Of a stretch of DNA of 64,000 nucleotides, positions 1 through 64,000 are shown in pieces. Source of the stretch: Lachnospiraceae bacterium (GTDB lineage: Bacteria > Bacillota > Clostridia > Lachnospirales > Lachnospiraceae); NCBI GenBank assembly GCA_024693135.1, contig JAILLN010000048.1, forward strand, positions 1-64,000, read 5' to 3'. The translations under genes were made by a program, and so were the position numbers. The notes below the pieces were generated by a model, which did no database searches, was not told where the DNA came from, and worked only from the letters and a program-made list of their open reading frames with translations. Numbering within the stretch: position 1 is the stretch's first letter; every line of letters begins with the position of its first letter.

Positions 1-44
1 TAGCCGCCGGACCATGAGCCTGAAACTCTATGATCCGACGGCTA
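1..44. other. Imperfect inverted repeat at the window edge
   Basis: The first 11 bases and bases 34-44 are reverse complements with one mismatch, around a 22-base loop. It may be the end of an upstream structure, such as a terminator or leader, that is cut by the window border. There is no clear T-run. The rest of 45-267 shows no gene I can support. Confidence 0.35.
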
Positions 45-267
45 TCTCATCCGTCACTATCGTATTTATTTTCTGATACTGTAAAAAGAGCGCAGAACGC
101 CCCTGATCTTTTATTACATGATAAACAGCCGAGCCAAGCCGGGCAAATTGTGTTCGATCTATCCATGACTGTCAAGTTTGAATCCGAATTAAAATATTTT
201 CAAATCCTGTCATAGCTATCCTGTTTCATTAAAATTATACATGAAATATGTCTTTTTTCAACTACAC

Positions 268-2058
268 TTATCTGCCCATCATGAGGGGCTGGAGGAAGCG
301 GGAGGGAGCCGTATGGATGCAGGAGAGGAAGAGCTTGGCTTTTGCCCGGGTCATGCCCACATATAAGAGCCTCCTCTCCTCCTCCAGCTCCGGCCGGGAT
401 ACCGCCTTGTGATAGGGCACGTTCCCTTCGTTCAGGTCCGGAATGAATACTGCCTCAAACTCCAGGCCCTTGGAGCCGTGCATGGTCATGATCTGCACCC
501 CGTTTGTCACATCCTTCCGGCTCTCCTGCTCCCTTCGGATGGCTTCCTTCCAATGCGCCAGATCTTCATAGGGCCTGGCCCGCTCCAAAAGGTCTGCGGC
601 CTGGTCCAGAAGTGGCTTTAAGGGACAGCCCTTTTCCCGGGCGTAATCGTGGAGGTATTCCAGATAACCCATGCCATGGAAAAGATAATGAGCAGCCGTA
701 TAGGGTTTCATCAAGGAAAGCCTCCGGATGTCCCATTCCAGGTTTCGGATCCTCCGCAGCATCCTTTCATCGCCCCGGTAATACTGCTTAAGCTGGAGAA
801 AGGATGCCGTCTCATCCCAAAGAGCGCTCCGGCTGATATAGCGCAGGGGCTTGTTCATGATCTTATAAAAAAGCGCCCTCCTGCAGTCACCTGCCGCAAA
901 TTCCAGATATGCAAAGAGATCCTTGGCCGGCATGGAGGAATAAAGGTCCGGGATCCGGTCCTGCAGACGGCATGGGATCCCCGCCCCGGACAGAGCCTCC
1001 GCAAAAGCCCCGGCCTGGCTGTTGGTCCGAAGGAGGATGACCATTTCCATATAATCCATGCCCTCTCCGGCTAATTTCCGTATAGCCTCGATAATCCCCT
1101 CCACCTCGGTTCCCTTGTCCGGATACTGCCTGAGAGCCACCGGCGCCCCCTCCTCCCTTTTGGGCAGGAATTCCTTCGGGATCCGGTCCTTGTTATCCCT
1201 GATGACCAGGCCCGCACTTCGTACCACGCTGCCTGCACTGCGGTAATTCTCCGTAAGATAGAATTCCCCCGCATCCGGATAATCCTCCTGAAATGCACGC
1301 ATGATCCCGGGAGTCGCCCCACGGAAGCCGTAGATCGCCTGATCGTCATCCCCGACGACAAACAGATTATTGTCCGGTGCGGAAAGCTGCCGTAAAAGCT
1401 CATACTGGATGGGGGACACATCCTGGAATTCATCCACCTGGATATAGCGGAACCGGTTCCTCCAGAACCCAAGCTCTTCCGGGCATTTTTGAAAAAGCTT
1501 CCGGCATAGGAGGAGCATATCGTCAAAATCAATGAGCCTCCTCTCCCTCAGCTTTTCCTGATAGGAAGCAAGCGCCAATGCGAATTCCTCCTCCTTCAGC
1601 ATGGGATTCGGTATCTCCTTTCCCAGAAGCTTTGCCCTGGAAATAAAGCCTGAGATCTCGGCCATGAATTCCCAGGTATCGAAGCCCTCCAGCTTCAGCT
1701 TCCTCCGGATGTCGTCGTAGATGATGTATTTTTGTTTGGGTTTCAGGATATTATCTGCGCTCAGATGGTATTTGCGCTTCAGAATGGAAAAAAAGACGGA
1801 ATGAAATGTACCAAATGCCAGGCCGGACGCCCTGTCCTTGAGCAGCCGGAAGGCTCTCTCCTGCATCTGCCTGGCGGCGGCCTTGGTAAAGGTAATGGTC
1901 AGGATCTCCTCCGGCGGGATCTTCTGCCGTTCCGTCAGGAATCTCAGCCTGCTTGTGATGACAAAGGTCTTGCCGGAGCCCGGGCCTGCAATGATGATGG
2001 CAGGCCCTTCCCCGTGGGTGGCTGCGGCCTCCTGGACCGCGGATAAGACTTGATTCAA
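268..2058 (-). CDS. UvrD/PcrA-family superfamily 1 DNA helicase (short form)
   Basis: This is an ATP-dependent 3'-5' DNA helicase of the UvrD/Rep/PcrA family, acting in the cytoplasm on DNA repair or replication intermediates. Walker A is GPGSGKT at residues 25-31. Motif II is VDEFQD, motif III is GDDDQAIYGFRGA, and the C-terminal motifs are MTMHGSKGLEFEAVF and LLYVGMTRAK. At 596 residues it is shorter than PcrA/UvrD (about 720-750) and lacks most of the C-terminal tail. The start is a TTG with an AAGGAG box about 9 bases upstream. It lies 16 bp behind gltX and ends this minus-strand gene run. Whether it is the main PcrA or an accessory paralogue cannot be told from the window. Confidence 0.93.
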   Translation of the reverse strand: MNQVLSAVQEAAATHGEGPAIIIAGPGSGKTFVITSRLRFLTERQKIPPEEILTITFTKAAARQMQERAFRLLKDRASGLAFGTFHSVFFSILKRKYHLSADNILKPKQKYIIYDDIRRKLKLEGFDTWEFMAEISGFISRAKLLGKEIPNPMLKEEEFALALASYQEKLRERRLIDFDDMLLLCRKLFQKCPEELGFWRNRFRYIQVDEFQDVSPIQYELLRQLSAPDNNLFVVGDDDQAIYGFRGATPGIMRAFQEDYPDAGEFYLTENYRSAGSVVRSAGLVIRDNKDRIPKEFLPKREEGAPVALRQYPDKGTEVEGIIEAIRKLAGEGMDYMEMVILLRTNSQAGAFAEALSGAGIPCRLQDRIPDLYSSMPAKDLFAYLEFAAGDCRRALFYKIMNKPLRYISRSALWDETASFLQLKQYYRGDERMLRRIRNLEWDIRRLSLMKPYTAAHYLFHGMGYLEYLHDYAREKGCPLKPLLDQAADLLERARPYEDLAHWKEAIRREQESRKDVTNGVQIMTMHGSKGLEFEAVFIPDLNEGNVPYHKAVSRPELEEERRLLYVGMTRAKAKLFLSCIHTAPSRFLQPLMMGR

Positions 2059-2074
2059 ACAGCTCTTCTCCTTT

Positions 2075-3529
2075 TCATGTATTCCTTAGCAATTCGATGC
2101 CTTTCCGGATCCGGGCGGCGGACTCCTCCCTGCCTAAAAGCTCCATAAGCTCTGTGGCGCCTCCCGGAGTCATGGGCTTTCCGGAAAGAGCCGTACGCAA
2201 AGGCCAGAGCACCGTTCCGTTCTTCATCCCCTTTTCGGAGGCAAAGCCCGTGAAAAGCTGGTATAGCGAGTCGTTGGAGTAATCCTCCCTTTCCTCCAGC
2301 ACCGGCAGAAGCTCCGTCAGCACCTGAAGGGAAGTCTCCTGGGTGGACTTCATCTTCTTATGGACATAAAGCTCGGTGCTATACTCCGGCAGCCGCTCAA
2401 AGAAGTCCACCTGCCCCGGGATGTCCTCAAAGGTTTCGATCCGGCTTTGGACCATGCCGGCGATCTTCTTCAGGTCCAGATCACGGGTGATGCATTTTTT
2501 CAGGTAAGGAAGAGCCAGGCCGTAGAACTTCTCCGGATCCATGGCCTTCAAGTATTCCCCGTTCATCCACTTAAGCTTCCCATAATCAAATACGGCCTGG
2601 GACTTGTTGATCTTGCGGTAATCGAATTTTTCCACTAGCTCCTCCAGGCTCATGACCTCCTTATTGTCCTCCGGAGACCAGCCCAAAAGCGCCACGAAAT
2701 TCAATACCGCCTCCGGCAGGAAGCCCTGCTCGATCAGGTCTTCGAAGGAAGAATGGCCGGAGCGCTTGGACAGCTTTTTATGATTCTCGTCCGTGATCAG
2801 CGGGCAGTGGACATAGACCGGCACCTCCCAGCCGAAGGCCTCATAGAGCCGGTTGTATTTCGGGGAGCTGGAGAGGTACTCGCTGCCCCGGACCACATGG
2901 GTGATCCCCATCAAATGGTCGTCCACCACATTCGCGAAATTATAAGTGGGAAAGCCGTCTGACTTGATCAGGATCATGTCGTCCAGCTCGGCATTATCCA
3001 CGGTGATCTCCCCATAGATCTCATCCTGGAAGACGGTCTGCCCCTCGGTGGGGTTATTCTGGCGGATCACATAGGGGATCCCCTTCTTCAGATTCTCCTC
3101 CACCTCTTCCTTCGTCAGGGAAAGACAGTGCTTGTCGTATACGGAGATCTCCTTTTCGCTTCCCTCCACCGCATGCCTCAGGCTCTGAAGCCTTTCCGGA
3201 GTGCAGAAGCAGTAATAAGCCTCCCCCTTCTCCACCAGCTCCTTCGCATACTTCATATAGATGCCTTCCTTCACCCGCTCAGACTGGACGTAGGGGCCGT
3301 ATCCCCCGTCCTTGTCCGGGCCCTCGTCGTGAAGAAGGCCGGTTTCCTTCAGGGTCTGATAGATAATGTCCACGGCGCCTTCCATTTCCCGTTCCTGATC
3401 CGTGTCCTCGATCCTTAAAAGAAACGTCCCGCCCTCATGCTTTGCGATAAGATATGCATAAAGCGCCGTGCGCAGATTGCCTACATGCATCCTTCCCGTG
3501 GGACTTGGTGCAAATCTGGTCCTTACCAT
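2075..3529 (-). CDS. gltX: Glutamyl-tRNA synthetase
   Basis: It charges tRNA-Glu (and tRNA-Gln, if the organism is of the non-discriminating type) with glutamate; a class I aminoacyl-tRNA synthetase. The N-terminus [19 protein letters not shown] holds the HIGH-class motif and KLSKRSGH is the KMSKS-class motif. The anticodon-binding helical region follows. The length of 484 residues fits the family. I chose the ATG at 3529 because GGAGGAT lies just upstream and family proteins begin at this VRTRFAPSP segment; the frame stays open 11 codons further. The helicase follows after 16 bp. Confidence 0.97.
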
Positions 3530-3606
3530 GCTAATCCTCCTGTATTCCATAACCGTTAACAATGCTTCTCCCTGCCGGCTTTCATCTTACAAAAAATGGC
3601 TTCAGC

Positions 3607-5367
3607 CTATTCGCCTTCCCCGGCAGCTATTCCTGCATACTCCTGAAGCCAGGCAAACTCCTCCGGACTTAAGTGCGGCCTCAGATGCCTTGCCGTCTCC
3701 TTCTGGTAGGCTTCATACATGGCAAGCTCTTCCCGGCTCATCTTCTCAAGATCCATCCCCTTGTGGTCGATGGGCACCCAGGTCAGGTTCTTAAACCGGT
3801 AAAATACGCCGTCCCCCGTCCTCTGTGCCTCCTCCACCAGAAGGATATTCTCTGTCCTGACGCCGAACCTGCCTTCCCGGTAAAGTCCCGGCTCATCCGA
3901 GACCAGCATCCCCGGCTTCAGCTCCTCTTCGGCCTTTCTCATGCGGATGGCCTGAGGACCCTCGTGGACATTGAGCATATATCCTACGCCGTGGCCCGTG
4001 CCATGCTTATAATCCATGCCTTTATTCCAAAAACGCCTTCTTGCCAGAAAGTCAAGGTTCATCCCGCTGGTTCCCTTTAAGAAAACCGCATTCAGGATAT
4101 CCAGCATCCCTAAAGCCGTATCCGTAAAGGCCTGCTTTTCTTCCGGGGTAAGCTCCCCCATGACGATAGTCCGGGTCACGTCTGTGGTTCCTCCCAGATA
4201 CTGCCCGCCGGAATCCACCATGAAAAGACCTTTCCTCTCCACCGTGGTCTCATGCTCGTGGGAGGGCTCATAATGAATGATGGCGCCGTTTGGACCGTAG
4301 GCCGCGATGGCAGGGAAAGAGGGCTCCCGGTATTCGCGGATCTTTTTTCTTTCCGCTTCCAGGGCATCTGCGGCAGACATCTCCGTAAAGCTCTTGTCCT
4401 GTGTGGTGAGCTGGCGGATGAACCGGGTCAGGGCCAGGGAATCCTTCAGGAAAATATCGGTCAGATGCCGGATCTCCACCGGATTTTTCACTGCCTTGAA
4501 GGCTTCCGTAGGGTTTTTCCCATGAACCGGCTTCGCATGCTTCTTTATGGCCTTTTCAAAGATGACGCTGACCGAGCCGGGATCCAGCAGCACCCTTCCC
4601 TTTACCGAGGAGGATTTCATAAAGCGGAGAGCCTCCTGATAGGGCCTTACCAAGGCCCCATGATAGGCGATGTCTGTCTTTCCGTCTCCGGTAAAAAGCC
4701 AGGTCTTTTCCATATCCACATAGAGATAGGCCAGGACCACCGGATTACAGGGAATGTCCCTTCCGCGGATATTGAGAAGCCAGGCGATGTCATCCAGCCT
4801 GCTGATGAAAATAGCGTCCGCCCAGTTTTCCTTCAAATGCTCCCGAAGCCTTCCGATCTTATCCACCGCACTTTCCCCGGCTATATCCTCCGGGAGATTC
4901 TCGATCACGCTTTGCGGCAGCTTCGGACGGAGAAAGATCTTCTCCGTCAGATCCTCCTTATACTTCAGCTTCCCGGAGGGCAGAGCCTTTTTGAAGCTCT
5001 TGGCGAGACTTGCCGAAACCGTCCTCCCGTCGAAGCCCAGCACGGCATCCTTCGGCATTTTCTTCAATGTATCCTCGATGGAATCATAACCCTCCGTATC
5101 CATCTTGCAGAGACGGATACCGCTTCCTTCCAGCTCCTTTTCCGCCTGGATGAAATACCGCCCATCCGTCCACAGAAAGGCTTCCTTTTCCGTGACGAGA
5201 AGATATCCCGCCGAGCCGGTGAAGCCGGAGAAGAATTCCCTCACCTTGAAGTAATCATTCACATACTCCGAATGATGGAAGTCCGCCGTCGGTATATAAT
5301 AGGCATAAACTCCGGCCTTATGCATAGCCTGCCTGAGTTTTTTTAGCCGTTCCTGAATCTCTTCCAT
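3607..5367 (-). CDS. Xaa-Pro aminopeptidase (M24B, long form)
   Basis: It removes the N-terminal residue from peptides with proline in second position, using two metal ions. It has the three-domain long-form architecture: two creatinase-like N-terminal domains, then a C-terminal pita-bread domain. Metal ligands are visible in VDSGGQYLGGTTDVTRT (two Asp), HGTGHGVGYMLNVHEGPQ (His), SDEPGLYREG and GVRTENI (two Glu). The length of 586 residues is normal for the eukaryote-like long form. The start at 5367 is preceded by AAAGGATG; another ATG lies two codons upstream at 5373. The longer open frame would overlap deoC and is unlikely. There is no signal peptide, so it should be cytoplasmic. Confidence 0.93.
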   Translation of the reverse strand: MEEIQERLKKLRQAMHKAGVYAYYIPTADFHHSEYVNDYFKVREFFSGFTGSAGYLLVTEKEAFLWTDGRYFIQAEKELEGSGIRLCKMDTEGYDSIEDTLKKMPKDAVLGFDGRTVSASLAKSFKKALPSGKLKYKEDLTEKIFLRPKLPQSVIENLPEDIAGESAVDKIGRLREHLKENWADAIFISRLDDIAWLLNIRGRDIPCNPVVLAYLYVDMEKTWLFTGDGKTDIAYHGALVRPYQEALRFMKSSSVKGRVLLDPGSVSVIFEKAIKKHAKPVHGKNPTEAFKAVKNPVEIRHLTDIFLKDSLALTRFIRQLTTQDKSFTEMSAADALEAERKKIREYREPSFPAIAAYGPNGAIIHYEPSHEHETTVERKGLFMVDSGGQYLGGTTDVTRTIVMGELTPEEKQAFTDTALGMLDILNAVFLKGTSGMNLDFLARRRFWNKGMDYKHGTGHGVGYMLNVHEGPQAIRMRKAEEELKPGMLVSDEPGLYREGRFGVRTENILLVEEAQRTGDGVFYRFKNLTWVPIDHKGMDLEKMSREELAMYEAYQKETARHLRPHLSPEEFAWLQEYAGIAAGEGE

Positions 5368-5411
5368 GCCCATCCTTTCTAAAGGCTTTCTGCCTTCCTT
5401 CACTTTCGACC

Positions 5412-6056
5412 CTACTTCACCAGATCCACTGCAGCAGAGCATCCAAGCCTCTCTGCACCGGCAAGCAGCAGCTGCTCCATGAAGTCCTGGGTACGGATGC
5501 CGCCTGCGGCCTTGATCTTTACATTTTCCCCGATATGCGCCTTAAAGAGCCGGATGTCCTCGATGGCTGCTCCCGCTGATCCGAAGCCGGTAGAGGTCTT
5601 GATATAGTCTGCCCCGGCCTCCGTCACGGTCCGGCACATGGCGATCTTTTCCTCTTCCGTAAGATAGCAGGTCTCCACGATGACCTTCAGGATCTTTCCC
5701 TGGGTAAGACGCCGGAGAGCCTTGATCTCGTCCAGGATCTTATCCGTGTCGCCGTTTTTCAGGTCTGTGATGTTGATCACCATGTCGATCTCAGAAGCCC
5801 CGTCCTTAACGGCGATCTCGGTCTCCACTTCCTTGGCCTCCTTGACGGAATACCCCAGGGGGAATCCGATGACCGTGCAGATCCTCACATCCCCTCCATA
5901 ATTTTCCGCGATCCTCCGGACATAATTGGGCGGCACGCATACACTGGCTGTCTGATAACGGATGGCCTCATCACAGAGCTTTTCAATGCTTTCCCAGTCT
6001 GCAAAAGGCTTCAGCTGGGTATGGTCTACATGGTGCAGGATCTCTCTAATATCCAT
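5412..6056 (-). CDS. deoC: Deoxyribose-phosphate aldolase
   Basis: It cleaves 2-deoxyribose 5-phosphate to glyceraldehyde 3-phosphate and acetaldehyde in deoxynucleoside catabolism. It is a class I aldolase: the Schiff-base lysine lies in YIKTSTGFG and the second conserved lysine in KIKAAGGIR. The length of 214 residues is typical. AGGAGG lies 6 bases before the ATG at 6056 and directly abuts the ATG at 6062, so 6056 is preferred. No other deo genes are nearby; cdd at 35.4-35.9 kb is the only other deoxynucleoside salvage gene in the window. Confidence 0.95.
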   Translation of the reverse strand: MDIREILHHVDHTQLKPFADWESIEKLCDEAIRYQTASVCVPPNYVRRIAENYGGDVRICTVIGFPLGYSVKEAKEVETEIAVKDGASEIDMVINITDLKNGDTDKILDEIKALRRLTQGKILKVIVETCYLTEEEKIAMCRTVTEAGADYIKTSTGFGSAGAAIEDIRLFKAHIGENVKIKAAGGIRTQDFMEQLLLAGAERLGCSAAVDLVK

Positions 6057-6086
6057 ACTCATCCTCCTCTTAAAATAAATATAAAT

Positions 6087-8081
6087 TTAGGTTTTGTTGA
6101 CCTGGGCGATCTGGCGCAGGCGCTGCCCCATGTCCCGGGACAGATCCTTCGCCTTGATGGCATCGATGTATTTGGTCACATACCGGTCAAGGGTTTCCCG
6201 GTATTTCTCCGGCGTGATGTCCCCGGACTCCACCCCGGCAAGCCCCTTCTCCCAGCTGGCCGTCATATTGGGGCGGAGCATCTCCGGCAGCGTCATCACC
6301 TGTACCTCATAGACCATCTCCCCCAGCTTTTTGGGGGTCAGGACCTGAGTCTTCTTATTCAGCCCCAGATAACCGATCTTCACCAGCTTGTCGATGATGC
6401 CGGCCCTGGTGGCGGCAGTGCCGATGCCGGCGCCCTTGATCTGTGCCCGAAGCTCCTCATCCTCGATAAGCTGACCCGCATTTTCCATGGCCAGCACCAT
6501 ATTGCCGGAGGTATAGCGCTTGGGAGGGGTGGTCTTTCCTTCCTTGATGGTCATGCCGGTGACATTGACGATATCCCCCTTCCGGAATGCCGAGACCAGC
6601 TTCAAAAGCTCGCCGCTGTCGGAGGGAGCGTCCTCATCCTCTCCGGAATCCTTCTTCTTTTGCGGCTCAGCCTCCTGCCCGGCAACCTCCAAATACCCCT
6701 TTTCCTTCAGCACCTTCACGTTCGTGAAGAATTTCTCATGCCCCACCTGGATCTGAAGCCCCGCCTTCGTATAGACCGCCGGCGGATAAAAGATGCTCAG
6801 GAATCTCCGGACGATCAGGTCATAGATCTTCCGGTTGAGCTCGCTCATCTTGGAAAGCTGGGAAAGATTGCCGGTAGGTATGATGGCATAATGGTCCGTG
6901 ATCTTTTTGTCATCCACGTACTGGGTCTTCTCCAGGCCCTTGTGCCAGCCCTCGTCCCGGATCTTTAAGACAAAGTCCTTCACCGGGGGATATTTATAGA
7001 CCCCGCCCAGATTCTTCGTGATCTCCCCTGCAACGGCCGTGCTCAGCACCCTGGCATCCGTCCTGGGATAGGTGGTAAGCTTTGCCTCATAGAGCTCCTG
7101 GGCGGCATTCAGGGTCTCCTCCGGGCTGATCTTAAAGCGCTTGGAGCATTCCGCCTGAAGCTCCGCCAGGTTAAAAAGCAGCGGCGCCTTCTTCTTTTCT
7201 TCCGCACGGTCGATCTTAAAGACCATGCCGGAGGTAAATTCCGAAAGCTTCTGGATCAGCTCCTCGGCATCCTTCTTATCCTTAAAGCCCTTTTCATTAT
7301 ACAGCTTCGGGGACTCGAAATATTCGGAGCCCTTCACGGCCTTCCAGTCTCCCTCAAAGGAAGCCCCGTCCTTTTCGAAGCCGGCCTTCACCCGGTAAAA
7401 GGGGGTTTCCTTGAAATTGCGGATCTCCCTTTCCCTCCGGACCACCATGCCCAGCACGCAGGACATGACCCGGCCTACGGCGATGGCAGAATACTTCTTT
7501 GTATCGGCGATCTCATTCAGCATGGTGCCGTATTTCACCGAAAGAGCCCGGGAGAAATTGATGCCCATGGAATAATCCTCGATCCCCCGCATGATCCCCG
7601 CATTGGAAAGATTGCGGTATGCCTCGTAGGGCTTTGCTTCACGGATGCCCCGGGAGATCTCCTCTTCCGTGGTGGAATCGATCCAGACCCGCTTCTCCTC
7701 CATCCCCTTGCGCACGCCTCCCTGCATGCGGATCAGCTCCTCGATGACCTGGCCCTCCCGTCCGGAGTCCCCGGCCCAGAGCACCGTATCGATGTCGTCC
7801 CGGTGCAGGCATCTTTTTACCACTTCATATTGTTTTTTGGTTTTCGGGATCACTGCATAGAGATAGGTTTCGGGAAGAAAGGGCAGATCCGCCATCTTCC
7901 ATTTCTTATAGCGGATGTCGTAGACCTCCGGATAGGACATTTCCACGAGATGGCCGACGCTCCAGGTAATGCAGTAATGATCGTCTTCAATGACTCCGTC
8001 GCCCTTGCCCTTCACCTTCAGGATCGCGGCATATTCCCTGGCGACGGAGCTTTTTTCCGTAATGATCAGTATTTTTCCCAT
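6087..8081 (-). CDS. topB: DNA topoisomerase III (type IA)
   Basis: It relaxes and decatenates negatively supercoiled DNA by a single-strand break-and-pass reaction. The TOPRIM domain is at the N-terminus (ILIITEKSSVAREYA; acidic site in WAGDSGREGQ). The catalytic tyrosine is in LTTYPRTDARVLS. The protein has 664 residues and ends without cysteine zinc fingers, as in firmicute TopB rather than TopA. AAAAGGG lies about 9 bases before the ATG. It sits 15 bp behind the EAL gene and 31 bp ahead of deoC. TopB paralogues occur on integrative elements, but nothing here suggests one. Confidence 0.94.
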   Translation of the reverse strand: MGKILIITEKSSVAREYAAILKVKGKGDGVIEDDHYCITWSVGHLVEMSYPEVYDIRYKKWKMADLPFLPETYLYAVIPKTKKQYEVVKRCLHRDDIDTVLWAGDSGREGQVIEELIRMQGGVRKGMEEKRVWIDSTTEEEISRGIREAKPYEAYRNLSNAGIMRGIEDYSMGINFSRALSVKYGTMLNEIADTKKYSAIAVGRVMSCVLGMVVRREREIRNFKETPFYRVKAGFEKDGASFEGDWKAVKGSEYFESPKLYNEKGFKDKKDAEELIQKLSEFTSGMVFKIDRAEEKKKAPLLFNLAELQAECSKRFKISPEETLNAAQELYEAKLTTYPRTDARVLSTAVAGEITKNLGGVYKYPPVKDFVLKIRDEGWHKGLEKTQYVDDKKITDHYAIIPTGNLSQLSKMSELNRKIYDLIVRRFLSIFYPPAVYTKAGLQIQVGHEKFFTNVKVLKEKGYLEVAGQEAEPQKKKDSGEDEDAPSDSGELLKLVSAFRKGDIVNVTGMTIKEGKTTPPKRYTSGNMVLAMENAGQLIEDEELRAQIKGAGIGTAATRAGIIDKLVKIGYLGLNKKTQVLTPKKLGEMVYEVQVMTLPEMLRPNMTASWEKGLAGVESGDITPEKYRETLDRYVTKYIDAIKAKDLSRDMGQRLRQIAQVNKT

Positions 8082-8095
8082 ACATGAATGCCCTT

Positions 8096-9883
8096 TTAAG
8101 ACTGCCGGTCAGCGGCGATCAGGGCTTCAAACTCCTCCTCCGGCATGGGCTTCCCCAGAAGAAAGCCCTGTATGTTGTCACAATCGATTTTTTTCAGGAA
8201 TTCCATCTGCCTCTCATCCTCCACGCCCTCTGCGATGGTCTCGAGCCCCAGGCGCCTGACCATGCTGACGATGGATTCCGTGATGATCCCCGTGGCATCA
8301 TCCGTGATCACCGTATCGATGAAGCTCTTGTCGATCTTCAGCGTATTGATGGGCAGGTTTTTCAGGTAGGAAAGAGAGGAAAAGCCGGTGCCGAAATCAT
8401 CCAGGGAAACCCTGAGGCCGAATTGCTGCATGGATTTCATCTTTTCGATGATGTCATGGAAATTGTCGATGAAGACGCTTTCCGTGATCTCGATCTCGAT
8501 GTTCTCCGGATTCACCTGCTCCCTGCGCATATAATCCAGAAGCTCGTCGATGAAATTGTCCTTCTTCAGCTGGATCGCGGAAATATTGATGGAAAGGATC
8601 CCGTCGAAGCCATAGAGCCTCTGCCAGATCTGGTAATTCTGAAGTGCCGTGCTGATGACCCATTTCCCGATGGTGATGATCCCCCCGCTCTTTTCCGCAA
8701 TGGGAATGAAGTCTGCGGGAGAAATAAACCGGCCGTCCTCATCCCTCCAGCGGATCAGGGCCTCGCAGCCTCTCAGCTTTCCGGTGCGCACATTATACTG
8801 GGGCTGGTAATACAGCATGAAATGGCTGGCGACGATGGCATCCTGAAGGCGTTTTTCCAGGGCGAAGTTGGCCACGAACTGCCGCATCAATTCATTGTCG
8901 TAATACTTGACGCCGCCCTTATTGCCGTCCTTTGCGGCATAGATGCAGATCTCGGTCTTCTGCAGCACGTCAAAGCCGCTACCGCTGGCCTCCGGGAAGG
9001 ATGCCACCCCGATGGTCATGGTGAGATAGATCTCATCCTTGTTGCTTAAGATGAAGGGCTTCGTGAGACGCCGGCGTATGGTATCCAGCAGGTTTTCGAT
9101 GGTATCGCTGCCGGAAGGATTGTAGATCGCGGCCACGAAGACGTCGGTGCCAAACCGGCCCACGATGGTATTTTCCGTATTGAGGCTTAATAAGAACTGC
9201 CCTACATGCTGCAGGAGCTCATCCCCGAGGATCAGTCCGATGGAATCATTGATCCGCTTGAAGGAATCGATGTCCAGCATGGCCACCGATACCTTGACGT
9301 TTTCTTCCTGCGCCTTCTGGACCAGCAGGTTCAGCTTCTGGATGAAGAAGTTGCGGTTTAAAAGCCCCGTCAGGTCATCATAATAGGCCAGATAAGAAAG
9401 CTCGTCATGCTGGAGCTTGAAGCGGGTGATGTCATGGAAGCAGACATATTTTTCCACCACGCTGCCATCCGTGTCAAAGATCGCCAGGGAATGCCCCTCC
9501 AGCCATTTATGGCTTTCCTCGATGCAGAATTCCAGCTTTGCTTCTCCGCCGGGCTGGTCTTCTACCTTCAAAAGCTCCCTTAAGGCATCGCGGTACTCTT
9601 CCATGGCATATTCCACCAGAAGCTCCGCATCCGTGCGGCGGGAAGCCGGCATTCCGAAAAGGGCCTCGAAGTTTCCCACGGCTTCGAAATAATCGTTTTT
9701 GAAATTATAATAGGCATAAGCATTGCCGGACATATTGATGAACTGGTCGAAGACGCCGATGCTGTCCGTCAGCTTTTCATTCAAGGTTTTTAAGAGATCG
9801 ACCTGATAGTACAGCGCATCGGGATCATTCCCCCCCTTGTCCCGAAACGTTACGCTCTCAGGCATAGGATTATCTTGCTTCAA
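8096..9883 (-). CDS. PAS / degenerate GGDEF / EAL protein, probable c-di-GMP phosphodiesterase
   Basis: Predicted to hydrolyse cyclic di-GMP. From the N-terminus there is a PAS-like sensor (about residues 35-150), a GGDEF domain and an EAL domain (about 340-595). The GGDEF signature is degraded to RFGTDVF, so cyclase activity is unlikely. The EAL domain keeps its catalytic set: CEALIRW, NISAIQL, EITESVF, LDDFGTGFSS, LKIDKSF and IAEGVEDE. There is no transmembrane segment, so it should be soluble. It starts with TTG at 9883 behind AAGGG and overlaps the 3' end of asd by 14 bp, which suggests translational coupling. The input signal is unknown. Confidence 0.92.
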   Translation of the reverse strand: MKQDNPMPESVTFRDKGGNDPDALYYQVDLLKTLNEKLTDSIGVFDQFINMSGNAYAYYNFKNDYFEAVGNFEALFGMPASRRTDAELLVEYAMEEYRDALRELLKVEDQPGGEAKLEFCIEESHKWLEGHSLAIFDTDGSVVEKYVCFHDITRFKLQHDELSYLAYYDDLTGLLNRNFFIQKLNLLVQKAQEENVKVSVAMLDIDSFKRINDSIGLILGDELLQHVGQFLLSLNTENTIVGRFGTDVFVAAIYNPSGSDTIENLLDTIRRRLTKPFILSNKDEIYLTMTIGVASFPEASGSGFDVLQKTEICIYAAKDGNKGGVKYYDNELMRQFVANFALEKRLQDAIVASHFMLYYQPQYNVRTGKLRGCEALIRWRDEDGRFISPADFIPIAEKSGGIITIGKWVISTALQNYQIWQRLYGFDGILSINISAIQLKKDNFIDELLDYMRREQVNPENIEIEITESVFIDNFHDIIEKMKSMQQFGLRVSLDDFGTGFSSLSYLKNLPINTLKIDKSFIDTVITDDATGIITESIVSMVRRLGLETIAEGVEDERQMEFLKKIDCDNIQGFLLGKPMPEEEFEALIAADRQS

Positions 9884-10955
9884 GATAACCCTTCGCCTTC
9901 AGGAGTTCGGCGCAGAGCACACCGCCTCCTGCGGCTCCCCGGATGGTATTGTGGGAAAGCCCGACGAATTTGTAATCAAAGAGGCTGTCCTCCCGGAGGC
10001 GTCCGACGGAAATGCCGTACCCGCGCTCGAAATCGACATCAAGGGAAACCTGGGGGCGGTTATCCTCCTCTAGATACTGCATAAAAGGCTTGGGCGCAGA
10101 AGGCAGGGAAAGCCTCTGCGGCTCGCCTTCGAATTCCCGGATGGCCCGGATCAGATCCTCCTTTGCGGGCTTTTCTTCAAAGTCCACAAAGACCGAGGCC
10201 GTATGCCCGTTCAGAACCGGCACCCGGATGCATTGGGAAGTGATCAATGGAGTGCTTGCGCTCACGATCGCATCCCCTTCGATATGGCCATAGATCTTTA
10301 AGGGCTCCTTCTCGCTCTTCTCCTCTTCTCCCGGGATGTACGGGATCACATTCCCCTCCATCTCCGGCCAGTCGCGGAAGGTCTTTCCGGCGCCGCTGAT
10401 GGCCTGATAGGTGGAGACCACCGCCTTTACCGGCTTGAATTCCTTCCAGGCATAAAGCACCGGGGCATAGGACTGGATGGAGCAGTTCGGCTTCACCGCG
10501 ATAAAGCCTCTCTTGGTGCCAAGCCTCTTTCTCTGGGCTTCGATGATCTCGGCATGCTCCGGATTGATCTCCGGGATGATCATGGGCACATCCTTCGTCC
10601 AGCGGTGGGCTGAATTGTTGGAAATGACCGGGGTCTCTGCCCTGGCGTATTTCTCCTCAATGGCACGGATCTCATCCTTGGACATGTCCACGGCCGAGAA
10701 AACGAAATCCACGACCTGAACCACCTTTTCTACATCGCTCACGTCCAGGACCTGCATCTTCTTTACTTCTTCCGGCACCGGGATGCCATCCAGCTTCCAT
10801 CTTCCCTCGATGGCTTCCTCATAGGTCTTTCCCGCGCTCCTCGGGCTTGCTGCGATGGCAGCGACTTCAAACCAGGGATGGCCGCTTAACAGCGAGATAA
10901 AACGCTGTCCCACCATTCCGGTTCCTCCAAGGATTCCTGCTTTCAGTTTTCCCAT
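9870..10955 (-). CDS. asd: Aspartate-semialdehyde dehydrogenase (archaeal/fungal-type)
   Basis: It reduces aspartyl phosphate to aspartate semialdehyde, the branch point to lysine/diaminopimelate, threonine and methionine. The NADP-binding motif is GILGGTGMVGQRF at the N-terminus. The catalytic cysteine is in KPNCSIQSY and the active-site histidine probably in LNGHTASVF. The length of 361 residues and the CSIQ context match the archaeal/fungal-like subclass rather than the enterobacterial one. GGGGAG directly precedes the ATG. It follows argH by 16 bp. Products could feed thrC and metA, both encoded elsewhere in the window. Confidence 0.95.
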   Translation of the reverse strand: MGKLKAGILGGTGMVGQRFISLLSGHPWFEVAAIAASPRSAGKTYEEAIEGRWKLDGIPVPEEVKKMQVLDVSDVEKVVQVVDFVFSAVDMSKDEIRAIEEKYARAETPVISNNSAHRWTKDVPMIIPEINPEHAEIIEAQRKRLGTKRGFIAVKPNCSIQSYAPVLYAWKEFKPVKAVVSTYQAISGAGKTFRDWPEMEGNVIPYIPGEEEKSEKEPLKIYGHIEGDAIVSASTPLITSQCIRVPVLNGHTASVFVDFEEKPAKEDLIRAIREFEGEPQRLSLPSAPKPFMQYLEEDNRPQVSLDVDFERGYGISVGRLREDSLFDYKFVGLSHNTIRGAAGGGVLCAELLKAKGYLEAR

Positions 10956-10971
10956 CTCCCCAACTCCCCTT

Positions 10972-12345
10972 TTATTGATTCATCTTCTTGTATTGACTGA
11001 TCACTTTTTCCATGGCTTCCCGGCCCGGTGCGCCCAGGGTCTGTCTTCGTTCCACGCATTCCTTAAGGGATATCGCCTCATAGATATCCTCCTCGAAAAG
11101 CGGGGATTCCTTCCGGTAATCCGAAAGGGAAAGCTCCGACAGAGACTTGCCCTCCCCTATGGCTTTGAGCACCAAATGTCCCGTTACCGTATGGGCATCC
11201 CGGAAAGGAAGTCCGCGCCGCACCAGGTAATCCGCCACGTCCGTGGCATTGGTAAAGCCCCTTTCCGCGCTCTTTTCCATGACCTCCTTCCGGAAGCGCA
11301 TGGTCTTCAGCATGCCCGTAAAAAGCATGAGGCAGGAAAGCGTAGTATCTATGGCATCGAAGGCCGCCTCCTTATCCTCCTGCATGTCCTTGTCATAGGC
11401 CAGAGGCAGAGCCTTCATGGTCGTCAAAAGAGCCATCAGGTCTCCATATACCCTGCCGGTCTTGCCCCGGATCAGTTCCGCGATATCCGGGTTCTTCTTC
11501 TGCGGCATGATGGAGGAGCCTGTAGAAAAGCCGTCGTCGATCTCCACGAAACGGTATTCGTCTGAATTCCAGAGGATGATCTCCTCCGCAAACCGGGAAA
11601 GATGCATCATGATGAGGGAAAGATCCGACATCAGCTCGATCAGATAATCCCGGTCCGACACCGAATCCATGGAATTCATGGTAGGCCGGTCAAATTGAAG
11701 CAGGTCCGAGGTATACTGCCTGTCCAAGGGATAGGTGGTGCCGGCTAAGGCTCCCGCTCCCAGGGGGCAGGTATTCATGACCTTTCTCGTATTGGCAAGC
11801 CTGCTCCTGTCCCGGAGGAACATCTCATAATAAGCCCCGAGATGATGGGCAAGGGTCACAGGCTGGGCCTTCTGCAGATGGGTGAAGCCCGGCATGTAGG
11901 TATCCACGTTCTCCTCCATCTTGGACAGGAGGGCCTCCTGCAGCTCCTTCACGGCTTCACTCAGGCGGTCGATCCGGCTCCTGGCATAAAGCTTCATGTC
12001 CAGGGCCACCTGGTCGTTCCGGCTCCTTCCGGTATGGAGCTTCTTGCCGGCATCGCCGATCCGCTCCGTCAGGATGCTCTCCACCAGGCTGTGGATGTCC
12101 TCGTATTCATCCGTGATCTCAATGGCTCCGCTTTCGATGTCCGTACAGATCTGGCGGAGCCCTTCCGTGATCCGGTCTTTTTCCTCTTCCGTCAATATGC
12201 CCTGCCGGCAAAGCATCCCGGCATGAGCTATGCTCCCTTCGATATCCTCATGATAAAGGATATGGTCAAACGGAAGGGATGCATTGAATTCATATGCACT
12301 TTTATCGGTAGCGCCCTCAAAGCGCCCTCCCCATAGTTTTGCCAT
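10972..12345 (-). CDS. argH: Argininosuccinate lyase
   Basis: It catalyses the last step of arginine synthesis, splitting argininosuccinate into arginine and fumarate. It belongs to the fumarase/aspartase superfamily: the signature GSSIMPQKKNPD is intact and the catalytic histidine is probably in GFTHLQKAQP. The length of 457 residues is standard. Its AAAGGGG box overlaps the end of the upstream membrane-protein gene, whose stop codon is one base from this ATG. argG, its usual partner, is not in the window. Confidence 0.97.
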   Translation of the reverse strand: MAKLWGGRFEGATDKSAYEFNASLPFDHILYHEDIEGSIAHAGMLCRQGILTEEEKDRITEGLRQICTDIESGAIEITDEYEDIHSLVESILTERIGDAGKKLHTGRSRNDQVALDMKLYARSRIDRLSEAVKELQEALLSKMEENVDTYMPGFTHLQKAQPVTLAHHLGAYYEMFLRDRSRLANTRKVMNTCPLGAGALAGTTYPLDRQYTSDLLQFDRPTMNSMDSVSDRDYLIELMSDLSLIMMHLSRFAEEIILWNSDEYRFVEIDDGFSTGSSIMPQKKNPDIAELIRGKTGRVYGDLMALLTTMKALPLAYDKDMQEDKEAAFDAIDTTLSCLMLFTGMLKTMRFRKEVMEKSAERGFTNATDVADYLVRRGLPFRDAHTVTGHLVLKAIGEGKSLSELSLSDYRKESPLFEEDIYEAISLKECVERRQTLGAPGREAMEKVISQYKKMNQ

Positions 12346-12346
12346 T

Positions 12347-12976
12347 TCAGATCCCCTTTGCCATCATCATGGAAGAAAACATGACTCCGTTTCCAATGCA
12401 GATGGGAATGAACATCCCCGTCATGGCTCCTACAATGATCAATGAGGCGGAGATCAGGATCGCCACAAAAGCCGGGGCATCCTTCAGAAAAATGCCCATC
12501 AATACATCCACCAAAAGAACCACGACAAAGATGGGGATCCGGACTTCCGTCATCTTCACGGCAAAGATCATGGATACGATCACCAGCACCACCAGAAAGA
12601 TCAGGCTCATGGTGGCCCTGGGCATCACGCCGAATACCAGCCGGTCGGTCTCCCTGCGGTTGTGGGGCTCTTTTTTCAGCCTTCTCTGATCGCCCTGGTC
12701 CGATGCCCTGCGGTCCGATGAGCGTCGGAGCATATCCGTCCTCTCCGGCCTGGCTGACTGGGCGGGCCTCTTCACGATACCCTCCTGAAGGGAGGACTGC
12801 TTGGGAACGGCTCTCCGTATGGGCTCCGGATTAGAGGACGGAGCCAGGGGACGTATCATGTTTTCCCTGACCGGCCTCAGGGAAGCAGTATTTCCACGGG
12901 GAGCTTCCATCTCCGGCTTTTTTTCCGGAGAAGCCGGATTCCCCTCGTCTTTTATGCGATTCGTCTGCTCTTCCAC
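12347..12976 (-). CDS. Unrecognised membrane protein with basic disordered N-terminus
   Basis: I do not recognise a family. Residues 1-120 are proline-, arginine- and glutamine-rich and look disordered, with no cleavable signal. Residues about 122-205 form three closely spaced hydrophobic helices, so it is probably an integral membrane protein with a cytoplasmic basic tail. It begins with GTG behind AGGAGG (8-base spacing). A promoter lies just upstream at 13001-13029. It is tightly coupled to argH, with the stop and start codons one base apart. Confidence 0.75.
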   Translation of the reverse strand: MEEQTNRIKDEGNPASPEKKPEMEAPRGNTASLRPVRENMIRPLAPSSNPEPIRRAVPKQSSLQEGIVKRPAQSARPERTDMLRRSSDRRASDQGDQRRLKKEPHNRRETDRLVFGVMPRATMSLIFLVVLVIVSMIFAVKMTEVRIPIFVVVLLVDVLMGIFLKDAPAFVAILISASLIIVGAMTGMFIPICIGNGVMFSSMMMAKGI

Positions 12977-13000
12977 CTTCGAATCCTCCTATATCCGTCT

Positions 13001-13029
13001 ACTATAAGGTATTTCTCGGAAATAATCAA
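13001..13029 (-). promoter_or_regulatory. Sigma-A promoter for the 12347-12976 gene and argH
   Basis: On the minus strand: TTGATT, 17 bases, TATAGT. The predicted start lies about 20 bases upstream of the AGGAGG box of the 12976 gene. It would give argH and the downstream genes a promoter independent of the sortase unit. Confidence 0.65.
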
Positions 13030-13038
13030 CCGCGCACT

Positions 13039-14013
13039 TTAGCTGACGCGCTTTGCCACCACCACGAACCGTCCGTTCTCCACCTGGTAGGTACAGGTGA
13101 CCAGGGTGATCAGATGGTCCCCGTAGGCTACGGGCACGCCGGTGTCATAGATGGATTTCTGCTTGAATTGGGTCAGCGCCTCGTTGAACTCCTCCGGGGA
13201 GGATGCATCAATGAAATTGTAAAACTTAAACAGGTTCTCATCCTGGTAATAAATCCGGTCAAAAAAGGCATAGGCCACTTCATAGCGCCGAAGCTCCACG
13301 GCAGAATCAAATTCGATCCGGGGATGCTTCTTATAAAAGGATTCCTCCTGATAGCGGGTAAGGGTGGCAAACATATCCCCGTTTTTCATGTTATGTCCGT
13401 AGATGATCAGGTTGTCGCTGTCGGGATTGAGCCGGCAGCGGTAATCGATAAAGGGAAGCCCCTCGCTGCTTTCCTCCTGGGAAAAGCTCCGGTGGAGATA
13501 CTTCTCGGGATCATAAGGCGTATACATGACCGGATGGTCGATGAGGGTGCCGTCCACCGTAAGCCAGCCCACGAAATCCCGGTTCTGCTTCAGCAGAGTG
13601 CGGTAGCTCAGCAGGTCCCCGGATACGGATTCCGGTTCATCCATCTCCTTTTGTATTTCACTTTCATATGGATTTTCTTCTATGGCATGGGAGGTCCTGT
13701 CTTCCCCGTACCGGGCGCTCCTTATGGTCTGGGGCGCAAAGAGGAGCCGGTCGCCGTAGATCCGGACAAGGATCGCTCCGGTAATGACGGCAAGGGAAAG
13801 AAGGATTCCCAGCGTTCCCAGGACGATCTTGGGAGAAAGCCGGGAAAGCAGAGATCGGATCTTCAGTAAAAGATTATGGAATAAGAGAAATAATACGATA
13901 CAGGGGATGATCAGAAAGGAGAACCTGCCAAGCTTCTTCCCTGCCTGGGTCAGCTTCTGCAGGATCCTCCTTTTCCGTGATTCCCACCGGTCTTCCGGAC
14001 CCTCCGGACTCAT
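13039..14013 (-). CDS. srtB: Class B sortase with two N-terminal membrane segments
   Basis: A transpeptidase that cleaves sorting motifs and attaches proteins to peptidoglycan on the outer membrane face. The catalytic histidine is in IIYGHNMKNGDMF, the cysteine in ITLVTCTYQ and the arginine in VVVAKRVS at the C-terminus. Two hydrophobic helices at about residues 31-51 and 63-86 precede the domain, whereas class B enzymes usually have one. Its ATG overlaps the stop of the preceding surface-protein gene by 4 bases (ATGA), so the two are translationally coupled and that protein is the obvious candidate substrate. The gene symbol is a family name only. Confidence 0.92.
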   Translation of the reverse strand: MSPEGPEDRWESRKRRILQKLTQAGKKLGRFSFLIIPCIVLFLLFHNLLLKIRSLLSRLSPKIVLGTLGILLSLAVITGAILVRIYGDRLLFAPQTIRSARYGEDRTSHAIEENPYESEIQKEMDEPESVSGDLLSYRTLLKQNRDFVGWLTVDGTLIDHPVMYTPYDPEKYLHRSFSQEESSEGLPFIDYRCRLNPDSDNLIIYGHNMKNGDMFATLTRYQEESFYKKHPRIEFDSAVELRRYEVAYAFFDRIYYQDENLFKFYNFIDASSPEEFNEALTQFKQKSIYDTGVPVAYGDHLITLVTCTYQVENGRFVVVAKRVS

Positions 14014-15512
14014 CGGAATAGTCTGAAGAGCCCAGACCAGCCGGATCTGCTGGAATTCATGTCAACCTCATATTCCTCAAATTCTCCGGTCTTCGGCACT
14101 GCATCCAGAGGACGCCCTTCCGAGGCAGCCTTCGATGCGGGAGCCGTAGTGGAGGAGGTAGAATATGAAGTGGATGTCGTATAGCTGTATGAAGATGTCG
14201 ATTTGCTCGAAGAGCTGCTTGAGGTCGTGGTGGTCGAGGTCGTGGACGACTTCGCAGGATCCGCGTAATACAGCACGGCAAAGTCAGAAAACAGGTTTGC
14301 CTCAAACTGGACGTAATTCGCATTGAAGATCGGCGTCCAGGAATGTACTGCATTGTCTTCATGGTAGGAAGCCACCACGATGGCGCCCTTCTTATAATTC
14401 ATGCCGGAGGGCTTCGGTACGGTGATCTGCACCCGCTGGTTTCCAGGCAGAGCCGTGATCCGGTTGTCCATGGAGTCATACAGGTCGATATCGTATACCA
14501 CCTGGCTTGTGGGCTGGTATTTCTTATTGATCAGGCTCAAAGCCACCTTGAAGTCCTTGGAAAGGGTGGAGCGGGTGATCCTGAGGGTATAATTTTTGGA
14601 AGCATCCACCGGATCAAGCATCACTGCCCAATAATCCGGATCCAGGGCGCCATTCACAAGAACGGTCACCTCTCCGGCCTCTTCCACGATCTTGACCATG
14701 CAGGATGCGGACTTATTGGTTCCGTCCGTAGACCTGGCTGTGACCAAGGTCTCGCCTGCCCCCACGGCTTTCAGGGTACAGGTGGAGGTATTGCCGGAAG
14801 ATACGGTATCGGTAATGGCCACTACGGAAGCATTTCCTGTAGTCCATTCCAAGGCCATATTGTCGGCATTGGTGGGCTCGATCGTAGCCTTCAGCACAAT
14901 GGTGGAGTCCTTTACGGCAGATGCCGAATCCCGGTCAAGCGTGATGCTGTTTACGGATACGGCGCCCGTATCCTCCAGATCCTCATCCTTGTCCTCTTCA
15001 AAATCAAAACCGATGAATTCCATCATTTTTTGGACGGGAGGAAGCTTCGTGATCAGCTTCTCCAGGATCGGAGGCCTTTCCGGCTTGGGTGCTTCCGGCT
15101 TAGGGCTGACCCCATTTCCGGGATCCGTGCCGGGAGCGGGTGCAGGCGTCGTGCCGGGAAGCGAAGGATTTGTACCGGGCTTTACTCCGGGCTGTCCGGG
15201 AGTTCCCGGAGTGGTATTTCCTCCGCCGGAGTTATTTCCACTGGGATTTGCAGGCTTAGCAGAAGGTGCCGGGATCACTACCGGAATGGATCCGGAAGGC
15301 TCCAGTCCTTCCTCTCCACCATTTTGCGGAAGATCCGGCAGCTCCGGCTCCATCGGCGCCGGCTCCGGATCCGCAATCCCCGGGATCTCTGTTTCCGGCT
15401 CTTCGATGGCCACATCCTCTCCTTCATCCGCCCATACAGTCTGGGTCAGAGGCATGCCCATGGTAACAAACAACATGACTGCCGCTAAGATCAAAGCTGT
15501 TCTGGATCTCAT
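14010..15512 (-). CDS. Secreted surface protein with Ig-like (Big_2) domain and PKTGE tail
   Basis: A signal peptide occupies about residues 1-28 (hydrophobic core ALILAAVMLFVTMGM). A proline/glycine-rich stretch (about 30-150) follows, then an Ig-like bacterial domain (about 185-275: VNSITLDRD ... STDGTNKSASCMVKI), a beta-rich domain with ZU5-like appearance, a Ser/Thr linker and VPKTGE near the C-terminus. VPKTGE is followed by only about 24 residues, ending GWSGLFRLFR, with no hydrophobic anchor. It overlaps the sortase gene by 4 bp. The start has GGGAGGG 5 bases upstream. It is probably a cell-wall protein; whether the sortase accepts it is open. Confidence 0.85.
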   Translation of the reverse strand: MRSRTALILAAVMLFVTMGMPLTQTVWADEGEDVAIEEPETEIPGIADPEPAPMEPELPDLPQNGGEEGLEPSGSIPVVIPAPSAKPANPSGNNSGGGNTTPGTPGQPGVKPGTNPSLPGTTPAPAPGTDPGNGVSPKPEAPKPERPPILEKLITKLPPVQKMMEFIGFDFEEDKDEDLEDTGAVSVNSITLDRDSASAVKDSTIVLKATIEPTNADNMALEWTTGNASVVAITDTVSSGNTSTCTLKAVGAGETLVTARSTDGTNKSASCMVKIVEEAGEVTVLVNGALDPDYWAVMLDPVDASKNYTLRITRSTLSKDFKVALSLINKKYQPTSQVVYDIDLYDSMDNRITALPGNQRVQITVPKPSGMNYKKGAIVVASYHEDNAVHSWTPIFNANYVQFEANLFSDFAVLYYADPAKSSTTSTTTTSSSSSSKSTSSYSYTTSTSYSTSSTTAPASKAASEGRPLDAVPKTGEFEEYEVDMNSSRSGWSGLFRLFR

Positions 15513-15619
15513 GATATCCCTCCCAAAACATATTCATACCAGATTTTCCATATCACTTCAGGAGCCCGGATGATTCTGTCTCGAATTGGTTTACATACAA
15601 AATAAGCTCCAACTAATTT

Positions 15620-15648
15620 ATCTTACCACTATATAGTCGGTTTGTAAA
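15620..15648 (-). promoter_or_regulatory. Promoter of the surface protein-sortase unit
   Basis: Minus strand: TTTACA, 17 bases, TAAGAT, giving a leader of roughly 100 nt before the ATG at 15512. The -10 matches four of six consensus positions. Confidence 0.5.
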
Positions 15649-15724
15649 CGGAAAAGTATGGGATCGGCCGGCAGGGATCTGCTTTGCCAAGATCAGGCCG
15701 CAGGGAGGCGGGCTTTTTAAGGGA

Positions 15725-15750
15725 AAAGCCCGCCAATCAAAGCGGGCTTT
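15725..15750 (-). terminator. Terminator downstream of tRNA-Thr
   Basis: A 9-bp perfect stem (AAAGCCCGC / GCGGGCTTT) with an 8-base loop sits just 3' of the tRNA on the minus strand. A second copy of the 3' arm follows at 15708-15716 and may give an alternative fold. The T-run is short. Confidence 0.7.
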
Positions 15751-15753
15751 CCA

Positions 15754-15826
<73 letters not shown>

Positions 15827-15843
15827 GTTAATGCACAACCACT

Positions 15844-15871
15844 ATAATACCAAATCCCGGAAAAAAGTCAA
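15844..15871 (-). promoter_or_regulatory. Promoter of tRNA-Thr
   Basis: Minus strand: TTGACT, 16 bases, TATTAT, located 18 bases before the mature tRNA 5' end. Both hexamers match the sigma-A consensus at five of six positions. Confidence 0.8.
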
Positions 15872-15900
15872 TCCTAAATAAAAACAGCATGCTTATGCCT

Positions 15901-15993
15901 GGCGCTCGCTATGTGCCGCGTGTTTGCTTCGGGCCGCCGGAAAAATGATATCTGCCGGCGCTCGCTATGTGCTGCGTGTTTGCCTCGGGCCGC
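15901..15993. repeat. Direct repeat pair (37 bp, two copies)
   Basis: Copies at 15901-15937 and 15957-15993 differ at two positions. Each runs GGCGCTCGCTATGTG ... GGGCCGC, with a period of 56 bp. They fill the gap between the mscS stop codon and the tRNA-Thr promoter. A weak hairpin followed by T-rich sequence on the minus strand (15875-15901) may terminate mscS transcripts. No protein is likely here. Confidence 0.75.
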
Positions 15994-15998
15994 TAGTT

Positions 15999-16928
15999 TT
16001 ATTCTTCGAGATGGCTCAGGGTAAGCTGCGGGAAGGGGATCACGATGCCGGCTTCGTCAAAGCGGAGCTTCACCTGCTCATTGATCCGCCAGATCGCCCG
16101 GTGGAAATCCAGGTTGGAATGACTTTCGATGGTGCCCCTGACCCCAAGGACCACGGCAGAATCGTCCAGCTTCTTCACATAGACCTCCGTCGGGGTCATG
16201 CCATCCGGCACGCTGAGTTCTTCCTCGTTTACGATCTCCGTAAGGATCTTTTTGGCAAGCAGCAGGTCGGAGGTATAAGAAATGCTGTATTCCAGGAGGA
16301 GCCGCCTCACCCCTACCCTGGAATAATTGGTGATCATGCTGTTGCTGAGCGAGCCGTTGGGGATCATGGCGTAGTAATTATTGTCTGTCAGGATGGTGGT
16401 ATAGAAGATGCTGACCTCCTGCACGGTTCCTGTGATATTTCCGGAATGCTCCTTGATATAGTCCCCTGCTACGAAGGGCTTCAGGATCAGAAGCAGTATC
16501 CCTCCCGCCAGATTGGAAAGGCTTCCCTGAAGGGCAAGGCCGATGGTGACGCCGAGAGAGCCCAGGATTGCCACCACCGTGGCGGCATCCATGCCAAAGC
16601 TTACCAGCATCACCAGGATCAGCGTGCCGTAAAGGAACCATTTCAGGATGGAATCAATGAACCGGATGGCGTTTTCATTGGTCCGGGTCCGGACAAGAGC
16701 CGCCCCCACAAGCCCCCTTAAGAACCGGATCAGCTTGTGGCAGACAAAGAATACCACCAACACCAGAAGGATCCGAAGCCCCAGGTTCATCAGCTTCTCC
16801 GGAACCTTCGAGAAATAATCCTTTAAGAACCCGGGATTTTTCTGCAGCTCCTGGGTGATATTCTGGATGTCATCCACCGATACCGTGGCGATGGTCTGAA
16901 GGGCTTCTGCGCCGGATACGGTGGTCAT
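15999..16928 (-). CDS. mscS: Small-conductance mechanosensitive channel (MscS family)
   Basis: A membrane channel that opens under turgor and protects against osmotic downshock. Hydrophobic helices lie at about residues 50-75 and 90-110. The pore-lining helix 3 contains the glycine/alanine pattern VAILGSLGVTIGLALQG. The cytoplasmic beta domain follows (FVAGDYIKEHSGNITGTVQEVSIFYTTI). The length of 309 residues is near that of E. coli MscS (286). The ATG overlaps the upstream GlgB-like gene by 4 bases, so the two are co-translated. Confidence 0.93.
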   Translation of the reverse strand: MTTVSGAEALQTIATVSVDDIQNITQELQKNPGFLKDYFSKVPEKLMNLGLRILLVLVVFFVCHKLIRFLRGLVGAALVRTRTNENAIRFIDSILKWFLYGTLILVMLVSFGMDAATVVAILGSLGVTIGLALQGSLSNLAGGILLLILKPFVAGDYIKEHSGNITGTVQEVSIFYTTILTDNNYYAMIPNGSLSNSMITNYSRVGVRRLLLEYSISYTSDLLLAKKILTEIVNEEELSVPDGMTPTEVYVKKLDDSAVVLGVRGTIESHSNLDFHRAIWRINEQVKLRFDEAGIVIPFPQLTLSHLEE

Positions 16929-19123
16929 GATTTCTGCTTCGGCTGCGTAAGCTTAAAGAGGGCCACTCCCATGGGAGCCACCTTTACCCGGATGGAATAA
17001 GGCCGGCCGTCGCATTCATCCTCTGCCGCCGTAAGGACTTTGGGGTTGGTGAAGCCGAAGCCTCCGTACCGCTCCTCATCCGAATTAAAGATCTCGGTAT
17101 ATTTCCCGGGCTGCGGCACCCCGATCTTGTACTCCTTCCGGGGTATGCTGATAAAATTGGCCAGGCACACCAGCACGTCATCCTTCCTCGATGACCTCCG
17201 GGCAAAGACGATGATGTTTTCATTCGCGGAGATATTGTTGATCCATTCGAAGCCTTCCATGTCCGAATCCAGCTCATAAAGCGCTGGATTTCCCAGATAG
17301 GACTGCATGAGGTCGCGGAAGAATTCCCCGAAGTAGGCATCCATCCGCTCTTCGATCCCTGTTTCCGGAAACAGCGGCTTCTTCCCCGGGGTAAAGCCCG
17401 CATAGTCCCCGCCTCCGGGATAGATCAGCTTCTTGCCCGGATGGAAGGTGAAGTAGGCATAGAGGGCTCTCAGGCAGGAGAATTTCTCGTCATTGTCTCC
17501 GGCCATGAGGTCAAAGAGGGTCTTGCGCCCAAGGGCCGCCTGCCTGTGGGACAGGGGCAGGATGAAATGCTCGTTATATTGGTAGATCATGGGGAAGCAG
17601 AGCTCGTTATAATGGGCCGAGCGGCTAAGGGGGCTGTGCTTCAGGTATCCCAAGGTATCCCTGGTCCAGCCGGTATTCAGCTTAAAGGAGAATCCCAGCC
17701 CGGAATCCGCCTGGGGCGCGGTGATGCCGGGGAAGGCGGACTCATCGTCTGCAATGGTCAGGATATCTCCGGACATTTTGTCCAGGACGGTATTCAGGTC
17801 ACGGAAGAAGTCGATGGCATCCAGGTTTTCATTCCCGCCATAGATATTGGGGGTAAAGCCTCCGCCCTGCTTCCCATAATCCAGATAAAGGACCTGTGCC
17901 ATATTGGGAAGCCTGAGCCCGTCTGCATGAAATACGGAGACCAGGAACAGCGCATCTGCCATCAGGAAGTTCCGCACCTCGCTCCTTCCCAGGTTGAAGT
18001 ACCGGTTGTCCCCCTCCGGATAGACATGCCGCTTCGGATCCGGATCCTCATACAGGCAGCTTCCGTCATATTCCATAAGCCCCGATGCATGGCAGGGGAA
18101 TTTCGCCACATTCAAGTCAAGGATCACGCCGATGTCATTTTTATGGAGCTCGTTCACCAGGCTCATGATCGTTGAAGCCCCGCCATAGACCGCCGCAGGG
18201 CTATAAAATCCGTCCATGGGATCAAAGACGTCCGAAAGGGCAATATGGGTAAACCCGAAGGCTGAAGCCAGTCCGGAAAGGGAAGCAGCCGCCTTTTGAG
18301 GATCAAAGACGGTCTTCTGGTCTTTTACCGTAAGGAAGCTCCTCAGATCCGCATCCAGGATCGATACCGCCATATTCCTGCCCTGGATCCGGCCCCTCCC
18401 TTCGATCCAGTCGTCGTCCGCGAAGATGAAGTGGTTCAGATCCGCGACGATGGAGGCGCCCTCTGCCCCTCCCTCTGTATCAAAGGCATAAGGATCCGAT
18501 TTCATGAGGCAGACTCCGCTGCGGAGCTTGATCTCATATTTATAGATCGCGCCCTCCTTCACCCCGGGAAGGAAAAGCTCGAATATGCCGGATTCCCAGA
18601 GCCGCTCCATCTGGCAGAACCGCCCGTCCCATCCGTTGAAATCGCCGACCACGCTGACCCGGATGGCGGAGGGTGCCCAGACGGCAAAATGCGTGCCCGG
18701 GATGCCGTTCATGGTCATGGGATGGGCTCCCAGTATCTCATAAGCCCGGTAATGGAGGCCGGAATTGAATTTCTGCACGTCCCTCTTGGTGATGACCCCC
18801 GGGAAGGAATAGGGATCGGACTGCTCCGTCTTATTCCCTTCTTTGTCGGTGATCACGAAGGTATATTCAAAGGGCTCCCGGTTTTTGACGAGGATGGCAA
18901 AGTACCCTTCCTCATCGGCAAGCTCCATGGTCTGGGCATGCTTCTCGCCCTTCATCCGGATCTCTACCTTCGAGGCCTCCGGGCAGTATGCCGTGACCAG
19001 GGTCTGCCCTCCCCGCACCGGATGTGCCCCGAGCACGGCCTTCGGATGGTCTTCCTCGGAGTAGGCCACCGCCTCGATCTCCGCCCAATCCATGAGATTA
19101 TAGAGTTTTTTTGACATTGCCAT
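16925..19123 (-). CDS. GlgB-like branching-enzyme homologue with catalytic residues lost
   Basis: It aligns by eye with 1,4-alpha-glucan branching enzyme over its length: N-terminal beta domains (about residues 25-215, including a CBM48-like AVWAPSAIRVSVVGDFNGWD), a GH13 barrel and the C-terminal beta domain. The catalytic residues are replaced. The nucleophile region reads HADGLRLPNMAQ instead of GLRVDAVAS (Asp405 of E. coli becomes Pro). The acid/base region reads TIADDES instead of MAEEST (Glu458 becomes Asp). The third reads LPLSHRQAALG instead of LPLSHDEVVHG (Asp526 becomes Arg). Region I also reads DLNVAKFP instead of DWVPGHFP. The frame is intact over 732 residues, so it is not a decaying pseudogene by appearance. 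It probably binds glucan rather than branching it (inference). Confidence 0.88.
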   Translation of the reverse strand: MAMSKKLYNLMDWAEIEAVAYSEEDHPKAVLGAHPVRGGQTLVTAYCPEASKVEIRMKGEKHAQTMELADEEGYFAILVKNREPFEYTFVITDKEGNKTEQSDPYSFPGVITKRDVQKFNSGLHYRAYEILGAHPMTMNGIPGTHFAVWAPSAIRVSVVGDFNGWDGRFCQMERLWESGIFELFLPGVKEGAIYKYEIKLRSGVCLMKSDPYAFDTEGGAEGASIVADLNHFIFADDDWIEGRGRIQGRNMAVSILDADLRSFLTVKDQKTVFDPQKAAASLSGLASAFGFTHIALSDVFDPMDGFYSPAAVYGGASTIMSLVNELHKNDIGVILDLNVAKFPCHASGLMEYDGSCLYEDPDPKRHVYPEGDNRYFNLGRSEVRNFLMADALFLVSVFHADGLRLPNMAQVLYLDYGKQGGGFTPNIYGGNENLDAIDFFRDLNTVLDKMSGDILTIADDESAFPGITAPQADSGLGFSFKLNTGWTRDTLGYLKHSPLSRSAHYNELCFPMIYQYNEHFILPLSHRQAALGRKTLFDLMAGDNDEKFSCLRALYAYFTFHPGKKLIYPGGGDYAGFTPGKKPLFPETGIEERMDAYFGEFFRDLMQSYLGNPALYELDSDMEGFEWINNISANENIIVFARRSSRKDDVLVCLANFISIPRKEYKIGVPQPGKYTEIFNSDEERYGGFGFTNPKVLTAAEDECDGRPYSIRVKVAPMGVALFKLTQPKQKS

Positions 19124-19187
19124 GGTTTTTTCTCTCCTATGCGATATGTATTATCCCGGCGCTCTGTACCGGCAGGGTTTTAAGGCC

Positions 19188-20438
19188 CTAGATCTGATGG
19201 ATCAACAGCCCCGAGCGCAGCTTCGGCTCAAACCAGGTGGATTTCGGGGGCATCAGCTCTCCGGCATCCGCCGTGGCAAAAAGCTCCTGGATGGATGTGG
19301 GATACATGGAAAATGCCACCATAGCCTCCCTCCGGTCTACCCTCTGGGTCAAGGCCTCAAGACCCCGGATCCCGCCGATGAAATCGATCCGGCTGTCTTT
19401 TTTCGGATCCTCGATCCCCAGAATCGGGGAAAGCACCTCGTTTTGCAGGATGGATACGTCAAGCCCCGCCACAGGATCCTCGCTCCTTGCGGTCTCCCTT
19501 GCGGTAAGCAGGTACCATTTCCCGCTGATATACATGCCAAAGGTTCCTTTTTCCTTCGGATGGACGGGCTCATCCCCTGCTTCCTCCACCTCGAATTTCT
19601 TCCTCAGGCGGTCAAAGAAACGGTCCTCGGACAGGCCGTTCAGGTCCTTTACCACCCGGTTATAATCCATAATCTGAAGCTCATCATCCCCGAAGAGGAC
19701 GGCAAGGAAGAAATCATGCTCCGCTTCATGCGCCTCCTCCCCGGAGCCCTTCAATGCTTCCCTTCTTTTGAGGGCCACTTTCACGGCAGAAGCCGCCCGG
19801 TGATGTCCGTCTGCGATATAGAGCCGGTCCATCCCCCGGAAGGCATCCCGGATGGTCCTAATGTCCTCCTCTGCTTCAATGATGGTGATCCTGTGGGTTA
19901 TGCCGTCCGGCGAAGTAAAATCATAGACAGGCTCCTTTTCCTTCCGGAGCCGGCATATCAGCTCCCGGATCCCTTCATGGGCCCGGTAAGCCAAAAAGAT
20001 AGGCCCGGTCTGTGCGTTCAGGGCATCCACATGACAGATCCGGTCCCTCTCCTTTTCTTCCCTGGTATTTTCATGCTTCCGGATCACGCGGTTTACATAA
20101 TCATCCACCGCGCATACTGCCCCGATCCCAGCCTGGGTACGGCCGTTCATGGTCAGCTCATAGAGATAATAGCACTCCTTCTCCTCCCGGATGAAGCTGC
20201 CCTTCTGCAGCATGGAATGAAAGATTTCCGCTGCTTTTTGGTAGACCTCCTGCCCATAGGGATCGGTTCCCTTGGGGAAATTGACCTCAGCCCGGTCGAT
20301 CTGGAGGAAGGAAAACGGCTCCTTTAATACCTCTACCCTGGCTTCCTCCGTATCCATGACGTCGTAGGGAAGGGCCGCGATCCTTGCCGCAAGCTGCCCG
20401 GCGGGCCGTACTGCCTTAAAAGGCCTGACATCTGCCAT
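19188..20438 (-). CDS. DUF1015-family protein, possible serine-metabolism enzyme
   Basis: It matches the DUF1015 family: PFKAVRP at the N-terminus, LPYDVMDTEEAR, FLQIDRAE, QTGPIFLAY and the hallmark LYIADGHHRAASA. The length of 416 residues is typical and it has no membrane segment. Family members often neighbour serA/serC in Clostridia (my recollection). The IADGHHR motif recalls the ParB/sulfiredoxin-like fold that includes ADP-dependent serine kinase. A role at the phosphoserine/serine step is therefore plausible but inferred. It lies 14 bp behind the CobL-like gene, at the distal end of the serC-serA-por run. Confidence 0.85.
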   Translation of the reverse strand: MADVRPFKAVRPAGQLAARIAALPYDVMDTEEARVEVLKEPFSFLQIDRAEVNFPKGTDPYGQEVYQKAAEIFHSMLQKGSFIREEKECYYLYELTMNGRTQAGIGAVCAVDDYVNRVIRKHENTREEKERDRICHVDALNAQTGPIFLAYRAHEGIRELICRLRKEKEPVYDFTSPDGITHRITIIEAEEDIRTIRDAFRGMDRLYIADGHHRAASAVKVALKRREALKGSGEEAHEAEHDFFLAVLFGDDELQIMDYNRVVKDLNGLSEDRFFDRLRKKFEVEEAGDEPVHPKEKGTFGMYISGKWYLLTARETARSEDPVAGLDVSILQNEVLSPILGIEDPKKDSRIDFIGGIRGLEALTQRVDRREAMVAFSMYPTSIQELFATADAGELMPPKSTWFEPKLRSGLLIHQI

Positions 20439-20452
20439 GAATCATACTCCTT

Positions 20453-21358
20453 TTATTCCTGGGCCCTTGCCGTGATGATCCACGGCGCCGGCTGGTTTTC
20501 AAATACGTTTTTGGATGTAAGGTAAGATACGGCAATCTGGATGATGGATACGTCAGTTAAGCCATACCGCGCAAGGATCTCCCGGATGGATGCCGCCATC
20601 TTGAAATCCAGGGTATAGATCACGAAATCCATGTGGGGATTGATGCCGGTAAGATAAGCCAGCTCGTGCTCTAAGCTCGCCGATGCCACAAGCATGGTGG
20701 TATCGGGCACCGGCAGGTCTTTCATGGTATCCTCTCCCACATGGTCTACGATCCGGATATTCTGCAGGCCGAAGCGGCTCACATTCTCCTCCATGGTCTC
20801 CCGGTCGCCCTGCCGGTATTCCACGGCGATCACCGTGGCTTCCCCGCTGATCATGGCGGCCTCCACGGCGATGGATTCCCCGGAGATGATGCACAGATTC
20901 TTCCGGTCGTCGATCTGCATCTTGGAAAGCAGCACGGAGCGGATCTCCGCCCCCACATACTTCACGGAGCCGGAAGCGAATTTCTTATTGTCCATGCCGA
21001 ACTTGATGGTGCTCCTGGCGGAGGGGTTCAGGATGATCATCCCCGCCGAGGCATTGATCCCGCGGTCGATCATGGCAGATACCGGATCCCTTAGGATGGG
21101 TCCCTTCGGCTCCGATCCCTCATTATAGATCACCTCGCAGTCGCCCAGGCCCACGTCCCACATCTTGTAGAAGATATCCGGATGGCCCGCTTCGGTAAAG
21201 ACCAGCACGCAGCGGTGGGATTCTACCGTAGGGATCAGGTTCTTATTGCGCCTGGTGATATCCAGGATCTTTACATGCTCCAGATCCACCTCCGTATTGT
21301 CGGAAAAATACTTCAGCCAGGAAAGGATGTGTGAATTCGTAAAAAGGTTTTTTTCCAC
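20453..21358 (-). CDS. Truncated CobL (CbiE-CbiT)-like protein with altered SAM motif
   Basis: Residues about 130-300 align by eye with the precorrin decarboxylating methyltransferase CbiT: AEIRSVLLSKM where CbiT has EVRCLIMCLA, then VIAVEYRQGDRETMEENVSR, NIRIVDHVGEDTMKDLPVPD and a C-terminal AVSYLTSKNVF. Residues about 45-115 resemble the C-terminal half of CbiE (RCVLVFTEAGHPD, VGLGDCEVIYNEG). The SAM-binding glycine motif (VGCGTGG type) is replaced by IISGES, and the CbiE N-terminal half is absent. GTG at 21358 is chosen because GGAGG precedes it by 4 bases; the longer frame would overlap porB. No other cobalamin genes are nearby. The function is unknown; it is probably tied to the por operon. 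Confidence 0.8.
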   Translation of the reverse strand: MEKNLFTNSHILSWLKYFSDNTEVDLEHVKILDITRRNKNLIPTVESHRCVLVFTEAGHPDIFYKMWDVGLGDCEVIYNEGSEPKGPILRDPVSAMIDRGINASAGMIILNPSARSTIKFGMDNKKFASGSVKYVGAEIRSVLLSKMQIDDRKNLCIISGESIAVEAAMISGEATVIAVEYRQGDRETMEENVSRFGLQNIRIVDHVGEDTMKDLPVPDTTMLVASASLEHELAYLTGINPHMDFVIYTLDFKMAASIREILARYGLTDVSIIQIAVSYLTSKNVFENQPAPWIITARAQE

Positions 21359-21377
21359 GTTTCCTCCGATCCGGGGG

Positions 21378-22310
21378 CTACCTGCACTTTGCAAGCAGCT
21401 CTTCCCACTTCTTGTCTACATACTCCTGGGCCTTTGCGATGGTCCATTCATTGCCCGGCTTGAAGCAGTGGGAAAATCTCCCCTGCCTGCGCATGAATTC
21501 CTCTACGGGCAGCTTTTTCTTCGGCTCATAGGTCAGGCGGTACTCTCCCTCCACCACTTCATATACCGGCCATACGCAGGTATCGATGGCGGCTTTGCAG
21601 ATCTCCACCAGGTCCTCCTCCGGATACTGCCAGCCCCTGGGGCACGGCGTCAGCACGTTCACAAAGGTAGGCCCCTTCGTATAGATGGCCCGGTGAGCCT
21701 TCTCATGGAAATCCTTCATGGTGCCAAAAAGGGTGGTCTGCGCTACATAGGACGAGCCGTGGGCCACCATAATCTGGGTCAGGTCCTTCTGCTCCTGCTT
21801 CTTTCCCACGGACTCGGCTCCTGCCGGAGTAGTGGTGGCGGAAGCAAACCGGGGCGTGGCGGAGGAACGCTGGGTGCCCGTATTCATATAGGCATTGTTG
21901 TCATAGCAGAAATACGTGAAGTCATGCCCCCGCTCAAAGGCCCCGGAAAGAGACTGGAAGCCGATATCATAGGTTCCGCCGTCTCCGCCGATGGCCAGGA
22001 TCTTGACCTCCTCGTCCTTCGGAAGCCTCCCCCTGCGCTTCATGACATTTAAGGCGGCCTCCACCCCCGATGCGGTAGCGGATGCATTTTCGAAAGCGGT
22101 ATGGATGTAGGAATCCTCCCAGGCGGTATAGGGATACTGGAAGGAGGATACCTCCAGGCAGCCGGTGGCATTGCAGATCACCGCCCTGTCCTCAGGATCC
22201 ACGGCCCGCATCATGGCGCGGCAGACGATCCCGGCCCCGCAGCCTGCGCAGAGCCTGTGTCCGGGATAGAACCGCTCCCGTTTATTCATTTCCTGTTTTA
22301 AATTATAAGC
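21378..22310 (-). CDS. porB: Pyruvate:ferredoxin oxidoreductase, beta subunit
   Basis: The thiamine-diphosphate-binding subunit of the four-subunit 2-oxoacid oxidoreductase, which converts pyruvate and CoA to acetyl-CoA, CO2 and reduced ferredoxin. The TPP motif is GGDGGTYDIGFQSLSGA ... YDNNAYMNTG. Cysteines CAGCGAG, CNATGC and TPCPRG fit a [4Fe-4S] site. It starts with GTG at 22310 behind AAGGAG; the frame is open 30 codons further but would overlap porA. The length of 310 residues is normal. The substrate is probably pyruvate, although other 2-oxoacids cannot be excluded. Confidence 0.93.
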   Translation of the reverse strand, partial: AYNLKQEMNKRERFYPGHRLCAGCGAGIVCRAMMRAVDPEDRAVICNATGCLEVSSFQYPYTAWEDSYIHTAFENASATASGVEAALNVMKRRGRLPKDEEVKILAIGGDGGTYDIGFQSLSGAFERGHDFTYFCYDNNAYMNTGTQRSSATPRFASATTTPAGAESVGKKQEQKDLTQIMVAHGSSYVAQTTLFGTMKDFHEKAHRAIYTKGPTFVNVLTPCPRGWQYPEEDLVEICKAAIDTCVWPVYEVVEGEYRLTYEPKKKLPVEEFMRRQGRFSHCFKPGNEWTIAKAQEYVDKKWEELLAKCR

Positions 22311-22341
22311 CACGGTCTCTCCTTTTCTTCTGTCAAAACGA

Positions 22342-23526
22342 TCACAATGACCTGACGCCCAAGTGGGAATATACAGGGCCGATCTCTGCTCCCTTCGCAA
22401 TCCCGCAAAGCCTCTTAAAGACCTCCGACGCGCTTTCTACGGTAAAGTCCCTGCCGCCTAAGCCATAGACCACATCGATGAGCTTCGGCCGGCTTTCGGC
22501 ATTGATCAGGGCGCCTGAGGTTTCCGCAAAGAGCGGGCCGCCACAGGCAGAAAATCCCTCGCTTTTATCCATGACGGCTGCGGCCTTGCAGTTTTTCAGG
22601 ACTTCACAAAGCTCCGGTCCCGGGAAGGGCCGGAATGCCCGGATCTTTACCACTCCCGCACGGATCCCTTCCTCCCGGAGGGCATCTGCCGCCACCTTTG
22701 CCGTGCCCGCAGAGGAGCCCATGATCACAAGCGCCACATCCGCATCCTCCATCCGGTAGCATTCAAAGAAGCCGTATTCCCTGCCGAAGGTTTTCCGGAA
22801 GTCTTCTGCCACCTCCAGGATCACCTGCTTTGCCCTCTTCATGGCCTCTGCCTGTGCGACCCTTGCTTCCATGTAGTAAGCAGAGATGCCGTAAGGCCCC
22901 ACGGCCAGGGGATTCTCTTTTTTCAGGAGATAGTTCTCCGGATGGTATTCCCCGACGAATTTTTTAACCTCTTCATCCTCCTCCAGCTCGATGTTTTCGA
23001 TGGCATGGGAGGTGATGAAGCCGTCCTGGCAGATCATCAGCGGAAGCCTCACCGAGGAATGCTCCGCGATCCGGTGTGCCATGAGGAGGTTGTCATAGAC
23101 CTCCTGGTTATTTTCCGCATAGAGCTGGATGAAGCCCGAATCCCGCTCCGCCATGGAGTCGGAATAATCGTGGTTGATATTGATGGGGCCGGTAAGTGCC
23201 CTGCAGGATACGGCCAGCACCACGGGAAGCCTTAAGGATGCCGCCACGTACAGGACCTCATTCATGAAGGAAAGCCCTGCCGAGGAGGTCGCCGTCACGG
23301 CCCTGCAGCCTGCGGCCTCGGCCCCGATGCAGGCAGACAGCGAGGAATGCTCGCTCTCTACACAGATAAACTCGGTTTCTACCCTCCCGTCCGCCACATA
23401 CTGGGCAAAGTACTGGGGTATCTCGGTGGAGGGGGTAATGGGAAACATGGCAAAAACGTCCGGATCGATCTGCCTTAAGGCCGTCGCCACCGCTTCGTTT
23501 CCCGACATGCGCTCACGGATGCTCAT
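22342..23526 (-). CDS. porA: Pyruvate:ferredoxin oxidoreductase, alpha subunit
   Basis: It supplies the pyrimidine-binding half of the TPP site and the core domain. Conserved elements are GNEAVATALR, MFPITPSTEIPQ, ESEHSSLSACIGAEAAG, TATSSAGLSFMNE, RALTGPININHDYSD, SMAERDSG and MICQDGFITSHA. The length of 394 residues is typical. AGGAGAG stands 6 bases before the ATG. It lies between porD and porB, giving the order gamma-delta-alpha-beta also seen in thermophiles such as Thermotoga. Many Clostridia instead use a single fused NifJ. Confidence 0.95.
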   Translation of the reverse strand: MSIRERMSGNEAVATALRQIDPDVFAMFPITPSTEIPQYFAQYVADGRVETEFICVESEHSSLSACIGAEAAGCRAVTATSSAGLSFMNEVLYVAASLRLPVVLAVSCRALTGPININHDYSDSMAERDSGFIQLYAENNQEVYDNLLMAHRIAEHSSVRLPLMICQDGFITSHAIENIELEEDEEVKKFVGEYHPENYLLKKENPLAVGPYGISAYYMEARVAQAEAMKRAKQVILEVAEDFRKTFGREYGFFECYRMEDADVALVIMGSSAGTAKVAADALREEGIRAGVVKIRAFRPFPGPELCEVLKNCKAAAVMDKSEGFSACGGPLFAETSGALINAESRPKLIDVVYGLGGRDFTVESASEVFKRLCGIAKGAEIGPVYSHLGVRSL

Positions 23527-23584
23527 GGATTCTCTCCTGTAAATAAAATCATCTCCGTCTGTTCCATATGGATCCTTCTTTCGT

Positions 23585-23881
23585 TCACTGCTTCCAGATG
23601 ATGGCCTCGAAGGGGCAGGTCTTCAGGCAGATCCCGCAGCCCTTGCAGTGGTCATAGTCAAATTCGTCCCTCTTCCCGTCGGATACGGGAATGCTGGCAT
23701 CCGGGCAGAAGGGGGCACAGAGCAGGCACTGCTTGCATTTTTCCCGGATCCACTTTGGGGTCCTGCTCCTCCATTCCCCGGTCTTTGTCAGGACGCTCGA
23801 GCCGCTTTCATAGATCTCGCAGCCCTCCGTCAGGTCCTGCCAGGCTATCTGTTCGTTGATCTCTTCTGCTCTATTTTTCAT
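23585..23881 (-). CDS. porD: Pyruvate:ferredoxin oxidoreductase, delta (ferredoxin) subunit
   Basis: A 98-residue two-[4Fe-4S] subunit that passes electrons from the TPP site to external ferredoxin. Both cluster motifs are visible: CKQCLLCAPFCPDASIP and CKGCGICLKTCPFEAI. The N-terminal 45 residues are the usual PorD extension. It overlaps the 3' end of porG by 11 bp. Confidence 0.95.
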   Translation of the reverse strand: MKNRAEEINEQIAWQDLTEGCEIYESGSSVLTKTGEWRSRTPKWIREKCKQCLLCAPFCPDASIPVSDGKRDEFDYDHCKGCGICLKTCPFEAIIWKQ

Positions 23882-24452
23882 AACACACCCTGTCCATGGC
23901 GGCCCGGAGGCATTTCAGATTTCCCTCCACCACCTGCGGTTTCTTCGCAAATTTATGTCCGTAGGATTCCTTCATGTCACTTAAAAAACGTTCCCGTTCT
24001 ACGATGCGGCTGACCTCTACCAAGGCCGCCAGCATGGGGGTATTCGGGAAATACCTTCCCAGAAACTCCATGGATACCGCCCGGGCATCGATGGTCGCCA
24101 CCCGTCCCTCGTATCCTCTCAAGGCTTCCCTTAGTTCCTCCGGCTTTTTGGCAGAATTAATGATGACCGCCCCGTCTTTTTTCAGCCCTGCCGTCACATC
24201 CACGCTGAAGATCAGGGTCTCATCCACCACCGCCACAAAATCCGGCTCATAGATATTGGAATGGATGAGGCAGCGCTCATCGGAGATCCGGTTATAGGCC
24301 GTGATCGGCGCCCCGGAGCGCTCCGGCCCGTATTCCGGGAAGGACTGCACATATTTCCCTGCCATGAAGGCCGCATCGGCCAAAAGCTGGCTTGCTGTCT
24401 TGGCTCCCTGGCCTCCCCGGCCATGCCATCGTACTTCTGTCAATCGTCCCAT
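23871..24452 (-). CDS. porG: Pyruvate:ferredoxin oxidoreductase, gamma subunit
   Basis: The CoA-interacting gamma subunit. The signature WHGRGGQGAKTASQLLADA begins at residue 9, followed by QSFPEYGPERSGAPI. The length of 193 residues is typical. It opens the por block 7 bp behind serA, so por and serine synthesis are probably cotranscribed. GTGAGGG lies before the ATG. Confidence 0.95.
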   Translation of the reverse strand: MGRLTEVRWHGRGGQGAKTASQLLADAAFMAGKYVQSFPEYGPERSGAPITAYNRISDERCLIHSNIYEPDFVAVVDETLIFSVDVTAGLKKDGAVIINSAKKPEELREALRGYEGRVATIDARAVSMEFLGRYFPNTPMLAALVEVSRIVERERFLSDMKESYGHKFAKKPQVVEGNLKCLRAAMDRVCYEK

Positions 24453-24459
24453 TGTGCCC

Positions 24460-25623
24460 TCACTTTACGATCCGTACCCGGAAGACTCCGTCTATGGTGC
24501 TGATCCGGCTGATGAGCTCTTCCGATACCGGGGAATCCGTGTCAAAGACCGAGACGGCATTGTCTCCCCTGGATTTATTGTACATTTCCGAGATATTGAT
24601 CCCGGCATCGCCGAATACCGCCGAAAACTTCGTGATCATATTGGCCACGTTGGCATGGAAGACCATGACCCGGCCGGCCTTGTCGCAGACGCCCATATTG
24701 AGGTTCGGGAAGTTCACGGAGTTTTTGATATTGCCGTTTTGCATATAATCCGTAAGCTCCTGGACCGCCATGACGGCGCAGTTGTCCTCGGATTCCTCGG
24801 TGGAGGCGCCAAGATGCGGGATGATGATGCAGCCCTCTTCGCCGATGGTGGTGGGATTCGGAAAATCACAGACATATTTCCGAAGCTTGCCTACCTTCAG
24901 CGCACTCACCACGGCCTCCTCATCCACCAGCAGGTCCCTGGCCAGATTGATGATCACGGCGCTGTTTTTCATCATCTTGATGGCCTTGGCGTCGATCATC
25001 TTTTTGGTGGAGTCCAGAAGCGGCACATGGATGGTGATATAGTCGCAGTCCGCATAGATCTCCTCGACGTTTTTCACATGCCGGACGGAACGGGACAGCT
25101 TCCAGGCCGCATCGATGGAGATATAAGGATCGTAGCCATAGACCTCCATCCCCAGGTTTACCGCCGTATTGGCCACCTTGATCCCGATGGCGCCCAATCC
25201 GATGACGCCCAGCTTCTTTCCGGTGATCTCGGTCCCGGCATAGGCTTTTTTCTGCTTTTCCGTAAGCTTCGCTACATCCTCCACGCCCTTCTGGGTCTCT
25301 ACCCAGCCGATGCCGCCCACGATGTCGCGACTTGCAAGGAGCATGGCGGCGATCACCAGTTCCTTCACCCCGTTGGCATTGGCGCCCGGGGTATTAAAGA
25401 CCACGATGCCCTTTGCGGCGCAGCGGTCCAGGGGGATATTGTTCACCCCGGCTCCGGCCCTGGCGATGGCCAAGAGGTTCTCCGGCATCTCCAAGTCATG
25501 CATGGCGGCGGAGCGGACCAGCACGCAGTCCGCATCCTGAAAATCGCTGCATTCCACGAAGTCCCCGTCAAATTGATCCAGTCCCACCTTTGCGATATTG
25601 TTCAGGCAATGATATTTATACAT
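24460..25623 (-). CDS. serA: D-3-phosphoglycerate dehydrogenase
   Basis: The first step of serine synthesis: 3-phosphoglycerate is oxidised to 3-phosphohydroxypyruvate with NAD. The substrate arginine/glutamate/histidine set is visible around RAGAGVNNIP, NLARDLLVDEEAV and IIPHLGASTEESEDN. The Rossmann motif is GVIGLGAIGIKVAN. The C-terminal 70 residues are an ACT domain, suggesting allosteric control by serine. The total is 387 residues. AAAGGAAACAGCC precedes the chosen ATG. The gene overlaps serC by 8 bp. Confidence 0.96.
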   Translation of the reverse strand: MYKYHCLNNIAKVGLDQFDGDFVECSDFQDADCVLVRSAAMHDLEMPENLLAIARAGAGVNNIPLDRCAAKGIVVFNTPGANANGVKELVIAAMLLASRDIVGGIGWVETQKGVEDVAKLTEKQKKAYAGTEITGKKLGVIGLGAIGIKVANTAVNLGMEVYGYDPYISIDAAWKLSRSVRHVKNVEEIYADCDYITIHVPLLDSTKKMIDAKAIKMMKNSAVIINLARDLLVDEEAVVSALKVGKLRKYVCDFPNPTTIGEEGCIIIPHLGASTEESEDNCAVMAVQELTDYMQNGNIKNSVNFPNLNMGVCDKAGRVMVFHANVANMITKFSAVFGDAGINISEMYNKSRGDNAVSVFDTDSPVSEELISRISTIDGVFRVRIVK

Positions 25624-26704
25624 GGCTGTTTCCTTTCTCAAATTCCTGCATGAATTCCACCAGCTTCTCCACGCCCTCCTTCGGCATGGCATTGTAGATC
25701 GAGGCCCGCATCCCGCCTACGCTCCTGTGCCCCTTCAGGTTTACGAAGCCCGCCGCTTCCGCTTCCTTGACGAACCTGGCATTGAGCTCGTCATCTCCGG
25801 TAATGAAGGGCACATTCATGAGGGAGCGGTATTCCTTATCCACCGTGCCCTTAAAGAGCCTGGAGCTGTCCAGGAAATCATAGAGGATCTTTGCCTTTTC
25901 CTCATTTCTGCTCTTCATGACGGTAAGACCGCCCATTTCCTTCAGCCATTTAAATACCAGGCCGCAGATGTAGATATTGTAGCAGGGCGGAGTATTGTAC
26001 AGGGAATCCGCATCGGCATGGGTCTTGTAGGTCAGCATGGTGGGCGTCCCGGGAAGCGGTTCATCCGTAATGAGATCCTCCCGGATGATCACGATGGTCA
26101 CCCCGGCCGGCCCCACATTCTTCTGCACTCCGCCATAAACCAGGCCATAGGCGCTCACATCCATGGGCTCCGAAAGGAACATGGAGGAGATATCGGAGAC
26201 CAGAAGCTTTCCCTTGGTATTGGGAAGCTCCTTATACTTCGTCCCGTAGATCGTATTGTTCTGGCAGATATAGACATAGTCCGCATCCTCCCTTACCGGC
26301 AGGTCCGAGCAGTCCGGGATATAGCAGAAGGTGCGGTCTTCGCTGGAGGCGATCTTCTTTGCATCCCCGTATTTGGACGCCTCCTGCCATGCCTTCTTTG
26401 CCCACTGTCCCGTCACGATAAAGTCTGCCTTTTTATTCTTCATCAGGTTCATGGGGATCATGGCAAACTGGGTGGAGGCCCCTCCCTGAAGGAAGAGCAC
26501 CTTATACTCATCCGGTATGCCCATAAGCTCCCGAAGATCTGCCTCTGCTTCCTTGATGATGGCATCATAGACCTTCGAGCGGTGGCTCATCTCCATCACC
26601 GACTGGCCGCTTCCATGGTAATCCATCATCTCTTCTGCGGCCTTCCTCAACACTTCCTCCGGCAGCACCGCCGGTCCTGCTGAAAAATTAAATACTCTGC
26701 TCAT
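25616..26704 (-). CDS. serC: Phosphoserine aminotransferase
   Basis: It transaminates 3-phosphohydroxypyruvate with glutamate to give phosphoserine; a class V PLP enzyme. The N-terminus VFNFSAGPAVLPEEVL is characteristic and the PLP lysine is in YGGVQKNVGPAG. The length of 362 residues is normal. AGGGGGAGG lies 4 bases before the ATG at 26704. The 87-bp gap upstream carries a 10-bp hairpin (GCAGCTTCCG / CGGGAGCTGC with one G-U) without a T-run, so a promoter or attenuator there is possible but not clear. Confidence 0.96.
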   Translation of the reverse strand: MSRVFNFSAGPAVLPEEVLRKAAEEMMDYHGSGQSVMEMSHRSKVYDAIIKEAEADLRELMGIPDEYKVLFLQGGASTQFAMIPMNLMKNKKADFIVTGQWAKKAWQEASKYGDAKKIASSEDRTFCYIPDCSDLPVREDADYVYICQNNTIYGTKYKELPNTKGKLLVSDISSMFLSEPMDVSAYGLVYGGVQKNVGPAGVTIVIIREDLITDEPLPGTPTMLTYKTHADADSLYNTPPCYNIYICGLVFKWLKEMGGLTVMKSRNEEKAKILYDFLDSSRLFKGTVDKEYRSLMNVPFITGDDELNARFVKEAEAAGFVNLKGHRSVGGMRASIYNAMPKEGVEKLVEFMQEFEKGNSHV

Positions 26705-26791
26705 GTTTCCTCCCCCTGATTTCTTTATTTCTACAGCAGCTCCCGAACGTTTTCTCCTGTCCGGAAGCTGCGGCAAAGTACCTGTCCTGGT

Positions 26792-28222
26792 TTAATAATA
26801 GGTGATGACGGGCATGCCCACGTGGACGTTCTCATACAGCTGCCCCGCAAAATCCACCGGCAGGTTCACGCAGCCGTGGGAGCCGTTGGATTTATAGATC
26901 TCGCCCCCAAAACTTCCCCTCCAGTTGGCATCATGCAGGCCAACATGGTTGATGAAAGCCATCCAGTATTTGACCGGTGTCCGGTAATCCGGCCCCACCA
27001 GAGTCCGGTTTCTCTGCATGAAGTAGATATAATTCATGCCCTCCGGGGTATCGTTCTTCCGGTTATGGCAGCCGGTCACCACATCGCTTTCCATGAAGAG
27101 CCTTCCGTGCTTGATATAATAGAGCTTCTGCTCCGTCATGTCTACCTCGATATAGGTATCCCCGATCTCGGTGGGAACCTTTGCGTCGGTCTTTTCCTTC
27201 GGCAGATAATCCGGAGGCCCGGTATAATTCCATCCATGCCGCAGAAGATCTGCGATATGCCCGGTCAAGGCCTCGGTATCCACGGTCCTGCCGAATGCCC
27301 CGGCGTTCACCGATACGGTGCCGCCCTTGAATTTCTTCCAATAGACCTTGGTGCCCTCTGTGGTAAACTGCCCGGAGATCTCTTCGGCGCATTCCTTGAC
27401 CCGGTCCATGTCGAGCTTCGGCCTGCCCTCGCTGTCGGTGATGAAGCCGCCCTCGTCATCCTTGGAAAAGAACCCGGCGATGGTCTCCTTGTCGATGGTC
27501 ATCTCCTGCCCCTTATCTTGAAAGGTGATCCGGGTATTCTGGCATTGATCGATCTTGCGGAAAAGCTCCAGGGTCTTCTTCTGCTCCTCGGAATATTTCG
27601 TCTCCGCATTATAGTCCACCTTGGCGAGATCCAGGTAGGTATCCCCGTCCTGCATGGTATCCAGGATGATCCCCACAAGCGTGTCCTTATCCGGCTGGGT
27701 ATCCTCCGGGCCGACCAGCTCGTAGCCCTCCGAAGGGGATTTCCGGATCCGTACCGAGTTGTCCTGCTCATCCGGAAGCTTCGTCACCGGCTCCAGCGAA
27801 CGGATGGAATCCTCGGCATGCTCCCGGCTGAAGCGGAGCTCGGGCCGGATGGAGACCCTCCTTTCGTAGGTCAGATAGGGAAACCAGACCAGGGCGGATT
27901 CCTGAGCCTTCAGACGTTTTAATTCATTGGTATAGTCATATTCCGACCGGATGTCCTTATCCTTCAGCTTCCCCACTTCAGAACCGTTTTCTGCGATGAC
28001 CAGGGTATAGCTGTTTTCCTCATTGGCAAGGAGATACCGGTTGGCCTCCTCGATGCCCATGCCGGTCAGGTGCAGGTTATTGGCATAAAGGTTGCAGGAA
28101 AAATGGTTGGAATAAAAGCAGGCCATGGCCAGATAAGAAAGGACAAAGACCGCGATGATCCCCAATACGATGCCCCTCGTTACCTTCGATGCCCGTTCAT
28201 TTTCCTCCAAGATCTTTTTCAT
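26792..28222 (-). CDS. L,D-transpeptidase (YkuD) with N-terminal membrane anchor
   Basis: It forms 3-3 peptidoglycan cross-links or attaches molecules to peptidoglycan outside the cell. A single hydrophobic anchor lies at about residues 18-39 (GIVLGIIAVFVLSYLAMACF). A long repeat-type peptidoglycan-binding region follows (about 45-330). The C-terminal YkuD domain carries SNGSHGCVNLP with the catalytic cysteine and upstream GLHDANW. The ATG at 28222 follows GGAGG by 6 bases and overlaps ilvB by 26 bp. The context, behind ilvB, looks incidental. Confidence 0.93.
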   Translation of the reverse strand: MKKILEENERASKVTRGIVLGIIAVFVLSYLAMACFYSNHFSCNLYANNLHLTGMGIEEANRYLLANEENSYTLVIAENGSEVGKLKDKDIRSEYDYTNELKRLKAQESALVWFPYLTYERRVSIRPELRFSREHAEDSIRSLEPVTKLPDEQDNSVRIRKSPSEGYELVGPEDTQPDKDTLVGIILDTMQDGDTYLDLAKVDYNAETKYSEEQKKTLELFRKIDQCQNTRITFQDKGQEMTIDKETIAGFFSKDDEGGFITDSEGRPKLDMDRVKECAEEISGQFTTEGTKVYWKKFKGGTVSVNAGAFGRTVDTEALTGHIADLLRHGWNYTGPPDYLPKEKTDAKVPTEIGDTYIEVDMTEQKLYYIKHGRLFMESDVVTGCHNRKNDTPEGMNYIYFMQRNRTLVGPDYRTPVKYWMAFINHVGLHDANWRGSFGGEIYKSNGSHGCVNLPVDFAGQLYENVHVGMPVITYY

Positions 28223-29876
28223 CAAATGCCTCCTCGATCGCGCCGCCCGGAGAAACCATGGGAAATACCTTATCGTCTGCCTCGATCACCACATCGATCA
28301 ATACCGGTTTGGAGGACTTCATGGCCTTTTTGATGGCAGGATCCACCTCTTCTTTCTTCGTCACCCTGATCGCCATGCAGCCAAGCCCCTCGGCCACCTT
28401 GCAATAATCCGTATCATCCTGAAGCACGGTCTGGGAATAGCGCTTCCCATAGAATAAGGTCTGCCACTGCCGGACCATTCCCAGCACATGATTGTCGATC
28501 ACGATCTCAATCACCGGCAGGCCGTTGCGGGAAGCCGTCATGAGCTCGTTCATGTTCATCCTAAAGCATCCGTCTCCCGCCACGTTGACCACGATCTTGT
28601 CCGGATTGGCGGCCTTCGCCCCGATGGCGGCGCCCAGGCCGTAGCCCATGGTTCCCAGACCGCCGGAGGTCAGAAGCTGCCTCGGATTCCGGAAACGGTA
28701 GAACTGCGCCGTCCACATCTGATGCTGGCCTACGTCGGTCGCGACGATGGCCGAGGATTTGGTCAGGGCATCCAGCCTCTCGATCACATAAGGGCAGGTA
28801 AGCCGGTCTTCGGGATAGCTTAAAGGGAAGTCCTCCTTGTAGGACAGGATATGCTTCATCCACTCCTTCCGGTTCTTCGCCTGGAGCTCGGGAAGCAGGG
28901 CCTTAAGCACCTCCTTCAGGTCTCCTACCACCGAAGCGTCGGTCCGGATGTTTTTGTTGATCTCCGCATCATCGATGTCGATATGCAGGATCTTTGCATG
29001 GGAAGCAAACCGCCCGGCATTGCCCACCACCCGGTCGGAAAAGCGGGCTCCCAGGGCAATGAGAAGGTCGCATTCGGATACTCCCTTATTGGAGGCCTTG
29101 GTCCCATGCATGCCGATCATGCCGGTATAATGGTCATCGGCCGGATCCACCACGCCCTTTCCCATGAGGGTATCACAGGCAGGCGCGTCCAGCTTGCGGA
29201 TCAGCTCCCTTACCTCCTTTGAAGCTTCGGAGATCACGGCTCCGCCACCCACATAGAGGAAGGGCTTCTTTGCATGGTTAATGAGCTCCGCGGCTTTTTT
29301 CAGGTCAACCTTCGAATAGGTCTTTTCCTGGGCTTTTTTCCGCTCGGCCTTTGCCGGCTTGAATTCAAAAGAGGCCGCCGTCACGTCCTTGGTGATGTCC
29401 ACGATCACCGGCCCCGGCCTCCCGCTTTTGGCGATCCGGAAGGCCTTCCGCAGGGTATCGGCCAGGATGCTGATGTCCTTTACGATATAGCCGTGCTTGG
29501 TGATGGGCATGGTGATTCCCACGATGTCCACCTCCTGGAAGGTATCCTTCCCCAAAAGCGGCAGATTGACGTTTGCCGTGATGGCCACCATGGGCACGGA
29601 GTCCATATAGGCCGTGGCAATGCCGGTGACCAGATTGGTCGCCCCCGGGCCGCTTGTGGCAAGGCATACCCCGGTCTTGCCCGTGCTCCTGGCATATCCG
29701 TCCGCCGCATGGGCAGCCCCCTGCTCATGGGAGGTGAGGATATGGCGGATCTCATCCGAGTGCTTATAAAGCTCGTCATAGATATTCAGGATGGTGCCGC
29801 CGGGATAACCGAATACGGTATCCACTCCCTGTTCCTTCAGCACTTCGATTACGATTTCAGAACCAGTCAGCTGCAT
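28197..29876 (-). CDS. ilvB: Acetolactate synthase, large (catalytic) subunit
   Basis: A TPP enzyme that joins two pyruvates, or pyruvate and 2-oxobutyrate, in branched-chain amino-acid synthesis. The catalytic glutamate is in TSHEQGAAHAADGYAR. The TPP motif is AGDGCFRMNMNELMTA ... IDN. The domain order is PYR, central, PP over 559 residues. The ATG at 29876 is preferred because AAGGAGG lies 5 bases before it. No regulatory subunit (ilvN/ilvH) is adjacent, nor is ilvC. Confidence 0.96.
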   Translation of the reverse strand: MQLTGSEIVIEVLKEQGVDTVFGYPGGTILNIYDELYKHSDEIRHILTSHEQGAAHAADGYARSTGKTGVCLATSGPGATNLVTGIATAYMDSVPMVAITANVNLPLLGKDTFQEVDIVGITMPITKHGYIVKDISILADTLRKAFRIAKSGRPGPVIVDITKDVTAASFEFKPAKAERKKAQEKTYSKVDLKKAAELINHAKKPFLYVGGGAVISEASKEVRELIRKLDAPACDTLMGKGVVDPADDHYTGMIGMHGTKASNKGVSECDLLIALGARFSDRVVGNAGRFASHAKILHIDIDDAEINKNIRTDASVVGDLKEVLKALLPELQAKNRKEWMKHILSYKEDFPLSYPEDRLTCPYVIERLDALTKSSAIVATDVGQHQMWTAQFYRFRNPRQLLTSGGLGTMGYGLGAAIGAKAANPDKIVVNVAGDGCFRMNMNELMTASRNGLPVIEIVIDNHVLGMVRQWQTLFYGKRYSQTVLQDDTDYCKVAEGLGCMAIRVTKKEEVDPAIKKAMKSSKPVLIDVVIEADDKVFPMVSPGGAIEEAFDEKDLGGK

Positions 29877-29960
29877 CTGGGCCTCCTTCGGCAATGCTCT
29901 AAACTCTCTTCCCCGCCCGCATCCTCACGGGAAGCCTTGGGGGAAGCAAAATGCAAAAAA

Positions 29961-31625
29961 TTACGAGATCTCCAGGATGGCTCCCCGGTTTCCGCTGGTG
30001 ACAAGCTTTTCGTATCTGGCAAGATATCCGCTTTCGACCTTGGGCTTCCTTGGGCTTAAGCTGAGGCGGCGCTTTGCAAGCTCCTCCTCCGAAACATCCA
30101 CATTCAGGGAATTTTCCGGTATGTTGATCTTGATGATGTCTCCCTCCTGGATCAATGCGATGGGACCGCCCACTGCGGCCTCCGGGGAGATATGTCCGAT
30201 GGAAGCGCCCCGGCTGGCTCCCGAAAACCGCCCGTCGGTCAGCAAAGCCACGGTCTCTCCCAGGCCCATGCCGGCGATGGCGGAGGTAGGATTCAGCATC
30301 TCCCGCATGCCGGGTCCGCCCTTCGGTCCTTCATAGCGGATCACCACTACATCTCCGGGATGGATCTTTCCGCCATAGATCGCCTCGATGGCATCCTCCT
30401 CGCAGTCAAACACCCTGGCCGGCCCTTCATGCACCATCATTTCCGGCGCTACCGCAGAGCGCTTCACGATGCCGGTATCCGGGGCGATATTCCCCTTCAG
30501 CACAGCGATGCCGCCCTCCGGCATAAAGGGATCCTCGATGGGGCGGATGGTCTGGGGATCCAGGTTCTTTGCATTTTCGATATTCTCTCCCACGGTCTTT
30601 CCCGTCACGGTCATGCAGGAAAGATCCAGCAGGTTCTTCTTTGAAAGCTCCTTCATGACGGCATAGACTCCTCCTGCCTCATTCAGGTCTTCCATGTAGG
30701 TGCGTCCGGCCGGTGCCAGATGGCAGAGGTTCGGCGTTCTGGCGCTGACCTCATTGGCCACTTCCATGTCCAGCTCGATCCCCGCCTCGTGGGCGATGGC
30801 CGGCAGATGAAGCATGGTATTGGTGGAGCAGCCCAGGGCCATATCTACGGTCAGGGCATTCATAAAGGCCGCCTTCGTCAGGATATCCCGGGGCCTGATG
30901 TTTTTCTTCAGCATTTCCATGACCTTATTGCCCGCAAGCTTTCCTAAGCGGATCCGCTCGGAATATACCGCAGGCACGGTGCCGTTGCCCTGAAGCCCCA
31001 TGCCGATGGCCTCGGTCAGGCAGTTCATGGAATTTGCCGTATACATGCCGGAGCAGGAGCCGCAGGTCGGGCAGACATGCTCGTCATAATACTTCAGCTC
31101 CTCTTCATCGATGGTGCCGGCCTTCTTTGCCCCGACTGCCTCAAACATGGAGGAAAGGGAGGTCTTCTTCCCATGGACACGCCCTGCAAGCATGGGTCCT
31201 CCGGATACGAATACCGTAGGGACATTGACCCGGGCCGCGGCCATCAGAAGACCGGGCACGTTCTTGTCGCAGTTGGGCACCATCACCAGGGCGTCAAACT
31301 GATGGGCGATGGCCATGCATTCCGTGGAATCACAGATCAGGTCCCTGGTCACCAGGGAATACTTCATCCCGATATGGCCCATGGCGATCCCGTCGCAGAC
31401 CGCGATGGCCGGAAAGACCACCGGCATTCCTCCCGCTTCCGCTACCCCGAGCTTCACGGCATCTACGATCTTGTCGATATTCATATGGCCGGGCACGATC
31501 TCGTTATAGGAGCTTACGATGCCCACCAAGGGCTTTTTCAGCTCCTCCTCCGTAAATCCCAGTGCATGGAACAGGCTCCTGTGGGGCGCATGCTCGTCTC
31601 CCAGCTTGACATTATCACTCTTCAT
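29961..31625 (-). CDS. ilvD: Dihydroxy-acid dehydratase
   Basis: An iron-sulfur dehydratase that converts 2,3-dihydroxy-3-methylvalerate or -isovalerate to the 2-oxoacids before the final transamination. Cluster cysteines are in [10 protein letters not shown] and [17 protein letters not shown]. Other conserved segments are [15 protein letters not shown] near the N-terminus and [14 protein letters not shown]. The length is 554 residues. GAGGAGG lies 5 bases before the ATG at 31625. The 49-bp gap to leuB carries a fragment resembling the leader repeat described at 33155 and 35914. Confidence 0.96.
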
Positions 31626-31674
31626 CCTATCCTCCTCTGTATCCATATGTTTACAGCTGACTTACGCCGGCCGC

Positions 31675-32757
31675 TTATAGCCTCTCTGCAATCAGGTCGC
31701 CCATCTTTTCCGTGCCGACCTTTGTGCATCCCTCCGACATAATATCCCCGGTGCGGTATCCTTCCTTCAATACCTTCCGGATGGCCTCCTCGATCCCGTC
31801 GGCTTCTGCATCCCGGTCGAAGGTAAACCGGAGCATCATGGCGGCAGAAAGGATCGTGGCGATGGGATTGGCGATCCCCTTGCCCGCGATGTCCGGAGCC
31901 GAGCCGCCGGAGGGCTCGTAAAGGCCGAATTTCGTATCGTTCAGGGATGCGCTGGAAAGCATTCCGATGGAGCCGGTGATCATGGCCGCCTCATCGGAAA
32001 GGATGTCGCCGAACATATTCTCCGTGAGCACCACATCAAACTGGGCCGGATCCTTCACGATCTGCATGGCGCAGTTATCCACCAGCATATGCTCCAAAAC
32101 CACATCCGGATAATCCTTCGCCACTTCTTCCGTCACCTTCCGCCAAAGCCTGGAGGAATCCAGCACATTTGCCTTGTCCACGCTTGTCACCTTTTTCCGG
32201 CGCTTCCTTGCGATCTCAAACGCCTTCACCGCCGCACGCCGGATCTCAAAGTCGCTGTAGGCCAGGGTATCCACGGCCTTCCGGATGCCGTTTTCCTCTA
32301 TGGTCTGCCGTTCCCCGAAATAAAGCCCCCCGGTAAGCTCCCTCAATATGATGAAGTCAAAGCCCTTTTCGGCCGTATCTGCCCTTAAGGGACAGGCTCC
32401 CTTCAGCTCCTCGTAAAGCAGGGAGGGACGCAGGTTCGCAAAAAGGTTCAAGGCTTTACGGATCCCCAGAAGCCCGGCTTCCGGCCTCTTTTGGGGCGGC
32501 AGGCGGTACCAGGGCGAGGTTGCCGCATTCCCGCCGATGGAGCCCATCAATACGGCATCGGATGCCTTCGCCTTATTTTTGGCTTCCTCCGTCAGCGGCT
32601 CGCCGAAGCGGTCGATGGAGCAGCCTCCCATGCAGATCTCCGTATAATCGATCTCAAAACCATGCTTTGCGGCAGAAGCATCCAGGACCTTCTGTGCTTC
32701 ACGCACCACCTCCGGTCCGATGCCGTCTCCCGCGATCACGCCGATCTTCAATGCCAT
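31675..32757 (-). CDS. leuB: 3-Isopropylmalate dehydrogenase
   Basis: An NAD-dependent oxidative decarboxylase of leucine synthesis. Conserved elements are IAGDGIGPEV, the substrate-loop arginine region NLFANLRP, the leucine-specific RELTGGLYFG and the metal-binding ENMFGDILSDEAAMI. The length of 360 residues is usual. AGAGGAG precedes the ATG. leuA and leuCD are not in the window, so the leucine genes are split in this genome. Confidence 0.96.
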   Translation of the reverse strand: MALKIGVIAGDGIGPEVVREAQKVLDASAAKHGFEIDYTEICMGGCSIDRFGEPLTEEAKNKAKASDAVLMGSIGGNAATSPWYRLPPQKRPEAGLLGIRKALNLFANLRPSLLYEELKGACPLRADTAEKGFDFIILRELTGGLYFGERQTIEENGIRKAVDTLAYSDFEIRRAAVKAFEIARKRRKKVTSVDKANVLDSSRLWRKVTEEVAKDYPDVVLEHMLVDNCAMQIVKDPAQFDVVLTENMFGDILSDEAAMITGSIGMLSSASLNDTKFGLYEPSGGSAPDIAGKGIANPIATILSAAMMLRFTFDRDAEADGIEEAIRKVLKEGYRTGDIMSEGCTKVGTEKMGDLIAERL

Positions 32758-32789
32758 TTCTTCTCCTCTTTCTTATTCGGATGCGGAAC

Positions 32790-33128
32790 TTATTCCTTCT
32801 TCTGTGCTTCTGCAGGGGCTTCCGGCTTTTCGATCTGGGAGATCGCTTCCTTCCGCATGGGGATCCTGCAGTTTTTGTTGTTCCCGAATTCCACGATCAC
32901 CGTATCCTCATCCGAGATGTCGATCACGATGCCGTAAAACCCGCTGGTGGTGAGCACGCTGTCTCCCACCTCCAGGGTGGAAAGCATGTTCTGCATCTTT
33001 TCTTTTTCTTTTTTCTGCGGGCGTATCATCACGAAATACATGAAGCCGAAGATCACCGCCATGTATACCACGATCATGAGTATGCCCTGAGAAGAGTTTG
33101 CAGGTGCCGCCGTTAATAAGATGTTCAT
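32790..33128 (-). CDS. yajC: Sec translocase accessory subunit YajC
   Basis: A single-span inner-membrane protein that associates with SecDF and the translocon. It has one N-terminal hydrophobic helix (about residues 15-35) followed by the YajC core FVMIRPQKKEKEKMQNML and SVLTTSGFYGIVIDI. It has 112 residues. It lies downstream of tgt, the common tgt-yajC arrangement. AAAGGAGG precedes the ATG. The 82-bp gap to tgt contains a dispersed 43-bp leader repeat. Confidence 0.95.
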   Translation of the reverse strand: MNILLTAAPANSSQGILMIVVYMAVIFGFMYFVMIRPQKKEKEKMQNMLSTLEVGDSVLTTSGFYGIVIDISDEDTVIVEFGNNKNCRIPMRKEAISQIEKPEAPAEAQKKE

Positions 33129-33154
33129 ATTTCCTCCTTTGTATACGCTTGTTT

Positions 33155-33197
33155 ATCTCTGACTCATACCGGTCGGATGCGGAACCCGTAACCGGCC
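33155..33197 (-). repeat. Leader repeat, copy A (upstream of yajC)
   Basis: A 43-bp element about 86% identical to the copy at 35914-35956. On the coding strand both end in AGTCAGAGAT, and the near edge lies 27 bases before the yajC ATG. It could be a regulatory leader element or a small dispersed repeat. Confidence 0.65.
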
Positions 33198-33210
33198 AAA
33201 GGGTTCCCGC

Positions 33211-34365
33211 TTATGCCAATGTCAGGTCCGTCTCCGGCCTTATATGGTATCCCGAAAGGAAATCCCTGCGGAAGTCCTCGTATCTGCCCTCTTCGACGGC
33301 CTCCCTGATCTCCTGCATCAAATGATTGTAAAAATACAGGTTATGCATGACCGAAAGCCTGAGCCCCAGCATCTCCCCGGCCATCAAAAGATGCCGGATA
33401 TAAGCCCTGCTGTGATGCCTGCAGGCGGGGCAGCCGCAGCCCTCTTCGATGGGAGAATCATCCTTAATGAACTTGGCGTTTTTCAGGTTGAGCTTGCCCT
33501 TATGGGTATAGACCTGCCCATGCCTCGCATTTCTTGAAGGATAGACGCAGTCAAAGAAATCCACCCCCCGGTATACCGCCTCTACGATGTTTTCCGGGGT
33601 GCCCACGCCCATGAGATACACCGGCCGGTCGGAAGGAAGCTCCGGCACCGTCACATCCAGGATATGATACATCTCCTCGTGGCTTTCTCCCACGGCAAGC
33701 CCGCCGACGGCATAGCCGGGAAGATCCAGCTCCCGGATCCTCTTGGCATTGTCGATCCGGATATCCTCAAAGACGGCTCCCTGATTGATGCCGAACAAGA
33801 GCTGCTCCGGATTTACGGTATCCGGCAGGGCATTCAGCCGTTCCAGCTCCTCCTTGCAGCGCAGAAGCCAGCGCTCCGTCCTCTTCACGCTTTCGGTCAC
33901 ATAGTTCCGGTCTGCCTTGGCGCTGGGGCATTCATCCAATGCCATGGCTATGGTCGAACCAAGATTGGACTGGATCTGTATGCTCTCCTCCGGACCCATG
34001 AAGATGCGGCGCCCGTCGATATGGGACTGGAAGGTCACCCCCTCCTCCCGGATCTTCCTTAGTGTCTTCAGGGAGAATACCTGAAATCCGCCGGAATCCG
34101 TAAGGATCGGCCTGTCCCAGCCCGTAAAGCGGTGGAGCCCGCCAAGCTCCCTGATCGTCCGGTCTCCGGTCCGCACATGCAAATGGTAGGTATTGCAAAG
34201 CATGACCTGGGTCTCGATCTCCTTCAGGTCCGTGACCGACACGGCTCCCTTGATGGCCCCGGCCGTTCCCACATTCATGAAGACAGGGGTCTCGATCACG
34301 CCATGCACAGTGGTCAGGCGCCCCCGTCTTGCCCTTCCGTCTTTTTTGATCAGCTCATATCCCAA
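33211..34365 (-). CDS. tgt: tRNA-guanine transglycosylase (queuosine synthesis)
   Basis: It exchanges guanine 34 of GUN-anticodon tRNAs for preQ1. The catalytic aspartate is in LTDSGGFQVFSL and a second in FFDCVYPSRNARHG. The zinc site is CGCPACRHH plus a later histidine in VMHNLYFYNHL. The length of 384 residues is standard. The start is two bases before the stop of the preceding VanY-type gene (34367), so the two are tightly linked; the ATG lies one base inside the gap. Confidence 0.97.
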   Translation of the reverse strand: MGYELIKKDGRARRGRLTTVHGVIETPVFMNVGTAGAIKGAVSVTDLKEIETQVMLCNTYHLHVRTGDRTIRELGGLHRFTGWDRPILTDSGGFQVFSLKTLRKIREEGVTFQSHIDGRRIFMGPEESIQIQSNLGSTIAMALDECPSAKADRNYVTESVKRTERWLLRCKEELERLNALPDTVNPEQLLFGINQGAVFEDIRIDNAKRIRELDLPGYAVGGLAVGESHEEMYHILDVTVPELPSDRPVYLMGVGTPENIVEAVYRGVDFFDCVYPSRNARHGQVYTHKGKLNLKNAKFIKDDSPIEEGCGCPACRHHSRAYIRHLLMAGEMLGLRLSVMHNLYFYNHLMQEIREAVEEGRYEDFRRDFLSGYHIRPETDLTLA

Positions 34366-34366
34366 A

Positions 34367-35296
34367 TCAGTCCACGTTTCCTATCAACTTATCATATTCT
34401 TCCAGGCAGAGCCCCAGGGCTGTGATCTCCCTGGCCGCACGCACGCCCACATAACGGTAATGCCAGGGCTCAAACTCGATCCCCGTGATCTCGGTCTTAT
34501 CCAGGGGATACCTCAGGATAAAGCCGTAATCCGGGGCATGCTCCTTCAGCCAGATCCCGCCGTCGGTCTCGGCGAATTCCGCATCCAGTGTCTGATGGTC
34601 CTGGGTCACGAAATCAAAGGCCAGCCCTACCTGGTGCTCGCTGGTGCCGGGAATGGCCACCGTCTCCGACGCCAGGTCATAGGCTTCATCATAATCATAG
34701 CCCTTGCGGGTATAGGATTTGATCTTCTTCTCAAAAAGCATCTCCTGCTTTTCCAGGTCCCGGTAAGGAGAGCAGATAAAGATATAGACGCCGTCGTCCT
34801 TGGCCGCCTGCAGCATCTCGATCACATGCTCCGCCACCCGGACATCCGACTTCACGTCGCCCTTGATGGTGGCCAGCTCAAACTGGTAGTCCGGAGGGAT
34901 CCGGTGCTCCTTATTGATCAGGATCAAAGACCAGTCCTCGCTGAAATCCGCATCCACATAGCCCTGTTTTTCATCAAAGATCCGGATGGATTCATCCTCC
35001 GTGCCGGCCCTGGCCCGTTCATTCAATGCCTTGGCCGCGGCCCTGGTGTCGGCAAGGATCCGCTCCACCGCTTCATCGTCGGCAGAGAAGGTCTCCACCT
35101 CGCCCTGTCCTTCCTGGACCACATTCAAAACATCTGACTTTTCCAGGACGATCCGGTCTCCGCTGTCATCGATCAGCACCACCTTATTTTCTGCCACCTG
35201 CTTACGGGTAGCCGTCACGGAAAAGCTGGCTGTCACCACAAATGCGGCCCCCGTAAGGACCAGCACGCATATTTTTCTGATATACGGAATTCGCAT
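34367..35296 (-). CDS. VanY-type D-alanyl-D-alanine carboxypeptidase (M15B), membrane anchored
   Basis: A zinc peptidase that trims D-Ala from peptidoglycan stem peptides outside the cell. The N-terminal segment CVLVLTGAAFVVTASFSV is a signal or anchor. The catalytic domain has PGTSEHQVGLAFDF (zinc His and Asp) and GIEFEPWHYRYVG (Glu and zinc His). The length from the chosen ATG is 309 residues; GGAG lies 8 bases upstream. The preceding linker (about 50-160) is charged. There are no other van genes, so housekeeping wall remodelling is more likely than glycopeptide resistance. Confidence 0.91.
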   Translation of the reverse strand: MRIPYIRKICVLVLTGAAFVVTASFSVTATRKQVAENKVVLIDDSGDRIVLEKSDVLNVVQEGQGEVETFSADDEAVERILADTRAAAKALNERARAGTEDESIRIFDEKQGYVDADFSEDWSLILINKEHRIPPDYQFELATIKGDVKSDVRVAEHVIEMLQAAKDDGVYIFICSPYRDLEKQEMLFEKKIKSYTRKGYDYDEAYDLASETVAIPGTSEHQVGLAFDFVTQDHQTLDAEFAETDGGIWLKEHAPDYGFILRYPLDKTEITGIEFEPWHYRYVGVRAAREITALGLCLEEYDKLIGNVD

Positions 35297-35436
35297 GAAA
35301 AACTCCAAAAACACTACATTTAGCGGACGATCCAAAGACGCCCACAAGCCATCATAGAAAAATGGCACGCATTTTTTAACTTACCACAACGCCGAAAAAA
35401 CTACAAGGCAAACGGGGCAAAAAGGAAGGTCATTTT

Positions 35437-35886
35437 TCAGTCCGGGGTATTGTTCAGATTGTCCGGCCCGAATCCGAAGGGCAGGAGCTCGGACAGGGCA
35501 TGGACGGAATAGTCCGTCTCATCCCTTCCTACGACGACCCGGAATTTTCTGGGATCCACAAACTCCATCATGACCTGCCGGCATACCCCGCAGGGATAGG
35601 CATATTCCGGCCCAGCATCCTTCGGCCCGCCCACCACGGCGATGGCCTCAAAGCTCATCTCGCCCTCGCTCACGGCCTTGGCGAAGGCGGTCCGCTCCGC
35701 GCAGATTCCCGGAGTGAAGGCCGCATTTTCGATATTGCAGCCCTGATAGATCTTTCCGGAGGACGTCAAAAGCGCAGCCCCCACCATATAGCCGGAATAG
35801 GGGGAATACGAAAAAGTCCTGGCTTCCGCCGCCTTCCTGATCAGCAATTTTTCATCCAAAGCGATGTCCCTCCTCTGTAATTGCAT
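35437..35886 (-). CDS. cdd: Cytidine deaminase
   Basis: It deaminates cytidine and deoxycytidine to uridine and deoxyuridine. The zinc site and catalytic glutamate lie in GCNIENAAFTPGICAERTA and PCGVCRQ. The length of 149 residues is slightly longer than Bacillus Cdd (136), mainly at the C-terminus. ATG at 35886 follows AGAGG; an alternative TTG about 10 codons inside also has GGAGGG before it. The 43-bp leader repeat copy B lies 28 bases upstream. Confidence 0.95.
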   Translation of the reverse strand: MQLQRRDIALDEKLLIRKAAEARTFSYSPYSGYMVGAALLTSSGKIYQGCNIENAAFTPGICAERTAFAKAVSEGEMSFEAIAVVGGPKDAGPEYAYPCGVCRQVMMEFVDPRKFRVVVGRDETDYSVHALSELLPFGFGPDNLNNTPD

Positions 35887-35913
35887 ATTTACCTCTGATT
35901 AACAACCATGTTG

Positions 35914-35956
35914 ATCTCTGACTTATTCCGGCCGGATGCGGATACCGTAACCAGCC
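35914..35956 (-). repeat. Leader repeat, copy B (upstream of cdd)
   Basis: The second copy of the 43-bp element of 33155-33197, with six differences. It lies in the same orientation and at nearly the same distance from the downstream start codon. Shorter related fragments lie before ilvD (about 31657-31673) and leuB (about 32768-32783). Confidence 0.65.
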
Positions 35957-36026
35957 CCCAAAAAACGGCCGCCAGATCTACGAAGAAGCCTTCCCTCCTC
36001 CGCGTCCGGGATGATTTTTTAGATAG

Positions 36027-36078
36027 AAAAAACCTCCCAATCTCAATGTTATCATGATAACAGAAGATGGGAGGTTTT
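36027..36078 (-). terminator. Terminator of the HU gene
   Basis: A long hairpin on the minus strand: AAAACCTCCCA pairs with TGGGAGGTTTT, with an internal TGTTATCATGATAACA palindrome in the loop. It ends in a run of six T. It starts about 20 bases after the HU stop codon. Confidence 0.9.
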
Positions 36079-36100
36079 ACAAAAGTCTTAAATGATCAGA

Positions 36101-36388
36101 TTACTTTTTCTTGCTGCCGTTTACCAGATCCTTCAGAGCCTTGCCGGCCTTGAACTTCGGAGCCTTAGAAGCAGCGATCTTGATCTCTTTGCCGGTCTGG
36201 GGATTGCGTCCGGTCCTGGCTGCCCTCTTGCTTACCTCAAAAGTACCGAATCCAACCAGCTGTACCTTTCCGCCCTTCTTCAGCTCTTTGCCGACAACCT
36301 CGGTAAAAGCCTTGATGGTGGCTTCCGTATCCTTCTTGGACAGGCTGGTCTGCTTTGCGATTGCTTCTACCAATTCTGTTTTGTTCAT
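36101..36388 (-). CDS. hup: DNA-binding protein HU
   Basis: A histone-like protein that bends and compacts DNA. The N-terminus [11 protein letters not shown] and the signature [21 protein letters not shown] are typical, with a lysine-rich C-terminus. The length of 95 residues is slightly longer than Bacillus HU (92). AAAAGGAGAAGATT precedes the ATG. It has its own strong terminator, so it is probably monocistronic. Confidence 0.97.
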
Positions 36389-36445
36389 AATCTTCTCCTT
36401 TTTGAAACAACATCTTGTTCCTGAAAAATGAATAGTACACTATAT

Positions 36446-36474
36446 AAAGTAGTACGAAGCAAGCGTATTGTCAA
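36446..36474 (-). promoter_or_regulatory. Likely HU promoter
   Basis: A perfect TTGACA -35 on the minus strand. The hexamer at 17-base spacing is only TACTTT, while a better TATAGT lies further off. The near-palindromic GTACTAC ... AGTGTAC that follows could be an operator. Confidence 0.45.
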
Positions 36475-36608
36475 TAGGATAAATGGATTTTTAACCAATT
36501 TTATTGGATTTTATAAGAAGCAAAACCAAAAACCGCCCAAATTTCTTGGATTTTTCTGTCTCCGTTTCCCGAAAGCACAATGTTTTCAAGGGGTTTCGTT
36601 AACATAAT

Positions 36609-37181
36609 TTATCCAAGCTCGATCCCCTCCACCCCGGGGAAGAGGATCACCAGCTTTTCATCCTTCACCCCGGACCGGACGCTTTCGGCCTTGTCTGCAC
36701 TGCAGATCAGGATCACGATGCCCGGCTCCTGGGAATCCTCCTCATAAAGGCTGGCGAAGTTGCCCGAATCCCCGCTGGCATTCCCGTCCAGCTCTACCTC
36801 GCGCTTTTTTAAGACCGAGATGCCTGTCCAGGTATTTGTCCCCACGGTCTCAAAAGCGCCGGCCATCCAGCATTTGACCCGGAAGCTCGTATCGCGGTAA
36901 TATTCGTTCTTTTCCATAAAATGAACCAGATACCGGTAGATCTCCCCGCTTTTGGAGCTGTCCATCTCGTTGTCCAAAATGATCATGCCCTTTTCATGCG
37001 GCAGTCTCTGCCTGCGGGATTCAAACCGGCCCGTAACCTTGGACCTGCCCACAGAAGAACTCACCGGAAGATTGGATTCCAATGCTTCTTTTATCTTCTC
37101 ATCCAGTTCTTTGTTTCTGCTCTTCATGCTTCTGATCAGGACTCCCCGGGCGGGGAAACCTCTCCTCCTTCTCTCAGGCAT
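36609..37181 (-). CDS. Unrecognised 190-residue protein
   Basis: I do not recognise a family. The first 60 residues are basic and Arg/Lys-rich. The remainder looks like a mixed alpha/beta domain (GMIILDNEMDSSKSGEIYRY, CWMAGAFETVGTNTWTG, PGIVILICSADKAESV). There is no signal peptide or membrane segment. AGGAG lies 9 bases before the first ATG; an internal ATG at 37127 lacks a good site. It stands alone between the tRNA-Val terminator and HU. Confidence 0.7.
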   Translation of the reverse strand: MPERRRRGFPARGVLIRSMKSRNKELDEKIKEALESNLPVSSSVGRSKVTGRFESRRQRLPHEKGMIILDNEMDSSKSGEIYRYLVHFMEKNEYYRDTSFRVKCWMAGAFETVGTNTWTGISVLKKREVELDGNASGDSGNFASLYEEDSQEPGIVILICSADKAESVRSGVKDEKLVILFPGVEGIELG

Positions 37182-37261
37182 GTTCTCGTGCTCCTGAGCA
37201 ATGTCATTTCAAGGACATCTCATCAGAATAATGAGAAATGCAAACGGATCTCACTGACCTT

Positions 37262-37290
37262 CAAAACAAAAAGCCCGTACAAACGGGCTT
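37262..37290 (-). terminator. Terminator downstream of tRNA-Val
   Basis: An 8-bp stem AAGCCCGT/ACGGGCTT with a 4-base loop on the minus strand, followed by a T-rich run. It begins about 8 bases after the tRNA 3' end. Confidence 0.85.
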
Positions 37291-37297
37291 CCTGCAG

Positions 37298-37370
37298 TGG
37301 GCGCAATGGGGCTCGAACCCATGACCTCCCGCGTGTGAGGCGGACGCTCTCCCGGCTGAGCTATGCTCCC
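37298..37370 (-). tRNA. tRNA-Val (anticodon CAC)
   Basis: A complete cloverleaf: acceptor GGGAGCA/TGCGCCC, D loop AGCCGGGA, anticodon loop CTCACAC giving CAC, and T loop TTCGAGC. The discriminator is A. CCA is not encoded. Acceptor position 4:69 is an A-G mismatch, all other pairs being sound. It reads GTG. Confidence 0.95.
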
Positions 37371-37423
37371 TTCTGATGCCAAACGGCACAGCTTCTCGTG
37401 TAACTCACCGCTTCGACTTTTCC

Positions 37424-37452
37424 ATAATAGCATTTTCCGTCCCATCTTTCAA
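37424..37452 (-). promoter_or_regulatory. Promoter of tRNA-Val
   Basis: Minus strand: TTGAAA, 17 bases, TATTAT. It predicts a leader of roughly 45 nt before the mature tRNA. Confidence 0.75.
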
Positions 37453-37481
37453 TATGAAATTTTTACTCCCGGCTAATCCCC

Positions 37482-37510
37482 TTGCTTAATTTACATAAAT
37501 CAGTTAAAAT
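37482..37510 (+). promoter_or_regulatory. Promoter of citrate synthase
   Basis: TTGCTT, 17 bases, TAAAAT on the plus strand. The predicted leader is about 85 nt. It lies back to back with the tRNA-Val promoter. Confidence 0.75.
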
Positions 37511-37600
37511 GATATGGATTGTATGAAAATCAATGCAAACGAAACCCAATGAAAAACAACGCCTTAACATCAGCTTAAGAGAAAGGGATACAGACCGTTT

Positions 37601-38971
37601 ATGTCAGCCAAGAGAAAGCTTTATTCGGATATCACCCCGGAGCTCAGGGAACTTGCCGAGACCGCCCGGGATTCCATGATGATCGACTCTTCCTTATACA
37701 GCAAATGGGATGTAAAGCGGGGGCTTAGGGATCTGAACGGAAAAGGCGTCCTGGCCGGCCTCACCCATATCTCTGATGTCCAGGCCGTCAAGATCGTGGA
37801 CGGGGTGTCCCAGCCCACGGACGGCAACCTGTATTACCGGGGCTACAGCATCAAGGACCTGGTGCGCGGCTTTACGGCGGAGGAGCGCTTCGGCTTTGAC
37901 GAGGTAGCTTATCTCCTTCATTTCGACAAACTCCCGGATGCGGAGGAGCTGAAGGCTTTTTCCGGAATCTTAAGCTCCTACCGGTTCCTTCCGAAAAATT
38001 TCGTCCGGGACGTGATCATGAAGTCTCCCACCAATGACATGATGAACGCCCTGTCGAGAAGCGTCCTGATGCTTTATTCCTATGACCGGAATCCGGACGA
38101 CATATCCATCCCGAATGTATTGAGGCAGGGGCTGCAGCTGATCTCCATGATGCCCCTGATCGCAGTATACAGCTATCAGGCCTACATCTATTATAATCAG
38201 AATGACAGCCTTTTCATCCATAAGCCGGACCAGTCCCTGTCCCCTGCGGAGAATCTGCTCCATCTGCTCCGCCCGGACAGCCGCTATACTCCGCTGGAGG
38301 CCCGGCTCCTTGACCTGGCCCTGGTGCTTCACATGGATCATGGCGGAGGCAATAATTCCACCTTTACGACCCATGTGGTCACCTCCACCGGCACAGACAC
38401 CTATTCCGCCATCGCGGCTTCCCTGGGTTCCCTTAAGGGGCCGAAGCACGGCGGGGCCAATGTGAAGGTGGTCCAGATGTTTGACGACTTAAAGAATCAT
38501 GTTTCCGACTGGAAGGATGAAGATGCCATAACCGATTACCTGGGAAAGCTGCTCGAGCAGCAGGCTTTTGACCGGCAGGGTCTGATCTATGGCATGGGAC
38601 ATGCGGTTTATTCCCTCTCCGACCCCCGGCAGGTGATCCTCAAGGGCTTTGCCGAAATGCTGGCCAAGGAAAAGGGCATGGAGAATGAATTCGAGCTCTA
38701 TGCCGCGGTAGAGCGGCTGGGTCCGAAGGTGATCGCCGAAAAGCGCCATATCTACAAGGGCGTATGCTGCAACGTGGACTTTTATTCCGGCTTCGTCTAC
38801 AGCATGCTGAACCTCCCCCTGGAGCTCTATACGCCCCTCTTTGCCATCGCAAGGATCGCAGGCTGGAGCGCCCACCGGCTGGAGGAGCTGTCCAATGGAG
38901 GCAAGATCATCCGTCCCGCCTTCAAGAGCGCCCAGCCACAGAGAGACTATACGTCCATGGAGGAGAGGTGA
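37601..38971 (+). CDS. gltA: Citrate synthase
   Basis: It condenses oxaloacetate with acetyl-CoA to citrate, here probably for 2-oxoglutarate and glutamate synthesis. Catalytic residues are visible in VLHMDHGGGNNST (His), GPKHGGAN and NVDFYSGFVYSML (Asp). The length of 456 residues with an N-terminal extension of about 60 matches the clostridial form. The ribosome binding site is poor: AAAGGG lies about 15 bases before the ATG. Aconitase and isocitrate dehydrogenase are not adjacent. Confidence 0.95.
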   Translation: MSAKRKLYSDITPELRELAETARDSMMIDSSLYSKWDVKRGLRDLNGKGVLAGLTHISDVQAVKIVDGVSQPTDGNLYYRGYSIKDLVRGFTAEERFGFDEVAYLLHFDKLPDAEELKAFSGILSSYRFLPKNFVRDVIMKSPTNDMMNALSRSVLMLYSYDRNPDDISIPNVLRQGLQLISMMPLIAVYSYQAYIYYNQNDSLFIHKPDQSLSPAENLLHLLRPDSRYTPLEARLLDLALVLHMDHGGGNNSTFTTHVVTSTGTDTYSAIAASLGSLKGPKHGGANVKVVQMFDDLKNHVSDWKDEDAITDYLGKLLEQQAFDRQGLIYGMGHAVYSLSDPRQVILKGFAEMLAKEKGMENEFELYAAVERLGPKVIAEKRHIYKGVCCNVDFYSGFVYSMLNLPLELYTPLFAIARIAGWSAHRLEELSNGGKIIRPAFKSAQPQRDYTSMEER

Positions 38972-38989
38972 ACCCCCTTTCTCCTTCCT

Positions 38990-39343
38990 TCACCGCAGGT
39001 ATTTATTCTGTGCATTCATGGAAAGGATCCCATAGGCCATGATGACCACCAGGGCCACAAGGAATACCCAGGTATTGATCTGCTCGGGAAGAACAACCCC
39101 CAGCCTCGGCAATACCGAAGTGGTTATGCCGCAGAGGGCCAGCATCACCCCCGCCAGGAGGTTCGGCCAGAACATGACGCGGATATAGCCCTGCTTATCG
39201 GGGGCGTTTTTCAGGTCGATATTCCGGCTGATCAGGCTTCCCTGGATCTCTCCCCGCAGCCGCATGAGTATGGCGCTGTATACGAGATACAGGCCCGCCG
39301 CGATGACAAGAATGTCAAGAAACAGATTGGTGGTGTCATTCAT
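38990..39343 (-). CDS. Small membrane protein, unrecognised
   Basis: A 117-residue protein with three hydrophobic helices (about residues 8-27, 56-78 and 90-110) and a short charged loop after the first. I do not recognise a family. AAAGGAT lies 8 bases before the ATG. It is convergent with citrate synthase, whose stop is 18 bp away, and divergent from the cheY-like gene. Confidence 0.8.
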   Translation of the reverse strand: MNDTTNLFLDILVIAAGLYLVYSAILMRLRGEIQGSLISRNIDLKNAPDKQGYIRVMFWPNLLAGVMLALCGITTSVLPRLGVVLPEQINTWVFLVALVVIMAYGILSMNAQNKYLR

Positions 39344-39364
39344 TTTGGTTTATCCTTTCATCCA

Positions 39365-39393
39365 TTGCAAAAAATTTCTATATATAGTAATAT
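39365..39393 (+). promoter_or_regulatory. Promoter of the cheY-like gene
   Basis: TTGCAA, 17 bases, TAATAT. The leader would be about 30 nt and contains AAGGAG. Confidence 0.75.
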
Positions 39394-39431
39394 ATCTTTA
39401 ATTAAGACATCTAGAAGGAGCGGATAGTGCC

Positions 39432-39809
39432 GTGGAACGTTCTGATATCAAAGTCCTGATTTGCGATGATTCACTATTAGCCAGGAAAAACCTCGCCGAC
39501 AAGCTGAAAGGCCTCGGCATCACACAAGTCCTCCAGGTCACCGACGGCCAGTCTGCCATCGATACCTATAAGGAAGAAAAGCCGGACATCATCTTTTTGG
39601 ATGTGGTCATGCCGGTAAAGGACGGGGTGACCGCCTTAAAGGAGATCCGGGAGTTCGACCCGGGCGCCTATGCCATCATGGTATCCTCGGTCGGCACCCA
39701 GACCCATATCCGGGAAGCCGTGAAAAACGGAGCCAAAGACTTCCTGCAAAAGCCTGCCACCGCAGAGCAGGTACGGTCTATCGTAGAATACATCGAAAGC
39801 CGGTCGTAA
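39432..39809 (+). CDS. Single-domain CheY-like response regulator
   Basis: A 125-residue receiver domain without output domain. The acidic pair is Asp12-Asp13, the phosphoacceptor is Asp57 in IIFLDVVMPVKDG, and the switch lysine is in DFLQKPAT. The protein resembles chemotaxis CheY, but no che or flagellar genes surround it. It begins with GTG, and AAGGAG lies 11 bases upstream. It is a single-gene unit with its own promoter and terminator. The partner kinase is not identifiable here. Confidence 0.93.
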   Translation: MERSDIKVLICDDSLLARKNLADKLKGLGITQVLQVTDGQSAIDTYKEEKPDIIFLDVVMPVKDGVTALKEIREFDPGAYAIMVSSVGTQTHIREAVKNGAKDFLQKPATAEQVRSIVEYIESRS

Positions 39810-39827
39810 AGGCCGGCTTTTCTTTTA
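39796..39827 (+). terminator. Terminator of the cheY-like gene
   Basis: An AAAGCCGG/CCGGCTTT stem followed by TTCTTTTA. The left arm overlaps the last codons, and the stop codon sits in the loop. Confidence 0.85.
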
Positions 39828-41318
39828 TCTTAAGAAGCCCAGCACGGCCTCTTCCATGCCGGATGCGGGGATTGTTTTGTCATGCAGGATCTCTGCCCCC
39901 CGAAGCTTGGAAACCGCCTCCGGCTCCGAAAGCCCCGTTTTTTCCGAAAGCCTTCCCACAAGCTCCATATCGCTTTCCTTTGAGCCCTCTCCTTCGATCC
40001 CGTAAAGCACGGCTCTCGCAAACTTATAGGGGCTCGCCGTGGAGGCGATGACCATGGGGACCGATCCGTCAACCCTTCCCTCCTTCAGCAGGGAATCGGC
40101 CACAAAGGATGCCACGGCCGTATGGGGATCCAGCACATAGCCGCTTTCCTCATAGACCCTCCGGATCTCCTTTTGGGTATCCTCCTCCGTGGCAAATCCC
40201 GCCTCGAAGCAGTCAAGCTTCTTTCTCATGTCTTCGGTGATCTCGTATCTTCCTTTGTTTGTAAGGCTCTGCATCAATTCCCCGGTCTTTTCTGCATCCT
40301 CCCCGGAAATATGAAAGATCAGCCGCTCTAAATTGCTTGAAACCAGGATATCCATGGAGGGCGAGGAGGTCAGGACGAATTTCCGGTTCCGGTCATAGCT
40401 TCCGGTCCGGAAGAAATCATACAGGACCTTATTCTCATTGGAGGCGGAAATGAGCTTCTTTATGGGAAGCCCCATCTGCCGGGCATAAAAGGCCGCCAGG
40501 ATATTGCCGAAATTGCCGGTGGGGACACAGACATTGATCTCATCTCCCTCCCGGATCTCCCCAGATGCCATTAACTGCCCATAGGCATAGATATAATAAA
40601 CGATCTGCGGCACCAGCCTGCCGATATTGATGGAATTGGCGGAGGACAGCCGGAAGCCCTTTCCCATAAGGGTCTCCTTCAGCTTCGCATCATGGAAGAT
40701 CTGCTTCACGCCGGCCTGGCAGTCATCGAAATTTCCCTCGACCCCCACCACTTCCACGTTGCCGCCCTTCTGGGTCACCATCTGGAGCTTCTGCACCTCG
40801 CTGACTCCGTCCTTGGGATAAAAGACCATGATCCTTGTGCCCGGCACATCCGCGAAGCCCGCAAGGGCAGCCTTTCCCGTATCCCCGGAGGTGGCCGTCA
40901 GGATCACGATCTCCTCCTTCGCTCCCATCCTTCCCGCGGCCCTGGTCATCAGATGCGGCAGGATGGAAAGGGCCATATCCTTAAAAGCAATGGTTCTTCC
41001 ATGGAATAGCTCAAGATAGAAGCTTCCGGCCTTCTTGACCAGGGGAGCGATCCCGGGCACATCAAAATTCTGCCCATAAGCCAGATGGATGCACTCCTTC
41101 AGTTCGCTCTCCGGATAGTCCGTAAGGAAAAGCCGGAGGATCTGGAAAGCCAGCTCCTCATAGCTAAGCCCGGCAAGCGCCGAAAGGGTCATGGGAAGCT
41201 CCGGGATCTCCTCCGGCACAAAAAGCCCCCCGTCCTCTGCAAGCCCTTTCAGCACGGCGGCGGAGGGGTCTGCTTTTATCGATGTATTTCTAGTGCTCTG
41301 ATAGATCAATGTGTTCAT
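39825..41318 (-). CDS. thrC: Threonine synthase
   Basis: It converts O-phosphohomoserine to threonine with PLP. The N-terminus MNTLIYQSTRNTSIKADPSA is typical of the longer thrC class. The PLP lysine is in GRTIAFKDMALSILPHL and the phosphate loop in TATSGDTGKAAL. The length of 497 residues matches clostridial enzymes. It has its own strong promoter. Homoserine kinase and dehydrogenase are not in the window. Confidence 0.96.
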   Translation of the reverse strand: MNTLIYQSTRNTSIKADPSAAVLKGLAEDGGLFVPEEIPELPMTLSALAGLSYEELAFQILRLFLTDYPESELKECIHLAYGQNFDVPGIAPLVKKAGSFYLELFHGRTIAFKDMALSILPHLMTRAAGRMGAKEEIVILTATSGDTGKAALAGFADVPGTRIMVFYPKDGVSEVQKLQMVTQKGGNVEVVGVEGNFDDCQAGVKQIFHDAKLKETLMGKGFRLSSANSINIGRLVPQIVYYIYAYGQLMASGEIREGDEINVCVPTGNFGNILAAFYARQMGLPIKKLISASNENKVLYDFFRTGSYDRNRKFVLTSSPSMDILVSSNLERLIFHISGEDAEKTGELMQSLTNKGRYEITEDMRKKLDCFEAGFATEEDTQKEIRRVYEESGYVLDPHTAVASFVADSLLKEGRVDGSVPMVIASTASPYKFARAVLYGIEGEGSKESDMELVGRLSEKTGLSEPEAVSKLRGAEILHDKTIPASGMEEAVLGFLR

Positions 41319-41342
41319 CCTCTCTTCCTAAATAATGAAAAA

Positions 41343-41371
41343 AGTATATCATCCTGAAAAATATCGGTCAA
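41343..41371 (-). promoter_or_regulatory. Promoter of thrC
   Basis: Minus strand: TTGACC, 17 bases, TATACT. The predicted start is about 17 bases before the thrC ATG, leaving little room for a leader, so no T-box or attenuator fits. Confidence 0.85.
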
Positions 41372-41408
41372 TCTGGAGTTTTTTTCTTTTCTATAGTAGA
41401 ATAAGGGC

Positions 41409-42212
41409 ATGATAGGCGTATTTCAGGCAAAAAAGAAGGACGGCTCCGTCTACTTCCGCTCCTCCGTAACCTATAAGGGCAAGCATATCAGCCTCGGCAG
41501 CAGCACGGAAGAGGCAGCGGCCGCCGCCATGTATGAAACCGCAAAGGAGGTGCTGGATTCGGGCTGTACCGTCTACGAATACGAGCCCTATACGGCCCTT
41601 CCCTTCAAGAAATTCGTCACCCTGGTGAATTTCCGCGAATCCGGCATCTATATCCATAATCCGATCCTGCTCCACAAGTCCTACTTTTCCTATTTCCTGA
41701 ATCCGGATACGGAGCTCAAGTTTGATATGGAGGACCTCTTCTATTATTCCGGCCATGCCATCATGAAGCGGGGAAGGCATCTTTTTGTCTCCACCTACGG
41801 CATGCAGGAAAACCTGATGGAGCGCTACGGGATCCAGGCCTTTGCGGTGCCGGGAAAGGACTATGTCTTTCTGAACGGGGACAATACGGACTTCCGCTAT
41901 TCCAATATCCGCGTGATCAACCGCTACAGCGGGATCAAGCAGGTCAAGGAAGGGCGGGATACGGTCTATCAGGCAAGGATCCATCTGAAGGGGGATTGGA
42001 AGATCGGCTCCTTCCCCTCCGAGACCCTGGCGGCCGTAGCTTATAATAAAGCCTTGGATGAAGCAAAAAAAAGAGGCTTAAAGCCCCGCAGTGCCTTTAT
42101 CTATGTGGATGAGCTCAATGCAAGGCAGTATGCGGAGCTTTACTCCCGGATCACCCTGCCCGAAAAGTACATGGATCACCTGTCCGCATACGAGATCAAG
42201 CAGAGGTCATAG
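41409..42212 (+). CDS. AP2-domain protein derived from an AP2/HNH homing endonuclease
   Basis: It has two AP2-like DNA-binding repeats, one at about residues 1-48 (GSVYFRSSVTYKGKHISLGS) and one at about 172-230 (YQARIHLKGDWKIGSFPS, ETLAAVAYNKALDEAKKRG). Between them is an HNH-like core ending FLNGDNTDFRYSNIRVI, the counterpart of the DGNPLNNRRSNLRV motif. The usual paired histidines before that motif are missing (GKDYVFLNGD instead of VDHIDGN), so nuclease activity is doubtful. It could act as a DNA-binding regulator. It overlaps the convergent GH25 gene by 37 bp. Confidence 0.75.
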   Translation: MIGVFQAKKKDGSVYFRSSVTYKGKHISLGSSTEEAAAAAMYETAKEVLDSGCTVYEYEPYTALPFKKFVTLVNFRESGIYIHNPILLHKSYFSYFLNPDTELKFDMEDLFYYSGHAIMKRGRHLFVSTYGMQENLMERYGIQAFAVPGKDYVFLNGDNTDFRYSNIRVINRYSGIKQVKEGRDTVYQARIHLKGDWKIGSFPSETLAAVAYNKALDEAKKRGLKPRSAFIYVDELNARQYAELYSRITLPEKYMDHLSAYEIKQRS

Positions 42213-43345
42213 GATACCGGCGTCTCGATCCCGTCCAGCTTCCCTTCATTGGTATACTGCCGCATGGAATACCGGTAGGGAAATTCCGTGGTCTCCCCCA
42301 CATCAAAAAGCCAAAGCTCATAGGACTGGAGCCTCGCAAGGTCAAGCCTTCTTGCCAGCTGCTCCTTCGTCCCCGCGATCATCGGGGTGAAGCCGTACTG
42401 CTTTATGGTCTCGCAGAAGGCCATGGCGATATCCGTCAGGGTCTCCTGGGTCAGGTTTTCCGTACGGTAGGAATCGTTGGCGATCACCTCCGAATCAAAG
42501 ACGATGGGATAGCGGATCGGCCTGCCCGCAATGGAGGCAAGGCAGTAATTCGCTTCTTCGATGGCCTCCTCCCGGGTGACGGCCTGGGAGAAGAAATAAA
42601 GCCCCACATCGATCCCATAGGCCGCACAGCCGTCCAGGTTTGCCTTCAGCATCTCATCCAAAAGGACCTGGCCTGTGGAATATCCCCTGGCCCCTACCCT
42701 GAGCATGGCGAACTCCACCCCCTGGTTTTTGACCCGGTTCCAGCTGATGGCTCCGTTATATTTGGATACATCGATGCCGAAATGGGAGGTGACCCTGCCG
42801 TCTGTGCTGTAGACCAGGCGGTCTCCTTTCATGGAAAAGCCCTCCGGGACGGTATCCGTAAGGTTCAGCACGCGGTTCACCGTGACATATTCCGGATCCT
42901 CGCCCGATGCCTTGATATTGAATTTATTTTCTCCGGGGGCATTCTCCGACTGGGAAGCCTTCCTTTCTTCCTCCTTCAGCTTCTCCGCCTTTTCCTTGAA
43001 GGGATCCTTCTTTTCCTCCGGCTCCTCCGCCCTTTTCTCCTCCGTCTTTTTTTCCTCCGGCAGGGCTACGCTCTGGTCTTCATCCTCGTCGTACATATTC
43101 CAGAAGGAAAGCTCATCGGAGGTTCGCTTCTCCCCGCTTTTTTCATACTCCGTCTTGACGTTCTCATCGGCCGAGGCGGTGGCCAGGGTGGTATTGTGGG
43201 CCGTATTCCTCCGGTTCCGGGAATTCATGGTAAAGGTGACGCCCAGGATGACAAGCACGATCAGGGAAGCCACCATGCAGCCCACCGCGATCCGCTTCCC
43301 GGTATTTACGCCGTCATTATAAGATTCATCATCAAACATGGACAT
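42176..43345 (-). CDS. GH25 lysozyme-like muramidase, membrane anchored
   Basis: It cleaves the peptidoglycan glycan chain outside the cell. A membrane helix lies at about residues 20-40 (VGCMVASLIVLVILGVTF), with an acidic/lysine-rich disordered linker (about 50-150) and a C-terminal GH25 barrel (about 195-389). Active-site acids are in FGIDVSKYNG and YPIVFDSEV. The ATG at 43345 follows AGGTGA; a GTG three codons earlier is possible. The 3' end overlaps the AP2 gene. Confidence 0.9.
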   Translation of the reverse strand: MSMFDDESYNDGVNTGKRIAVGCMVASLIVLVILGVTFTMNSRNRRNTAHNTTLATASADENVKTEYEKSGEKRTSDELSFWNMYDEDEDQSVALPEEKKTEEKRAEEPEEKKDPFKEKAEKLKEEERKASQSENAPGENKFNIKASGEDPEYVTVNRVLNLTDTVPEGFSMKGDRLVYSTDGRVTSHFGIDVSKYNGAISWNRVKNQGVEFAMLRVGARGYSTGQVLLDEMLKANLDGCAAYGIDVGLYFFSQAVTREEAIEEANYCLASIAGRPIRYPIVFDSEVIANDSYRTENLTQETLTDIAMAFCETIKQYGFTPMIAGTKEQLARRLDLARLQSYELWLFDVGETTEFPYRYSMRQYTNEGKLDGIETPVSYDLCLISYADR

Positions 43346-43366
43346 AAAGCTCACCTAAAAAACGTT

Positions 43367-43395
43367 TTGACCTTAAAATGGATTTATATTAACAT
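43367..43395 (+). promoter_or_regulatory. Promoter of the RNase H-like gene
   Basis: TTGACC, 17 bases, TAACAT on the plus strand, within the 68-89 bp divergent gap to the GH25 gene. A start near 43402 favours the second ATG (43435). Confidence 0.6.
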
Positions 43396-43434
43396 ATTAT
43401 CATAAATTTCAAAATGCTTAAAGGCAGGCTGTCC

Positions 43435-44556
43435 ATGCAGATCATCAGACACACCTTACCGGAGCTTTCCCTGGATTATCCCCTCGAAAAGCTTGGTCCG
43501 AAAGAAAAGATCCTGTGGCTCGATATCGAGACCACCGGCCTATCCCCGAAGAATGCATGCATTTATATGATCGGATGCGTTTATTTCCGGGATGGGAAAT
43601 ACCAGACTGTCCAGTTTATGGCAGATGACGTGGATGAAGAAGAGCAGGTGATCTATGAATTCTTCAATTTTGCCTCTTTCTTCTCCGTGCTTATTACCTA
43701 CAACGGAAATGCCTTCGACATCCCCTTCCTGTCCTACCGGTGCGCTTTTTACGACATGCCCTACCGCTTTGACGGCTTTACGGGCATCGACCTGTACAAA
43801 AGGCTCAGGGCCTATCAGGGGATCTTCACTCTGCCGGACTTAAAGCAGAAGACCGTGGAGGAGCTCATGGGCATCAGCCGCACGGACGACCGGTCCGGGC
43901 ATGAGCTCATCGGGATCTATGCCGAATATACCGTGCATCCGGAGGAGGACCTGCTCCATCTCCTCCTGCAGCATAATCACGACGATATCACGGGGCTTTT
44001 GAAGCTCACCCCCCTCCTCTCCTTCTCCGACCTTTTTTCCACGGCAGCGGTACGGGCGGAAAAAGCTGTCCGCAACCAATATAAGGATTACAACGGTGTC
44101 CAACGGAGCGAGCTCATCATCGAGTTTTCCTTCCCCCTTGAGGTGCCGGTCCCCGTCTCCTGCGGCTTTTCGGACCTCTACCTTACCCTGGGAGGAAACC
44201 GCGGGAAGCTCCGCGTCGCCATCTATACCGGGGTATTGAAGCATTTCTATCCGGATTATATGGATTATTATTATCTGCCGGAGGAAGACCGGGCCGTCCA
44301 CAAGTCGGTAGGGACCTTCGTGGACAAGAACCACCGGGTCCAGGCCAAGGCCTCGACCTGCTATACCAAGAAGCGCGGCTTCTTTCTGCCGCAATGGGAG
44401 GAGATCATTACCCCCGTTTTCTACGAAAACTACCGGGACCATACCATGTATTTCGAGCTCACGGAATCGGTCAAGAACGATCCGGCCCGTTTTTCACGCT
44501 ATGCCTCCCATCTGCTGAAGCTGATCGTAGCCCATTCTTCCTTAAAGGAGGCCTGA
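43435..44556 (+). CDS. YprB-like ribonuclease H-fold exonuclease
   Basis: A predicted 3'-5' exonuclease of the RNase H-like superfamily (YprB type). Acidic motifs are LWLDIETTGLSP, ITYNGNAFDIPFL and LQHNHDDITG, fitting a DEDD metal site. The C-terminal 180 residues are a separate alpha/beta region. It has 373 residues from the chosen ATG; another ATG lies 7 codons upstream. yprA, the usual helicase neighbour, is absent. Confidence 0.85.
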   Translation: MQIIRHTLPELSLDYPLEKLGPKEKILWLDIETTGLSPKNACIYMIGCVYFRDGKYQTVQFMADDVDEEEQVIYEFFNFASFFSVLITYNGNAFDIPFLSYRCAFYDMPYRFDGFTGIDLYKRLRAYQGIFTLPDLKQKTVEELMGISRTDDRSGHELIGIYAEYTVHPEEDLLHLLLQHNHDDITGLLKLTPLLSFSDLFSTAAVRAEKAVRNQYKDYNGVQRSELIIEFSFPLEVPVPVSCGFSDLYLTLGGNRGKLRVAIYTGVLKHFYPDYMDYYYLPEEDRAVHKSVGTFVDKNHRVQAKASTCYTKKRGFFLPQWEEIITPVFYENYRDHTMYFELTESVKNDPARFSRYASHLLKLIVAHSSLKEA

Positions 44557-44581
44557 TGCTTTTTCAGGCGGTGCCGCCCCG

Positions 44582-44914
44582 TCAGGTCATCCCCGCCATG
44601 GGATTGAATACCAGGCTCCCATCCAGGAAGTCTTTCATGGTCTTATCGGCATCTCCCGTCACTCCCCCGTAGACCTTCACTCCGGCTCCGGCAAAGGTGG
44701 ACCGGGCTCCCCGTCCGATCTGTCCGCAGATCACCACGTCTGTCTCCTGCCCCACGAGATACTCCGCTATGGACTGATACCAGTCCTGGCTTACCTTAAC
44801 GGACTGCTGCCTTATGATCTTTCCGTACTCGATATCATAGAGCCGGAATTCCTTCGCATTCCCAAAGGATTCCGAGACATGTCCGTCCTCATATGAAAGC
44901 GCCACTCTCTGCAT
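44582..44914 (-). CDS. NifX/NifB-type dinitrogenase iron-molybdenum cofactor domain protein
   Basis: A 110-residue single-domain protein: YEDGHVSESFGNAKEFRLYDI, ETDVVICGQIGRGARSTFAGAGVKVYGG and DADKTMKDFLDGSL match the family. Such stand-alone proteins are often linked to iron-sulfur cluster handling in anaerobes; no nif genes are nearby. GGGGAGG lies 7 bases before the ATG. It is convergent with the RNase H-like gene. Confidence 0.88.
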   Translation of the reverse strand: MQRVALSYEDGHVSESFGNAKEFRLYDIEYGKIIRQQSVKVSQDWYQSIAEYLVGQETDVVICGQIGRGARSTFAGAGVKVYGGVTGDADKTMKDFLDGSLVFNPMAGMT

Positions 44915-44955
44915 CTGCTTTCCTCCCCATGATCAACGTCTTCGATTTGGTCGTT

Positions 44956-45038
44956 CTGTTTTTGTTTGTATTTTGGTTCTGTGTGTATTTCTGTTTTTGT
45001 TTCTGCTTGTAATTCTGTTTTTGTTTCTGTTTGTAATT
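44956..45038. repeat. T-rich tandem repeat (24 bp)
   Basis: Two 24-bp units (44991-45014 and 45015-45038) of the form CTGTTTTTGTTTCTG ... TAATT differ by one base. Degenerate relatives run back to 44956. They are very T-rich in an otherwise GC-rich region, between the NifX-like and FliB-like genes. A 64-residue frame crosses them but encodes only low-complexity Lys/Gln. Confidence 0.8.
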
Positions 45039-45152
45039 TTTTTTGTTTCCTTCCGAATGAACCTCATCATAGCATATCCGCATCAGTTACTCAAATTTTC
45101 CGGCTTCCCGGAAATCTCCCTGCGGCAATGCCCTTTTCCGGCAGCTTCCCGG

Positions 45153-46316
45153 TCAGTATTCCTTCCCACATTCTCCGTAGAAATAATCCTGTCCCGCCTT
45201 TCCCATCCGCTTAAAGGTTCCGGGATTATGCCTCGCCCTCCTTTCTGCCACCGCGATCACATGGGCTTTTTCCAGTGAAGTCAGGTCTCTCCCCTCCTTC
45301 TTTCGCGACAGGGCCATGAGCTCCAGGATCAGGCTCCCGTCCACGATCCCCCTCAGCATCCACCGGGTAAAGCTGTAATCCTCATATATGCTGAAGCAGT
45401 ACTGGCACAGGCTGTACTCGATGTAACGGAGATAGTGGGCCAGGGCATCCGGCACTTCTTCCATATAAGCCCTAATGAGCCCTTCATGCTTTTTTTCGTT
45501 CTTTTCTGCCGCCTGCCCCCCATATTCAGCCAGATAAAACTGGCAGAGCGCATACAGATGGGGAGACTGCTTTTTCAGGGCACTGTTATAGAAGCAGTGG
45601 AACAATCCGTCCACAAAGCTGAAGGCACAGGGAAGGTATCCTTCTGCCTCCCCCTCATAGGCGGGAAGCTCCTGTGCCAGCTCCTCCATGGGTCTCAGAA
45701 GCAGGCCATAATCCCCACGGATGCAGGCATTCTGTGCCGCGTAGGAAAATCTCGGTATAAAGAGAAGCGCCTTGCCGGCGCTTTCCATGCTTCCCTTCTC
45801 TATGGCATCCTCCAAAAGGCGGATCATCCCCTCCCGCACCTGCTCCAGGCAGGCAAGGAAGTCCCCGTCTTCATTATTCCCGCTGGGCCTCACCTCCGGC
45901 GCATCCCCGATCTCTTCCGTAAACCCCATCCGTTCCGTCTCCGAAAGGAAAAGGGTGGCGGCATGGATGCAGGACAGATCCAGCCATCCGGCCGTATATT
46001 CCCCCATGTTTTCAAAAAGCCTCGGATACCGCCTGCAGACTTCCGGGATCCCTTTTATGCCCAGCTCTTTTTGCAGGCGGCACAGCCCGTCCCGGTCGTG
46101 ATATTCGCAGTCCTTATATCCCAGGGCAAATACCGGCTCCGGCCGGGTCATCTGGGAAAGCCTGAGCCTTGTCCCCAATATCCCCGGCAGGCTCTTATAA
46201 TACCTCCAGGTCTCATCATCCACCGGGACATTCCAGCCCTTGCAGCAGCTTGCGGGGCAGGCTCCTCCCAGGCATTCGAATTTCCGGTAGAAGGTATTGA
46301 CTCTAGCCGATGTCAT
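45153..46316 (-). CDS. FliB-like lysine N-methylase family protein
   Basis: It matches the FliB family: an N-terminal cysteine cluster (FECLGGACPASCCKGWNVPV), then CEYHDRDGLCRLQ and VCRRYPRLF, which suggest a bound iron-sulfur or metal site. FliB methylates lysines of flagellin in Salmonella. The length of 387 residues is typical. There are no flagellar genes in the window, so the target is open. It overlaps metA by 14 bp. Confidence 0.85.
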   Translation of the reverse strand: MTSARVNTFYRKFECLGGACPASCCKGWNVPVDDETWRYYKSLPGILGTRLRLSQMTRPEPVFALGYKDCEYHDRDGLCRLQKELGIKGIPEVCRRYPRLFENMGEYTAGWLDLSCIHAATLFLSETERMGFTEEIGDAPEVRPSGNNEDGDFLACLEQVREGMIRLLEDAIEKGSMESAGKALLFIPRFSYAAQNACIRGDYGLLLRPMEELAQELPAYEGEAEGYLPCAFSFVDGLFHCFYNSALKKQSPHLYALCQFYLAEYGGQAAEKNEKKHEGLIRAYMEEVPDALAHYLRYIEYSLCQYCFSIYEDYSFTRWMLRGIVDGSLILELMALSRKKEGRDLTSLEKAHVIAVAERRARHNPGTFKRMGKAGQDYFYGECGKEY

Positions 46317-47211
46317 AGGGGGTATCCTGATAGACGCAGTAATTCAGCCAATTGGTATAGAGATCGTTGGCATGGCTCCTCCACTGCAGGAAGGGTCTTT
46401 TTTCCGGGTCGTCCTCCGGATAATAGTTATAAGGCAGCTGGATGGGAATGCCTTTTTGCAGATCTCTCCGGTATTCCTGATCCAGGGTCATGCGGTCGTA
46501 TTCGGGATGTCCCATCACGAAGATCTGCTTTCCGCTTCCCGCGGTACAGAGGTACACGCCCGCAGCCTCCCCCACGGCCAGTACCTTCAAGGCTTCGCAG
46601 CCGTAGATCGCAGACGCCGCCACTTCCGTATACCGGGAATGCGGGGCGTAAAATACGTCATCAAAGCCTCTTACCAGGGGATCTCTGCGGTGCAGCACTC
46701 TATGGGGATATATGCCGAAGAGCTTCTGGGGCAGGGGCTTTTTGGGCAGGCCGTAATGGTAATAGAGGGCGGCCTGGGCTCCCCAGCACACATGGACCGT
46801 GGAAGTCACGTGGTCCTTGGTCCATTCGAAGATCTGCTTCAGCTCCTCCCAATAATCCACTTCTTCGTATTCCATGGTTTCCACCGGCGCTCCGGTGATG
46901 ATCATGCCGTCAAAGCGCTTTGCGGCTACTTCTTCCCAGTTCCGGTAGAACTGGTTCAGGTGGTTTGCCGAAACGTTTGTATGCACATGGCTTGCTACGG
47001 TGAGGAATTCGATATCGATCTGAAGCGGTGTATTGGATAGCTCCCGCAGCAGCTGAAGCTCTGTATCCTGCTTCAGGGGCATCAGGTTTAATATGCAGAT
47101 CCTTAAGGGGCGGATATCCTGATGGATCGACCGTTCCTCATCCATGACAAATATGTTTTCGTTTTCCAGCTGTCCTCTGGCCGGAAGATCCTGCTGTACC
47201 CGGATTGGCAT
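46303..47211 (-). CDS. metA: Homoserine O-acetyltransferase (MetA family)
   Basis: It activates homoserine for methionine synthesis. The catalytic cysteine is Cys142 in VHVCWGAQAALYYHYG, and the N-terminal core is ILNLMPLKQDTELQLLR. Residue 111 is glutamate (ITGAPVETMEYEEV). In this family Glu111 favours acetyl-CoA and Gly111, as in E. coli, succinyl-CoA (established), so acetyl transfer is predicted. The length is 302 residues. It lies between a lipoprotein gene (18 bp upstream) and the FliB-like gene. No SAM riboswitch or T-box is visible. Confidence 0.94.
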   Translation of the reverse strand: MPIRVQQDLPARGQLENENIFVMDEERSIHQDIRPLRICILNLMPLKQDTELQLLRELSNTPLQIDIEFLTVASHVHTNVSANHLNQFYRNWEEVAAKRFDGMIITGAPVETMEYEEVDYWEELKQIFEWTKDHVTSTVHVCWGAQAALYYHYGLPKKPLPQKLFGIYPHRVLHRRDPLVRGFDDVFYAPHSRYTEVAASAIYGCEALKVLAVGEAAGVYLCTAGSGKQIFVMGHPEYDRMTLDQEYRRDLQKGIPIQLPYNYYPEDDPEKRPFLQWRSHANDLYTNWLNYCVYQDTPYDIG

Positions 47212-47229
47212 TGGTCTGTCTCCTGTCTT

Positions 47230-48159
47230 TTACTGTTTCGGCATTTCGTATGTCAGCACGCCGTAGGGTTCTTCTGCATTAAAATCGATCTCGTTTCCCC
47301 CGGTGTTTTCTTCCACTCCCGGGATCGGTACATCCGGCATTTCCTGTGCCTGCTGGGCTTCCTGGCTTTCCTGGGTTTCTCCGCCTTCTGCCGCTCCCCC
47401 GCTTCCATCCAGTTTATATTCCGGCCTTCCCTCGGCGCTCCTTACGATCAGGCTCAGGTCGTTTATGGCATCTGCCTTGGAGGCTTCCACTTCGCTGATC
47501 AGCACGACATCGGTCTTGCCTCCTGCCGGGATCACATCGGAGTATTTCGACAGGTCGTTGGGCAGGATGGTCTGCTGGATGGGGTGTCTTTCTCCGTTGA
47601 TCTTGACCCTGAACTGGGGGCGTCCGCTCAATATATCGCAGAAGGTGTCGGTTTCCGCTGGGTTGCTCAGTTCAAAGTGCAGCACGACCAGGTGGTCTCC
47701 CGCGGCGGCGGTCATGCCCATGAATACGTCTCCCTCGACCTGTTTGGAGGGATAGGAATCGACTACTTCATAGCCTGTATATTTTATGCCGGTGCCCTCC
47801 AGGCCGATGGCTTCTTCTAAGGGCATGGCGGGCGCTTCTTCCGCCGTCTCTGATGTGCTTCCATCACCCAGGTCTCCCTCCGGCAGTTCCTCGTCCCCCA
47901 TCAGTCCCGCGGCTCTCTGCTGGGCGATGAAGTTCTTTTTTTTGACCTCAAGGTCTACCTGCTTCTGGTATTCCCATTTGACTTCCTCCACATCGGCCAG
48001 CCTGGAATTGGAATATTGGTTATGCTGTGAGAGGATGTCCGAGGAATAGTTGGCGACCCGCTTGCTGTCTTCTTCTGACAGCTCTACGGCTTCTCCGCAG
48101 CCGCAGGCCAGGTATGCTGTAATGGCGATCATTGCCCATATTGCCGTTGTTTTTTTCAT
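47230..48159 (-). CDS. Lipoprotein of unknown function
   Basis: A signal peptide with lipobox-like AYLACGCG at residues 15-22 predicts a membrane lipoprotein; the exact modified cysteine is unclear. A charged helical stretch (about 30-80), an acidic linker, then a beta-rich domain of about 120 residues (MTAAAGDHLVVLHFELSNP, FRVKINGERHPIQQTI, AGGKTDVVLISEV) follow, resembling DUF4352-type Ig-like domains. The C-terminus is Gln/Glu-rich. AAGGAGCAGG directly precedes the ATG. Six copies of a 22-bp repeat start 26 bp upstream, where the leader should be. Confidence 0.85.
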   Translation of the reverse strand: MKKTTAIWAMIAITAYLACGCGEAVELSEEDSKRVANYSSDILSQHNQYSNSRLADVEEVKWEYQKQVDLEVKKKNFIAQQRAAGLMGDEELPEGDLGDGSTSETAEEAPAMPLEEAIGLEGTGIKYTGYEVVDSYPSKQVEGDVFMGMTAAAGDHLVVLHFELSNPAETDTFCDILSGRPQFRVKINGERHPIQQTILPNDLSKYSDVIPAGGKTDVVLISEVEASKADAINDLSLIVRSAEGRPEYKLDGSGGAAEGGETQESQEAQQAQEMPDVPIPGVEENTGGNEIDFNAEEPYGVLTYEMPKQ

Positions 48160-48185
48160 TCCTGCTCCTTTTTAAGTTGTTCTTT

Positions 48186-48317
48186 AAGGCGCTCCGTCGG
48201 ATGCTTCAAGGCGCTCCGTCGGATGCTTCAAGGCGCTCCGTCGGATGCTTCAAGGCGCTCCGTCGGATGCCTCAAGGCGCTCCGTCGGATGCTTCAAGGC
48301 GCTCCGTCGGATGCCTA
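48186..48317. repeat. Tandem repeat, 22 bp x 6
   Basis: Six adjacent units of AAGGCGCTCCGTCGG + ATGCTTC; units 1, 2, 3 and 5 are identical, unit 4 has one change and unit 6 ends differently. The period is not a multiple of three, and there are no spacers, so it is neither coding nor CRISPR. It lies just upstream of the lipoprotein gene. Confidence 0.95.
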
Positions 48318-48330
48318 TTTTCGTCGCGCT

Positions 48331-48490
48331 CCGACCTCGCTAAGCTCAGCGTTCGTCTTATGACAAAATTTCGCTCGGCGCTGTTCTGGTCTTGCGCGTT
48401 TTTGTTTTTCGCAAGTCTATGGTCTATATGCGCAAGACCAGCCTTCGCACTCGCGAAATTTATAAGCCTCCGCTTCGCTAAGCGAGTCGG
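48331..48490. repeat. Nested imperfect inverted repeat, about 160 bp
   Basis: Three concentric arm pairs: 48331-48345 with 48477-48490 (imperfect), AAATTTCGC at 48366-48374 with GCGAAATTT at 48453-48461, and TGGTCTTGCGC at 48387-48397 with GCGCAAGACCA at 48430-48440. It would form a long cruciform or RNA hairpin. It resembles a small palindromic mobile element, but no target-site duplication is obvious. Confidence 0.7.
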
Positions 48491-48520
48491 GCTAAGTGCT
48501 CCGAAAACAGCCATCCGCCC

Positions 48521-48642
48521 GTCGCGCCAAACGAAAGCTACGGAGACTGGATCGGCATGTTGCGCCAAACGAAAGTCACGATGGCTGGATCGGCATGTTG
48601 CGTCAAACGAAAGTCACGGTTGCTGGATCAGGATGTCGCGCC
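48521..48642. repeat. Tandem repeat, 38 bp x 3 plus a partial copy
   Basis: Units at 48521-48558, 48559-48596 and 48597-48634 share GTTGCGCCAAACGAAAG and GGATCGGCAT. The first 8 bases of a fourth unit (48635-48642) lie inside the last codons of the histidine kinase. The third unit includes its stop codon. Confidence 0.85.
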
Positions 48643-50166
48643 GGCCGCCTCCAGCTCGAAGTAAAATTCTACTCCATCTTTATAGTTTACCACACCATAG
48701 TCCTGATTCATAGACTCCATGATGGCTTTTACGATGGATAGCCCCACTCCAGAGCCCCCCACCTCCCGGGTCCTGGCTTTATCGGCCTTGTAAAATTTCT
48801 CCCAGATGTGGTCCAGGGCTTCCTCGGGGATCGGCTGTCCCGTATTGTATACGGTGACTCTCACGGTCTTTTCTTTCTGTTCGATCCGCACTTCGATCTT
48901 TTTTTCGCCTCCGCAGTAGTGGACCGCATTGCTGTAGAAGTTGGTGAAGACTTCTTCTGCGCGGATCTCGTCTGCCCACACATAGGCCTGCTCCGGGGCT
49001 TTTAGCAAAGCCTCTGCACCGAACTGCTTCAGCATGATATCCGAGGACTGCATGATGTTTTGGATAAGCTCCACGATGTCGAACCGGGTATGCTGGATCG
49101 CTTCCGTGCCGAATTCCAACTGGTTCAATGTCAGGAGGTTTCGCACCAGTTTGTTCATCCGGTCTGCTTCATCGGCGATCACGTCGCAGTAGAATTCTCT
49201 GCTTTCCGGGTCGTCATTCACGTTGTCCTTAAGCCCCTCCGCATATCCCTGGATCAGGGCGATGGGGGTCTTCAGCTCATGGGAGACGTTGGAGATGAAT
49301 TCGCTGCGCATGCTCTCGATGGCTTCTTTCCGCTCGATGTCGCGCTTCAGTTCGTTATTGGCGGTTTTGAGTTCGGAGATGGTATGCTCCAGCTGACGGG
49401 ACATTTCGTTCATATGCTCTCCCAGGTCTCCCAGCTCGTTTTTGCCCCCGTCTGTATATCTTGCTTCGAAGTCCAGATGAGCCATGCGGTCGGACAGCTC
49501 CGATAGCTTCAGCACCGGATCCGTGATGGTCTTGGATATGCACCAGATCACGATGCCTCCAAGCAGGGTCATGCCCATGGCGATATAAAACAGGAAGGTA
49601 TTGGATATTTTTGCGCTTTCCCGGATGCTCTCCAACGGGGTCCTTAAAAAGACCACGCTGCTGTCTCCCACGGTCCCCCAGAGTTCGATATATTCCGCTG
49701 AGAACATGGGATCTGTGGACCGGGTGATCACATAGGCATCTGTCTGTCTGAGGATCTCGGCTTTTCTCTTTTTTTTCTTCTCTCCTTCTTCTCTTTCCAT
49801 GCCGTCTCCCCGGAATTCATTTCCAAAGATGTTCCAGAGCAGTCTGGAGATCAGCATCTGGGGCTCGTTGGTGGAGGAATACAGGATGTCGAAGGAGGAA
49901 TCGGCGATGACCACGTTCAGGTTTCCATTGGAGGCCAGCCGGGAGATCTCTCTCTTAAAGTCTTCCGAATCGCTGTCATAGGTCTCCAGGAGGTTTCCGG
50001 CCGACGTATAGGCTTTTTCCACTTCCTTTAGTTTTCGATTTACATAAAAATCTTTCAGGAAGAGGGTATCCACGAACCAGCTGATCACAAAGGTGGCGGA
50101 AAACAGCAGGATGAAGATCACGGCCAGTTGTACCCGTATGGAGTTTTGGAAGCGTTTCTTTTTCAT
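48628..50166 (-). CDS. Sensor histidine kinase (HAMP-HisKA-HATPase), orphan
   Basis: A membrane two-component kinase. TM1 is at about residues 12-33, an extracytoplasmic sensor region at 34-185, TM2 at 188-210 and HAMP at 212-265. HisKA has the phosphoacceptor histidine in FISNVSHELKTPIALIQGY. The ATPase has N-box EVFTNFYSNAVHY, GSGVGLSIVKAI and a preceding F-box. No response regulator is adjacent: a transcription terminator stands where it would be expected. The ATG at 50166 has only a weak AAGCAG box; the frame is open 11 codons further. The C-terminus runs into the 38-bp repeats. Confidence 0.9.
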   Translation of the reverse strand: MKKKRFQNSIRVQLAVIFILLFSATFVISWFVDTLFLKDFYVNRKLKEVEKAYTSAGNLLETYDSDSEDFKREISRLASNGNLNVVIADSSFDILYSSTNEPQMLISRLLWNIFGNEFRGDGMEREEGEKKKKRKAEILRQTDAYVITRSTDPMFSAEYIELWGTVGDSSVVFLRTPLESIRESAKISNTFLFYIAMGMTLLGGIVIWCISKTITDPVLKLSELSDRMAHLDFEARYTDGGKNELGDLGEHMNEMSRQLEHTISELKTANNELKRDIERKEAIESMRSEFISNVSHELKTPIALIQGYAEGLKDNVNDDPESREFYCDVIADEADRMNKLVRNLLTLNQLEFGTEAIQHTRFDIVELIQNIMQSSDIMLKQFGAEALLKAPEQAYVWADEIRAEEVFTNFYSNAVHYCGGEKKIEVRIEQKEKTVRVTVYNTGQPIPEEALDHIWEKFYKADKARTREVGGSGVGLSIVKAIMESMNQDYGVVNYKDGVEFYFELEAAGATS

Positions 50167-50195
50167 GTCTGCTTCAGTGTAAACCATAATTGTGT

Positions 50196-50232
50196 ACAAA
50201 AAAAGAAAACCGCCCGGATTTTTTGGGCGGCC
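50196..50232 (-). terminator. Terminator of the PfkB-like gene
   Basis: A CCGCCC/GGGCGG stem with an AAAAAATCC loop on the minus strand, followed by TTTTCTTTTTTT. It lies between the PfkB-like stop and the kinase start. Confidence 0.9.
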
Positions 50233-50244
50233 TTCCCATTTTTT

Positions 50245-51171
50245 TTATTCGTTCTGGCTATGCTCGCCCCAGATCAGCTTTCTCCACTGCTCCAGCTGGT
50301 CTGCCGTCATGAAGCCGTTGGAGGTGCCCATGTAGCCCACCTTATAGGATGCGAAGAGCATGGCGTTTTTGATGGCGGTAGCGGAATCATGGCACTCCTG
50401 ATAGGAATGCAGGAAGCAGGATACCAATGCGTTTCCGGCTCCTGCGGTATTCACCACGTCGTTGGTCTTTACGTTATTGTAATGGACTCGGATGTCCTTT
50501 GTCCTGTCATAGAGGATCAGGCCGTTTGCTCCCTGCCCCAGGATGATGATCTCTGTGCCATAGGTTTTTGCGATGCTGTCGATGAATTCGTAGGGATCTT
50601 CGGTGATGGTATCATCGCTGAAATACAGGATGGATGCCGCATCCAGGAAATCGGCGTTGTATTTTTCTTTTTCCCGGAAGAAGCTATGGATATTGGCCGC
50701 GATGGGCTTCCGGAATTCTTTTGCAATGGGGATGAAGGAGCGGCAGAAGTTCGCATTGGACAGCACCACCATGTCGCATTCGGCCACCATGGGCCGGACC
50801 ATGCTCATGCGGTATTCGGCATCTCTCAGATCCTTGATGTCTTCAAAGATCTGCTCTTTTCTCTCTTTGTCATAGAAGATGACCTGGGTCGGGGTCTCTT
50901 TCAGGACGGGCAGGATATAATCCGTGCTGATGGTTACCTCCCGGTCTCCCGGATTGAATACGCTCAGGTCTTGATTCCGCCCCACCACGGACAGGAGGTC
51001 CACTTGGTTTCCCAGCCATTTCAGGGCCAGGGTCTCATTGTAGGCATCTCCGCCGGGTGCCGTAAAGATGGATTCCGGCACGCTTCTTATCGGCTCAAAT
51101 CCTACGGGGATGCTGTCTACCTTGACGATGGTCTCGATCTGTGTAATGCCCGCAACCACAAATTTGCTCAT
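50245..51171 (-). CDS. PfkB/ribokinase-family protein with altered catalytic motif
   Basis: It has the ribokinase fold: VAGITQIETIVKVD at the N-terminus and the first signature APGGDAYNETLALKWLG. The second signature, usually DTTGAGDAF, reads NTAGAGNAL. The GAG anion hole remains, but the catalytic-base aspartate is asparagine. Sugar kinase activity is therefore uncertain. The length of 308 residues is typical. GGAGGGCAT precedes the ATG at 51171. It lies 101 bp behind the GH13 gene and ends in a strong terminator, probably as the last gene of that unit. Confidence 0.88.
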   Translation of the reverse strand: MSKFVVAGITQIETIVKVDSIPVGFEPIRSVPESIFTAPGGDAYNETLALKWLGNQVDLLSVVGRNQDLSVFNPGDREVTISTDYILPVLKETPTQVIFYDKERKEQIFEDIKDLRDAEYRMSMVRPMVAECDMVVLSNANFCRSFIPIAKEFRKPIAANIHSFFREKEKYNADFLDAASILYFSDDTITEDPYEFIDSIAKTYGTEIIILGQGANGLILYDRTKDIRVHYNNVKTNDVVNTAGAGNALVSCFLHSYQECHDSATAIKNAMLFASYKVGYMGTSNGFMTADQLEQWRKLIWGEHSQNE

Positions 51172-51272
51172 ATGCCCTCCATTTTCTAATGCCCGTTTCA
51201 TGCCGGATGTTTTTCGGTTTTTGGAACGGTTTCTTTTCCGCCGGTCAAGCCCCTATGAATGCTCTCATTCTA

Positions 51273-53015
51273 TCACTTTGAGGAGAAAGCGTAAACCCTG
51301 GCCTCGTAAGGGCGGAAGTAGCCATGGTCTGCTATTTTCGAGACCAGCAGTTCTTTCACGGAATCTCCCTCCGGGGCATACAGGTTCAGCTCTTCTTTCT
51401 TCACGGTCTTGGGATAGTTGCAAAGCAGCAGTCTTCCCCTTCGGTTTTGGTAGGCCTCCGGAAGTCTTACCCGGACCGGCCTTCGCACGAAGGAGCAGAT
51501 GATAAGGTAGCGCATTTTTCCAAGTCTTCTCTCATACAAATAGATCCGCTTATCCTTCGGGAAGTATTCCCGGTAGCTCCCATAGATCAGGGTTCTGCTG
51601 TGTTTTCTAAGTTCAAGGCATTTCCGGTAGAAGTTCAGGATGCTTCCCGGATCGTTCTCTTCATCCGCCACGTTGATGGTATGGTAGTTATTGTTTACAT
51701 AAAACCATGGCTCTCCCTCGGTAAAGCCGGCATGTCTTTCATCGCTCCACTGCACCGGCGTCCTTGAGGAATCCCGGCTTGAGATATGGATCCGCTTCAG
51801 CCGTTTTTTGATGCTGTCCTTTACATGGTAGCGGTAATAATTGTTTCTGGAGGACACGTCGGCATACTGTTCTATGGAATTCAGCCGGATGTTCAACATG
51901 CCGATCTCCTGCCCCTGGTAGATGAAGGGCGTGCCCTGCTGGAAGAGATAGCTTACCGCCAGCATTTTGCCGCTCTCTTTCCAAAACAGCGGGATCCTTC
52001 GGAGGCTTCCATGTCTCCCGTCCCCATACCGGCTGATCACCCTGGGATGGTCGTGGTTTTCCAGATACAGCGCGTTCCAGGCCCGGCCGTCCAGTGCCTT
52101 CTGCCATTTGCTGAAGGCTCTCTTCAGCTTCCTTAAGCGGAAGGGACGGTGGAGATACTCGGTATACAGGCAGTCTGCCATCATATGGTCGAAGGAGAAC
52201 ATCATATCCAGGGATTTCCCGGGCCCGCTTAAGTATTTCAGGGCCGATCTTACCGTGGTCATGGGTCCTTCCCCGATCTGGATGCAGTCGTATTCCCGGC
52301 AGACTTCCCGGAATTCCGCCATATATTCATGGATATGGGGTCCGTCCTTATAATGGGACATTCCCCTGGCCGCCGGCAGGAAGAACAGTCCGTCGGGCAG
52401 CCCCTCTTCCTTCGAGATGAAGTTGATCACATCTTCTCTGAAGCCGTCCACGCCCAGATCCAGCCAGAAGCGGAGGATCTCTTTTACTTCTTCCCTGACC
52501 TTCGGATTATCCATATTGAGGTCCGGCTGTTTCTTCGCAAAGATATGGAGGTAATACTGGCCTCTTTCCGGATCATACTCCCAGGCCTCTCCCTCAAACA
52601 GCGACGCCCAGTTATTGGGCTTGTCTCTCCAGATATAATAATCGCTGTAGGGATTGTCTCTTCCCTTCCGGCTTTCCTGAAACCAGGGATGCTCATCGCT
52701 GGTATGGTTCACCACCAGATCCATGATGACCTTAAGGCCCAGCTCATGGGCTCTGTCCAGTACTTTCGTAAACAGGTCCAGATCCCCATAGTCCGGATGG
52801 ATGTCCTTATAATCCGAGATATCATAGCCGTAGTCTGCGTTGGGCGAGGGATAGATGGGTGAAAACCAGATGCCGTCCACGCCCAGGGAACGGATATAGG
52901 GCAGTTTTTCATAGACCCCGTACAGATCACCGATCCCATCGCCGTTCCCGTCCTTGAAGCTTCGGATCCAGATCTGGTAGAAGGACATTTTTTTGTACCA
53001 ATCGGTCTCCCTCAA
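51273..53015 (-). CDS. GH13 alpha-glucosidase (oligo-1,6-glucosidase type)
   Basis: It hydrolyses alpha-glucosidic bonds of short oligosaccharides in the cytoplasm (no signal peptide). Regions I-IV are intact: MDLVVNHTSDEH, GVDGFREDVINF (nucleophile Asp), IQIGEGPMTT (acid Glu) and LENHDHPR (Asp). The length of 580 residues fits oligo-1,6-glucosidase, trehalose-6-phosphate hydrolase or sucrose isomerase-type relatives; specificity cannot be set by eye. It overlaps the upstream GT4 gene by 4 bp. Confidence 0.92.
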   Translation of the reverse strand: MRETDWYKKMSFYQIWIRSFKDGNGDGIGDLYGVYEKLPYIRSLGVDGIWFSPIYPSPNADYGYDISDYKDIHPDYGDLDLFTKVLDRAHELGLKVIMDLVVNHTSDEHPWFQESRKGRDNPYSDYYIWRDKPNNWASLFEGEAWEYDPERGQYYLHIFAKKQPDLNMDNPKVREEVKEILRFWLDLGVDGFREDVINFISKEEGLPDGLFFLPAARGMSHYKDGPHIHEYMAEFREVCREYDCIQIGEGPMTTVRSALKYLSGPGKSLDMMFSFDHMMADCLYTEYLHRPFRLRKLKRAFSKWQKALDGRAWNALYLENHDHPRVISRYGDGRHGSLRRIPLFWKESGKMLAVSYLFQQGTPFIYQGQEIGMLNIRLNSIEQYADVSSRNNYYRYHVKDSIKKRLKRIHISSRDSSRTPVQWSDERHAGFTEGEPWFYVNNNYHTINVADEENDPGSILNFYRKCLELRKHSRTLIYGSYREYFPKDKRIYLYERRLGKMRYLIICSFVRRPVRVRLPEAYQNRRGRLLLCNYPKTVKKEELNLYAPEGDSVKELLVSKIADHGYFRPYEARVYAFSSK

Positions 53016-54589
53016 GTCTCCTCCTTCTTATGGACCACCTGGCTTACGCCTTCCTTCCATTCTTCCTTTTTTTCCTGCAGCTGTCCCTTCATGTTTTCCC
53101 TTTTTTCCTGCAGCTGTCCCTTCATGTTTTCCTTTTTTTCCTGCAGCTGTCCCGAGACGTTTTCTCCCCAGCTATGCAGCTCGTCCATGGCCTCGTTCCA
53201 GTTTTCCATCATGCCGTCCCGGAATTCCTGCATGTTCTGCTTCAGCTCCTGCATCTCTGCCTTGAATTCCCTCTTCGGCTTGGCAAAGACCTTCTCTGTA
53301 CCCTCCGTAAGCCGGGCCAGGGCGTCCATGAAATAGTCGGAGGCTTCTTTTTTCCTTACGGCAAGCTCTCCTTTTTTCTTCATCTCCATGATCTCGCCGT
53401 AGCGTTCGCAGGCTTCCTTCACCGCATCCTCCCAGGAGATGTAGATCTCGTCCATGGCATTCTGCCCTGTCTGGTGCATGGCTTCCGGCGTCTTTGAAAG
53501 CTTCATGAGCAGCCTTGCCATGGCTTCCCCGTTTTCTTCGATGACAAAGCCGTTTCTTCCGTCCGTGATCCCCTCTGCCGCGCAGGAGCCGCGGATGAGC
53601 ACGCTTGCCAGGCCGCAGGCCGCCGCCTCCCTGACCACGATGCCGTTGGTATCATAGGTGGAGGGGAATAAGAAGAGATCCGCCGCGGTATTATAGGCAC
53701 GGAGCCGGTTCCGGTCCCGCTCTGCCCCGGCGAAGATAATCCGCCCCGGCAATGTGGATTCCCCTCCGGTATGCATTCTGCCCTCCGCATCCCGGTAATC
53801 CACGGCTATTCCCAGTTTTCTGGCCTTTTCCTTCATTTCCTCCGCATCGACCCCGTTTCCCACAAAGATCATGCGGTAGTCTTCCCCGGCATCGCTTAAG
53901 CGCTTCATGGCATCCACGATGATGGAAAGCCCCTTGTATCTTACGATCCTTCCCACGAAGAGATAGACCGGCACGCCCTCCTTCAGGTCATATTCCTTCA
54001 TGACCTCACGGACTTCTTTTTCGCTGACCCGGCCCTTGGCAAAATCCACGCCGTTGCTCATCACCCGGTAGTCCCCCTCATAGCCCAGGGATCTCAGGTT
54101 TTCTCCCGCTCCGTGGCTTACCGTCCAGACCTCATCGCAATAGGAGATGTTTTCCGCCAATATCTTCGCTCCCTCGCTTTGGAGGAATTTATTCTTTACG
54201 GCCATGGCGATATCCTGGTCGAACTTGGTATGGTAGGTAAATATGATGGGTGCGCCGGTCTCGTTGCGGATGATCCGTGCCAGCACCGTAGAGGATACGG
54301 GGCAATGGGTATGGATGATATCCGGCTTGAATTCCTGCATTTCAACCAAAGCCTCGGCCGCGAAGGGGTTCCCTGCCCGGTAGCCCTTTACGATATTGGT
54401 GGTATCATAGCTTTTATAGGGCACTACCCGGTAGGGGTAGCCGTCATATCGGGCATCCGGATACCTGGGGGTAGCTACCAGGACCTCCGCCAGGTTTTTT
54501 TCCGTCATGATCCGGGCGTAGTTCATCACCACATTTGCCACCCCGTCGATCACCGGCGGAAAGGAATCATTCAATAATGCAGCCTTCAT
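53012..54589 (-). CDS. GT4 glycosyltransferase with C-terminal coiled-coil repeats
   Basis: A GT-B glycosyltransferase similar to diacylglycerol glucosyltransferases. The acceptor domain contains DSFPPVIDGVANVV, IIHTHCP and FTYHTKFDQD. The donor domain contains VYLFVGRIVRYKGLSIIVDAM, LFLFPSTYDTNGIVVREAAACG (EX7E type). Residues about 400-525 are an added charged helical tail including three near-identical 11-residue units (GQLQEKKENMK). It starts directly after the stop of the 54590 gene, whose end carries its GGAGG. It probably makes a membrane glycolipid (inference). Confidence 0.9.
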   Translation of the reverse strand: MKAALLNDSFPPVIDGVANVVMNYARIMTEKNLAEVLVATPRYPDARYDGYPYRVVPYKSYDTTNIVKGYRAGNPFAAEALVEMQEFKPDIIHTHCPVSSTVLARIIRNETGAPIIFTYHTKFDQDIAMAVKNKFLQSEGAKILAENISYCDEVWTVSHGAGENLRSLGYEGDYRVMSNGVDFAKGRVSEKEVREVMKEYDLKEGVPVYLFVGRIVRYKGLSIIVDAMKRLSDAGEDYRMIFVGNGVDAEEMKEKARKLGIAVDYRDAEGRMHTGGESTLPGRIIFAGAERDRNRLRAYNTAADLFLFPSTYDTNGIVVREAAACGLASVLIRGSCAAEGITDGRNGFVIEENGEAMARLLMKLSKTPEAMHQTGQNAMDEIYISWEDAVKEACERYGEIMEMKKKGELAVRKKEASDYFMDALARLTEGTEKVFAKPKREFKAEMQELKQNMQEFRDGMMENWNEAMDELHSWGENVSGQLQEKKENMKGQLQEKRENMKGQLQEKKEEWKEGVSQVVHKKEET

Positions 54590-55138
54590 CTAATCCTCCG
54601 TCTCTTCTCCATATAATCCTTTGATATAAGCCTTAAAGGAAAGCTCTCCTGCGGCATAGGAAAGGATTCCCTTAAGGGTATCCTCCAGGTCTTCAGCAGC
54701 CGCATCAAGGGCGTCGGACAGGACTGCTGTAAAGCGCTCTGCCGGCAGTTCGGGCACGATAGGGATGGTATAGCGGTACAGCAGCTGCTTCGGGATCAGG
54801 ACTTCTTCGTCCTCTTCCAGATCCATGGCGTAATGCCCGCCGCAAAGCACCCCGTTGGTCACCGCAAGCAGCACCGCCAGATCTCCCTTGGATTCCGGAG
54901 GGAATTCCGAAAGATCCCCAAGCCTTCCCTCCATAAGCAGATAGGAGATGTCCTGCAGCTCCTCCTTCTGCGGCAGGAATCCCAGATCCAGATAGATATC
55001 CCCTCCGTACTCCTTTCCGCTTAGAAGCAGGGACAGTATGGTACCGTCCTCCGAAAGCCGGGCCGCGATGTGCCGGCTGTTCAGGTCATCACATAAGGAT
55101 GAAAGGGCTTCTTTTTGTTTTTTGATCAGGTCCTCCAT
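54590..55138 (-). CDS. Unrecognised 182-residue acidic protein (cassette protein A)
   Basis: I do not recognise a family with confidence. It has an N-terminal helix, a beta stretch (GGDIYLDLGFLP), then VTNGVLCGGHYAMDLEEDE, a strand with YRYTIPIVPEL and a C-terminal helix. The NG-x3-GG turn followed by a short strand and a xPxV/I segment resembles the protein at 59146-59622 and, loosely, YbjN/type III chaperone-like folds (inference). There is no signal peptide. It lies 106 bp behind the 1011-residue protein and is coupled to the GT4 gene. Confidence 0.7.
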   Translation of the reverse strand: MEDLIKKQKEALSSLCDDLNSRHIAARLSEDGTILSLLLSGKEYGGDIYLDLGFLPQKEELQDISYLLMEGRLGDLSEFPPESKGDLAVLLAVTNGVLCGGHYAMDLEEDEEVLIPKQLLYRYTIPIVPELPAERFTAVLSDALDAAAEDLEDTLKGILSYAAGELSFKAYIKGLYGEETED

Positions 55139-55161
55139 ATAATCCTCCGTTTATTCAGTCC

Positions 55162-55256
55162 ATGCTCTCCTCAGGCTTTGAGATTCGGCTTTGAGATTCG
55201 CCTCCGCACGGCTGTCTGACCGATCCTTGCCATCGATGCTCTCCTCAAGCCCCGAG
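55162..55256. repeat. Diverged duplication of a gene 3' end
   Basis: ATGCTCTCCTCA occurs at 55162-55173 and 55236-55247, the second copy including the stop codon of the 1011-residue protein. Flanking sequence is also similar (period 74 bp). Within it, a 13-bp unit GGCTTTGAGATTC is repeated twice at 55174-55199. Confidence 0.6.
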
Positions 55257-58200
55257 CTTCGCCGCGATCTGAGCTGCGTTTGGCTGTCTGTCTTCCCTAG
55301 GCGTATATTTGATGTGAAGGAAGTCCGCCACCGAGCTTCCGGCTCTCTCTGCCCTGGTCCGTTTCGGAAAGCTGATCTTCAATCCCAGGCTCTTTATGAT
55401 CTGATAGCAGGCAAGCCCCGTTTCATCCAGATCCTTGTCGCTTTGTACCTCTTCCCTGTCCTTTCGGAAGAAAAGATTTTCATAAAGGAACTGGGCATAG
55501 TTTCCTAGAATATGCCGGTATAGGCTTTCCGAGGAAGTAAAGCCCAGCTCTGCCGCCATATGCTCCCTTAAGCGGCTCCTGTATTCCTTCTTTTCCTTTC
55601 CCTTAAGCTGCAGCCACCCGGCACCGAAAAAACGCTCTCCCATGCTGTCCAGCTGCAGGAATTCATCCACGGCGGATTTCTTTTTCTTCTTATCCACAAA
55701 ATAATTGACGATCCGGCTTCCCACGGCGATCCCCGCCGAAGTTATGGACCAGCCAAAGGTTAAGAGCGGTGCCGCAGGCAGAGCCATGAAGTTTACGATG
55801 CTTACCCCAAGGGAGGTTAAGTCGGTAGCAAAATTGAGCGTATTGTTGGCGATCTTCTGTGCCTCGCATCTGGCTCTGAGCTTTACGATCCCTGTGGCAT
55901 ACTCCGCATCGTTCCCCTGAAGCTTTCCTTTTTCCTTAAGCTTCGATACCCGGTATGCTCCGACGGCCAGATGTCCTGCATGCTTTACTTCCTTGAATCC
56001 CTCCAGGGTATCCGCCGCAAGCTTTACCCCGGCTACGGCCATTCCGCCGCCGGCCACCACCTTGATGCCGATGGGTGTGGCCTCTTTCACAAATCCGCTC
56101 AGCTTCTCAGCACCCTTCGTAAGCTCTCCCAGCTTCCCTGCCTTTTTCATGGCCTTGGGTACGGACAGCAGCATATTCGCGGCACCGGATACCAGCCCCC
56201 AGTCCGTAGAAATGGTGGTGCTGGCAAGCTTCGCCATGTCCACCATCAGATCGCTGTACCCCACCCCGGATTTCATATGGCGTATGATCCCCACTATCCC
56301 CACGACCCCGCCGATGGCTCCGATGACGCCCTGGATGGAGGAAAACGTCGCCGCGCTCACATTGAGGATTGACGTTCCCACGATCTGGCCTACACTCATC
56401 TCTCCGCCCGGCCCGCCCCAGATCGACGGGATCTTATCAATCTTTGCCATCACGGACACTCCCTGCTTGATCAGGAACCTGGCCGTACCCGGATTCTTGC
56501 TTTTAAAGCCCTTATCATATCCGGATTGGAGCTTCTCTATGATCCGCTCCCCTTCCATATCCTGTTCAATGTCCAGGTTCTCAGGCAGGCCGTATTCCTT
56601 CTTCAAAGAAGAGATCATGAGGCTCAAGTTATGATCCGCAAGCTTCAGCTCATCCAGCCTCTTTGCCGCATTCCTGCCCTTTTCCTTGACGGCCTCCCTT
56701 TTTCCCCCTTTCTTGATCAGGGCAGAATCCCTTTTCTGTATGGCATCCCTGCATTCCATCAAAGCCTTCAGATATTCCTGAAGGCAGACGTCTCTTTTCA
56801 GCTCCAGCCTTGAAACGGCACTCCTCTTTTCGGCCATCTCCCGGATGGTTTTCTTATCCTCTTCGGTCAATTCTCCTTCAAAGCCCTTAAGGAGTGCTTC
56901 CTCTTCCTCCTCAATGCTCTGCGCTCCTTCTTCCCCCTTCTGCCCCGTAAACATATCCATGCTCCGGATGGCCGTTCCTATGGATTCATTCTTTACGAAG
57001 GCTATGCCGGCCTCCAGCTTTTCCCAGGCGATCTCCGGCCTGAATTTTTTGCTGATCACGACAAGCTTCCTTTTTGCTCTTTTCATCAATCCCTTCGTGA
57101 CCCTCGCCTCGAATTTTTTCTCATCCGGGATGAAGCCCAGCTGGGAAACCGTGACATCCAGTGCATTCGGGCTGGAAAGACGGTTTTCCTGAATGAGATA
57201 ATACGCCAAAAGCCTCTCCCTTTCGGTAAGGGAAAGCAGCTGATCTAAAAAGGAGGGATTCCCGCCCTTCTGGTCGATATGGTTTATGATCCAGCGGTCG
57301 ATGGTATACAAGCCCTCCTGCTGCCCGGGAGAAAGAGGCGATTCCTTATCGTCTTTTTCGTTTTCCCCCGTCCGGCGGTCGACCCGGTAAGCCTCCCTTT
57401 TAACCTTTTCCAGGATGCCGTCCTGCTCCACCCCGAAGGCCTTTTGATGGGCGCTTTCTTCTGTCCCCAAAAGGCCCATTTTGTTTAAGAATTCCGTGGT
57501 AAGAGGATCCTTCAGTTCCTTCTTTAGAATACCCAGCAAAGGCGTGGCAGGAGGAGCCTCCTCCTCCTTCTTCTGGAAAAAATCCATCAAAGCATCAAAG
57601 CGTTCTATGGCTCTTTCGACCTCCTGCTTCCTGGGTCCCTGGATGAGCTTCTGGGAATAAAGCTCCTTATATTCCGCAACCAATGCTGCAAACGGCTTTG
57701 CGATCCGGTATAACCGTTCTGCCTTCTGCATTCCGGAAAGAAAGGGATCCTCCATGAGCTTCTTCCGGATGCCCCGGAAGGTCTTGAAAAACTCCTTTCC
57801 CCTCTTTGCCACCCCGTCCTTATGCTCCTTTCCGGCATAGGTATCCAGTACGGTCTTTAGGGACTTCCCGCTTTGTAATACATGCTTCCGGGTGATCTCA
57901 TCCATCTTCAGGGAGCGGACCACTCGGTCGCGTTCCTTCCTCGCCTCCGGTGTCAGATTATGCAGATCCTCCTCTGCCCTGAGGTCTCCCTCCAGCACCT
58001 GCTCCTTTTCCAGGATCGCCATATCCATCAGGTCTTTTACGGCATCCTCTTTTTTCTTTTTTGCCGATTCTGAAATCTGGCTTAAATCCTTGGAATATTC
58101 CTCATAAAGGCTTATGGCTTCCACATCGGAAAAGAAAAGGGCCTCCTCCTTCCGAGATTGATCCTCCGTCTGCGTTTCCGCTGTCTTATTGACCTCCACG

Positions 58201-58280
58201 GGCTGCCTTGAGACCAGGTCGCTGTATACCGTCCGGATCTTTTCCTGCTTTACTTCAGCGCCGGTGTCATTTCCGCTCAT
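55245..58280 (-). CDS. Unrecognised 1011-residue protein with central hydrophobic segments
   Basis: I recognise no family. Residues 1 to about 620 are charged, Lys/Glu-rich and probably helical, with no signal peptide. Three hydrophobic Gly/Ala-rich segments follow at about 627-668 (IQGVIGAIGGVVGIVGIIR), 735-758 (IKVVAGGGMAVAGVKLAA) and 813-863 (LPAAPLLTFGWSITSAGIAV). The last about 150 residues are charged again (LGNYAQFLYENLFF). The pattern recalls pore-forming or membrane-inserting effectors, but it could equally be a structural protein. The ATG at 58280 overlaps the GNAT stop by 4 bp and has a G-rich site upstream; a further ATG 10 codons earlier is less likely. Confidence 0.8.
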   Translation of the reverse strand: MSGNDTGAEVKQEKIRTVYSDLVSRQPVEVNKTAETQTEDQSRKEEALFFSDVEAISLYEEYSKDLSQISESAKKKKEDAVKDLMDMAILEKEQVLEGDLRAEEDLHNLTPEARKERDRVVRSLKMDEITRKHVLQSGKSLKTVLDTYAGKEHKDGVAKRGKEFFKTFRGIRKKLMEDPFLSGMQKAERLYRIAKPFAALVAEYKELYSQKLIQGPRKQEVERAIERFDALMDFFQKKEEEAPPATPLLGILKKELKDPLTTEFLNKMGLLGTEESAHQKAFGVEQDGILEKVKREAYRVDRRTGENEKDDKESPLSPGQQEGLYTIDRWIINHIDQKGGNPSFLDQLLSLTERERLLAYYLIQENRLSSPNALDVTVSQLGFIPDEKKFEARVTKGLMKRAKRKLVVISKKFRPEIAWEKLEAGIAFVKNESIGTAIRSMDMFTGQKGEEGAQSIEEEEEALLKGFEGELTEEDKKTIREMAEKRSAVSRLELKRDVCLQEYLKALMECRDAIQKRDSALIKKGGKREAVKEKGRNAAKRLDELKLADHNLSLMISSLKKEYGLPENLDIEQDMEGERIIEKLQSGYDKGFKSKNPGTARFLIKQGVSVMAKIDKIPSIWGGPGGEMSVGQIVGTSILNVSAATFSSIQGVIGAIGGVVGIVGIIRHMKSGVGYSDLMVDMAKLASTTISTDWGLVSGAANMLLSVPKAMKKAGKLGELTKGAEKLSGFVKEATPIGIKVVAGGGMAVAGVKLAADTLEGFKEVKHAGHLAVGAYRVSKLKEKGKLQGNDAEYATGIVKLRARCEAQKIANNTLNFATDLTSLGVSIVNFMALPAAPLLTFGWSITSAGIAVGSRIVNYFVDKKKKKSAVDEFLQLDSMGERFFGAGWLQLKGKEKKEYRSRLREHMAAELGFTSSESLYRHILGNYAQFLYENLFFRKDREEVQSDKDLDETGLACYQIIKSLGLKISFPKRTRAERAGSSVADFLHIKYTPREDRQPNAAQIAAKLGA

Positions 58281-59149
58281 TTCCCCGTCCCCCTTTCCAA
58301 AAGAAGGCACTGCATGTATTCCTGCACCAGATATTCCTTTTCCGGAGGATTAAAGGACTGCATCATGCCATAATAGATGTAGTCGTCATTTAAGGCCGTA
58401 AGGATCAGAAAATCTCCCCCGAAATCCTTCGCCGCCTCCTCGACCACGTCAGAAAACAACACCGGATACAGGCCTTTCCTTCCGGCTTTTTCCGTAAGAT
58501 AGGGCACGGAAAGATAAAGGACCTCCTCCCTGAGCTTCCTTGCGATCAGAACCGCCTCGATCTCATCCTTTTCCATCATAAAACGGCTGAAGCTTCCTTC
58601 CAGAGCGGACCGGACAAAGGAAAAGCCGGTCTCCCCCTGCCTGGAGAGCAGGGTACGGATGGCCTTCTCCTCTATTTTGTCATAAGGCAGGGATCCGGGA
58701 AGCTTTTTCCGGTTTTTCCGGATCAGATCAAAAAAGCCGGTATCCGCCATTTCCCTGTAGTGGTAGACCAAAAGCCTCCCATTCAGGGAAAGAGGCATGT
58801 AATCCCGGTGGCAGAAAAACCCGGTGATCTCCTCCGCATTCTGGTACTTTACAAAAGTCCTGCAGAGGATATTGGCCACGCCCTTCTTTTTCAGGTAATC
58901 CCTGCTGTATTCAAGAAGTCCCGTAGCGACCCCCTTCTCCCGGCATTCCTCCATGGTCATGATGTATTCCAGCCAGACATCCTTTCCCTTCCGCTTTGGA
59001 TGAGAAAAGACCGCATATCCCTGAAGCTTCCCATCCTTCAAGGCCGCGATCATGATGCTCTCAAAATGTTCCTTTTTTATGATGGCTCCCACATAGGGAG
59101 GAGCCGCCTGAAGCAGGGCCGCCTCCGGCTTTACCGCTGCATAATTCAT
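58277..59149 (-). CDS. GNAT acetyltransferase with a probable second, degenerate GNAT half
   Basis: The first half (about residues 20-120) is a GNAT N-acetyltransferase: motif A is LEYIMTMEECREKGVATGLL with the acetyl-CoA loop CREKGVA. The second half (about 170-285) repeats the alpha/beta pattern (EAVLIARKLREEVLYLSVPY ... FLILTALNDDYIYYGMM) without a clear loop. It has 290 residues. The start and stop overlap its neighbours by 4 bases each, so it is tightly coupled to both the 59146 gene and the 1011-residue protein. The substrate is unknown; modification of the large neighbour is possible (inference). Confidence 0.82.
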   Translation of the reverse strand: MNYAAVKPEAALLQAAPPYVGAIIKKEHFESIMIAALKDGKLQGYAVFSHPKRKGKDVWLEYIMTMEECREKGVATGLLEYSRDYLKKKGVANILCRTFVKYQNAEEITGFFCHRDYMPLSLNGRLLVYHYREMADTGFFDLIRKNRKKLPGSLPYDKIEEKAIRTLLSRQGETGFSFVRSALEGSFSRFMMEKDEIEAVLIARKLREEVLYLSVPYLTEKAGRKGLYPVLFSDVVEEAAKDFGGDFLILTALNDDYIYYGMMQSFNPPEKEYLVQEYMQCLLLERGTGK

Positions 59150-59622
59150 CGCCTTTCCCTTCCGCACCGTATGATTGTGGCGCTGTAACGATCTGCCATG
59201 GAAAGAGAAAGGGCCAGGCAGGAATCTGCTTCCTCTAAAAGCTCTCCCTCCTCGTGGATGCTTCCTACGGGTACCTTAAGCTGATAGATCACGGTGCCCT
59301 CCGACGGATTATAAGCAAAGCCGCCCAGAGGGATCTCGCCGTTTACCAGGGCGGTCTCCGCACAGACAAGGGCTAGGTTTTCCTCCGGGATTTCGGTAAG
59401 CACCGTGACCGTCACCATCATCACGGCGGCTCCGGGAATCTCAGCCCCTGCGATGCCGAATTCTGCCAAAGCCTCATTGGCCATGCCTCCAAAGCCGGAA
59501 AGCTCCATAACGAGCAGCCCCCCAAGAAAGCCCGTCTCCTCCGGAGAAAGGATATCGACTCCTTCTGCCCCGTTTTCGGTAAGTCTTTCTTCCAGTTTCC
59601 TTAATAGGTTCGGATAATCCAT
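59146..59622 (-). CDS. Unrecognised 158-residue protein (cassette protein B)
   Basis: A small soluble acidic protein without signal peptide: an N-terminal helix (MDYPNLLRKLEERLTENG), a strand (VMMVTVTVLTEIPEE), then ALVNGEIPLGGFAYNPSEG and a strand with YQLKVPVGS, ending in a helix. It shares the NG-x3-GG and xPV/I layout with cassette protein A at 54590. The ATG at 59622 is chosen although its site is weak; the longer frame would begin inside the 38-bp repeat region and has no ribosome site. ATGA overlap with the GNAT gene. Confidence 0.75.
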   Translation of the reverse strand: MDYPNLLRKLEERLTENGAEGVDILSPEETGFLGGLLVMELSGFGGMANEALAEFGIAGAEIPGAAVMMVTVTVLTEIPEENLALVCAETALVNGEIPLGGFAYNPSEGTVIYQLKVPVGSIHEEGELLEEADSCLALSLSMADRYSATIIRCGRERR

Positions 59623-59642
59623 GCTTTTCTCGCTTTCTCTTC

Positions 59643-59742
59643 TCCGGTGTGATTTCCCTGTTTTCTTTCGGTTGATGTGACAGGTTCTTTGCATTTTGGT
59701 TCTATCCGGTGTGATTTCCCTGTTTTCTTTCGGTTTATGTGA
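59643..59742. repeat. Direct repeat pair (38 bp, two copies)
   Basis: Copies at 59643-59680 and 59705-59742 differ at one base (TCCGGTGTGATTTCCC ... ATGTGA; period 62 bp). They lie just upstream of the 59146-59622 gene and downstream of the lipoprotein gene. Confidence 0.9.
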
Positions 59743-59763
59743 GGAAGTTGCCGGGGGCCGGCT

Positions 59764-60315
59764 TCAGGTGCCGGCGGTATTCTGGGAGGCCGTGACCACC
59801 TCTCCTGTGCCGTTCTGGCTCTGGGTCTGGCCGCTCCCGGTTCCGCTTCCCGTCCCCGTTCCGCTTCCTGTCCCCGTTCCGTTTCCTGTCCCCGTTCCGC
59901 TTCCCGTCCCCGTTCCGCTTCCCGTCCCCGTTCCGCTCTGCTTTTTTGCCTTGTCCGGAAGCACCACCTCCCGGCTTCCGTTCATCCTCATGTAAGGCTT
60001 CGTGACCCTGGGCTGGTTATTATAAGCCTCCCTGGCCTCCGTCAGGTAGTCCGGCCCGATGGGTTCCACCGTTTCATCGATGGATGCCAATACGGAATTG
60101 GCTTCCGCCATAGCCCGGTAGAGCCCGGAGGCATCGATCTTTCCTTCGCCTCCTGTAAGCCTTCCTGTAGGCTCGATCTTCAGGTCCTCCTCCAGGTCCA
60201 GCTCCTCCTCTTCCTTCGGCTCCTCCTTCGCCTGCTCCTTTTCCCCGCAGGCGCAGAGCAGCGCCATGAAAAAGATCAGACAGAGCGCCTTGATTTTATT
60301 CTTCCCGTCTTTCAT
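59764..60315 (-). CDS. Small lipoprotein with Gly/Thr repeat tail
   Basis: A signal peptide ending in the lipobox-like LLCAC (Cys about residue 20) predicts a membrane lipoprotein. A Glu/Lys-rich spacer, a short alpha-helical domain (about 55-110: DASGLYRAMAEANSVLASID) and a low-complexity GTGTGSGTGTGNG tail encoded by 12/18-base DNA repeats follow. It has 183 residues. GAGGGG lies 5 bases before the ATG. The function is unknown. Confidence 0.82.
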   Translation of the reverse strand: MKDGKNKIKALCLIFFMALLCACGEKEQAKEEPKEEEELDLEEDLKIEPTGRLTGGEGKIDASGLYRAMAEANSVLASIDETVEPIGPDYLTEAREAYNNQPRVTKPYMRMNGSREVVLPDKAKKQSGTGTGSGTGTGSGTGTGNGTGTGSGTGTGSGTGSGQTQSQNGTGEVVTASQNTAGT

Positions 60316-60441
60316 GAACACCCCTCTTGTGATCATTCTATTCTATTCCCGCCGGCATATGCCTTCCCGGTCTTAGCCGCCGATTGGGGCAGCATGTTGT
60401 GCTTTCGCTTTCTGCCAAATGAGAGACCACCGCTGTACCGC

Positions 60442-61599
60442 CTATCTGGGCAGGGTGATCAGACCCCCGTTTGAAGGCAGTGTGGGAGAAGGATTTCCCG
60501 TGCCCGACTGCGGCAGGGAGATCAGACCCTGGGCGCTTTTCCCGGGAGTGATCGTGGCATAGCCTCCCGGATAGTCCCAGACCCTTACGTAGGGATAGCT
60601 AAGAGCGCCATTTCCCAGGTAATTGTTCGACAGCCACTTCGAAAGGCTGTCGATCCCTTCCTTTACCTTCGGATTCCTGGTGACATAGCTGGTGGTGTCC
60701 GGATCCCAGGTGCCGGAAGATCCCCGGTTCACGCTGACGGTATTGGAGGAGAGGCCGCTTCTTTCCCTCTCCACGCGCTCCGCTTCCTCCCCGGCCTTTT
60801 TTTCTGCCGCCAGATCCTCCTCCGTATAAAACTTCAGCCGGAACTCATCCAGGTTCGCCCCGCTTACAATGCTGTAATTCTTCCCGTTAAAAAACGCCGT
60901 GGGATCTACCTTCAGCTTCTTGTAGCCGGCATAGATGGATTCCAGGCTGGAACAGTCCCGGAAGGCGTATTCCTGGATGGATTTTACGGACTCCGGAAGA
61001 TAGACCCATTTCAGCCCGTCGCAATAGGCGAAATCATAGGGGGAGATGGTCCTTGCATGATCGGATACCACCACCTTTTCCAGGTTCTTCGCCCCCCAGA
61101 AGGCATATTTGTCGATCTGGTTTACCGTATTGGGCATATTGTAGAAGGTGCTGTCCTTCCCCGGAAGATAAGAAATGAGCTTCGTGGTGTCCGGATCGTA
61201 CAGCACGCCATCGCTATAGAAGAAATGCGGATTCGTGCCCCTGAAGGAAAGGTTCGTGAGGGCGGTGCAGCCGGCAAAGGCGCCAGGCTCGATGGTCTCT
61301 ACCGTGGAGGGGATGGAGACATAGGCCAGCTTCGGACACATGGCAAAGGCGCTCTCCCCGATCCTCCGGCAGCCGTCCGGGATAGTGACCGATTCCAGCT
61401 GGGGGCAGGAATAAAAAGCCCTGGTGCCGATATACTTCGTCCCCTCCGGAAGCGTAGTGCTCACCAGGGTCTGGTCATACATATGCTGCTCCTTCAATAC
61501 GCCGTCCGCATAAACCAGCACCGGCGGCCGGACAAAAAGTCCCGCCGCCAGCGAAAGGATCAGGCATTTCCAAATCATATTGCTTAAATGCGTTCTCAT
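60442..61599 (-). CDS. BspA-type leucine-rich-repeat surface protein
   Basis: A secreted protein with a signal peptide (about residues 1-31, core CLILSLAAGLFV). LRR_5 repeats occupy about 40-245: units such as IGTRAFYSCPQLESVTIPDG, IGESAFAMCPKLAYVSIPS and IQEYAFRDCSSLESIYAG. A charged linker, a domain of about 70 residues and a tail with repeated GLISLP/GLITLP follow. There is no sorting signal or membrane anchor, so it may be released or wall-associated by other means. It lies 11 bp behind the larger LRR protein. Confidence 0.9.
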   Translation of the reverse strand: MRTHLSNMIWKCLILSLAAGLFVRPPVLVYADGVLKEQHMYDQTLVSTTLPEGTKYIGTRAFYSCPQLESVTIPDGCRRIGESAFAMCPKLAYVSIPSTVETIEPGAFAGCTALTNLSFRGTNPHFFYSDGVLYDPDTTKLISYLPGKDSTFYNMPNTVNQIDKYAFWGAKNLEKVVVSDHARTISPYDFAYCDGLKWVYLPESVKSIQEYAFRDCSSLESIYAGYKKLKVDPTAFFNGKNYSIVSGANLDEFRLKFYTEEDLAAEKKAGEEAERVERERSGLSSNTVSVNRGSSGTWDPDTTSYVTRNPKVKEGIDSLSKWLSNNYLGNGALSYPYVRVWDYPGGYATITPGKSAQGLISLPQSGTGNPSPTLPSNGGLITLPR

Positions 61600-61610
61600 G
61601 GCTTAAAACC

Positions 61611-64000
61611 CTATGCCGCCTGTGCCTTCGGCTTCGGATCCTTCTTCAGGAAAAGGAAGATGGAAAGCGCCGCAAGCCCCAGGCTGATGAACCACTTCGG
61701 GCTGATGGGGTCTCCGGTCTTGGGCGTCGAATCATAAGCCCCGTACCTCACATTGCCCAGATCCACATAGAATCCGTAAGGCGAGAAGTGGGGAGCCACG
61801 AAGGTAGCGCAGGGCCTGCCCTGAAGGGTAGAATACTGCACATTGAGGTCATCCAGCATCCCGTTGGTCACCGTAGCCACCCGGTTATTCTGCCCATACT
61901 GGGCCAGGCTGTCCGGCAGCGGAAGGGTCATGGTCACTGTCACTCCGGTAGAATCCACCGGATTGCCGTTTTCATCCCTCAGATCGATATCCATCGAATA
62001 ATAGCGGATATTGTCCAGGCTTCCGTATCGGTTGAGCAGGGCCTGGCGGAAGCTCACCTCCGCATCCTCGCTCCGGGTGATCCGGACCTGATAGCCGTTG
62101 GCCGTCCCTCCGTTGATGCTGTCGATATGCGCGGCCGAAAGCAGGTTGCTGAGCTCATTGTCCGTAGCCGGCCGGACCGTCCTCTCCGTGGTCCCTCCGG
62201 TGGTGGTATTGCTGGTCCGGTTCGTATTCCCTCCGGAGCTGGAAGAAGCAGAGCTTCCGGAACTGCTGGAAGAGCTTGACGAACGCGAAGAGCTGCTGGA
62301 CTTACTGGAGCTGCTGGAAGAACTCGACGAACTCGAAGAGCTGCTGGAGCTGCTGGAAGAGCTCGACGATTCCTTCTTGATCGCAAACCGGGAGGACACA
62401 TAGGTATCGAAATAATAATCCCCCATGCCGGTGATGGAAGCAATGGCCTGCTTCTTCCCGCTGACCTTGGTCAGGGAAGACACGTAATCGACGCCCTCTT
62501 CCATGATCTTGCCGGTAGTCCCGTCCACCAGGACCACGTCTGCCGAGACCACATTATTGTTGTCATAGGTCCCGTTTGAGATGGTAAGGCTGATGGTCTT
62601 TCCGGGCGGGGTCGGGTTGCCGGTGATATTCTCCGATACGCTCTTTTTTATGGAGAAATAGCTCTTTCCGGTCTTGCCGGCATAATTGCCCATGCCCATC
62701 ACATTGACCACGCCGATATTGGTGCCCATGCTTTTGTTGTCATGGGTGCTGTCCCCATAGGATAAGGTATAATCCACATTTTCCGTAAGGATGATATCGT
62801 TATTGGAGACGCTCCGGACCACGACCGGGCGCGGCTGGATCATATTGCCGGTCCATTTGAAGAAGCCGGGGCCTGTGGTGGTAAAGGAGGCCGTGAAGTC
62901 TCCGCCGCCGGTGCCGCCACCACCGCCGCCGCCTCCTCCGCCGCCACCACCGCCGCCACCACCGCCGCCACCACTGCCGTCAGTGATCTGGAAGGAGCCG
63001 GTCTTCGTGCCTTCGTATTCTCCCATTCCGGTAAGGGAGAACTGATAATAGCCCTGATCCTTCGGCGTTACCGGAAGGGGATCCAGGGTATAGTCTGTCC
63101 CCGGAGTCAATATGGTATTCCCATACATGACATAAAAGTCACCGGAGGTAGGGCTTCCGGCCGTCCAGGGAATCGCTTCCCCGGTATAAGCACGGATCCC
63201 GTAGGTCCCATCCGAAGACTTGTTTCCGTTATATACGATGGAGCAGGAAGAAAGCGGGATCTTGGTCTCGATCTCATTATCCACGGTTCCCAGCCAGTAC
63301 AGGTTATCCTTGGTATCGGTGGAGTCTCCCGAACGGCACATGGTATAGGTGGTATCCCCCTCTGCCTTGCTCCGGAAGTAATAAGGCAGATCAGAGCTTC
63401 CGGAATTATCATAATCAAACACCCCGCTCTTGCCGCCGTCATAGGTCAGGTATCCATTGTAAATACGGAAGATGGGCTGCTTATTGCCGGTGCTGTGGAT
63501 GGCCATTTCCTTGAAGGCATCCTGCTTCACCTCGGCCACATTGGTATCCAGGGAAACCCGGTAAAGGGCATTGGTATTGTAGAAGCAGCGAACGGGGATC
63601 TCCGTGACCCCGGAGCCTACCGTGGAGAAGACCTGCAGGTTCTGGTTATTCAGGAAGGCTTCTTCATCGATCGCGGTGACCGGCTTTCCTGCATTCCCCA
63701 GGGAAGAAGGCACCGTAAAGGATGTGACCGGGCTCTGCTCCAGCATCTCCACCAGCCGGTAATCCGAATTCTGGTCCGGAACGGCATCTCCCACTGCGGC
63801 CGAGGATGCACCCGAGACCGGGGCAAAAAGAGCGCCATTGTCAAAGCAGCACCAGGGATTGCTCCCGTCCACCTCGATGCTCTGCAGGGAATCGCATTCC
63901 TTGAAGGGAAGCTTGCCCATGTCATACAGGGTAGAGGGAAGATAGACATCCGTCAGCTTCTTGCAGCGGGCAAACTGAAGGTCTTCCAGATAAGAAAGGC
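61611..64000 (-). CDS. LRR/MBG-like cell-wall surface protein with PKTGD sorting signal (5' end outside window)
   Basis: The frame is open to the window edge, so the N-terminus is missing; at least 796 residues are present. LRR_5 units come first (CKKLTDVYLPSTL, LQSIEVDGSNPWCC), then MBG-like beta repeats (TPGTDYTLDPLPVTPKDQG; VDYTLSYGDS), split by a poly-glycine run (about 20 Gly) and later a serine-rich linker of about 45 residues. A beta domain precedes the C-terminal TPKTGD, hydrophobic helix WFISLGLAALSIFLFL and KKDPKPKAQ tail: a complete sorting signal. It is likely anchored by a sortase, possibly the class B enzyme at 13039. Confidence 0.92.
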   Translation of the reverse strand, partial: LSYLEDLQFARCKKLTDVYLPSTLYDMGKLPFKECDSLQSIEVDGSNPWCCFDNGALFAPVSGASSAAVGDAVPDQNSDYRLVEMLEQSPVTSFTVPSSLGNAGKPVTAIDEEAFLNNQNLQVFSTVGSGVTEIPVRCFYNTNALYRVSLDTNVAEVKQDAFKEMAIHSTGNKQPIFRIYNGYLTYDGGKSGVFDYDNSGSSDLPYYFRSKAEGDTTYTMCRSGDSTDTKDNLYWLGTVDNEIETKIPLSSCSIVYNGNKSSDGTYGIRAYTGEAIPWTAGSPTSGDFYVMYGNTILTPGTDYTLDPLPVTPKDQGYYQFSLTGMGEYEGTKTGSFQITDGSGGGGGGGGGGGGGGGGGGGGTGGGDFTASFTTTGPGFFKWTGNMIQPRPVVVRSVSNNDIILTENVDYTLSYGDSTHDNKSMGTNIGVVNVMGMGNYAGKTGKSYFSIKKSVSENITGNPTPPGKTISLTISNGTYDNNNVVSADVVLVDGTTGKIMEEGVDYVSSLTKVSGKKQAIASITGMGDYYFDTYVSSRFAIKKESSSSSSSSSSSSSSSSSSSSSSKSSSSSRSSSSSSSSGSSASSSSGGNTNRTSNTTTGGTTERTVRPATDNELSNLLSAAHIDSINGGTANGYQVRITRSEDAEVSFRQALLNRYGSLDNIRYYSMDIDLRDENGNPVDSTGVTVTMTLPLPDSLAQYGQNNRVATVTNGMLDDLNVQYSTLQGRPCATFVAPHFSPYGFYVDLGNVRYGAYDSTPKTGDPISPKWFISLGLAALSIFLFLKKDPKPKAQAA

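What the first reader, a model, noticed from the sequence alone, without database searches (positions are those of the whole stretch)
54590..60315. Unfamiliar coupled cassette: lipoprotein, two NG/GG small proteins, tandem GNAT and a 1011-residue membrane-active protein
Three genes are joined by 4-base ATGA overlaps (59146, 58277 and 58280 starts), which argues for a stoichiometric system. The large protein has 620 charged residues, then Gly/Ala-rich hydrophobic segments. Two small acidic proteins of similar layout flank it, as chaperones or immunity factors often do, and an acetyltransferase sits directly before it. LRR surface proteins precede and a glycosyltransferase follows. I know of no described system with this composition.
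Basis: partly seen in the sequence, partly recalled or inferred. Interest (0 to 1): 0.75.

Follow-up and report, generated by a model that had tools for sequence, protein, structure and literature searches.

The report
Candidate injection-machine effector with chaperone
A gut bacterium carries a gene set that pairs a large, probably membrane-inserting protein with a small helper protein and an acetyltransferase; some relatives keep the same set next to a phage-tail-like injection machine, so the large protein is probably cargo of that machine.

Summary
The unit is small protein (59622-59146), GNAT (59149-58277), 1011-aa protein "BIG" (58280-55245), second small protein (55138-54590). The lipoprotein, LRR proteins and glycosyltransferase do not recur beside orthologues. 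BIG belongs to an undescribed Lachnospiraceae family, up to 7 genes per genome. In 42 fully covered loci, 37 have the small protein and 39 a GNAT within two genes. The small protein folds (pLDDT 91.5) like class I type III secretion chaperones/YbjN. BIG has about 600 charged residues, then hydrophobic segments at set distances from a conserved C-terminus. The genome holds a contractile injection system (CIS). Among 22 genus genomes at least 90% complete: 10 have both BIG and this CIS lineage, 1 CIS only, 0 BIG only, 11 neither. Outside the genus, 11 of 13 BIG genomes have a CIS marker. In nine genomes the module lies beside CIS-type genes. Best explanation: a CIS effector cassette, a membrane-inserting cargo with its own chaperone, comparable in layout to Mif1/JF50_12605 and Tme/Sle1. 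Delivery, chaperoning and the GNAT's substrate are inferred.

The parts
59146..59622 (-). Small acidic protein, 158 aa, class I T3SS-chaperone/YbjN-like fold; putative dedicated chaperone
58277..59149 (-). GNAT-family acetyltransferase, 290 aa; only the N-terminal part is recognised by Pfam; acetyl-CoA-type motif in that part
55245..58280 (-). BIG: 1011-aa putative CIS effector
56592..56864 (-). BIG residues 473-563: two long predicted helices, coiled-coil-like
   Evidence: PDB matches there are mostly generic coiled coils
56283..56369 (-). BIG residues 638-666: hydrophobic segment 1
56025..56081 (-). BIG residues 734-752: hydrophobic segment 2
55755..55811 (-). BIG residues 824-842: hydrophobic segment 3
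55248..55382 (-). BIG last 45 residues: end of the family-wide C-terminal signature, here with a longer spacer than in the orthologues
54590..55138 (-). Second small acidic protein of the same chaperone-like family, 182 aa; present in this locus and the five orthologous ones

Best explanation
The cassette encodes an effector (BIG) of the contractile injection system (CIS) that the same genome carries on another contig. Proposed working: one or both small proteins, with the class I type III secretion chaperone fold, bind BIG in the producing cell, shield its hydrophobic segments and hand it to the CIS loading step; the disordered polar N-terminus and the conserved C-terminal end are the candidate loading signals. 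On contraction BIG is ejected from the tube and its Gly/Ala-rich helices insert into a target membrane. The GNAT probably modifies BIG or its chaperone before loading. Shown: gene set, conservation, predicted fold of the chaperone-like protein, co-occurrence with a CIS lineage, location beside CIS genes in some genomes, hydrophobic layout. Inferred: cargo status, chaperoning, membrane insertion, the GNAT's substrate, the target cell.
Against: No experiment shows BIG in a CIS particle. In the window the cassette is not near CIS genes: its only hit is a generic histidine-kinase domain. In the genus most copies are not beside CIS genes in the stretches held: 4 of 69 BIG contexts (median 9 genes per context) carry a convincing CIS-specific neighbour. 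G014 has the CIS and no BIG; G010 and G045 (85% and 84% complete) have BIG and neither CIS marker; G108 (60% complete) and G323 (one weak hit) likewise. Outside the genus a GNAT is within two genes at only 5 of 13 BIG loci, some of them cut by contig ends. No toxin domain was found. The BIG model is poor (pLDDT 59.6). The chaperone fold also fits YbjN-type regulators. The tree test is not significant by itself.
Confidence: 0.68

Rival explanations
1. BIG is a structural or assembly part of the CIS (tape measure, membrane anchor or docking factor) rather than cargo.
For: Long helical protein with hydrophobic segments, linked to CIS clusters.
Against: Up to 7 BIG genes in one genome (G027) against one sheath of this lineage per genome; most copies lie away from CIS genes in the stretches held; G014 has the cluster without BIG; none of the PHROG hits of 17 members is annotated as tape measure; complete lengths run from 745 to 2668 aa.
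Confidence: 0.1
2. An intracellular toxin-immunity or phage-defence module: BIG depolarises its own membrane, the small protein is the antitoxin, and CIS linkage is only co-location in a hot spot.
For: Two- to three-gene autonomous cassettes scattered over genomes, here with overlapping starts; membrane-active layout. Not tested: no scan against the PADLOC defence library was run.
Against: Tied to CIS presence in several genera; the 7 genomes of the genus with another CIS lineage carry no BIG; the partner has a secretion-chaperone fold.
Confidence: 0.12
3. A regulator-type small protein (YbjN-like) plus an enzyme that modifies a large membrane scaffold for surface structures, as the LRR/glycosyltransferase surroundings suggest.
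For: YbjN and AmyR are among the best fold matches; local neighbours are surface proteins.
Against: Those neighbours cluster with nothing else in the 21 loci compared; BIG has no N-terminal hydrophobic segment in the hydropathy scan.
Confidence: 0.05

Closest known systems
Mif1 with JF50_12605, MAC contractile system of Pseudoalteromonas luteoviolacea (PMC6748791, PMC11796346; passages read)
   Same: About 1000-aa cargo (943 aa) that disrupts membranes, paired with a chaperone-like protein that is important for loading but was not detected in the particle
   Different: No sequence or fold comparison with Mif1 or JF50_12605 was made here; no GNAT in the passages seen; different host phylum (recalled)
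Tme of Streptomyces davawensis and Sle1 of S. lividans (PMC11126660, PMC13277306; passages read)
   Same: Large CIS effectors with coiled coils and hydrophobic/transmembrane helices
   Different: Tme has DUF4157 and a nuclease domain, Sle1 is associated with DUF4157 proteins; the 17 BIG members scanned show no DUF4157 and no annotated tape-measure PHROG, and BIG travels with a chaperone-fold protein and a GNAT
Class I type III secretion chaperones (SicP, CesT, ExsC, VecA) and YbjN/DR1245
   Same: Fold over nearly the full length of the small protein, small acidic product, gene beside the putative client
   Different: No detectable sequence similarity; no type III system was searched for; partner is tied to a CIS context
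HlyC-type toxin-activating acyltransferases (recalled)
   Same: An acyltransferase-type gene coupled to a membrane-active protein
   Different: The GNAT here hits ordinary acetyltransferase families; no RTX-repeat family among the Pfam hits of BIG members scanned
Pvc15-dependent loading of eCIS cargo (PMC11495950; passages read)
   Same: Disordered N-terminal cargo signals and an AAA ATPase; here an AAA gene directly precedes BIG in G280, G101 and G038
   Different: The passages seen describe no dedicated small T3SS-fold chaperone

Membership tests
Effector of a contractile injection system | Encoded in or beside CIS clusters | tested here: met
   Nine genomes with the module beside CIS-type genes; not so in the window, and in 4 of 69 contexts of the genus only
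Effector of a contractile injection system | Co-occurs with a CIS across genomes | tested here: met
   23 of 27 BIG genomes in the genus have the sheath, 2 more have Pvc16_N; 11 of 13 outside the genus
Effector of a contractile injection system | Disordered polar N-terminal loading signal | tested here: inconclusive
   Residues 1-58 below pLDDT 50 and polar enrichment in 49 of 52, but other regions are low-confidence too
Effector of a contractile injection system | Loaded in the tube and ejected | not testable with these tools
   Needs particle purification
Tape-measure-related CIS effectors (Tme/Sle1) | Coiled coil followed by hydrophobic helices | tested here: met
   coiled coil judged from long predicted helices in a low-confidence model
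Tape-measure-related CIS effectors (Tme/Sle1) | Homology to tape measure proteins | tested here: inconclusive
   No PHROG hit annotated as tape measure in 17 members at E 0.1; profile-profile search not run
Tape-measure-related CIS effectors (Tme/Sle1) | DUF4157 in the protein (Tme group) | tested here: not met
   None in 17 members by Pfam
Class I type III secretion chaperone / YbjN fold | Fold helix, three strands, helix, two strands, helix | tested here: met
Class I type III secretion chaperone / YbjN fold | Sequence membership in a known chaperone or YbjN family | tested here: not met
   No Pfam or NCBIfam hit at E 1 for either window small protein; no relevant PDB profile hit
Class I type III secretion chaperone / YbjN fold | Dimer that binds the client's N-terminal region | not testable with these tools
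   No complex prediction available
GNAT acetyltransferase | GNAT domain with acetyl-CoA motif | tested here: met
   PF00583 8.2e-9; [RQ]xxGx[GA] in 40 of 55 BIG-linked copies, shuffled mean 5.0, maximum 11
HlyC-type toxin acyltransferase | HlyC family match | tested here: not met
   Pfam scan of the window GNAT lists only Acetyltransf families and DUF5688 at E 1

The most novel reading that the evidence does not exclude
A contractile injection system of Lachnospiraceae uses type III-secretion-fold chaperones to hold a large, multicopy family of membrane-inserting effectors, and a cassette-encoded GNAT activates or masks the effector before loading, so that the chaperone logic of type III secretion and the acyl-activation logic of pore-forming toxins meet in one phage-tail machine.
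Probability: 0.25. Interest if true: 0.87.

Novelty: new variant of a known kind. Interest (0 to 1): 0.7.

Why it matters
If right, it gives an apparently unstudied CIS lineage in Lachnospiraceae its first candidate cargo family, with a signature that lets one list cargo genome-wide, including copies far from the machine. It would also place a secretion-chaperone fold known from type III systems at the loading step of a contractile system, and makes testable how these machines load very large hydrophobic cargo.

Full report
What is there. On the minus strand the window reads: LRR proteins, a lipoprotein, a small acidic protein (59622-59146), a GNAT (59149-58277), a 1011-aa protein here called BIG (58280-55245), a second small acidic protein (55138-54590) and a glycosyltransferase. 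The two ATGA overlaps are exact. BIG and the small proteins match nothing over a curated cut-off in Pfam or NCBIfam.

Which genes belong together. With the single sequence, BIG was found in 26 of 99 genomes (own included), all in one of 48 genera; with a 17-row profile in 27 of 48 genomes of the genus. Five close orthologues (43-46% identity) all show the order small protein, GNAT, BIG, second small protein, with different outer neighbours. I then fetched the surroundings of nearly all BIG places of the genus. Of 66 BIG genes of at least 500 aa, 42 were uncut with two genes on each side: 37 have a small-protein gene and 39 a GNAT-type gene on the same strand within two genes, 36 both; of all 66, 52, 57 and 48. 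Among 292 genes more than three away there is 1 small-protein and 6 GNAT-type hits. Some loci come from near-identical genomes, so these are not independent cases, and the profiles were built partly from these loci; the background rate is the fair comparison. The second small protein joins the same family by iterated HMM. Pairwise distances of BIG, small protein and GNAT are correlated (0.68-0.81, 45 modules), as for a set inherited together.

What BIG is. Fifty-two uncut members of at least 800 aa share a long charged part and then hydrophobic segments, typically about 340, 250 and 170-150 residues from the C-terminus (five show only the last one, and L046_07 shows none). The first 50 residues are rich in S, T, N and Q (0.32 against 0.19 in the rest; 49 of 52; starts not curated). 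Most members carry a shared signature at the very C-terminus. The AlphaFold2 model is poor (pLDDT 59.6). Five long members (1234-2668 aa) show no convincing extra domain.

Why a contractile injection system. The genome has a CIS cluster on another contig: sheath, tube, Pvc16_N, DUF4280, CIS_tube, Baseplate_J twice, Tail_P2_I and an AAA ATPase, plus three putative membrane proteins. In the genus the sheath of this lineage (65-100% identity) is in 24 of 48 genomes, a second lineage in 7. BIG and the first lineage share 23 genomes; G014 has only the CIS; G045, G010, G017 and G043 (65-85% complete) have BIG without the sheath, but G017 and G043 have Pvc16_N. Among the 22 genomes at least 90% complete: 10 both, 1 CIS only, 0 BIG only, 11 neither, 5 of these with the second lineage. 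None of the 7 second-lineage genomes has BIG. On a recA tree of 38 genomes the traits change 7 times each. Five independent pairs among the 22 rows that are at least 90% complete or the window's own give BIG following the CIS in 4.5 on average and never opposite (p 0.06-0.125); with all 38 rows, 3.4 of 5, never opposite (median p 0.25). That is suggestive and not significant by itself.

Other genera. In a family sample of 397 genomes, 10 outside the genus have BIG; 8 of them have Pvc16_N, which occurs in 39 of 397, 38 over its cut-off. The two misses are a 60% complete genome (G108) and a genome with one weak hit (G323). In an order sample of 392 genomes, 5 of 5 outside the genus have Pvc16_N, which occurs in 27 of 392. 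In genus g241 three BIG-bearing genomes have Pvc16_N, and the five BIG-free ones that both listings show (G291, G499, G565, G580, G596) do not. In all, 11 of 13 distinct genomes. The converse does not hold: many genomes with Pvc16_N lack BIG, as expected of cargo tied to particular lineages.

Linkage. In G023 the order is FtsE-like, small protein, BIG, GNAT, orf443 and STAS (as in the window genome's own CIS region), with the sheath about 21 kb on. In G016 a cut BIG end and a GNAT lie directly before the first genes of the CIS cluster, and in G038 an AAA gene related to the CIS one directly precedes BIG. G024 has the CIS-type AAA gene (91% identity) and an FtsE-like gene near the module; in G022 only FtsE-like and SpoIIE genes are seen, which are generic. 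In other genera the module lies shortly before the first CIS gene (G126, G441, G415), or BIG follows the AAA ATPase genes at the end of the cluster (G280; cut BIG in G101). In the genus this is the minority: 4 of 69 BIG contexts, median 9 genes, carry a convincing CIS-specific neighbour, and the window's own copy is not linked.

How it probably works. Loading of Mif1 into the MAC tube depends on JF50_12605, which itself was not detected in the particle (PMC6748791, passages), and Mif1 disrupts membranes (PMC11796346, passages). By analogy the small protein is likely a loading chaperone and BIG the cargo. Tme and Sle1 show that large CIS effectors with coiled coils and transmembrane helices exist (PMC11126660, PMC13277306, passages). 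The BIG members scanned lack DUF4157 and any annotated tape-measure match, so I do not file BIG with them. The GNAT keeps an acetyl-CoA-type motif in 40 of 55 BIG-linked copies. Outside the genus a GNAT is within two genes at 5 of 13 BIG loci and the small protein at 11 of 13, counted by hand with several loci cut by contig ends, so the chaperone-like protein looks like the core partner and the GNAT an accessory.

Organism. The 17 named relatives found are Lachnospiraceae (one titled Clostridiales), several from goat or water-deer rumen or abomasum, including Lachnospiraceae bacterium AD3010 and XBB2008.

Verdict. A real, conserved, apparently undescribed effector-type module linked to a CIS lineage; cargo status about 0.68 likely; the mechanism is inferred. 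Novelty: a new variant of CIS effector systems, with a chaperone fold that my paper searches did not find linked to CIS.

Noticed in passing
L052:16080-18152 (G000:C43, 690 aa) and homologues L070:10136-12232, L075:4936-6996: The CIS cluster encodes an outer-membrane-efflux-like protein (PF02321, 1.1e-12) with a signal peptide by eye, beside a MORN-repeat protein and a third large membrane protein; possibly an envelope anchor for the CIS, odd for Lachnospiraceae.
   Followed up: partly
L053:9783-10088 (STAS), L053:7545-8444 (HATPase), L041:11889-13625 and L213:5043-6803 (SpoIIE-type phosphatase): CIS clusters and some BIG modules sit with SpoIIE phosphatase, STAS and HATPase genes, the parts of a partner-switching regulatory circuit.
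   Followed up: partly
G009, G013, G030, G032, G039, G042, G046 (L080-L081 for G013): A second CIS lineage (sheath pieces 45-61% identical) occurs in 7 of 48 genomes of the genus, in none of them with BIG.
   Followed up: partly
window 59643-59680 and 59705-59742: A 38-nt direct repeat (97%) lies just upstream of the first small-protein gene; role unknown.
   Followed up: no
G000:C7 (L032:8822-13291) and G000:C30 (L033:8174-15139): Two more BIG genes in the same genome, one of 2006 aa; the 193-aa gene beside the latter was not recognised by the small-protein HMM.
   Followed up: partly
L040:13991-17986, L075:13430-17542, L082:770-4570, L213:12192-17972: Large proteins (1266-1926 aa) without clear Pfam families (weak fn3 in one) lie upstream of CIS clusters; may be fibres or further effectors.
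   Followed up: partly
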